The notes under the pieces: generated by a model | What the model was told of the DNA's origin: nothing | Seen by the model: the letters and a program-made list of their open reading frames with translations, nothing else | Database searches by the model: none | Shown here: one piece after another, positions 1 to 36,717 of the stretch | Position numbering within the stretch: the stretch's first letter is position 1 | Layout: the number at the start of each line of letters is the position of its first letter | Translations under genes and position numbers: made by a program | Source: Oligoflexia bacterium | Lineage (GTDB): Bacteria > Bdellovibrionota > UBA1018 | Reading direction: 5' to 3' | Length of the DNA: 36,717 bases | Assembly (NCBI GenBank): GCA_023700925.1 | Contig: JAMPXZ010000006.1 | Coordinates: 1 to 36,717 of the forward strand

Positions 1-452
1 CTTCCTAGCACCGCAGGGCCAGGATGGCCCGGAGGTAAAGGCGGACCGAGCGGGCACCCGTTGCCCCGCAGGCGGCGCAGCCGCCGAGGAGCGCGGGTCG
101 CGAGGGAGCCCGGCCTGCAGCCCGAGCGCGAAAGTGCGAGGAGCGGAAGGCGACTCCTGTCGGCCTCGCAACCCATAGGAGCCCAAGCTATACGATCGAA
201 GGTCACGACTTCGGCTCAGTTTCCCGAGGTTGTTGGCTTTGAGGTTACTCTTGGAAAAACGGCGGAGTTCCTGACCGCTTCTTTGGCCGGGCTGCTGCTT
301 GCCATGCACCCTGAAGGGTTTCATTTGTAGCTTTGGGTTTCTGTTCTTGGGTATGCAGTTCCCGGCTTACTGATGCAATCCAAACGCATTCAGGCGTAAG
401 CTATGTCAGGCATTTCTAATGTAACCAAGGTGGAGGAAGTATCGTGTCGACT

Positions 453-686
453 TTAGCGACGTTCCCTTTTTTTGAATTTGAAGAATAGGGTCGAGAAAAC
501 ACCAATTGCGATAGCCGCGATAATTAGAGTGGATTTCGCTTCATCGCCGCATGCTCTGCCATATCGTAAACTGCCTAAACAATCTGTTTGCAGGTATCGA
601 ATCCATTGAACGAGCCAGACTGCTGCAAGTACGATCGGATATATTAGGCCACGAAATTTAGTCAGAAAACCATGAGAGTCTTTCAT
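453..686 (-). CDS. small membrane protein (possible immunity protein of the adjacent tip-like ORF)
   Basis: 77-aa ORF with two hydrophobic segments (LIYPIVLAAVWLVQWI; TLIIAAIAIGVFSTLFF). Starts 4 bp after the stop of the ORF at 691-975. Confidence 0.5.
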   Translation of the reverse strand: MKDSHGFLTKFRGLIYPIVLAAVWLVQWIRYLQTDCLGSLRYGRACGDEAKSTLIIAAIAIGVFSTLFFKFKKRERR

Positions 687-690
687 ATCT

Positions 691-975
691 TTAAGGTACC
701 TCGCACGCAGCTGCTCCGTAGAGCTCCAATACCGCGGCTCCGCCTTCAGCGAAAGGATGAGGAATCGTTGCTATGCCTGGAGCAACCAAAGACCCAGGGC
801 AAAGACCGTAATGAATACCCTTTCCTATCCCACTGGCAATATTAAGAAGGTTCACGTAATCAGAGCCACCAGGACCAACCACGCCTTGAATGCCTCCACT
901 TAATCCTCCTGGCGCATCGCTAACGACCTCAATTCCTCTTGGGTCTCCTTCTTTCGGCTTCTGTAAAAACGGCTC
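691..975 (-). pseudogene. orphan C-terminal fragment resembling a polymorphic-toxin/Rhs tip
   Basis: Frame is open from a TGA at 976-978: EPFLQKPKEGDPRGIEVVSDAPGGLSGGIQGVVGPGGSDYVNLLNIASGIGKGIHYG...AACEVP. Gly-rich linker-like sequence, no convincing ATG. Confidence 0.35.
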
Positions 976-1003
976 TCATGGCGACAATCTAACCTCCTAG
1001 GTA

Positions 1004-1192
1004 TTGTCCTACGAACCAGGCTGGCACAACAGCGATCAGCGGCGTCGTTGGGTCGCCTCGGTGCTCCTCGAAGTCGCGCCAAGGCTGAACAAGGTCATGG
1101 GTCATGAACACCTGAAGGAGCTTCGGGTTGCCATGGGAAGATACAAGGCGGGACGTAAGGCAGTTAAACAAACGAAGGATAACTCGCAGTGA
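1004..1192 (+). pseudogene. possible C-terminal fragment of an IS256/mutator-type transposase
   Basis: RRRWVASVLLEVAPRLNKVMGHEHLKELRVAMGRY resembles the C-terminal tail of mutator-type transposases. In-frame stop at 998-1000, no N-terminal part. Confidence 0.3.
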
Positions 1193-1289
1193 GGGTCGAG
1201 CTGCGAATTTCAACTAAGAAAAAGCTTGCGCCTCGTCGGTTGCCTGGGACGGGACAGGCCGGACATCGGAAGTACCGGAGAATCTTCGA

Positions 1290-1997
1290 TTACCGGAACA
1301 GGGCCATCAATGTTGCTATGCTATCAAGTAACGATGCCCTCCTAAGGTATATGAAGAACATCACTATTCCCGAAATTACAACAATGACTGCCTCAGCGGA
1401 AAGCAATCGAATGATCATAGCATGCGTTTGTCTCTTTCTTAATATCCGAAAATGAAGCACTGGATATGAAATTACGACGAGGATATATAGAACGAGGAAA
1501 ACAGAATTGAACGAGGCCCCAAACTTGCCTTTGGCGCAATCCATTCCGCAATCCTGTGTTACTGCCGTGATAGACCCAATGCGCTCCCACAGAAACGAGG
1601 GAGCAGCCCAAACGATGACCTTGAAGATCAAGTAAATAATTGTATAATAAATAAAGGCGGTCTGCAGAGCATAGTGCCTCAGGACTTCTCGTCCCGAAGG
1701 GTATAAGAGTCGGTAGTCCTGAGCTATTTGAATCGGAAAGTGTAAAGCATCTGGAATCGCGCCAAGAAGAACCGCGTTGACCACGGCTGTCTTAAATCGA
1801 ACAATATACCGGTTCTTTGTTGGAATTTCGACGATATCGAGAATAGATTCCACCTTGATACCGATGGGCGCTCTGCTTAAGACCTCCGAAATACCGTAGT
1901 TTTCTACTAAGCCTGCCATTGATAACGCCTCAAGGAGCGATTCTGGCCGAACTTGTAGAATCCGCCTCTCATCCTTTACTAGCAATTGGGTATTCAT
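1290..1997 (-). CDS. multi-pass membrane protein of unknown function
   Basis: 235-aa ORF with about four hydrophobic helices in the C-terminal half. Starts 28 bp downstream of the glycine-zipper ORF. Confidence 0.6.
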   Translation of the reverse strand: MNTQLLVKDERRILQVRPESLLEALSMAGLVENYGISEVLSRAPIGIKVESILDIVEIPTKNRYIVRFKTAVVNAVLLGAIPDALHFPIQIAQDYRLLYPSGREVLRHYALQTAFIYYTIIYLIFKVIVWAAPSFLWERIGSITAVTQDCGMDCAKGKFGASFNSVFLVLYILVVISYPVLHFRILRKRQTHAMIIRLLSAEAVIVVISGIVMFFIYLRRASLLDSIATLMALFR

Positions 1998-2025
1998 AGG
2001 GCCAACTTCCTGATCGTTAGCATAG

Positions 2026-2505
2026 TCAAGCTATCGCGGTCGCCGCGTAGCCCAAGCCTCCAGAAGCGGGACATGAATTTACATCTGCGGTCTGTCCAGG
2101 CGTTCCCGAGGGTGCTGGAGTTGCAGGCCCTGTATTGATGATATCGATCGCTGAAAGGGACAGATAGCCAGCATAGATCGCGAGGAAAGCTAGACCAATT
2201 CCGCAAATCAGCATCATGTTCGCTGTCTTATAGGCCGCGACACCTTGTGCAGCGGACGACCCGACGGCGGAACCTGCAGCACCGCCGGCATATCCGCCGA
2301 GCGCGCCACCAGCAGCGGCGCCAACAATTGCGCCGGTGGCCGCACCGCTATTCCATCCCTCAGCAAATGATCCACCTTTGATAAGATTAATGCCTCCACC
2401 AATCATCCCACCTATTACTCTTCCCGCTACAGCTCCAACCGCTGACCCTATTGCGCCACCGGCAAGGCTTCCCAAAATTCCGCCCGCCAATCCTCCCCCG
2501 ACCAA
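2026..2505 (-). CDS. glycine-zipper protein, possibly a detached Rhs-type tip
   Basis: 159 aa; GGGLAGGILGSLAGGAIGSAVGAVAGRVIGGMIGGG...KGGSFAEGW repeats plus one hydrophobic helix. Frame open upstream as GPSGTAIGG to a TAG. Confidence 0.5.
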   Translation of the reverse strand: MVGGGLAGGILGSLAGGAIGSAVGAVAGRVIGGMIGGGINLIKGGSFAEGWNSGAATGAIVGAAAGGALGGYAGGAAGSAVGSSAAQGVAAYKTANMMLICGIGLAFLAIYAGYLSLSAIDIINTGPATPAPSGTPGQTADVNSCPASGGLGYAATAIA

Positions 2506-2540
2506 ACCTCCAATCGCCGTGCCTGAAGGTCCCTATTTAG

Positions 2541-2594
2541 ACCGGTGATGGCTGTCCCCCTGGTACCGGTAAACCGGTAGATTCTGTCCCTTTT
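2541..2594 (-). repeat. REP-like repeat with two GGGACAG units and three ACCGGT palindromes
   Basis: Minus strand: AAAAGGGACAGAATCTACCGGTTTACCGGTACCAGGGGGACAGCCATCACCGGT. Confidence 0.45.
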
Positions 2595-2637
2595 GAAACC
2601 GACGCGCCCACACGGGTTCCCGGCATTTCTCATAAGG

Positions 2638-2826
2638 CTATCTCGCGAGGAGCCAAATCCCGATCCCGATCAGAACCAAAATCATAAAGCCCGTTAAGCC
2701 GTTTCTGACATCATGCTTCGTCAGTTCATCATCCCAGGCCGTCTTTCGGCCTCTGATCACCCACCAAAAAACGGCGCCAATGCCGTAACCAGCTAGCTCA
2801 ACGATTGAGCCGATTAAATCCACCAT
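2638..2826 (-). CDS. small membrane protein
   Basis: 62 aa, two hydrophobic segments (LAGYGIGAVFWWVI; GFMILVLIGIGIWLL). Confidence 0.45.
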   Translation of the reverse strand: MVDLIGSIVELAGYGIGAVFWWVIRGRKTAWDDELTKHDVRNGLTGFMILVLIGIGIWLLAR

Positions 2827-3160
2827 TCCTCAGCTTCTCCTTTAGCCTCTGTCGCCCTCATCTGGCCTCCGTAGTAGCTAACCACAGCGCTGCTCTTTCT
2901 CTAGCCACTTCGCAAACAACCTCTTTTGAAAGCGCAGCTCCCGCCCAACCACCATCACCGGCGGTCGCCGCACCGGTAATGTAACTAGTCAATATTATGC
3001 ATAATTTAAATATTACGATCGTTTATTACAAGTTTTCTTACAAATCTTGCAACAAATTCTGAAACCCAGCCAGGTTTAATGCAACACTTTGTTATCATTA
3101 GTGAAACCTAGATTATGCGGGAAGCGACAATAGGTTTTACAACCATTTCTACCACTTTTG

Positions 3161-3187
3161 TTACAAGTTTTGTCTGAAAACTTGTAA
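3161..3187. promoter_or_regulatory. perfect inverted-repeat operator candidate upstream of fic
   Basis: TTACAAGTTTT-GTCTG-AAAACTTGTAA, 11-bp arms, ending 9 bp before the Fic ATG. An identical 11-mer half-site lies at 3026-3036. Confidence 0.65.
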
Positions 3188-3196
3188 TATCAAGCC

Positions 3197-4450
3197 ATGT
3201 CAAACATGTCCCCGAAAGACGAATTTGAGTTCTTAAACTCACCGATTTGGTTGGACTATACCCAGCAGCGTTACCTTGCTCCGGACGAGATTCGGTATCG
3301 AATTCAACAAAAGAACGCCTTGGGGGCCGACTGGCCGGAACTCGCAAAAAGGGTCGTCCTTAATCGGAAAACTGGAGCGATCCCACTCTTCATGGCGTGC
3401 ATCGACAAGAAGTTCTGGTTCTTCCCATCGGATAGTTTGACCCGCAAGCTGGACGAGATTGAACGACTCGGATTGAATCTTTACAAAAGAATCGAACAAC
3501 AGGCGTCATTTAGAGAAGCACTCTTCCTTGACTCAGCAGTTGAGGAGGCAATTACGTCAGCAATATACGAAGGCGCTCACAGCACTCGAGCACAAGCCCA
3601 GCAGCTCATTGCGTCTGGCAGCAGACCCAAAAATAGAGATGAATGGATGCTTCTGAATAATTTTAAAGCAATGCTCTGGATTCAGCAGCACCGAAACGAG
3701 CCTGTTTCAGAAGAAGTCATCCTGCATTTACATCGGATGGTCACTCAAAACACCTTGGAAGGAGATGATGCAAACTTTTCTGGAAAGTTTAGAAACGACA
3801 AGGCGTTTATCGGCCCACACGAAGGAGTTCATCACTCGCAAATTCAGGCTGCCATTAATGAGGCGATTACATTAACTACACGGAACCCTCGATACATTCA
3901 CCCACTAGTTCGCGGCATTCTTTTTCACTATTTTATCGCATTCATTCATCCGTTCTTTGATGGGAACGGAAGAACAGCCAGGGCTCTCTTCTACTTCAAA
4001 GCAATGCGAAACAGCCTTGAGTACATTCAACTCCTTTCCGTTTCAGCCTATCTCAAAGAGCACGGATCACAATACGAGAAGGTATTTGAAAAAGTTGTGA
4101 CGAATGATTGCGACATTACGTACTTTATTGATTTCTGCCTGGACTCGATCCACTCGGCATTAATGGCAGTATCGAAAAAAGTGGACTATCTGCTGCGTTT
4201 AAATGAATTAAAGGAAAAAGCAGCGGTAACGCCCAGTCAGATAGGCCTACTTCAAAGAATGGCCCTCCATAAATTCAGAACCGTGAGCATTGAAGAACAT
4301 GCAAAACAAATCGGAAAATCGAGAGAGATAGCCAGACAGGAATTGAAGGCTCTATTCGAGATCGGACTTATTGAAGTAACTAAGAGCGGTAAGAAATTGG
4401 TTTACTCGATGAACAAATCGAAGCTCGAGGCGCTAATAGGGACGCCGTGA
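3197..4450 (+). CDS. Fic family protein with N-terminal inhibitory-helix motif and C-terminal winged-helix-like domain
   Basis: Fic core motif HPFFDGNGRTAR. N-terminal SAIYEG fits the S/TxxxE(G/N) inhibitory motif. C-terminal HAKQIGKSREIARQELKALFEIGLIEV is HTH-like. Confidence 0.93.
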   Translation: MSNMSPKDEFEFLNSPIWLDYTQQRYLAPDEIRYRIQQKNALGADWPELAKRVVLNRKTGAIPLFMACIDKKFWFFPSDSLTRKLDEIERLGLNLYKRIEQQASFREALFLDSAVEEAITSAIYEGAHSTRAQAQQLIASGSRPKNRDEWMLLNNFKAMLWIQQHRNEPVSEEVILHLHRMVTQNTLEGDDANFSGKFRNDKAFIGPHEGVHHSQIQAAINEAITLTTRNPRYIHPLVRGILFHYFIAFIHPFFDGNGRTARALFYFKAMRNSLEYIQLLSVSAYLKEHGSQYEKVFEKVVTNDCDITYFIDFCLDSIHSALMAVSKKVDYLLRLNELKEKAAVTPSQIGLLQRMALHKFRTVSIEEHAKQIGKSREIARQELKALFEIGLIEVTKSGKKLVYSMNKSKLEALIGTP

Positions 4451-4517
4451 AGCAAGCGCTGGCATCATCTGGGACAACTCAAGCGATTTTTAATGATCTG
4501 AATCGCGCGGGATAGGA

Positions 4518-4712
4518 TCAGTGCCGGTTCCGCAGCTGGCGATACTTGCGCCGACGGCGATAATCCGAGCGGACCCGGAGCACCCATAAACCGCAGCCCA
4601 GAAGCGTGAGGCCCGAGAGCACCATGACCGGAGAGGCGCGGGAAATCACAAGCGCGTAAAACGCGGCCAGCAGATAAAAATGCGGCCGCAGCTCGTACAT
4701 CATTTTTTCCAT
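4518..4712 (-). CDS. small two-TM protein
   Basis: MEKMMYELRPHFYLLAAFYALVISRASPVMVLSGLTLLGCGLWVLRVRSDYRRRRKYRQL; start at the internal ATG (4712). Confidence 0.6.
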   Translation of the reverse strand: MEKMMYELRPHFYLLAAFYALVISRASPVMVLSGLTLLGCGLWVLRVRSDYRRRRKYRQLRNRH

Positions 4713-4892
4713 TTTGACTCCCCCGTGAAGGCATTCCCCACTGCCTAAGGGTAGCAAGTTGCCTGCCTTGGCGATGCGGCTCTCAGCTCGCTTTTAGCGA
4801 GAGATGGGGCAAATCCGGATGCCGAGGGACTTCGAGAGAGTCCAAAAGCTATTCGGCTGTCAAAAAGTTCGACATTCCTTAGTCGGAACCCC

Positions 4893-5645
4893 CTAGTAGC
4901 GCCGCGACATCAACGCGAACACGCCCCAGCCCAGATACTCACGCGTGTACGTGGCGTAGCGCTCGGGTTCGGAGGTCAGCTGGGATCGGATGTCTTTCGC
5001 CAGCTCGTCGCCGGGATTGGCCTCCAGCCATCGGCGCATGGTGAGCCACTTTGCCGCCTCGTAGCGGTCCCAGCCGTCCTGGTTGGCCAGAACCATCTCA
5101 ACGACGTCATAGCCCAGGCGGCCGAAGGACGCGAGCAGCCCCGGAAGCAGGAAAAAGTCGGAAATCGAGTGGGCCAGACAGGCCTTGGCAACATCTTCGG
5201 TCGCGGGTAACCGCCGCCAATACGGCTCGCCAACGAGGATAATCCCGCCGGGGCGCAGGCTACGCGCGAGAAGCTCGATGGTGCCGGCAAATCCCCCGCC
5301 GATCCAGGTGGCGCCTACACAGGCGGCCACACCGGCCTTCTCGTCCGAGAAGTAGCCCGTGGCATCGCCATGGATGAATTTCACCCGATCGGCGACTCCG
5401 AGTTCCTTTGCGCGGAGTCTCGCCTGCTCGGTGAACAGCTGACTCATATCAACACCAGTGCCGGTGACGCCGTGGTCGCGCGCCCAGGTGCACAGCATTT
5501 CCCCGGAGCCGCTGCCTAGGTCGAGCACTCGGGTTCCCGCCTCAAGGCGTAGCGCCGCTCCTAAGGTGGCGAACTTTTCCGGTGTGAACGGGTTATGAAT
5601 GCGGTGAGCGCTTTCGGTAATGTTAAAGATCCGTGGAATGTCCAT
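4893..5645 (-). CDS. class I SAM-dependent methyltransferase
   Basis: Motif I VLDLGSGSGEM, followed by GTGVDMS and HGDATGYF. Confidence 0.88.
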   Translation of the reverse strand: MDIPRIFNITESAHRIHNPFTPEKFATLGAALRLEAGTRVLDLGSGSGEMLCTWARDHGVTGTGVDMSQLFTEQARLRAKELGVADRVKFIHGDATGYFSDEKAGVAACVGATWIGGGFAGTIELLARSLRPGGIILVGEPYWRRLPATEDVAKACLAHSISDFFLLPGLLASFGRLGYDVVEMVLANQDGWDRYEAAKWLTMRRWLEANPGDELAKDIRSQLTSEPERYATYTREYLGWGVFALMSRRY

Positions 5646-5738
5646 CGCTAAAACGCCTCTTTCACTGTTCTACCAGGGACTCAGACTTCGAGCTACGACC
5701 TCTGAGTGATCCAGAGCTGTCAACCGTTCGCTTAACGA

Positions 5739-6299
5739 TTAGAAATGACTCAGCCTGACGTTGATCCGGAGCATGGAGATCTGCAGCTCGGCGATATTGC
5801 TCCACTGAGCCTCAATGCCCCATTTCCAGCGTCCTGCCCCACCAAGGGGATAGCCTGCCCCTATGGAGTAACCGAGATCGAACTCGTCTGCGGCAACCCG
5901 ATTGGAGTCAATGTATGACCGAGCAAGAATATAGTAATAGCCAACCCCAAGCTGAAAATCCAAGGATCCCATATCGAAGCGAATCAGCCAAAGCAGTGGA
6001 ACCGCGTTGATCTTGGCCTTGAGCAGCTCCCCACTCAAGGCCGAAACATTGAAATATCCGGTCTCAAAACCGTAGCCCACGGTGGCGTTCGGCGAAAGGA
6101 AGAGCTTGAAACCGCTCGACAGTCCGCCCCCCCGATAATCCCCTGGCGGCCGATCCTTGGCGCTCAGCTTGAAAGCATATCCCGCTCCCGCCTCAAGGTG
6201 GAGCAACGGGCGATCCGCGGGCTCACCGGCGTGAAGCTTGGCGGGAGTCAGAAGGCAAGAGACGAGCAGGAAAGCGGAAAAGCAACCTTTACCGAACAT
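5739..6299 (-). CDS. exported outer-membrane beta-barrel-like protein
   Basis: Signal peptide (CFSAFLLVSCLLTPAKLHAG), alternating aromatic strands, C-terminal RINVRLSHF. Confidence 0.65.
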   Translation of the reverse strand: MFGKGCFSAFLLVSCLLTPAKLHAGEPADRPLLHLEAGAGYAFKLSAKDRPPGDYRGGGLSSGFKLFLSPNATVGYGFETGYFNVSALSGELLKAKINAVPLLWLIRFDMGSLDFQLGVGYYYILARSYIDSNRVAADEFDLGYSIGAGYPLGGAGRWKWGIEAQWSNIAELQISMLRINVRLSHF

Positions 6300-7557
6300 A
6301 ATAGAGATAGGCCGCGACGGATGGATAATTTGTCACAAGACCGTCGATCGCCCCCTCCTCGAGAAAGGCCTGGATAAACTCCCCTTGATCCAAGGTCCAA
6401 ACGAAAGTCTTTCTTCCTTCGGCCCTCAGACGCTCCGCTTCTTCCCGCTGCGGTCCTAGGGTCCATCGCGGTGCCCAGATTCGGGCATCCAGCTCCCGAA
6501 CCCTCGCCGGAGTCAGCTCGCAAAGAGAGACCGCGCCCGTATGCGAGGGCTCAGCCTGGAACGCCTGGACCACCTCTTCCGTCGGGAGCCCGAAAAGGAT
6601 TTCAAGGGAGCGCCCCTTGGAATCCGCCTCCATCAAGAACCGCTTTTGGAGCGCCAGCACCGCCGCTACCGCCCCGGGATCCTTGACGTCCAGCCAAACC
6701 AGCCTCAGTCCTGTCTCGTCCACGATGGTCCGCAGGGCATCTTCCAGCTTGGGCACCTCCTCGCCGTTCTTGAGCTCGCAGAAAGCCTCGATATGACGAT
6801 AGCTGTACTTTGCAACGGGCCCCAGGCAGAACTCGCCCTTCACCAACCGAGGCGAGAAATTCTCGTCGTGAAAAAGGACCGGCACACCGTCGGTCGTGAT
6901 GCGGACATCCAACTCCACGCCATCCGCGCCAAAAATCTCGGCCAAACGGAGTAGTCCCAAGCTGTTTTCCGCATGAGGAAGTCGATCGGCGTTTCTACCG
7001 CCGCCTCGGTGCGCAACGATCCTCAAAGCATCGGAGGATGGGCCGATCGCTCGCTGGTACCGCAGAGTGATGACATCCTGTGGGTCCTCAGAACCGCTCC
7101 CCAGGCGGCCCCGCAAAGTAGTCGACGTATCCGCGTTCGCGCCGCCCAGAACCGCGCTTCCCCCCTCGCCCTCCGCCACAGTAAGGCGTGTCAGCCCGAG
7201 CTCCGTGGTGAAAGGCGCCCGCCAGTGACCTTCCAGAACGACCTCCTGACCCCGAACCCCTCCTTTGAGTGCCAGATAGCTGTAGGTCTTGCCGGTGAAA
7301 ATGGAAATCCCGCCACGTCGAGCACGAAGCACCGCTGTCTTTCCGAGCAGCTCGCCCTGCCCCTCGATCTCATAGATTCCCTCCAGGCGCGCCGCCTGCA
7401 AATCGGTCAGCGCGGGCAGGCCAATGAGCTCGCTTCGATCGCCAAAGTCGGGAGCGGTCAGGAGATTCGGCTGCTGCACGCCGCAACCCGACAAGGCGAG
7501 CTGCAGCGATACGATCAAAAAACGAGCTGAAGGGAGAGCTCGGGATAGAGTGCCCAT
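6289..7557 (-). CDS. glycerophosphodiester phosphodiesterase-domain lipoprotein
   Basis: Lipobox LALSGC. GDPD motifs IVAHRGGGRN...AENS, GADGVELDVRITTDGVPVLFHDE, VWTLDQ, GLVTNYP. Confidence 0.85.
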   Translation of the reverse strand: MGTLSRALPSARFLIVSLQLALSGCGVQQPNLLTAPDFGDRSELIGLPALTDLQAARLEGIYEIEGQGELLGKTAVLRARRGGISIFTGKTYSYLALKGGVRGQEVVLEGHWRAPFTTELGLTRLTVAEGEGGSAVLGGANADTSTTLRGRLGSGSEDPQDVITLRYQRAIGPSSDALRIVAHRGGGRNADRLPHAENSLGLLRLAEIFGADGVELDVRITTDGVPVLFHDENFSPRLVKGEFCLGPVAKYSYRHIEAFCELKNGEEVPKLEDALRTIVDETGLRLVWLDVKDPGAVAAVLALQKRFLMEADSKGRSLEILFGLPTEEVVQAFQAEPSHTGAVSLCELTPARVRELDARIWAPRWTLGPQREEAERLRAEGRKTFVWTLDQGEFIQAFLEEGAIDGLVTNYPSVAAYLYYVR

Positions 7558-8258
7558 GTTTCCATTCCTGAAAACGCCAGCCATGCATGATACGAAGGCT
7601 GAGCGAGGTTCAACCGCAGCATACTGAGAAACAAAAGCTCGGACGAAAGAGGCTGCTCGATCGCGAAATTCGCGGCGACTCCGGCGAGATTCAGCTTCGC
7701 GCGATGGACGGTGGCGCTGCCAAAGGCGGTACGCTGTCCGATGACGAGAATCCCTTCCAGGCGCAAGGTGAAGAACAAGGATTCCTTACGGTACCCGAGC
7801 TCCAGTCCAGGATAATTCATCAGGCCGATCGCCGAGGTATCAAACCCGGTCATGTCCGCGAATCCGAACCAGAACCCAAAATGATCGAGCACCCCGAGAG
7901 TGAACTGTCCGACGGAGGCGGACCAGGCCGCTCCCAACTTGAGCTGGTTGGAAATGTAGACGGCGTTGAGCGCGGCACTCAGGGAGAAGCGAGGCGCCAG
8001 GTTGTAGCGCATCTGAGCCGCCAGGGTCGGCACTTCGCGAAGCTCCTCCTCAGCGACCGAGCGCGGCAGGAGCGTAACACTGAATCCAGCCGAATAGATC
8101 AACGTCCCCGTGGAGAGATTCTCCGGAAAAACAATAGGCTCCACCCTCCCCAGTGCCGGAGTCGACATCGCAGCGGATGTGAGCGAAAGCGCCAGCAAGG
8201 CGCGCTTACCGGAATTGCTGAGAATAGTCAGAAGCGAAGCTTTTGAGTGACTCATCAT
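7515..8258 (-). CDS. exported beta-barrel-like protein
   Basis: Signal peptide (ALLALSLTSAAMSTPALG), beta-rich body, C-terminal LYPELSLQLVF. Confidence 0.65.
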   Translation of the reverse strand: MMSHSKASLLTILSNSGKRALLALSLTSAAMSTPALGRVEPIVFPENLSTGTLIYSAGFSVTLLPRSVAEEELREVPTLAAQMRYNLAPRFSLSAALNAVYISNQLKLGAAWSASVGQFTLGVLDHFGFWFGFADMTGFDTSAIGLMNYPGLELGYRKESLFFTLRLEGILVIGQRTAFGSATVHRAKLNLAGVAANFAIEQPLSSELLFLSMLRLNLAQPSYHAWLAFSGMETWALYPELSLQLVF

Positions 8259-9201
8259 ATCTCATCAAGGTGACCGCCAGCTCGCCGGTCTTCCGCGTTT
8301 CCATTGTCAGGTAGTGAAAGAATCCCCTGTCTCGTCTGTTCGGGTAAATGTCCCGGAACTTCTGCTTTGGCCCGTTTCGAAGAGGATGAAGGAGTCCTCC
8401 CCCACCCCCGATCACCATGAAGTCCTTTCCACCCTCCTGAAAGTGTTCATAGGCGTGTGCGTGGCCGGAAAGCATCAAACGGGTCTTCTTTGAAGCGAAG
8501 AAGGCCGGGAGAAGGCGAGACTGAACCGTTTTGGACTCAGAGACCACGGTACTGTTGGTGAAGGGTGGATAATGCGTCTGCACAATCACAAACCTGATCT
8601 CCGGCTTGCGGTCGAGGTACTCCAGCTCCGACTTGAACCCTGCGTCCTGCAGCTGGACATCGACCTTCGAGAGCTCAGAAAAGTTGCTGTCCAAAAGGAT
8701 CACTCCGATCGGACCGATCTCGACGGTCTGCCACTGACAATCTGAGCGGGAGGGAACGTTTCTGCGAAAGTGCCGTGTGGCAGCCTCCGCGCTTAACATG
8801 AATTCATGGTTCCCCGGCGTTGCAAAGAGCGGAATTCGTAGCTTGGATAGGGGCTGGAATGCCTGACGGAAGTATTCCCAGTCGCCTGGCGACGAGCCCA
8901 TTGCAACCAAGTCGCCCCCATGAAGGACAGCGTCCGGACTTTGCAGGGCGATCGACTCGAATATCTTGCGCGTAACCTGAGCGTTGTCGTCGTACCGTAA
9001 CCGGAGCCGCTCAAGCCATATCGGCTCCTGCGTGTCGCTCACGAAAGCCAGCGACGCCATCGCCCCACGCGGTGCCAACCGGGTCCGACAGTTCGTCGCC
9101 GAGTGAGCCGAGGCGGAGAAAGCGGCGAACCCGGCAACCAGAAGAACCGCCCAACATTGAAGGAGGCGCTTATGCCTGAAGAGTAAGAATCTGGGAGTCA
9201 C
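8206..9201 (-). CDS. exported calcineurin-like metallophosphoesterase
   Basis: FVSDTQE, LHGGDLVAMG, ATPGNHEF, VIVQTHYPP, LSGHAHAYEHF; N-terminal signal. Confidence 0.88.
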   Translation of the reverse strand: MTPRFLLFRHKRLLQCWAVLLVAGFAAFSASAHSATNCRTRLAPRGAMASLAFVSDTQEPIWLERLRLRYDDNAQVTRKIFESIALQSPDAVLHGGDLVAMGSSPGDWEYFRQAFQPLSKLRIPLFATPGNHEFMLSAEAATRHFRRNVPSRSDCQWQTVEIGPIGVILLDSNFSELSKVDVQLQDAGFKSELEYLDRKPEIRFVIVQTHYPPFTNSTVVSESKTVQSRLLPAFFASKKTRLMLSGHAHAYEHFQEGGKDFMVIGGGGGLLHPLRNGPKQKFRDIYPNRRDRGFFHYLTMETRKTGELAVTLMRYDESLKSFASDYSQQFR

Positions 9202-9277
9202 AGAGGAACAATACCACCTAACGATGGAAGATCCATTTCCAGAAATAGGAAGGTAGGTTGTTCAGCAGCAACCCGTG

Positions 9278-9484
9278 CTAAAGCACCCCCGGCCTCGTCA
9301 ACTCGGTCGGAAAACGATCCGGATCATATTGCCTGTGGTCTCCCACCGAGCACTGCTTTTGAACCGCGACCACACTTTCTTCCGCACAACCGGCCTCTGA
9401 CTGTTGCTGCGGTGTCGCGCATCCGGTCACCGTGGCCAGCATCAGGGCAATTGGGCAGACTGAGGAACGCAGATATTTTCTCAT
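9278..9484 (-). CDS. small lipoprotein
   Basis: MRKYLRSSVCPIALMLATVTGCATPQQQ..., lipobox TVTGC. Confidence 0.6.
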   Translation of the reverse strand: MRKYLRSSVCPIALMLATVTGCATPQQQSEAGCAEESVVAVQKQCSVGDHRQYDPDRFPTELTRPGVL

Positions 9485-9596
9485 GAGAGCGAGCTCCTTA
9501 CTGTTCGCAAGACGGATACGCGGCCGATCGCTGATTTGTGACAGCCTCGCCCAAGTAGCCACCAAATCAGGCCACCTCGGGTCGTGATGCGAAGGT

Positions 9597-9848
9597 CTAG
9601 TGGCAGCTATGCTTCTTGCCCGGCTGCGGCACCTGCTCGTCGCCGGACCAGCCCTGGGATTCCAGCTCCCGCTTCGTCGCTGGCTCGGCCCGGTGGTCGG
9701 CCACCTGCCGTGACGGGGCGGGCTGCATCATCTCCTCATAGCTCGACCACCCCTGGGACTCGGACTCACGCTTGTCCGCGAACGCGAAGGCGGTTCCCGA
9801 TACCAGCACCAACGCAAACACCATCGATGACCAAAGCGAAGCTTTCAT
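9597..9848 (-). CDS. small exported protein with two ESQGWS repeats
   Basis: Signal peptide followed by KRESESQGWSSYEEMMQPAP and KRELESQGWSGDEQVPQPGK. Confidence 0.65.
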   Translation of the reverse strand: MKASLWSSMVFALVLVSGTAFAFADKRESESQGWSSYEEMMQPAPSRQVADHRAEPATKRELESQGWSGDEQVPQPGKKHSCH

Positions 9849-9950
9849 AACAGAATCTCCCTTGCGGCTTTACAAACCGCGGTCCTTTCAACAGGTATTA
9901 CGGCTCCACCCGGAAATTTGTGACATGAAAGCGGACAGCCCGACCATAAG

Positions 9951-9979
9951 TTGCGCAACGACCCCGCTTTCCCTACAAT
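9951..9979 (+). promoter_or_regulatory. putative sigma70-type promoter of the CDGSH gene
   Basis: TTGCGC, 17-bp spacer, TACAAT; 26 bp upstream of the ATG at 10006. Confidence 0.45.
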
Positions 9980-10005
9980 CTACTGACCCCCATCAAGGAG
10001 CACAC

Positions 10006-10245
10006 ATGTCCGACAAAGTCGAAACGATCACCGTGAAAGTTGAACAAGGCAAGAAGTACCACTGGTGCAAATGCGGAAAGAGCTCGAACCAGCCCTTCTG
10101 CAACGGCGCGCACAAAGGGACCGGGATAGAGCCGCTCACTTTTGTCGCTTCCGCCACCGGCGACGTCATGCTCTGCGGCTGCAAGGCCACGAAGTCCCCG
10201 CCGTTCTGCGACGGCACGCACATCAAGCTCAGAAACAAGCCCTGA
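10006..10245 (+). CDS. CDGSH-type iron-sulfur protein (two motifs)
   Basis: CKCGKSSNQPFCNGAH and CGCKATKSPPFCDGTH; RBS AAGGAG upstream. Confidence 0.92.
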   Translation: MSDKVETITVKVEQGKKYHWCKCGKSSNQPFCNGAHKGTGIEPLTFVASATGDVMLCGCKATKSPPFCDGTHIKLRNKP

Positions 10246-10254
10246 GATCGCTAC

Positions 10255-11616
10255 TTAAAGATCATACCGCTCGATCTTCCTCCAGAGTGTACTCCGATGC
10301 ACCTGGAGCTCCTCGGCCGCCTTCAAACGACTGCCTCCGCAACGCTTGAGCACCTGACGAATCATTTCGGCCTCGGCCAGCTCGCCTGGCTTCAATGCCG
10401 GCTTGTCGTGATCCTTGCCTTCGGTGTTTTGTTTCCGGAAGGTCGCCGGGAGACAATTCGGCTGAATGTACCCTCCCCGGCAAAGAACAAAGGCATATTC
10501 GATCGCGTTCTCGAGCTCCCGGATGTTTCCAGGATAGTCGTAGGCCATCAGCAGCTTCATGGCCTCATCCGTCACGCCCAGTAGGCTCATTCCCTTCAGG
10601 AAGTTCTGGCGAGCCAGAAACCGCTGCACGAGATGCGGAATGTCCTCGCGTCTTTCGGAAAGACCGGGAAGAGACAGCTGAATGATATTCAGCCGGTAAA
10701 AAAGATCCTCGCGGAACTTGCCTTCGCGCATCAGGGCAACGAGATCCCGATGAGTCGCCGCGACGACGCGCACATCCGCATGGCGGGTTCGAGTCGCGCC
10801 TAGCGGCTCGTACTCACGGTCCTGCAGGAAGCGCAGGAGCTTCACCTGCACCGCGAGCGGCACATCGCCTATCTCATCGAGGAACAACGTACCCTTGTCC
10901 GCGAGCGCGATCCGTCCGAGCTTGTCCTTTCTCGCGTCCGTGAAAGCGCCCTTTTCGTAGCCAAAAAGCTCTGACTCCAGGAGCGACTCGGGCAGAGCCG
11001 CGCAGCTGACCTTGATGAAAGGATTCCCCGCGCGAGCGGACATCCGATGGATCGTCGATGCGAGGAGGCCTTTGCCGGAACCGCTTGGTCCCTGGATCAG
11101 CACGGTGGCATCGCTTCGCGCAATGTCCGGAAGGATCTCCAAGGTACGCTGAAGGCCAGGATGGCATCCCACGATATCGGCCATGCTCTGCTGATCGTGG
11201 ATCTGCCGGCGCAGCTCTTCGATAGCCGAAAGGTCGCGAAAGGTTTCGACCCCGCCGACCCGCTCGCCGCTGGATGACTTGAGGATGGCCGTACTGATGC
11301 TGATCGGCACCTTCCTTTCATCCTTATCCAGTACCTCGACCGGGATATTGATGAGCGGAACGCCCGTCTCGAGGGTTTGGCGCAAGGCACAGCCGGAGCG
11401 GCAGATACTTGCCTTGAAAATCTCGTGGCAAGGGTGACCCACGGCCTGCTCACGCGTATACCCGGTAATCCGCTCCGCCGCACGATTGAAGCTCGTGATC
11501 CTGAAGGACGGATCCACGGTGAACACTCCGTCGGCGACGCTGTCGAGAATCGTGGAATGCCAGTGCTCATCGGCTCCATCTCGGTCCTTGCTGTTGTGGT
11601 CACTCGGGCACATCAC
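10255..11616 (-). CDS. PAS-containing sigma54-dependent transcriptional activator
   Basis: PAS; AAA+ Walker A GPSGSGKG, YEKGAFTDA, Walker B GTLFLDEIGD; Fis-type HTH RLKAAEELQVHRSTLWRKIERY. Confidence 0.93.
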   Translation of the reverse strand: MMCPSDHNSKDRDGADEHWHSTILDSVADGVFTVDPSFRITSFNRAAERITGYTREQAVGHPCHEIFKASICRSGCALRQTLETGVPLINIPVEVLDKDERKVPISISTAILKSSSGERVGGVETFRDLSAIEELRRQIHDQQSMADIVGCHPGLQRTLEILPDIARSDATVLIQGPSGSGKGLLASTIHRMSARAGNPFIKVSCAALPESLLESELFGYEKGAFTDARKDKLGRIALADKGTLFLDEIGDVPLAVQVKLLRFLQDREYEPLGATRTRHADVRVVAATHRDLVALMREGKFREDLFYRLNIIQLSLPGLSERREDIPHLVQRFLARQNFLKGMSLLGVTDEAMKLLMAYDYPGNIRELENAIEYAFVLCRGGYIQPNCLPATFRKQNTEGKDHDKPALKPGELAEAEMIRQVLKRCGGSRLKAAEELQVHRSTLWRKIERYDL

Positions 11617-11712
11617 TCACGTCTCCTCATCGCTATCTTGAGGCCAGCTGCGGCATATCGGTTGCAACACCATGCGCTAAAGCAATTTAGACTCCAGCCA
11701 CAGGAGGGCTTA

Positions 11713-11880
11713 ATGTCTCTGTTGAATTTCGTTTTCTCACTCGCCGTACTCCTGCTCTGGTTCGGTCCCGCCTTGATCGCCGCAGCCATCGGAATCTCCT
11801 ATCTGTACAAGAGGTTCGTCGCTCAAAGAGTCGCCCTCACCTCTGGCAAAGAGCCGCTGCAAAGGACTACCGCGATCTGA
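11713..11880 (+). CDS. small membrane protein
   Basis: 55 aa; AGGAGGG upstream of the ATG; N-terminal hydrophobic stretch MSLLNFVFSLAVLLLWFGPALIAAAIGISYLY. Confidence 0.55.
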   Translation: MSLLNFVFSLAVLLLWFGPALIAAAIGISYLYKRFVAQRVALTSGKEPLQRTTAI

Positions 11881-11970
11881 GCTCTGCGAGAGAGCCAGTC
11901 GATCCGCGAAAAAAGGGAACGCCGCAAGTTCGCAACTGTTGCATTGAAACAGTTGCATTACTGCAACGTC

Positions 11971-12873
11971 TCAACGATGACAATCAGGGAATCTCTCCAT
12001 GAAAAACTCGACGAAGTCCCGCGCGAAAGCCCCGGGCGCTTCGGTATGCGGGCTGTGCCCGACATTTTCATACATCTTGAGCTCCGAGCCCGGAACCCGC
12101 GCGTGCACGTACTCGGCGACGCGCGGACCGTAGAAACGGCAGGCGGAGCCGTAAGGCAGAAAGGTCGGAACGCGAATCGTGGGGAGGACATCGCGATAAT
12201 CTTTCCCTACGAAGCTTTGCCAGGCGGAAAGCCAGGGCTCGGGCGCCAGGGTCTTGAGATAACGTCCGCGCGTCTCGAGCATCGCCTCGGCTGCGGCGTT
12301 ACGAGCCAGCCCATCCCGGCTGCGGCGAATGAGCGCGAGCACAGCGGCGGGAAAATCACCGCGCGCCTCCTGGATGAATTCGGCGTTGTCGTGCTCCGTG
12401 TAGCCGCCATAAAGCCCGAGCGCCCAGTCATCGCCCGTCATCATGCGCGGTGACTGATCGATGATACAGAGGCCGGAGAGCCGTCCATCACCGAACTGGC
12501 GCAGGTATTCCCACGAAAGAAGCGCCCCCATCGAATGCCCGACGAGGATTGGGCGGTCGAGCTCGCAGGCGTCCAGCAGGTTCTGCAGATCGCGCGCGAA
12601 GCGTTCGATCGTGGGGTTCGCCAAACCCGGATCGTGGGGCCTCGCGTCCCAGCCATAGCAGGTGAACCGATCCCCGATCCGCTCGATCAGCGGCTGAAAG
12701 TCCTGCCAATGCGAGGTCCAGCCGGGAACCAGGACCACCGCCGGACCGGCGCCGCGCCGGTACATGCGAAGGCGCGTGCCATCGTCCGCGAAAAAATAAT
12801 CAGCTGCCCGCGACTCGGATGAATCCCGCATACCCGGCTCGACGCTACTTCCTGCTCGCCGAGATGCCATCAA
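11971..12873 (-). CDS. alpha/beta hydrolase
   Basis: VVLVPGWTSHWQDF; nucleophile elbow VGHSMGALL; late His in ENVGHSPHTE. Confidence 0.88.
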   Translation of the reverse strand: MMASRRAGSSVEPGMRDSSESRAADYFFADDGTRLRMYRRGAGPAVVLVPGWTSHWQDFQPLIERIGDRFTCYGWDARPHDPGLANPTIERFARDLQNLLDACELDRPILVGHSMGALLSWEYLRQFGDGRLSGLCIIDQSPRMMTGDDWALGLYGGYTEHDNAEFIQEARGDFPAAVLALIRRSRDGLARNAAAEAMLETRGRYLKTLAPEPWLSAWQSFVGKDYRDVLPTIRVPTFLPYGSACRFYGPRVAEYVHARVPGSELKMYENVGHSPHTEAPGAFARDFVEFFMERFPDCHR

Positions 12874-13525
12874 AAAGCAGGCCGAGCATCACATAGCGAC
12901 CGGAAAGATCCAGCGTACCGACGTTGCCAGTCATCGTCCCCGAGGACGCCATCTTGGTGATGACGTTGCGCTCGAAGCCGCCCTCAACGAAGAAGTAGAA
13001 CTTTTTGTATCCCAAGCCGGCCGATGCGCCGTAGCTCCAGGTCGGGGCCGCGAACCACTCGGCGGGTCCCACCTTGCTGAGCTTGCCATCGAGCGAAGGC
13101 GTCTTCATTTCCAACGTCGTGTTGGTACCCCCCGCGCCCGCGAAGATATCGAACTTGAAAACGCTCGTACGCAGGAACGGCACTCGCGCCAGGAGCAGAA
13201 TCGCGTTCTGCCCGATCGCGCCGTAGTGCAAGGTACTGTTTCCACCCGAGACATACTCCATGCCGAGGCGCCGGGTATAGCGCATGCCAAGATCCAGGAA
13301 CCGCAGCGCCGGATAGGTGATCTCAACGCCGAAGCTCGTCAACCCGTTGAAAGTATCCAGGCCCTGGGCCGTCATCTCGCGATTGAGCTCGGTCGGGCGA
13401 ACCACCGTATTGCCGACGAAAAGGCGCCCCTGCGCCGGGAAGCTCTTGAGGTCCGCCAGGGCCGAGCCGGCGAAGGTCAGGATGAGCAGGGAAAAGACAA
13501 GGACGAGCGAGCTGCGGATGCGCAT
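12845..13525 (-). CDS. exported outer-membrane beta-barrel-like protein
   Basis: MRIRSSLVLVFSLLILTFAGSALAD signal peptide, beta-rich body. Confidence 0.65.
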   Translation of the reverse strand: MRIRSSLVLVFSLLILTFAGSALADLKSFPAQGRLFVGNTVVRPTELNREMTAQGLDTFNGLTSFGVEITYPALRFLDLGMRYTRRLGMEYVSGGNSTLHYGAIGQNAILLLARVPFLRTSVFKFDIFAGAGGTNTTLEMKTPSLDGKLSKVGPAEWFAAPTWSYGASAGLGYKKFYFFVEGGFERNVITKMASSGTMTGNVGTLDLSGRYVMLGLLFDGISASRK

Positions 13526-13589
13526 GGGTGTTCCTCCACCCAAGATGGTAGCAAGAGGCCTGCGGTTGGCAAGTGCGACGTCCGTCGCG

Positions 13590-13871
13590 CTATCCGCCGA
13601 GAAGTTCCTCACGGATCTTTTCGGCCTGGTCCCGAATGGTTGGGTAGTCGCGCTGCTCGGCCCATTCCACGGGAAAGTAGTGAGTCCTGCGGCCCGTCTG
13701 GACATAAACCCCGCGCCTCAGATGCAGATCATGGGACTCGGGATCATAGTCCTGCACGAGGTCCGGACTGCGCTCGGTGCCGGTCTTCGGCGATACCCGC
13801 ACACGCACGCCGGGAAAGCCCCGGAATTCGTCCTCGAGAAAGTTCAGCAGGTAAGCGAGCGCGTTCTCCAT
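13590..13871 (-). CDS. conserved-looking hypothetical protein
   Basis: 93-aa ORF with balanced composition; no motif recognised. Confidence 0.5.
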   Translation of the reverse strand: MENALAYLLNFLEDEFRGFPGVRVRVSPKTGTERSPDLVQDYDPESHDLHLRRGVYVQTGRRTHYFPVEWAEQRDYPTIRDQAEKIREELLGG

Positions 13872-13946
13872 GATTCAGGAGGCATAAGCGATCTGCCCGA
13901 AGGAAACCATTGAAAACGCCCGGGCCTCCCACTATGTTCCGCCGCG

Positions 13947-14342
13947 ATGGCGATGCAAGAAACAAGTCCGCGCTACAAGAGAGAGCTGGCGACGCTCACC
14001 GCGATGGCGCTCATCCATTGCCGCGCGAAGCACGGGGACGGACGCGCGCTTCCCTGTGAAGAGTGCCGGAAGTTTCTCGATTACGCGGCCGAACGGCTTG
14101 GAAAATGCGCTTTCGGCGAGACGAAACCGACCTGCGTGAAGTGCCCGATCCACTGCTACGCTTCGGTCGAAAAGGAGCGCGCGCGCACGATCATGAGGGA
14201 AGCCGGGCCCAAGATGCTGCTTCGGCATCCGGTCCTGACCCTTCTCCATTTCCTGGACGGCTGGCTTTCCGGCGGACGGCTCAAGCGCTGGTACCGGGCG
14301 CGCGAAGCCAAGCGCACTCAGGCCGTGCGACCCTCGAAGTAG
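13947..14342 (+). CDS. nitrous oxide-stimulated promoter / YgbA family protein
   Basis: MALIHCRAKHG...LPCEECRKFLDYAAERLGKCAFGETKPTCVKCPIHCY, the family's Cys pattern. Confidence 0.8.
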   Translation: MAMQETSPRYKRELATLTAMALIHCRAKHGDGRALPCEECRKFLDYAAERLGKCAFGETKPTCVKCPIHCYASVEKERARTIMREAGPKMLLRHPVLTLLHFLDGWLSGGRLKRWYRAREAKRTQAVRPSK

Positions 14343-15705
14343 GTACGAGCCCGAAGCAGCTCCCCCTGGCAGGAGATGAACCGGCCGTCAAAGCTCGGGC
14401 ACTCGTCAAGCAAGGCTTTCATCAGGGCAACCTCCCGGGCGTCCCAGACGAGTTCGAGGACGTCGAGCCACGGCCAGGCTTTCCACGGCGTCCCCGCCCC
14501 GAGCTCCCGATCCAGCACCGATGCCAGCTCGCCGAGCTGCTCCTCGATCCACGGATCGCCGGACCCGGGCCTTGCGCGAAGAGACGCCACCAGTGCGGCG
14601 GCGGCGGGTAAGGACACTTCGTTGGTCGTGCGGCTCCACCCCGCGCGAAACAGCTCGAGCACGCTTCGGGTTTCGAGCCCCCCTTCGCGCGATCCCTGCT
14701 CAAGAGCCAGGTGACACGCGGCGAGCACTGCCTCGACCGCCTCCCCCTCGCGAAAGGCCCGCCCTGCTCCCGAAGGCGAAGCAACGCCGCGCGAAGGAGC
14801 GGGTAGCGCCGCCCGGCGGCCCCTTGCGGGCCCATGACCTCCGCTTCCTGGAGCAGCCGCAAGAAGCGCGCGTGCTCGCCCGAGTCCGCCGGAACAGCCG
14901 CGCGCGGAGCCGAGGCGAATTCAACGTCAAGTTCCTTGAAATACGAAGGACTCAGATGATCTTCGACCTCCATCGCCCCCCGTGCCAGCTTCAGAAATGC
15001 CGCCGCCGCCTGAGGCGCGACATAGCCCTCGCGCTCGCGTCTGCGTTCGCGCGAGTCCGCGACGTCCTCATCGAGCCGCTCCTGCTCCGTGAGGACCGCA
15101 CAAAGCCCGCCCTCGTCTTCGATCGACTCGGAGGAGAGATAGCAGCACCTTTCGAGCAGGCGCTGGAGGAAATCGTGATCCTCCGCATCGATCGCGAGCA
15201 GTACCGCGAGCACCGCGTCCCACGACTGCGGATTTCTTGAGATGACCCAATAGTTCTCGAACTCCTGATTGAGGCTCGACTCAATCACCTTCTCCTCAAG
15301 GTCATTCAGGCCACGGGACTGGAGCGCATCGGTATCCACGACGAGAAACTGCCGGGAAAAAGCCAGGGTCAGGAAGTCCTCATCCATTCCAACGAGCTTC
15401 TCGGCCGCGGCCACGGGCCCCATCTCGATCATGATCTCGAGCCAAAGCCCGAAACGCGCGCCATCGAAGACCTCGGCTTCGCCAGGACGCGAGCCGCGCC
15501 AGAGGTCCTCGTCGAAGACGGCGCGGAGCTGCTCCGTGGTCGCGAGCGCGATGAGCTCACCGGAGTCCTCGAGCCCCACCTTTTGAATGAGCCGGACCAG
15601 TCCCGGAGCGCTCAACGACTGAAGCGAAGCCACCCAACCTGGCTCCTCGAGAATGCGGGTCAAAAGGCGCTGACTCCCCTTCCAAGGCGTGATCCTTCGA
15701 GACAT
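14318..15705 (-). pseudogene. DUF6178-like protein, reading frame disrupted near 14750
   Basis: MSRRITPWKGSQRLLTRILEEPGWVASLQSL...LLRLREQGGPFARG; homology appears to continue one frame away as FREGEAVEAVLAACHLALEQGSREGGLETRSVLELFRAGW. Confidence 0.7.
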
Positions 15706-15821
15706 CGCAGCCCCCTTCGCAGCAACCCTACCAGAATATCCGCTCACAACCATTTGTTTTTTAAGGGTTTTAACTAATTCCACACTGGACAAACCCCGTC
15801 TGACCGCTTATTCTGTCATCC

Positions 15822-16283
15822 ATGCCGAAACGGTGGCCTTGGATTTCAGCCTTACTGATCGCTTTCCTCGCCCTGGTGGAAACCACGGCCGCCACGACGC
15901 CCGCTCCCCCAAAGAAGCCGCTCTTCCAACGTCTCGGCGGCAAGGCGCAGATTCGCAAGGCCACGGATCACTTCCTCACGGTCCTGACGGCGGACACGAG
16001 ACTCATGAAGAACCCCGAGCTGAGGCAGCTCACGAAGAGCCTGAAACGGGAGAAGCTCGTGCGCGAACTCACGGAGCGCGTATGCGCGGTGAGCGGCGGC
16101 CCCTGCGAGATGACCGCAGGCACGCTCGACAAGCTGGGACCCGACCTGGAGATCTCGGCGCTGGAGTGGGGCTACCTCCTGCACGATCTCAACCAGACCC
16201 TCGCGAAATTCAAGATCCCGCGGCGAGAGCAGGCCGAATTTGTCGGCATTGTCCTGAAAAATCAAACCGGAGCGGCCCGCTAG
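15822..16283 (+). CDS. exported group-I truncated-hemoglobin-like protein lacking the F8 histidine
   Basis: Signal peptide then LFQRLGGKAQIRKATDHFLTVLTAD...GGPCEMTAGTLDKLGPDLEIS. Confidence 0.65.
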   Translation: MPKRWPWISALLIAFLALVETTAATTPAPPKKPLFQRLGGKAQIRKATDHFLTVLTADTRLMKNPELRQLTKSLKREKLVRELTERVCAVSGGPCEMTAGTLDKLGPDLEISALEWGYLLHDLNQTLAKFKIPRREQAEFVGIVLKNQTGAAR

Positions 16284-16337
16284 ACGGATTGCAGCAAGCA
16301 TGGTACTGCTCCGCGCGCAACGTGCTCGGGGGGGCCC

Positions 16338-16934
16338 ATGATCATGCGAAATCTATCTATCCTGGCGTTACTTTTCGCTTCTCTGCCGGTTTTTGCCGGC
16401 GACCTGGAAGAGGCCTTCTCCGCGCTTCGCGATTCCGCAATCGACTACGAGAACACGGGGGCCGTCTGCGAGCAGATCGCGCGCCTGGATCTGGCCAAGC
16501 ACTATCCTGCCCCGACCTATGAGTCCGTCACCGGCATCGTATACCAGAACCTGGAACGCTCCATCGGCGAGCTCGACGTCGTGATCTTCGATAAGCGCAC
16601 GGATCAGGCGGTCCTCGTCGCCGAGGTGAAGTGCTGGCGCAATCTCCAGAGTGCACGACAGAAAGCCCGCAAGCAGCGCGATCGTTTCCTCAGCGCCATC
16701 GAAAACGTGCCTGAAGAGCTGACGTTCTACTCGATGAGCCAACGGAAGCAGGAGTTCCGCGCCGAACAGTTTTCCTCAAGGCTCCGCTTCATTTCGATTT
16801 CCCAGCAGGGCGGCAGCCAGGTGGGCTTCGACGACGAGCTGGACTTCACGCTCGAGGAGCTGATGCGGCTCCGGACGCGGCTGATGGAATGCCAGGCCAG
16901 CGGCGAGTGCCGAAGCCCGGATCTCGAGTCCTAA
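16338..16934 (+). CDS. exported protein with PD-(D/E)XK-like signature
   Basis: Signal peptide MIMRNLSILALLFASLPVFAG, then GELDVVIFDKRTDQAVLVAEVKCW. Confidence 0.6.
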   Translation: MIMRNLSILALLFASLPVFAGDLEEAFSALRDSAIDYENTGAVCEQIARLDLAKHYPAPTYESVTGIVYQNLERSIGELDVVIFDKRTDQAVLVAEVKCWRNLQSARQKARKQRDRFLSAIENVPEELTFYSMSQRKQEFRAEQFSSRLRFISISQQGGSQVGFDDELDFTLEELMRLRTRLMECQASGECRSPDLES

Positions 16935-17788
16935 GCGGCGGTCGCCCGCGAGCTGGGCGCGCTCGTCAGGAACTTCTCCAGCTCCGCGATCACGGCATCG
17001 GGTCGATCCAGCATGACGAAGTGCCGGGCATCGGGAATCCCCACGAAGCGAGAATGCGGGAGGTCCCACGCCAGGCGCCTGCCGTATTCCACCTTCTGAA
17101 ATCGGTCCCGCTCGCCCCAGAGCACGAGCGCCGGCAGCTCCAGCGCGGCAAGCCGCGAGGCGAGCGCCATGGTGCCGTTCGTGTCGAGTGAGGAGGCATC
17201 GCGAATCAGCGAGAGCTTGCCCACCTCCGTGAGGTAAGGCGCCACGAGGCCCTCGAGTACCTCGGGCTCCGGTAACCGGTGGCAGCCGAGGCGGAGCATC
17301 CGGCGCAGCAGGACACCCGCCGTGCGCGCGGAGATCGCGCGGTCGGCGCGGGGATGACTGAACTGCAAGATCGGCTCGATCGGCCACGAGTCGTAGGAGA
17401 CCGAGTTCAACAGACAGAGTCCACTGACCCGAGCCGGGAAATCCAGAGCCAGGCGCAGCGCGATGCCGCCGCCCACGTCGTGACCGACGAGCGCCGCACG
17501 GCGGACGCCGAGCCGCTCGAGCCACTCCTCGATTGCCGCCGCTTGGGCGCTCAGGCTTCGCTCGAAGCGGTCGCTCTTGTCTGAGTAGCCGTAGCCGAGA
17601 AGATCGGGGACGAGAACGCGAAAGGATCGCGACAGCGGCAGGATCGACTGGGCCCACAGGTAACCCCAGGTCGGAATTCCGTGAAGCAGCACGACAGCTT
17701 CGCCTTGGCCTTGATCCACGTAGCTCAGGTAACGCTCCCCGAGGACCATGACCCGCTGAAGCGCCTGATACTCCCGCCAGCTCATCAT
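16931..17788 (-). CDS. alpha/beta hydrolase, haloalkane dehalogenase/epoxide hydrolase-like (Asp nucleophile)
   Basis: HGIPTWGYLW, LVPDLLGYGYSDK, VGHDVGGGIAL, late His in PDARHFVMLDRPD. Confidence 0.85.
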   Translation of the reverse strand: MMSWREYQALQRVMVLGERYLSYVDQGQGEAVVLLHGIPTWGYLWAQSILPLSRSFRVLVPDLLGYGYSDKSDRFERSLSAQAAAIEEWLERLGVRRAALVGHDVGGGIALRLALDFPARVSGLCLLNSVSYDSWPIEPILQFSHPRADRAISARTAGVLLRRMLRLGCHRLPEPEVLEGLVAPYLTEVGKLSLIRDASSLDTNGTMALASRLAALELPALVLWGERDRFQKVEYGRRLAWDLPHSRFVGIPDARHFVMLDRPDAVIAELEKFLTSAPSSRATAA

Positions 17789-18687
17789 GAGACGGCCCTC
17801 GCGGGCGCCGGGTATGGCGACTCACCAAGCTGGCTCTCGGATTTCCATTCACCCTGGGCGAGAGCGACGTTCAGGAGCAGGGACGCGAACTCGCGCTCAC
17901 GCTCCTCGGTGGCGGCCAGAACCGCCTCATAGTCTTGTCCGATACGCTCCATGCGAGCCTCGGGAAAAGCCGGATGGAGCGGCAGTCCGGACGCGCCCTC
18001 CTCGCAAAGCGCGCGAAGGGATCCGACCGCGCTTCCATAACGCTCCTGCCCCACGAGGGGCTCGAGCTGCCGCCAGAACCCGCGCAGGTACGCGGGCCAG
18101 AGCGCGAGCGCGCGATAGAGATCCGGCAGGCGTTTCAGCTCCTGGCTTCGCCGAAGCTCTCGAAAGAGACGCCGCAGCTCCCGGTCCGCGACTTTTTCCT
18201 CCTGAAGCTCAAGAGGCGGCATGGTCGACGGAATGCCGCGCCGGATGCCCGGCGGCGGCGGCACGGGCAATAATGCCGGTTGCCCCGGCAGCGGCTCCTC
18301 GGGCTTCGCGAGCAACGCCCGCCGGGCGAGCGTCACGACCAGGAGCAGCTTGGGCAGCGCATATTGATGCAGATCCAGGGTTGCGCGCAGGCGGAACAGC
18401 TCGCCCTCGCCCAGCCGCGCTTCTTGTGCGGCACTGAGGTGCGCGATCACTCCGGCCTGTCTGGCGCTCTCCCTGCGGAGCGCGTCGGCGGCATCCTCGA
18501 AGTGCCGCGTCTCGAGGAGGGGACGCAGCTCCTCCCAAAGCTCCGGCAAAAAGCTTCCGAAACCGGCCCAGCTCCGAAAGCACTCGAAGACGCCGTTGAT
18601 CCGAAGCACCTGCCGGATCTCATGGTAGACGCGGCGGATCTCGCCGTCCGCCTCGCGCTCTTCCACCTGCCTTAACCCGAATATCAT
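17785..18687 (-). CDS. DehI (group I haloacid dehalogenase)-family protein
   Basis: Two tandem related halves, EIRRVYHEIRQVLRINGVFECFRSWAGFGSFLPELWEELRPLL and ELRRLFRELRRSQELKRLPDLYRALALWPAYLRGFWRQLEPLV; ATGA overlap with the downstream gene. Confidence 0.7.
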   Translation of the reverse strand: MIFGLRQVEEREADGEIRRVYHEIRQVLRINGVFECFRSWAGFGSFLPELWEELRPLLETRHFEDAADALRRESARQAGVIAHLSAAQEARLGEGELFRLRATLDLHQYALPKLLLVVTLARRALLAKPEEPLPGQPALLPVPPPPGIRRGIPSTMPPLELQEEKVADRELRRLFRELRRSQELKRLPDLYRALALWPAYLRGFWRQLEPLVGQERYGSAVGSLRALCEEGASGLPLHPAFPEARMERIGQDYEAVLAATEEREREFASLLLNVALAQGEWKSESQLGESPYPAPARAVS

Positions 18688-18788
18688 GAGGTTCCACAGC
18701 AACGTGCAACCCACGGACCCGTCTCGCGGCGCAGGCGGGCGGCAACCCCTTTACTTTCGCTGAGGTGCGAGGCAGACTCGCGGATGAC

Positions 18789-19694
18789 ATGCTCTTGACG
18801 CCGTCGGCATTTTCGCAGCTTCCGGGACCTGTCCTGATCTTCGGGGCCACAGGTCAGCTCGGCTCAGCGCTCACCCGAATCCTGGGCGAAAAGGCGATCG
18901 GGCTGACTCGCGATAACGCGGACCTCTCGGCTCCGGAGAGTCTTGCCACGGTCCTCGACCAGCACTCTCCCCGGCTCGTCATCAATGCGGCGGCGCACAC
19001 GCTCGTCGATCAGGCTGAAAAGGAAGAAGGCCTCGCGTATCGCCTGAATGCCGAGGCGCCAGGGGCCATTGCGCGCTGGTGCGCCCGGGCGAACGTACCG
19101 TTCGTTCACTACTCCACGGACTATGTTTTTTCGGGCCAGGGCGTAACCCGCTGGAAGGAAGACGACGCCACCGGACCGCTCAACGCCTACGGTCGGAGCA
19201 AGCTCGCCGGTGAAAGGCTCGTCGCCGAGGCCGGCGGCCGCTGGCTGATCTTCCGGGTGTCATGGGTCTATGCCGAAACCGGAAAAAACTTCTTCACCAC
19301 GATGCTGCGCCTCGGGAAAGACCGGGAAACCCTCTCAGTCGTCACCGACCAGTACGGTGCGCCGTCTTACGCGCCCGATCTCGCCGAGCTTTCGCTTCTT
19401 GCGCTGACGCGGGCGCTGGAGCAGGAGCCCTTTCCCGGCGGCGTGTACCACCTCTGCCCCACGGGCGAGACGACCTGGCACGGGTTCACGAGCCGAATCC
19501 TCGACCGCGCGCGCGAAAAAGGCCTGCCGATCAAGACTACGCGCGTCCTGCCCATCACCGCCTCGGAGTATCCGACTCCGGCGCGCCGGCCCGCCAACTC
19601 GCGCCTGGACACTTCCAAAATTCAAAAGCTCCTCAAGACGCCGCTCCCCAGCTGGGAAAGCGGCCTGGAGCGCTGCCTGGAGGCTCTTCAATGA
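18789..19694 (+). CDS. rfbD: dTDP-4-dehydrorhamnose reductase
   Basis: ILIFGATGQLG-type Rossmann motif (VLIFGATGQLGSAL), INAAAHTLVDQAE, YSTDYVFSG, AYGRSKLAGE. Confidence 0.93.
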   Translation: MLLTPSAFSQLPGPVLIFGATGQLGSALTRILGEKAIGLTRDNADLSAPESLATVLDQHSPRLVINAAAHTLVDQAEKEEGLAYRLNAEAPGAIARWCARANVPFVHYSTDYVFSGQGVTRWKEDDATGPLNAYGRSKLAGERLVAEAGGRWLIFRVSWVYAETGKNFFTTMLRLGKDRETLSVVTDQYGAPSYAPDLAELSLLALTRALEQEPFPGGVYHLCPTGETTWHGFTSRILDRAREKGLPIKTTRVLPITASEYPTPARRPANSRLDTSKIQKLLKTPLPSWESGLERCLEALQ

Positions 19695-20248
19695 AAGTCA
19701 CTTCGCTGGGACTCCCCGGACTCCTGCTCGTCGAAACGCGCGTCTTCGGTGACAAACGCGGCTTTTTCATGGAACGTTTCAATCAGGAGGAGTTTTCACG
19801 ACTCGGCCTGCCCGATACGTTCGTGCAGGACAATCATTCGCGCTCCGCGCCGGGCATCGTGCGCGGCTTGCACTTTCAGACCGATCCCGCGCAAGGCAAG
19901 CTCGTGGGCGTGGTTCGCGGCGCCATCTGGGACGTCGCGGTGGACCTGCGCGAGGACTCACCCACCTTCGGACAGCACGCGACGATGGAGCTGACCGGCG
20001 AGAGCGGCCGTTTCTTCTGGATTCCCGCCGGTTTCGCGCACGGCTTCTGCGTGCTCGGGGATGAGCCCGCGGACCTGCTCTACAAGACGACGGCGCTGTA
20101 CAACCCGAAGACCGAAGGCGGAATCCACTGGGCGGACCCCGAGCTCGGTATCCCCTGGCCGCTGCGCTCGCCGGTTCTGTCGGCGCGCGACGAAGGGCTT
20201 CAGAGCTTCGCCGAGTACCGCAAGCGTCCGGCGGTTTGGAAAACCTGA
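19691..20248 (+). CDS. rfbC: dTDP-4-dehydrorhamnose 3,5-epimerase
   Basis: KRGFFMERFNQEEF, FVQDNHSRSAPGIVRGLHFQ, FWIPAGFAHGF; ATGA overlap with rfbD. Confidence 0.95.
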   Translation: MKVTSLGLPGLLLVETRVFGDKRGFFMERFNQEEFSRLGLPDTFVQDNHSRSAPGIVRGLHFQTDPAQGKLVGVVRGAIWDVAVDLREDSPTFGQHATMELTGESGRFFWIPAGFAHGFCVLGDEPADLLYKTTALYNPKTEGGIHWADPELGIPWPLRSPVLSARDEGLQSFAEYRKRPAVWKT

Positions 20249-20261
20249 ATCACGTCCCGGC

Positions 20262-20864
20262 TCAGGCCGCGACTTCGGACCAGCCGCGTTCAAAGCGGCT
20301 CTGCGCGAATTCCCAGTTCACGAGTCTCCAGAACGATTCAACGTACTTGGCGCGCGCGTTCCGATAATCGATGTAATACGCGTGCTCCCAAACGTCGCAC
20401 GTCAGCAGCGGCTGCTCGCCGTCGGTGAGAGGATTGCCCGCGTTGGAAGCGGGGCGCACGTGGATCTTGCCCTGCCGGTCCATCGACAGCCAAACCCATC
20501 CGGAGCCGAAGAGATTCACCGCGGCTTCGCTGAACCGATCGCGGAAGTCCTTGAAGGAGCCGAAGCTCTCATCAATGGCTTTCAAGAGGCGGCCTTCGGG
20601 CTCACGCCCGCCCTGGGGCGAAAGACAGTTCCAGTAGAACGCGTGATTCCAGGCCTGCGCGCCATTGTTGAAAATCTTGCCGCTCGAGCGCCGCACAATA
20701 TCGTCGAGACTCAGGTTCTCGAACTCGGTTCCCTGAACGGCTTTGTTCAGGTTGTCGACATAGGTCCGATGATGCTTGCCGTAATGGTATTCCAGCGTCT
20801 CCGCCGAGATCGCGGGCGCCAAAGCGTTCATGGCAAAGGGCAGGGTGGGAAGCGAATGAATCAT
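20262..20864 (-). CDS. sodB: superoxide dismutase, Fe-type features
   Basis: YHYGKHHRTYVDNLN, NNGAQAWNHAFYWNCLSP, TCDVWEHAYYIDYRN. Confidence 0.95.
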   Translation of the reverse strand: MIHSLPTLPFAMNALAPAISAETLEYHYGKHHRTYVDNLNKAVQGTEFENLSLDDIVRRSSGKIFNNGAQAWNHAFYWNCLSPQGGREPEGRLLKAIDESFGSFKDFRDRFSEAAVNLFGSGWVWLSMDRQGKIHVRPASNAGNPLTDGEQPLLTCDVWEHAYYIDYRNARAKYVESFWRLVNWEFAQSRFERGWSEVAA

Positions 20865-20935
20865 GTGAATCTCCTTGGTCGTCCGTGGCCTTGCGACTTC
20901 CGTTCCTTGGCCCGGACCGTGCAGCCACCCGGACG

Positions 20936-23896
20936 ATGATGTGGCGGTCCGCTTGGGTGAAGCTGTGCATGCTCCTGTCGGTTCTCTTCGTGCTCGGCAG
21001 CGGCAAGCCGGCCGCGGCGCAGCCTTTTGGCATCGCCGCGCTGCTGAACCCTGAAGGCAGCCGGCTATTTCCTCAACTGATACTCTACCCCCGCCATCCC
21101 GGCAAGCCGGATCCCCGCTGGCGCAGCTTCGACTGGCGCTTCACCGATAACATGGCGGATCACTCGCGGTACCGGCTCTACTTCTATGAGGAGGAGGACT
21201 GGAGCGCGCGCTTCGCGATGCCCCGTATCCGCCAGCAGGTCGAGAACCTGTCGAGAACTTTCGAATATTCCCCTTCAAAACAATTCTCCTACCTCCTCTT
21301 CACCTCTCAACGGGAGTTCGGACAGGCCAACATCTTCTTCGTGAGCGAGGGCGTCCAGGGCATCACCAGCACCGAAGAGGCCACGATGGCGATCCCCTAC
21401 TGGGGCGATACACAGACGTTCGATCACATCAGCCATCATGAGATGGCCCACCAGTTCCAGGTTCAGCGCATCAAGGATGCGGGCGGGCCTTACGCCTCGG
21501 CCCGGATGCAGATGATTCCGCTCTGGTTCATCGAAGGGATGGCCGAGTACTACAGCCTCAAAGGCCTCGATCCCGAGTCGCGGGTGTATCTCCGCGACCT
21601 CCTCCTCCATCCGAAAAAGGACCGCGGTCACGTCCTTCCCAAGCTTTTTCAGGAAGGGGCGATGGGTTTCGTCAACACCTACAAGGTCGGCCAGGCGAAA
21701 ATCGACTACCTGGAAAAGACGTTTGGCCCCAAAACCGTCCAACGCATCCTGGTCGTCGCGGCCCAGAATCTGGTGCCGGGAGAAGACTCCTTCCCCGCGC
21801 TCGTCTCCAAAGAGGTCGGCAAGAGCCCCGAAGAGCTCGAAAAGGGCTGGACCGATTACACCGAGGGCTTCCGCAAGGAGGCTAACGCGCTTCCGCACGG
21901 GCTCGATGCCTACGAAAAAGTGAAAGAGGCCGGCGATACCCTCGACCTCTTCGATGCCTCCCCGGACGGAACGCTACTGGCGATCCGCGAGGTGGATCCG
22001 CTTTCGGGCACGACCTCGATTCAGGTCGTGGATCTGACCAAAAAGGGCTTCGATAAAACCGAGGCCGCCCACGACAACCAGCCGGGACTCCTGAGCCTCA
22101 ACTTCATGCAGTGGCCGAGCGTCGCGATCTCCAACCACTGGATCGCGTACGTGGCGGATACCTCCTTCGGCCCCGAGCTCGAGCTGCGCGGGATCGAGCG
22201 CGATGGGGATGGCGACCTCGAGCTTGGATCCCCGATCCGCATCGAGCTCCACGACTTCAAGCTCCTGGAGGCGAATGCCGTCGCGCTCAGTCCGGACGAG
22301 AAGAACATCGCTATCATCGGCCTGACCCAGAAAGGCTGGGGCAACGTCTACGTGATCGACAATTTTCCGGGCTCCTTCCCCGGAAAGAGACACTTCAAGC
22401 TGCGCGCGCTGACGGAGGGCTATTACAGCTGGCGCGGCCTCTCGTGGGGACCGGACGGAATTTTCAGCGCCTCCGATCGCACGGCCAACGGCAAATACGC
22501 GATCATGCGGCTCGATCCGCGAACCGGGAGCGCGGAGCGGGTGTCGACTTCCGCGGAAAACCTGCTTGCGCCCGCCTCCTCGTCGCGAGGCCTGGTGTTC
22601 CAGGGCTGGGATTCGGGAAGTCCGCAGGCCCACCTCCTTACCCGCGACGCCAAGGGCGGCTCCAGGCTCCGGCGGATCACCGGCGCGCGAACCGGTCTCT
22701 ACCAGCCGCGCTACGTGGGCGAGACGCTTCATGCACTCGTCTTCGAGAGCGGCCGTTATCAGCTCTATCGCGTTCCGGACAAGGCGTTCCTCGACGAGCG
22801 CACCGGCCCCGAGCCCGCGACCGGCCTGCCCTGGACGGCGAAGCTCGAGCCCCTTCAGACGGACGCGCTGATGCGGTATCGCCCCTTCCGCGGAAAATCG
22901 GGAATCCGCATCGACAACCTCGCCGGCTTCCTCACCACCGGAAGTTACGGCGGACTCGCCGGCAGCGTGAGCGACCTGATGCGCAACTACAGCATCTCGG
23001 CCGAGCTCGCGGTCCTGGGCGGCCTGGATCGCACCAGCGCCTCGGCGTTCATCTCCAGCCAGAAGGGCCGGGCCACGTGGACGACCGGCGCCTATCACAC
23101 CATCCAGCCGCGCCTGGACAACCTCTTTGACATGAACGGCTCCTATCGCACGTACCTGCATCGCGAGTACGGCATTCTCGGCGCGTACCAGTACCCCATC
23201 GGGTCCTTCTCCTACTTCGATCTTGAGCTGCGGCTCTCCGGCGTGAACCGAAGCGACTTCAGCGATCCCCGGCTGGTCGCGGCCTGGGAGGCGCGCAACC
23301 CGGGCACCGAATTTCTCGTCGCTCCGATGTTCCGTTACGGTTACGATCGCGTCCTTTACGAGGCCTACACCGGGCCCCTTCGCGGCTTCGGCTTCCTCAC
23401 CGAATTCGACACGAGCATCTACCCGAAGCGCAATGCCGTCTCCGAGCGCTTCCGCGCCGACATCGCCCAGTACTGGCAGCTCGCCGGCCGTACGGTTCTG
23501 GCGGTGCAGGCGATGGGGGCCGCCACCTTCGGCGAGCGCTACAAGAGCTCGTTCCTCGTTTCCAGCGACGACATCATGCGGGCCTACTCCTTTGACGACG
23601 ACCGGCTCTACGGCAACTACCTGCTGGCGACCAAGGCGGAGCTGCGCTTTCCGATCGGGAGCCTGTTCAACTTCCCGCCGCTTCGCGGACTGGCGGCCTA
23701 TGATCTGGGCAGCATCTTCACCAAAGGTCACCAGGTGGGCTCGCGGATCGCCTCCTCGTACACGGGCGGGCTCAGCTTCAACCTCCCGCCGATCTCCCTG
23801 AACCTCATGATCTCTCATCCGCTGCGGACGGCTCCGAGCATCTTCCGCTCCGAAGCCAACGTCTTTCACTTCACCCTGCGGTACCTGTACATCTGA
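20936..23896 (+). CDS. large exported HExxH peptidase (peptidase-MA-like) with beta-propeller region and C-terminal outer-membrane barrel
   Basis: Signal peptide; HHEMAHQFQVQRI...WFIEGMAEYYS; TolB/WD-like repeats; C-terminal surface-antigen-like strands ending NVFHFTLRYLYI. Confidence 0.8.
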   Translation: MMWRSAWVKLCMLLSVLFVLGSGKPAAAQPFGIAALLNPEGSRLFPQLILYPRHPGKPDPRWRSFDWRFTDNMADHSRYRLYFYEEEDWSARFAMPRIRQQVENLSRTFEYSPSKQFSYLLFTSQREFGQANIFFVSEGVQGITSTEEATMAIPYWGDTQTFDHISHHEMAHQFQVQRIKDAGGPYASARMQMIPLWFIEGMAEYYSLKGLDPESRVYLRDLLLHPKKDRGHVLPKLFQEGAMGFVNTYKVGQAKIDYLEKTFGPKTVQRILVVAAQNLVPGEDSFPALVSKEVGKSPEELEKGWTDYTEGFRKEANALPHGLDAYEKVKEAGDTLDLFDASPDGTLLAIREVDPLSGTTSIQVVDLTKKGFDKTEAAHDNQPGLLSLNFMQWPSVAISNHWIAYVADTSFGPELELRGIERDGDGDLELGSPIRIELHDFKLLEANAVALSPDEKNIAIIGLTQKGWGNVYVIDNFPGSFPGKRHFKLRALTEGYYSWRGLSWGPDGIFSASDRTANGKYAIMRLDPRTGSAERVSTSAENLLAPASSSRGLVFQGWDSGSPQAHLLTRDAKGGSRLRRITGARTGLYQPRYVGETLHALVFESGRYQLYRVPDKAFLDERTGPEPATGLPWTAKLEPLQTDALMRYRPFRGKSGIRIDNLAGFLTTGSYGGLAGSVSDLMRNYSISAELAVLGGLDRTSASAFISSQKGRATWTTGAYHTIQPRLDNLFDMNGSYRTYLHREYGILGAYQYPIGSFSYFDLELRLSGVNRSDFSDPRLVAAWEARNPGTEFLVAPMFRYGYDRVLYEAYTGPLRGFGFLTEFDTSIYPKRNAVSERFRADIAQYWQLAGRTVLAVQAMGAATFGERYKSSFLVSSDDIMRAYSFDDDRLYGNYLLATKAELRFPIGSLFNFPPLRGLAAYDLGSIFTKGHQVGSRIASSYTGGLSFNLPPISLNLMISHPLRTAPSIFRSEANVFHFTLRYLYI

Positions 23897-23908
23897 CGCC
23901 TCGGCCCC

Positions 23909-23924
23909 TGGCACCTGCGTTGCA
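23909..23924 (+). promoter_or_regulatory. putative sigma54 (-24/-12) promoter
   Basis: TGGCAC-CTGCG-TTGCA, preceded by CC; 25 bp before the ATG at 23950. Confidence 0.6.
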
Positions 23925-23949
23925 GCACGTTACTGTCGGAGGCCTTTGG

Positions 23950-24240
23950 ATGCGTTTATCTAGATTCAATTTAAAAATCGGACTATCGTTCGGTCTGGCC
24001 CTGGCGAGCGTGCCGCTTGGCCACGCGACCGGGAACAGGGATGATCAGCTTGCCCGCGAGCTTTCGAAGACGGACGGGTGGCAGGCTGGAGAGGTCGTCT
24101 ATCCGGCCGGGTCGCGCGTACAGCGCACGAAGAAGACCGACGAGAAGCAACTTGCCGGCGAAGCCGCGCGGCAGGAGACCGGCTGGATCCGCAACTATTG
24201 CAGCGAGCTCAATAAAACCGACGGCTGGTCCCCGACCTAA
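23950..24240 (+). CDS. small exported protein with ELxKTDGW motifs
   Basis: Signal peptide; ARELSKTDGWQAGE, QETGWIRNY, SELNKTDGWSPT; GGAGG upstream. Confidence 0.7.
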   Translation: MRLSRFNLKIGLSFGLALASVPLGHATGNRDDQLARELSKTDGWQAGEVVYPAGSRVQRTKKTDEKQLAGEAARQETGWIRNYCSELNKTDGWSPT

Positions 24241-24917
24241 ATCCCGAGGTCCATGCGCAGGCCCGCGTGAAGGCCGAAGCCCGCGACACTCGAGCCTTCG
24301 ATTGCGCCGGCCGTAACGATCATTCCGACATCGAGCTGCGGGGAAAACGAAGCGACCCGGAAACCGCGAACAAGACCCAACGAGCCCTCTATCGGCAGAC
24401 CGACTGAGCTCCGGCCCTTCTCAAGCGACGAACGCGGCGTCAACGCCAGCGTCGGAAGGAGAGCAGCGCCCGCGTAGGGACGAATGCCGGCATACGAAAC
24501 CACGGCGCGATACTCCACCCCGACCCTGACCGGCAGCAGATAGATCGACTGCTCGAAGATCCGTTCCTGATTGCCGATCACGACGGCGGCTTCCCGAGCC
24601 ATCCGATGCATGCCAGCGCCGAGCTTCAGATCCAGCTCCCCCTTGGAGCCGCTCAGGAGGGAAGAAAGCCGCGAAAGCGACAGATACGGGAGACTTCCAG
24701 AACGGTAAGAAGGCATCCGCGTCACGACGCTCGCCGGCTGCAGCCGGGCGGGACTCCAGCTCGAGGCCAGGATTTCCCAGACGGTGCTTTCGGACGGTTC
24801 GCGCGCCACGCCCTCATCGAGCTCGATGCGGCTCCTCGGGACTTCCAGCAACAAGGGGTTCGGGGCGGCTTGCGCCGGCAAAGCCAGCGCGAGCGCCAGG
24901 AGCGCGAGCCGTTTCAT
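24237..24917 (-). CDS. exported beta-barrel-like protein
   Basis: MKRLALLALALALPAQAAP signal; beta-rich; C-terminal LHAGLRMDLGI; ATGA overlap with the upstream gene. Confidence 0.6.
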   Translation of the reverse strand: MKRLALLALALALPAQAAPNPLLLEVPRSRIELDEGVAREPSESTVWEILASSWSPARLQPASVVTRMPSYRSGSLPYLSLSRLSSLLSGSKGELDLKLGAGMHRMAREAAVVIGNQERIFEQSIYLLPVRVGVEYRAVVSYAGIRPYAGAALLPTLALTPRSSLEKGRSSVGLPIEGSLGLVRGFRVASFSPQLDVGMIVTAGAIEGSSVAGFGLHAGLRMDLGI

Positions 24918-25876
24918 TGTGCGATCTCCACGGGACGGAAGTCGGCCACGAAGCCGCCGCGGCTCGAGGGGACGCCGCTCACGTATTTGCAGGTCCAACC
25001 CTTGACCGCATCGGAGAAGGTCTTTTCCACGCAGAAGAGATCGGCTCTCTCACTGCTTCCGGGAGACTTGCCTTGGCCCGCGCCGCTGATGCGATTGCGC
25101 CTGAGGTCCCACTCGGCCGTCGGGAAATCGGCGAAAACGCGTCCGAGGTTGCCATCCGAGAGCTGCGCCGCCATCGTGAGCTGCACGCGGCGTTTCGGGA
25201 TGAACTGGCTGACGAATTCCTGCTCGGGCGACGGAATGTTCATCCGCACGTTGAGGAAGACGCCACGCTTGGAGCCCTTCTCGAGTCCGTCGATCTCGCC
25301 ATAGTAGTAGTCGCTCACGAAGCCGGCGGGATCGGTCGGCAGGCCTTCTTCCTCGCTGCCTTTGCGCGCGTTCGGATCGGGGGCGTCGTTGCCTGCGTCG
25401 AAGCGGGTCAGCATGAACTCAAGGCCGTAATCATCGAAGTCATTCGCCGAGAGGTCGCCGCTGAAGGTGCCGTTACTGAAATTTCCGAACAGCCGCAGCT
25501 GAACCGGCTCATCGCCCAGCCGCTGCAGGGTGACCTGCCCCTCGTAATCGCCGGTGGTCTCGTCGTAGTCGATCTCGCGTGAGAACGACATCTCAGCGCG
25601 GGTCGCGCCCTCAAAGGTCAGACGCACATCAAGGTAAGGCTTGTCGCCCTTGCGTGGCTTGACCCGGGCCGTGAGGTGACCGAGCGCCGAGCCGTCGCGC
25701 TTGGAGATCGCCGTGCCCTGATAGCTTCCGCGGGCTCCGTCGTACTTGGCCAGATCCTGGTTCATCTTGTCGCGCTTGTAGTCTTCCAGGCTCTTGTCCT
25801 GGCAACCGGCAAGCACCACCGAAGCCACCATCACCGCCGCCACACCACTCGTGAGAAATCGAAAAAGTGTTTTCAT
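24914..25876 (-). CDS. lipoprotein of unknown function
   Basis: MKTLFRFLTSGVAAVMVASVVLAGCQDK, lipobox LAGC. Confidence 0.75.
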   Translation of the reverse strand: MKTLFRFLTSGVAAVMVASVVLAGCQDKSLEDYKRDKMNQDLAKYDGARGSYQGTAISKRDGSALGHLTARVKPRKGDKPYLDVRLTFEGATRAEMSFSREIDYDETTGDYEGQVTLQRLGDEPVQLRLFGNFSNGTFSGDLSANDFDDYGLEFMLTRFDAGNDAPDPNARKGSEEEGLPTDPAGFVSDYYYGEIDGLEKGSKRGVFLNVRMNIPSPEQEFVSQFIPKRRVQLTMAAQLSDGNLGRVFADFPTAEWDLRRNRISGAGQGKSPGSSERADLFCVEKTFSDAVKGWTCKYVSGVPSSRGGFVADFRPVEIAQ

Positions 25877-25970
25877 ATCAATGTGCTGTGTCATACACCC
25901 GACCATTCTCGTCGTCAATCCTGTGTTTTTTTGTCAACATTTTCATGACTTAGGGGTAAGAAATTTTCAT

Positions 25971-27308
25971 ATGAAATTTCAGCTGCTCCTTTCCGTCTAT
26001 CTCCTAGCGTCGCTGGTTTCGCAAGCGGGTCCCGCGCAGGCCGCCGCTCCCTCCGATTACACCATCGATACGGCCGTGACCCGGTCGCTGGCGCACTCAC
26101 CTCTCGTCCGCGCCGCGCGCGAAAGACTCGTTGAAGTCGAAGCGCAGGTTTCGCAGGCGTTCTCGTCCGCGCTGCCCTCGATGAACGCCCTCCTGAGCGG
26201 GAACTACCGCAAGGATCCCGCCAACAACGCCGCCGTGCTCTTCGGGGGCGAGCCCTACAACATGTACGACGCCCGCATCGCCTTCACCCAGCCCCTCTAT
26301 ACGGGTGGGGCGGTCTCGGCGGCCGTGAGGGCGGCGCGGATTGAAAAGCAACTCCGCGAAAACGAGCTCCGGATCGCCGAGCGCGACGTATCCGTGCAGA
26401 CGATCCAGGCTTTCTACGCGACGCTTTTCCAAAAAGAAAAAATCGAAAGGCTCCGCCGCGAAAAAGCGCGGCTCGAGGAATACCTGGCCACCGCCCAGCG
26501 GCGCCATCGCGAAGGCACGAGCCGACTTCTCGAGGTCCTCCAGATCAAGACCCAGGTGGCGCTGCTCGTGCCCAGCATCCTGCGTGCCGAGAACGACCTG
26601 CAGCTTCGGACCGCGGAGCTGGCTTATCTCGTGGGCGACGCCACCGCCGCGCGACTCGGCGTGAGCGGCTCCATCGAACCCGTCGACTGGACACGCCTGA
26701 CCGCGGTCGCGGGCGCGAAGCCGTCACGGATCGCCGAGCTGCGCCGGATCGAGCTCAACCAGGACAAGCTGGGACAGGTCCGCTCGGTGACCCTCGCCAA
26801 GCACTACCCGAGCCTGGGTCTTGAAGGAAACTGGGGGCGCAGCTCCTTCGTGAAGTCCGATCTGCTCGACGATTACTCGACGTCATGGAACATCGGCCTC
26901 CGCCTGACGATCCCGATCTTCAGCGGCCTGTCCTCGATCCATGAGCGCCGCTCGTTCGCTTCGCAGCTCTCGCAGCTCGATATCGAGGAGGTGCGGCTGC
27001 GCGAAAAGTTCTCCCTCGATCAGATCAAGGCGGAAAAAGAGGTCCAGCTCGCCCAAACGGTGTTCGAGACCAACCGCACCGCGCTGAATCTGGCGCGCGA
27101 GGCGCTGCGCGAGGCGACCAGCTCTCACCGGCTCGGTACCGCGACTTACGTACAGCTTTTTGATTCGCAACGGAACTTCACCGAGGCCGAGATCTCCTTC
27201 GAGCTCGCCAAGTACGACTACATCCTTGCCCAGTCCCGTTACTTCGTTTCCTCGGGCTGGGACCTCAAGGACCTGGTGACCGCGCTCTCGGCGGGCGGCA
27301 CGGACTGA
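25971..27308 (+). CDS. TolC-family outer-membrane efflux protein
   Basis: Signal peptide; TolC-like coiled coils; RIAFTQPLYTGGAVSAAV and IGLRLTIPIFSGLSS with characteristic spacing; SHRLGTATYVQLFDSQRNFTEAE. Confidence 0.92.
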   Translation: MKFQLLLSVYLLASLVSQAGPAQAAAPSDYTIDTAVTRSLAHSPLVRAARERLVEVEAQVSQAFSSALPSMNALLSGNYRKDPANNAAVLFGGEPYNMYDARIAFTQPLYTGGAVSAAVRAARIEKQLRENELRIAERDVSVQTIQAFYATLFQKEKIERLRREKARLEEYLATAQRRHREGTSRLLEVLQIKTQVALLVPSILRAENDLQLRTAELAYLVGDATAARLGVSGSIEPVDWTRLTAVAGAKPSRIAELRRIELNQDKLGQVRSVTLAKHYPSLGLEGNWGRSSFVKSDLLDDYSTSWNIGLRLTIPIFSGLSSIHERRSFASQLSQLDIEEVRLREKFSLDQIKAEKEVQLAQTVFETNRTALNLAREALREATSSHRLGTATYVQLFDSQRNFTEAEISFELAKYDYILAQSRYFVSSGWDLKDLVTALSAGGTD

Positions 27309-27365
27309 GCTTTTTTTCCCGCCGCGTCCGCTTGCTTTCATGAGCCTTGCAAGCTTGTCAGGTGA

Positions 27366-28703
27366 ATGATTTTCACCGATCGCAAGGAAGCAGGAAAGCG
27401 GCTCGCCGCCAGACTCAAGGAAGTGGGCCTCACCAAGCCGGTCATCATCGGGCTGCCGCGCGGGGGCTTGCCGGTCGCCTTCGAGGTCGCACGCGAGCTC
27501 GATGCACCGCTGGACATCGTGGTCGTCCGCAAGGTCGGCCACCCGCTGCAGCCGGAGTACGGAATCGGCGCCGTAACGGAGGACGACTTCTACTGGATCG
27601 ATCCCAAGGCGGTAACCGCCTCCGAATTCGATGCACAGACGCTCGAGAAGCTCCTGATTCAGGAAGCGCGGGAAGTGCGCAGCCGGGTCGAGGCTTACCG
27701 AGGAGATCGGCCGCCCTACCCGCTCGAGGGCCGGACGGCGGTGCTCGTCGATGACGGCCTCGCCACGGGCGTGAGCGCCCGGGCCGCGGCTCATCTTCTT
27801 CGAGGCCGCGGCGCCACACGGGTGATCCTGGCGGTACCCGTGGCGGCGGCGTCTTCGGCCGAGAGCCTTCTTGCCGAAAACGTCGTCGATGACCTGGTCG
27901 CCCTGTCCCTGCCCGAGGAGTTTTATGCTGTCGGCCAGTGGTACGAGGATTTCAACCAGGTGACGGATCAGGAGGCGCTCGGGTATCTGGCGCGGTCCGA
28001 AGAGGATGAGCGCAGGCGGCGGGAGAAGTCGGCGCCGACTCCGCGCAGCCTCGAGGTGATCGTTCCCTTGGGCCGCGGCGGACTGCCAGGCACCCTTTCC
28101 CTCCCCGCCGGACAGCCGAGCGGAGTCGTGGTCTTCGCGCATGGGAGCGGGAGCAGCCGGTTGAGCCCGCGCAATCGCGAAGTGGCCGACTCCCTGGTGC
28201 GGGCGGGAATCGCGACCTTCCTTTTTGATCTGTTGACCGAGGACGAGAGCGAATCGCGGGAAAACGTTTTTGACGTCCCGCTCCTCGGCCAGCGACTGAT
28301 CACGGCGACTGATTTTCTGATTGGCCGGGAGGAGCTGGCGAACCTGCCGCTCGGTTACTTCGGAGCGAGCACGGGGGTCGCCGCGGCGCTTTGGGCGGCG
28401 GCTGAAGCCCCGGCGCGGGTAGCCGCGATTCTCGGGCGCGGCGGGCGCCCGGATCTGGCCGAAGACCGCCTTCGAGAGGTCGGCGCGCCCGTGCTGCTGA
28501 TCGTGGGAAGCCGTGATCCGACGGTTCTCAGTCTCAATCAGGAAGCCTTGCGGGAGTTGCCGCACGCTGACCTGTCCGTCATTAGGGGCGCCACGCACCT
28601 CTTTGAGGAGCCGGGGGCGCTCGAGGAGGTCTCGCGTCAGGCGATCGACTGGTTCTCGCGGCACTTCGAAGCCGAGCGCCGCGGTACGCGAATCGCTGCC
28701 TGA
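27366..28703 (+). CDS. phosphoribosyltransferase - dienelactone hydrolase-like fusion
   Basis: PRTase [13 protein letters not shown] and [12 protein letters not shown]; hydrolase [32 protein letters not shown]. Confidence 0.9.
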
Positions 28704-28770
28704 GAACCGTCAATGGGCGCTCGCGAATCCCTGCTTGGAAGCGCATCGTGCAATTCTGTATAAAGGGCCC

Positions 28771-31023
28771 ATGAATTTCACCCAATGGAAGAGCTGGAAC
28801 ACCGGTCGCTGGAACACGGAAGTGAATGTCCGCGACTTCATTCAACAGAACCTCCTGCCTTACGATGGCGACGGGAGCTTCCTGGCCGGACCGACGGATC
28901 GCACGCGGCGCCTCTGGGCCAAGGTCACCGCGCTGACCGAAGAAGAGCGCCAGCGCGGCGGGGTCCTGGCCGCGGACACCGAGACGATCTCTTCCATCGT
29001 CTCCCACGGACCCGGTTATATCGATCGCGAGCTCGAAACCATCGTCGGGCTCCAAACCGACCAGCCGCTCAAGCGCGCCATCGTCGCGTATGGCGGAATC
29101 CGCCTGGTGAGCCAGGCCCTGAGCGCCTACGGCTACCGCCTGGACCCGAAGACCGAGGAGGTCTTTCAGAAATATCGCAAGACGCATAATGATGGCGTCT
29201 TCGGAGCCTACACTCCGGAGATGCTCGCGGCACGCAAGTCGGGCGTGATCACCGGCTTGCCGGACGCCTACGGGCGCGGCCGGATCATCGGCGATTATCG
29301 CCGAGTCGCGCTCTATGGCGTGGATCGCCTGATCGAGAAGAAGCGCCAGGACCTCGACCAGCTCGATCTGCCCGTACTCGACGACGATGCGATCCTGGCC
29401 CGCGAGGAGATCAGCGAGCAGATCCTCGCGCTCCAGGAGCTGAAGGAGATGGCCGCCGGCTACGGATACGACCTGAGCCTTCCCGCCAGGAACGGCCTTG
29501 AGGCCGTTCAATGGACCTACTTCGGTTACCTCGCCGCCGTGAAAGAGCAGAACGGCGCGGCAATGTCCCTCGGACGGGTAGCCACTTTCCTCGACATCTA
29601 CTTCGAACGGGACCTCAAGGAAGGCACCCTGACCGAAAGCGCCGTCCAGGAGATCATCGATCACTTCGTGATGAAGCTCCGGATGGTGCGATTCCTGCGG
29701 ACCCCGGACTACAACGACCTGTTCTCCGGCGACCCGACCTGGGTGACGGAGGCCCTGGGCGGCGTCGGCGAAGACGGGCGGCACCGGATATCGAAGACAA
29801 GCTACCGCTTTCTTCAGACGCTCTACAATCTGGGAGCGGCGCCGGAGCCGAATCTCACGGTCCTGTGGTCGGAGCGCCTGCCGGAGCCATTCAAACGCTT
29901 CTGCGCCCAGGTTTCGCGCGACACCAGCTCGATCCAGTATGAGAACGACGATCTGATGCGCCACTCCTTCGGCGACGACTACTCGATCGCGTGCTGCGTC
30001 TCAGCCATGAAGACCGGACGTCAGATGCAGTTTTTCGGCGCACGGGCCAACCTCGCCAAGGCGCTCCTCTATGCCATCAACGGTGGCAAGGACGAGCTGA
30101 GCGGCGAGCAGGTGGGGCCGGCGCTGGCTCCGGTCAGCGGCGACCTGCTGGAGTACGAGGACGTGCTCAACCGCTTCGACAACGTCATGGACTGGCTCGC
30201 GGCGCTCTACGTGAAAACGCTGAACGTCATTCACTTCATGCATGACCGCTACAGCTACGAGCGGATGGAGATGGCGCTTCACGACTCCGAGGTGGAACGC
30301 TTCCTGGCCTGCGGGATCGCGGGGCTTTCGATCGTCGCGGACTCGCTTTCGGCGATCCGCTATGCCAGGGTCCGGCCGGTTCGCGATGCTTCGGGTCTGG
30401 CCGTGGCCTACGAGCTCACGGGCGACTACCCGAAGTTCGGCAACAACGACGATCGGGCCGACCAGCTCGCGGTGGATATCGTCAAACGGTTCATGCGCAA
30501 GCTCAAGCGCCAGCGCACCTACCGCGACGCGATCCCGACGCTCTCGGTGCTCACGATCACCTCGAACGTGGTCTACGGCAAAAAGACGGGAGACACGCCG
30601 GACGGGCGCAAGAAGGGCGAGCCCTTCGCCCCGGGCGCCAACCCGATGCACGGACGCGACACCCACGGCGCGGTGGCGTCGATGGCCTCGGTGGCCAAGA
30701 TCCCTTACGCCTATGCGAAGGACGGGATCTCGTACACCTTCTCCATCGTGCCCAAGGCCCTCGGCAAGACTCCCGACGATCAGATCCACAACCTCGTCGG
30801 CCTGCTCGACGGCTATTTCCACGAAGGTGGCCATCACATCAACGTCAACGTACTGGATCGCGAAACGCTCCTGCATGCCATGGAGCACCCGGAAGAACAT
30901 CCGCAGCTCACCATCCGGGTCTCCGGCTACGCGGTGAACTTCATCAAGCTGACGCGGGAGCAGCAGCTGGATGTCATTCAGCGCACTTTCCACGGGGACG
31001 CACTTCATGGGAACACGGCCTGA
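28771..31023 (+). CDS. pflB: formate C-acetyltransferase (pyruvate formate-lyase)
   Basis: Catalytic Cys pair [11 protein letters not shown]; glycyl-radical motif [13 protein letters not shown] near the C-terminus. Confidence 0.96.
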
Positions 31024-31759
31024 GGAGAGGGCGGCCAAGGGGCGCCTCCACTCGATAGAGACCTGCGGCACGGTCGACGGACCCGGAGTACGCTTCGTGG
31101 TCTTCCTTCAAGGGTGCGCCCTCCGCTGCCTCTACTGCCACAATCCCGACAGCCGCGATCCGCGCGGCGGGCGCCCCGTCACGCCCGAGGAGCTGCTCGC
31201 GCAGGCGAACAAATACCGCTCTTTCATGGCGAAATCGGGCGGAGGCGTGACGGTGACCGGCGGAGAGCCCCTGCTGCAGCCCGAGTTCGTCGCCCGCTTC
31301 CTGAACCTGTGCAAGGCGGAAGGCCTGCACACCGCCCTGGATACTTCGGGGTTCTGCGAGCTGGAACGCGCGAAGCCGGCGCTCGAGGCGGCCGACCTCG
31401 TGCTTCTGGATATCAAGTCGATGGATGCCGAGACTCATCGGCGGGTCACGGGCGTTCCCCGCGACTCGACGCTCGCGATCGCGCGCTACCTGCATGAGAT
31501 CGGTAAGCGCACCTGGATCCGCTTCGTGCTCGTTCCCGGCCTGACCGACGCGCCGGCCAACGTCACCGCGCTCGCCGAATTCGTCTCAGGCTTCAACAAC
31601 ATCGAAAAGGTCCAGCTCCTCCCCTTTCACAAGATGGGCGAAAAGAAGTGGGAAAAGCTCGGACTGCGCTACGAGCTGGGCTCGACCCGACCCCCTTCTC
31701 CCATCGAGCTCGAGAGAGCGGCGGCCGCGTTTCGGAGCCGCGGCGTCATCGTCGAGTAA
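31007..31759 (+). CDS. pflA: pyruvate formate-lyase activating enzyme (radical SAM)
   Basis: [13 protein letters not shown] (CxxxCxxC), [14 protein letters not shown]; overlaps the 3' end of pflB. Confidence 0.96.
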
Positions 31760-31774
31760 GCGACGGCGGGCACC

Positions 31775-32011
31775 TCAGCCTTTCGTCCGCTGGCGGCGAG
31801 GTTTCTCTTTTTCCATCGACGCGTAATGCCCCTCCCCACGGACGTTATGATCCGTCATGCGGGCGACCGTGAGGGGGTCAACGGATTTTTCGTCGACATT
31901 CAACGGGCGCTCCCAGGTACCTTTCCACGCATGGCCTCCGGTGGGCGGCTTGCCGCTGATTAGGCCGGCTTTCACGCGGGCTACTTTTTTCTTGAACCAG
32001 TTTCTGAGCAT
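31775..32011 (-). CDS. small hypothetical protein
   Basis: 78-aa ORF, basic; convergent with pflA; no motif. Confidence 0.45.
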   Translation of the reverse strand: MLRNWFKKKVARVKAGLISGKPPTGGHAWKGTWERPLNVDEKSVDPLTVARMTDHNVRGEGHYASMEKEKPRRQRTKG

Positions 32012-32089
32012 TTGAATCGCTCCTTGCGTTCGTTCACCTGCCTACTTCCGTGCATTTTTCGGGGAAGCAAGGCGAACAGCGAGGAGCGC

Positions 32090-32527
32090 TCAGCTCGGGA
32101 AGAGCGTGCGTTCGGCTTCTTCCGGAGACAGGCGCCCATCGGCAACCGCCTGGAGAAGCGTCAGCCTCGCCTGCCGAATATCCCTATCGGCGGCCGGGGT
32201 CGCGGCGATGCCCGCCGCCTCGGGTGGCGTAGCAGTCTCAGTGGAAGCGACGGGCGAAGCGGACGTCGCGATCGACGCCTCCGCCGCCGCCTGCTTGGCC
32301 AGAATCGCCATGAGCCGCTCGCGAAAGCCGGGAGGGAGGCTTTTTTCGAAATCCTCCAGCTCGCGCCGCACGTCAAAGCCCGCCATCATGTTGTGCATCA
32401 GTGCCTGCATCTGGTTGAGCTTCTCGGGCGGAAGCTCGCGGATGAGCTGGGAGAGTTCCAGCAGGAGCTTCGGGTCCATCTTGCTGGGGTCGAACGAGGG
32501 AAGACCAAACGGGGAATTTGCGTTCAT
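32090..32527 (-). CDS. hypothetical protein, helical
   Basis: MNANSPFGLPSFDPSKMDPKLLLELSQLIRELPPEKLNQMQALMHNMMAGFD..., C-terminal short helical repeat (VADGRLSPEEAERTLF). Confidence 0.6.
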   Translation of the reverse strand: MNANSPFGLPSFDPSKMDPKLLLELSQLIRELPPEKLNQMQALMHNMMAGFDVRRELEDFEKSLPPGFRERLMAILAKQAAAEASIATSASPVASTETATPPEAAGIAATPAADRDIRQARLTLLQAVADGRLSPEEAERTLFPS

Positions 32528-32622
32528 ATCGGCGGCGATCATGAACCGGCGAAGGGGTCTGAGGCAAGAATGAAATAGCCGGACGCTCGCGGACGGCCGC
32601 TCAATTGCAGGTGTTCGCTTCC

Positions 32623-33285
32623 ATGCGCACCCTCGCTCTGGCAACCGACTACGACGGGACGCTCGCCGGCCCGGGAGGCCGCGTCACCGAGACGACGCTC
32701 CAGGCGCTCCGCCGCTTCAAAGAATCCGGCAAAAAGCTGATTCTGGTGACGGGACGGGAAATCGGGGAGCTGCTCGAGGTCTTTCCGGCCGTGAAGGTGT
32801 TCGACCGCGTCGTGGCCGAAAACGGCGCCCTGATCCACGAACCTGCCTCCGGCCGGGAAAGGCTCATCGCGCCGCCCGCCGACCCCCATCTCGTGCGGAG
32901 GCTCCGAGCCGAGGGGATCGAGCCGCTTTCGCAGGGGCACTGTGTGATCGCAACGCGCGAGCCGAACGAGGTGGCGGTCCTGAAGGCCATTCATGAGCTG
33001 GGGCTGGAGCTCCAGGTGATTTTCAACAAAGGCGCGGTAATGGTGCTTCCCTCGGGAATCAACAAGGCCACGGGCCTGATCGCGGCGCTCGACGAGCTCG
33101 GGATCGATCCCGGCGACGTCGCCGCCGTGGGTGACGGCGAGAACGACAACGCCCTGCTCGAAACCTGCGGTTACGCGGTCGCGGTGAGCACAGCCCTGCC
33201 CTCCCTCAGGGAAAAAGCCGATCTGGTGACCCGGGGCGGAGAGGGCGCCGGAGTCGTGGAGCTGATCGAGGCTCTCCTGTCCTAA
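32623..33285 (+). CDS. HAD-superfamily hydrolase (Cof/sugar-phosphatase type)
   Basis: LATDYDGTLAG, LVTGRE, INKATGL, VGDGENDNALLETCGYAVAV. Confidence 0.9.
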   Translation: MRTLALATDYDGTLAGPGGRVTETTLQALRRFKESGKKLILVTGREIGELLEVFPAVKVFDRVVAENGALIHEPASGRERLIAPPADPHLVRRLRAEGIEPLSQGHCVIATREPNEVAVLKAIHELGLELQVIFNKGAVMVLPSGINKATGLIAALDELGIDPGDVAAVGDGENDNALLETCGYAVAVSTALPSLREKADLVTRGGEGAGVVELIEALLS

Positions 33286-33332
33286 CCGATCATCCTGTGC
33301 TAGGGTGCGGCACTGCGAATCGAGAACGCAGG

Positions 33333-35864
33333 ATGACCTCGCCCGTCCCCCAAAAATCGCCGCAAAGTCCGCTGACGCGAATCAAAAACTGGCTCGTGAT
33401 GCCGGGCACCCGTTTCTCCGATTTCATCCTGCCTTTCAGCATCCTCATCCTTACCCTGACGATCTCGCTGGCCGCCCTCCGGATCTTCCGTGACCAGGAG
33501 CTGAGCTCCTCGCTGATCGATATCGCGGGACGCCAGCGCATGCTGCTGCAACGGCACTCGCGCGAGATCGAGTTCGGGATCCCCGGCGAGGAGCGCGCCT
33601 GGGGGACGCTGCAGGAGCTTTCGGAGGCCGCCAGCACTCTGCGGCACGGGGGCCAGCTCAAGTTCAGTGACGATCCGCCCTTGGTCATCCGGGTCACCCC
33701 CGCCTCGGACCCGCAGATCCAGGCGAAGCTCGAGGAGCAGATCCGGATCCTCGCTGACCTCGAGCGCCTGTCAGGCAAGCCTTTCGGCAGCCAAGGCTTC
33801 GTGCTGATGGAAAGAGCGATCCAAAACGCGAATGAGACCACCCATCTCTTCGTCGAGGCTTCGCAGGAACGCAGCCGCAAGCTGCTCCTCGCCGTGATGG
33901 GCCTCACCCTCGCGCTCGGGAGCCTCGGCATGTGGCTCAACCGCCTGATCGTCGAGCGCGGCATCCGGATGCAGCAGCTCCTGGCCGCGAAGGAAACCGC
34001 GGTACGGGCGTCCGAGGCGAAAACCCAGTTCCTCGCGAACCTGAGTCACGAGATCCGCACCCCGCTCAATGCGATCATCGGGATGACGGATATCCTGCAC
34101 GAGACGAAGCTCAGCCGCGAGCAGACGCGCTTCGTCGATACGCTCCGCCGGGCCGGCGAAACCCTCCTCGCGCTGATCAACGACATCCTGGATCTTTCGA
34201 AGATCGAGTCGGGCCGCGCGGAGCTTCAAGCGGAGGAAGTCGAGCTCTCGGAGCTGATCGATCGGATCGGCGAAATCATGGCATTGAGGGCGCATCAGAA
34301 AGGCCTGGAGCTCACCTGCTACATCGCCCCCGACGTGCCCTCGCACGTTCTCACGGATTCCAACGGGCTTCGTCAGGTCCTGGTCAATCTTCTCGGCAAC
34401 GCCGTGAAGTTCACCGCGAGCGGTGAGATTTCGCTTCGGGTCGAGCGCGCCGGTGAGGACTCAGAGCCCACTCTCGTACGCTTCTCCGTTTCGGACACCG
34501 GGATCGGAATAGCGGAAAACCGGTTCGAAGCCATCTTCGAAAGCTTCTCGCAGGCGGACCCCTCCATCGCGATGAACTACGGAGGCACCGGTCTTGGACT
34601 GGCCATCAGCAAACGCATCGTCGAAGCCATGGACGGGAAGCTCACGGTTCAGAGCCGGCTGGGCGTGGGAAGCGTTTTTGAGTTCACCATCCCCCTTCAA
34701 CCCAATCCCAAAGCGCAAATTCCCGCGCTCCCCGAGGTCCCGACCGGGACCCGGCGCATCCTGGTGGTCGATGACAACGACACCAACCGCTTCATCGTCC
34801 GGCGCTATCTCGATGGCTCCGCCGCCACCGTCGTGGAAGCCCGGGACGGGAACGAAGCGCTGAAACTCCTGCGCGAAGCGAGCTCGCAGGCGCGGCCTTT
34901 TGACCTGATCCTCCTCGATTACCGCATGCCCGAGGTAAACGGCCTGGACGTGGCCGAGGCCATCCAGGCGGAACGGCTCGCTCGCGGCGCGATCGTGATG
35001 CTGCTGACCTCCGATGGCCGGCGCGTCGATCTTCCGAGGCTGTCCGAGCTCGGAATCTCCGAGTACCTCGTCAAACCCGTGCGCAAAACCGAGCTCCTGC
35101 GAGCATTGAGCGCCGCCTCCTCCGTCGCGGGAGCGGGCCCGCGTGGCACCGCTCATCCTCCCGCCGAAGGAGCCACGGCCCCCTCGCTTTCGGGCCGCAA
35201 GGTCCTGCTGGTCGACGATGTCGAGGACAACCGCTTCGTACTCGCCTCGTATCTGGCAAGCACGGGCGCCCTGACTGACGAAGCGCGAAGCGGTGAAGAG
35301 GCGATCACCAAGGCGCGGCAGACCCCCTTTGACCTGATCCTCATGGACATGCGAATGAATCCCATCGACGGTTACGCCGCGACTGAGGCTATCCGACGGG
35401 CCGAACTCGCGAAGGGGAGCGGACGTGCCACCATCATCGCGGTCACCGCGCACGCGCTCAAGGAAGACATCGAGCGCGCGCTCGCCGCCGGCTGCGATGC
35501 GCACCTGTTGAAGCCCGTCAGCCGGGCGAAGCTTTTCGAAACCCTTTCACGGCTGCTTCGTGTTCCCGAGTCCCCGATCCAGCTCGAGGTCGAGGATTTT
35601 GTTCGTCCCCGGCTCGCGGCTTACGTGAAGAACCGCATCTCGGACCTCGCCGTCCTCCGGGACGCCCTGACTGCAAAAGACTTCGCCCGGCTGATGACGA
35701 TCGGACACAACACGGCGGGAACGGCGGGAATCTACGGGATGACGGAGCTGACCGACCTCGCCGCCCAGCTGGAGCAAAGCGCCAAACGCGGCGACATCAC
35801 CGCCGTGGCCGCCCTCATCGAGCGGATGGAAGGTTACCTCACGCGCGTGACGGCGCTCGTTTAG
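33333..35864 (+). CDS. hybrid histidine kinase: PilJ/NarX-like sensor, HisKA, HATPase, two REC, HPt-like
   Basis: SSLIDIAGRQRMLLQRHS; NLSHEIRTPLNAIIG; GGTGLGLAISKRIVE; ILVVDDND...ILLDYRMP; VLLVDDVEDN...ILMDMRM; IGHNTAGTAGIYG. Confidence 0.93.
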   Translation: MTSPVPQKSPQSPLTRIKNWLVMPGTRFSDFILPFSILILTLTISLAALRIFRDQELSSSLIDIAGRQRMLLQRHSREIEFGIPGEERAWGTLQELSEAASTLRHGGQLKFSDDPPLVIRVTPASDPQIQAKLEEQIRILADLERLSGKPFGSQGFVLMERAIQNANETTHLFVEASQERSRKLLLAVMGLTLALGSLGMWLNRLIVERGIRMQQLLAAKETAVRASEAKTQFLANLSHEIRTPLNAIIGMTDILHETKLSREQTRFVDTLRRAGETLLALINDILDLSKIESGRAELQAEEVELSELIDRIGEIMALRAHQKGLELTCYIAPDVPSHVLTDSNGLRQVLVNLLGNAVKFTASGEISLRVERAGEDSEPTLVRFSVSDTGIGIAENRFEAIFESFSQADPSIAMNYGGTGLGLAISKRIVEAMDGKLTVQSRLGVGSVFEFTIPLQPNPKAQIPALPEVPTGTRRILVVDDNDTNRFIVRRYLDGSAATVVEARDGNEALKLLREASSQARPFDLILLDYRMPEVNGLDVAEAIQAERLARGAIVMLLTSDGRRVDLPRLSELGISEYLVKPVRKTELLRALSAASSVAGAGPRGTAHPPAEGATAPSLSGRKVLLVDDVEDNRFVLASYLASTGALTDEARSGEEAITKARQTPFDLILMDMRMNPIDGYAATEAIRRAELAKGSGRATIIAVTAHALKEDIERALAAGCDAHLLKPVSRAKLFETLSRLLRVPESPIQLEVEDFVRPRLAAYVKNRISDLAVLRDALTAKDFARLMTIGHNTAGTAGIYGMTELTDLAAQLEQSAKRGDITAVAALIERMEGYLTRVTALV

Positions 35865-36267
35865 CGCGGGTTGTTTAGCCTAGGGCTTGACCGGCAATCC
35901 GTGTGAGTTTGGGTTTCCGTTTCAGTTTCCGTACGGTTCAAGACGCCCGTAACTGGCCGGTTTTCCTGGGCGCGACACAGCGTGAACAGGATTGCGCCAA
36001 GGCGGTCCAATTTTGTAAGCAATTCGAGATTCTCGATTTTTTCAAGCTCGATGATCGCCTCGCATTCGCGGAGGCTTCCAAAAGAGCAATACCGTAAAAT
36101 CGCCGCTGTTCTTGAGGCCTTCTTTTTCCGGCCCCTTCGCCGTATTCAAGGCTACGCTGGAACTGGCGCGCAAAGAGCTGATCCTGAAGGAAACGTGAAA
36201 TCCTCAGGGTTTTGCAGGCCCAATGAAATTCCTTTGCCAACTGGAACGCCTTAAAATCACGAAGCAT
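35861..36267 (-). pseudogene. four-helix-bundle protein (23S rRNA intervening-sequence-protein-like), frame-disrupted
   Basis: Spliced across frames: MLRDFKAFQLAKEFHWACKTLRISRFLQDQL / LRASSSVALNTA / EGAGKRRPQEQRRFYGIAL / GSLRECEAIIELEKIENLELLTKLDRLGAILFTLCRAQEN. Confidence 0.75.
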
Positions 36268-36387
36268 GAGTGCGATCGAGGTTTCGGGTTCCTACAGAAA
36301 GCGGATTCAATCCGAGCGCCGCGCAGCGAGCCGAATGGGCATCTTGAACCGTACGGAAACTGAAACGGAAACCTCAAACTCACACGG
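35899..36387. mobile_element. putative IVS-like element bounded by ~50-bp inverted repeats
   Basis: Left arm 35899-35948, right arm 36337-36387; 49 of 51 aligned columns identical in inverted orientation. Confidence 0.65.
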
Positions 36388-36396
36388 ACCCGCAGT

Positions 36397-36717
36397 TTAG
36401 CCGGCCTGTTTTCCCGCAGCCGCAGTCTGCTCTCCCGAGAGCCCGAGCTCCGGCTCGAGCTGCTTGAGCAGCCCCTGATCCACACCCGCAATCTGCCCGA
36501 GCTCGGCCAGAGACCCGAACCGTCCACCGCGCTGGCTCCGCGCCTGAAGGATGTTCTGGGCCGCCTCCTGGGAGAAGCCGACCGCGATGAAGTCTTCCTT
36601 GTCCATGCGATTGACGTCCGCCCGTTCCTCGCAGATTTTGACCGTGGGCATCTGATTCTGGCTGACCACCGTGCGGGTAATCCGCTTCCGGACGGGTATC
36701 GTGGCCTGGCCTTGTGA
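36397..36717 (-). CDS. helix-hairpin-helix (ComEA-like) protein, truncated by window edge
   Basis: VNRMDKEDFIAVGFSQEAAQNILQARSQRGGRFGSLAELGQIAGVDQGLLKQLEPEL; frame open to the window end. Confidence 0.7.
   Translation of the reverse strand, partial: SQGQATIPVRKRITRTVVSQNQMPTVKICEERADVNRMDKEDFIAVGFSQEAAQNILQARSQRGGRFGSLAELGQIAGVDQGLLKQLEPELGLSGEQTAAAGKQAG

Follow-up and report, generated by a model that had tools for sequence, protein, structure and literature searches.

Among the closest described counterparts of the element analysed here are the intervening sequences (IVSs) of 23S rRNA genes and the REPINs. The IVS of the Coxiella burnetii 23S rRNA, 428 nt in length, carries an S23p ORF between 28-bp terminal inverted repeats and is excised by RNase III; as to the origin of IVSs, transposition and mobile-element ideas have been set out without evidence either way (PMC4990558). 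REPINs are palindromic doublets (PMC3116915). The origin and mobility of rRNA IVSs, as well as the role of the IVP/S23 proteins, have been open questions since 1990. No prior report of IVP elements outside rRNA was found in the open-licence literature.

Structure of the element in the window

The window, i.e. the whole stretch of 36,717 nucleotides that was analysed, contains a unit of IVS-like layout (491 bp) located not in an rRNA gene but between the genes of a histidine kinase and a helix-hairpin-helix (HhH) protein. The convergent orientation of these neighbours, reported in a preliminary description of the locus, agrees with the ORF list and Pfam, and the statement that no rRNA is nearby also holds, as neither rRNA nor any other Rfam family was matched in the window. 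A PADLOC search for anti-phage defence systems gave no match. The features of the locus are as follows:

35862-35864, plus strand: TAG stop codon ending the hybrid histidine kinase gene that lies upstream (33297-35864; ORF list; Pfam HisKA, HATPase_c, two Response_reg, Hpt)
35876-35882, no strand: left target-site repeat TAGCCTA, TARSYTA type (sequence; comparison with other copies)
35883-35966, plus strand: left terminal inverted repeat of ~84 bp, GGGCTTGACCGGCAATC to GGTTTTCC, including the arm 35898-35948 (inverted-repeat scan, copy comparison)
35898-36267, minus strand: IVP remnant (four helix bundle, TIGR02436) with +1, -1 and +2 indels, its 3' end entering the left arm (93% DNA identity to the intact gene on contig C38)
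36337-36388, minus strand: right terminal inverted repeat, inner 52 bp, outer part decayed (inverted-repeat scan, copy comparison)
36396-36402, no strand: TTTAGCC, partial right target-site repeat overlapping the HhH stop codon (read from the sequence)
36397-36669, minus strand: convergent HhH protein gene, stop codon 36397-36399 (ORF list; Pfam HHH_3, 8.7e-07)

The near-perfect inverted repeats of about 50 bp noticed earlier are real: the scan of the window confirmed arms at 35898-35948 and 36337-36388, the same test was positive at 0 of 389 random window positions, and none of the inverted pairs within 1.2 kb in the whole window exceeds this one in length. The bounds first given to the element (35899-36387) correspond to these inner arms, but the terminal repeat is in fact about 85 bp long, opens with GGGCTTGTCCGGTAATC and ends beyond them; the left repeat of the window copy begins at 35883 with GGGCTTGACCGGCAATC, and on the right side the outer portion of the repeat is gone. 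The right arm is separated from the HhH stop codon by 8 bp, not by 9 bp as previously counted.

The ORF between the arms, described earlier as a four-helix-bundle ORF, matched no Pfam or NCBIfam model in its own frame, and its assignment to a decayed IVP comes from the copy on contig C38 of the same genome, to which the window unit is 93% identical over 400 bp of DNA; in this alignment, the three small indels listed above disrupt the window gene. The C38 gene is intact and matches TIGR02436 above the model cut-off (E 1.8e-16), its product having both the profile (PF05635, TIGR02436) and the four-helix fold of the IVP/S23 family. An AlphaFold2 model, based on an alignment of 39 IVPs, consists of four helices predicted with high confidence, and its closest solved structures, 2gsc and 2rld, both belong to the S23 family.

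Another inverted repeat of the window, AT-rich and with 33-bp arms of 88% identity (3024-3189), immediately precedes a Fic-like gene (3197-4450, assigned by reading its translation). This repeat is probably an operator or promoter feature, because it is single-copy in the genome.

Copies, target sites and empty sites

The genome to which the window belongs (a Bdellovibrionota MAG of 3.35 Mb in 262 contigs, 88.6% complete) contains about 12 dispersed copies of the element, the window included. The unit or its arms were found on contigs C38, C146, C97, C18, C174, C234, C29, C118, C148, C15, C52 and C253, although C174 carries one end, C15 is cut by the contig end, and C52 and C253 contain small pieces. 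The unit of C38 is 554 bp long and encodes the intact IVP, and the remaining copies are decayed or internally deleted, with sizes from 491 bp down to the 116 bp of C29, a plain hairpin. The copies have inner segments in common, as expected from internal deletions of one parent.

Identical 7-bp direct repeats flank four of the copies: TAGCCTA (C38), TAGGCTA (C18), TAGGTTA (C234) and TAAGCTA (C146), giving the consensus TARSYTA. None of them is its own reverse complement, two are non-palindromic, and each reads the same way at both ends; they are therefore target duplications lying outside the inverted repeat. The repeats also agree at C148 (TAGCTA) and in the window (TAGCC shared), those of C29 and C118 look mutated, and no clear target repeat was seen at C97 and C174. 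TARSYTA is rare, occurring twice in the 36.7-kb window, once at the element. For the family of this genome, the compared sequences make insertion as DNA by a 7-bp staggered cut a well supported interpretation.

Each of the four clear 7-bp repeats includes the left gene's stop codon; the right gene, encoded on the opposite strand, likewise stops within the repeat in C38 and C146, and its stop lies about 11 bp off in C18 and C234. Each of the ten copies that could be analysed has convergent genes on its two sides (eight called with a rough gene caller, the window by its ORFs and C29 separately), in agreement with the earlier suggestion that intergenic ends are targeted. With the element removed, the stop-to-stop gap is ~0 to 34 bp (C38, C146, C18, C234 and C29; ORF picks were unreliable for C97, C118, C148 and the window), compared with 9, 73, 79, 86, 90, 330, 442 and 959 bp, plus one overlapping call, for the convergent pairs of the window. 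Such a preference for stop-stop junctions spares the genes of the host.

In a genome of the same genus (G001), the genes flanking the C38 site abut without the element. Two elements of another genus of the family have empty sites as well, L163 in G015, and L152 in G028 and G015. These alignments are at 67-72% identity, and the exact junctions are therefore approximate. The same-genus genome offers no comparison at the window's own locus, the kinase being followed there by a different gene. Judging from these comparisons, the element is genuine and was mobile in the past, and the proposal of a small mobile element made in the preliminary description is supported by its multiple copies, the empty sites in sister species and the 7-bp direct repeats.

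IVP loci and their arms in related genomes

IVP genes were found in 20 of 58 relatives, up to ten per genome, and their loci show two layouts, one with a start-codon palindrome versus one with long flanking inverted repeats. In the first, a near-perfect palindrome of 20-30 bp directly precedes the start codon of IVP genes that stand singly or as divergent pairs. The palindrome has a loop of ~12 nt, and its arms terminate within the ribosome-binding site; a genome has as many as ten copies, frequently with contig ends adjacent. This layout occurs in the window's genome (L037:1-700, L048:1400-2200, L049:1300-2300) and in many relatives (L122, L125, L126, L128, L132, L140, L151, L159), and contig C38 (L037) bears both layouts ~3.5 kb apart (190-348 and 3679-4232). 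The palindrome type is possibly a separate mobile or self-regulated unit.

In the second layout, long inverted repeats, often with hexamer-like periodicity, tightly enclose the IVP gene, and the start-codon palindrome is absent. Named genomes, chiefly Bdellovibrionota MAGs but with some labelled Deltaproteobacteria, were scanned and yielded about 16 such loci, against 0/389 and 1/260 among control positions (1/649 in all), divergent IVP pairs with homologous coding sequences (L232, L235, L237, L245, L250, L260, L262, L274) not being counted. The element is thus neither single-copy nor are its arms unlinked to four-helix-bundle ORFs, two outcomes that the preliminary description had named as speaking against it. 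Except at orthologous or sister loci, the arm sequences are unlike one another. In 11 of the 16 loci, the upstream edge lies at most ~12 bp from the stop codon of the preceding gene. In the IVP tree, 13 of the 19 rows labelled arm-flanked fall into one 16-row clade (99/90 support), which holds C38 and no palindrome-type member. Six of these rows fall elsewhere, two of them (L262 and L274) being divergent-pair artefacts, so that the layout may have had repeated origins or losses.

Arms without a gene recur in other genomes, at about 15 sites in G002, at additional sites in G056 and G044, and as a second copy in G023. The ~15 dispersed sites of G002 (L286-L299) are mostly palindromic minis of 120-135 bp, often straight after stop codons, at which no clear target repeats were seen by eye. 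One Bdellovibrio MAG harbours four arm-flanked IVP elements (L208, L215, L216, L217), each with its own distinct arm sequence still matched to that of the partner arm.

L208, L212 and L213 represent one insertion shared by three Bdellovibrionaceae, with flanks 79-83% identical over 4.5-5.3 kb. Their synonymous sites are saturated, and the dN/dS of the IVP, where computable, is ~0.03-0.07, near that of the neighbouring gene, by which measure the IVP is under purifying selection. The arms match at 93-96% within an element and clearly less between species, and therefore evolve in concert, for which gene conversion between the two arms, or template-switch correction, would suffice. Arm mismatches compatible with G.U pairing are distributed without bias (26 sense versus 30 antisense, p 0.69, 56 informative mismatches and thus limited power), which favours matching at the DNA level over selection on an RNA stem, and the latter was rejected on this ground.

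The figure legend of a CRISPR mining paper (PMC10910872) names the 23S rRNA IVP among the genes newly linked to CRISPR adaptation modules. Periodic IVP-linked repeats might have been mistaken for arrays there, or the link may be real.

Possible mechanisms and relation to known systems

The explanation that appears somewhat better than evenly probable is that the locus in the window is a small mobile DNA element in decayed form, with an IVP-encoding parent, probably moved by a recombinase acting in trans, the IVP being an accessory. The analysis demonstrates the copies, their ends, target repeats and empty sites, the arm-IVP association, the lasting pairing of the arms and the purifying selection on the IVP; the trans recombinase and any role of the IVP are inferred. 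The parent would consist of ~85-bp terminal inverted repeats enclosing one four-helix-bundle IVP/S23 gene, and would insert as DNA into a palindromic site (TARSYTA in this genome) cleaved with a 7-bp stagger. This site would coincide with the place where the stop codons of convergent neighbours abut, so that both flanking genes would survive. Internal deletions might then produce ORF-less minis dispersing in the manner of MITEs. The recombinase would most likely act in trans, with the IVP as an accessory factor binding its cognate arms. A transposase in trans was to be looked for according to the preliminary description, but the assembly, 88.6% complete, yielded neither a recombinase or transposase with such ends nor any further locus bearing them; insertion sequences are frequently lost from MAGs. 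Also speaking against this explanation are the minis of G002 and the copies C97 and C174, at which clear target repeats are lacking.

Alternatively, the IVP might itself be the mobility determinant, which would recognise its paired arms and enlist general enzymes of the host in place of a dedicated transposase. It is the sole gene of the arm-flanked elements and is under purifying selection, the arms, wholly different between lineages, are still paired around an IVP, and the assembly contains no matching transposase. However, the fold is a small helical bundle without a known catalytic centre, the selection could stem from a host function, and a transposase missing from a partial MAG is weak evidence, and this explanation seems rather unlikely. 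The same holds for its general form, a class of transposable elements that have the IVP as their only protein and mobility determinant, recognise their own arms and insert at abutting convergent stops; we regard it as unlikely, and if it were true, rRNA IVSs would be the branch landing in rRNA genes. It is quite unlikely that the arms and minis are single-strand hairpins moved, like REPINs by RAYTs, by host Y1 (HUH) transposases with the IVP as a passenger. HUH movement leaves no target repeats, whereas the family of this genome has 7-bp ones, although minis of other families lack clear target repeats. The minis are tight palindromic doublets, as are REPINs (PMC3116915), and Y1 matches are present in all five genomes with extra arms (12 in G000, 7 in G002, 3 in G023, and 1 each in G044 and G056) and in none of the three genomes without them (G024, G028, G032). 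This comparison covers only eight genomes and counts the presence of Y1 genes rather than their adjacency to arms, and the distribution hints weakly at REPIN-like movement among other arm families.

The position of the elements, 0-12 bp past stop codons and between convergent pairs, as well as the persistence of paired arms in the old insertion common to three species, could also be explained by a fixed gene-end module, i.e. a hairpin kept as a bidirectional terminator or insulator. Such a module would leave the copies, the target repeats and the IVP unexplained, the stem is not followed by a U-tract, and a distinct terminator-like hairpin lies beyond the element at L208 and its orthologs; as a general explanation it is decidedly unlikely, although some copies may act secondarily as terminator or insulator. 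Least probable, and very unlikely, is a true IVS acting at the RNA level, with the stem cut by RNase III and the unit spreading via RNA. Its layout is that of the Coxiella IVS (PMC4990558), and folding of the transcript, suggested in the preliminary description, predicts a strong RNA stem (z -9.1 and -8.6). But rRNA is not nearby, no reverse transcriptase was matched in the carriers G024, G032, G044 and G056, which also led to the rejection of this enzyme as a required partner, and RNA processing is not supported because of the lack of G.U bias in the arm mismatches; the direct 7-bp target repeats point to DNA insertion. Of the earlier ideas, an RNA-processed element is thus not supported, while the IVS-like unit outside rRNA, its multiple copies, empty sites and location at convergent gene ends are.

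For the preferred explanation, a mobile DNA element with an IVP-encoding parent, the known systems offer partial parallels. The IVP has the same fold as S23-family four-helix-bundle proteins of unknown function (PDB 2gsc, 2rld), and a genomic setting is gained for 'four helix bundle proteins' whose annotation names no role. The Avd proteins of diversity-generating retroelements presumably resemble these bundles too, but the element has no adjacent reverse transcriptase, template or variable repeat. With REPINs and RAYTs it shares dispersed extragenic palindromic doublets and one gene-bearing copy flanked by the same repeats (PMC3116915). The arms are, however, far longer than REPs, the flanked gene encodes an IVP instead of a Y1 (HUH) transposase, and target sites are duplicated in this genome, unlike in REPIN movement and, by eye, in the G002 family.

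In common with MITEs are the terminal inverted repeats with target-site duplications (C38, C18, C234, C146) and the dispersed, internally deleted copies (about 12, of 116 to 554 bp), although the parent encodes an IVP, not a transposase, and an autonomous transposon with these ends was not found in the 88.6% complete assembly. As in 23S rRNA IVSs, complementary terminal repeats surround one ORF of the S23p/IVP family, intact in C38, in a unit of some 400-550 bp; the element differs from them in lying between protein genes, in its multiple copies, in its target repeats and in its ORF-less minis. Here elements that are dispersed, duplicate their targets and have empty sites contain the IVP as their only gene, in a layout that recurs in many species, and the movement of IVP units and its agent are therefore directly testable. 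The elements are best filed as a non-rRNA, IVS-like family of terminal-repeat elements with MITE-like derivatives.
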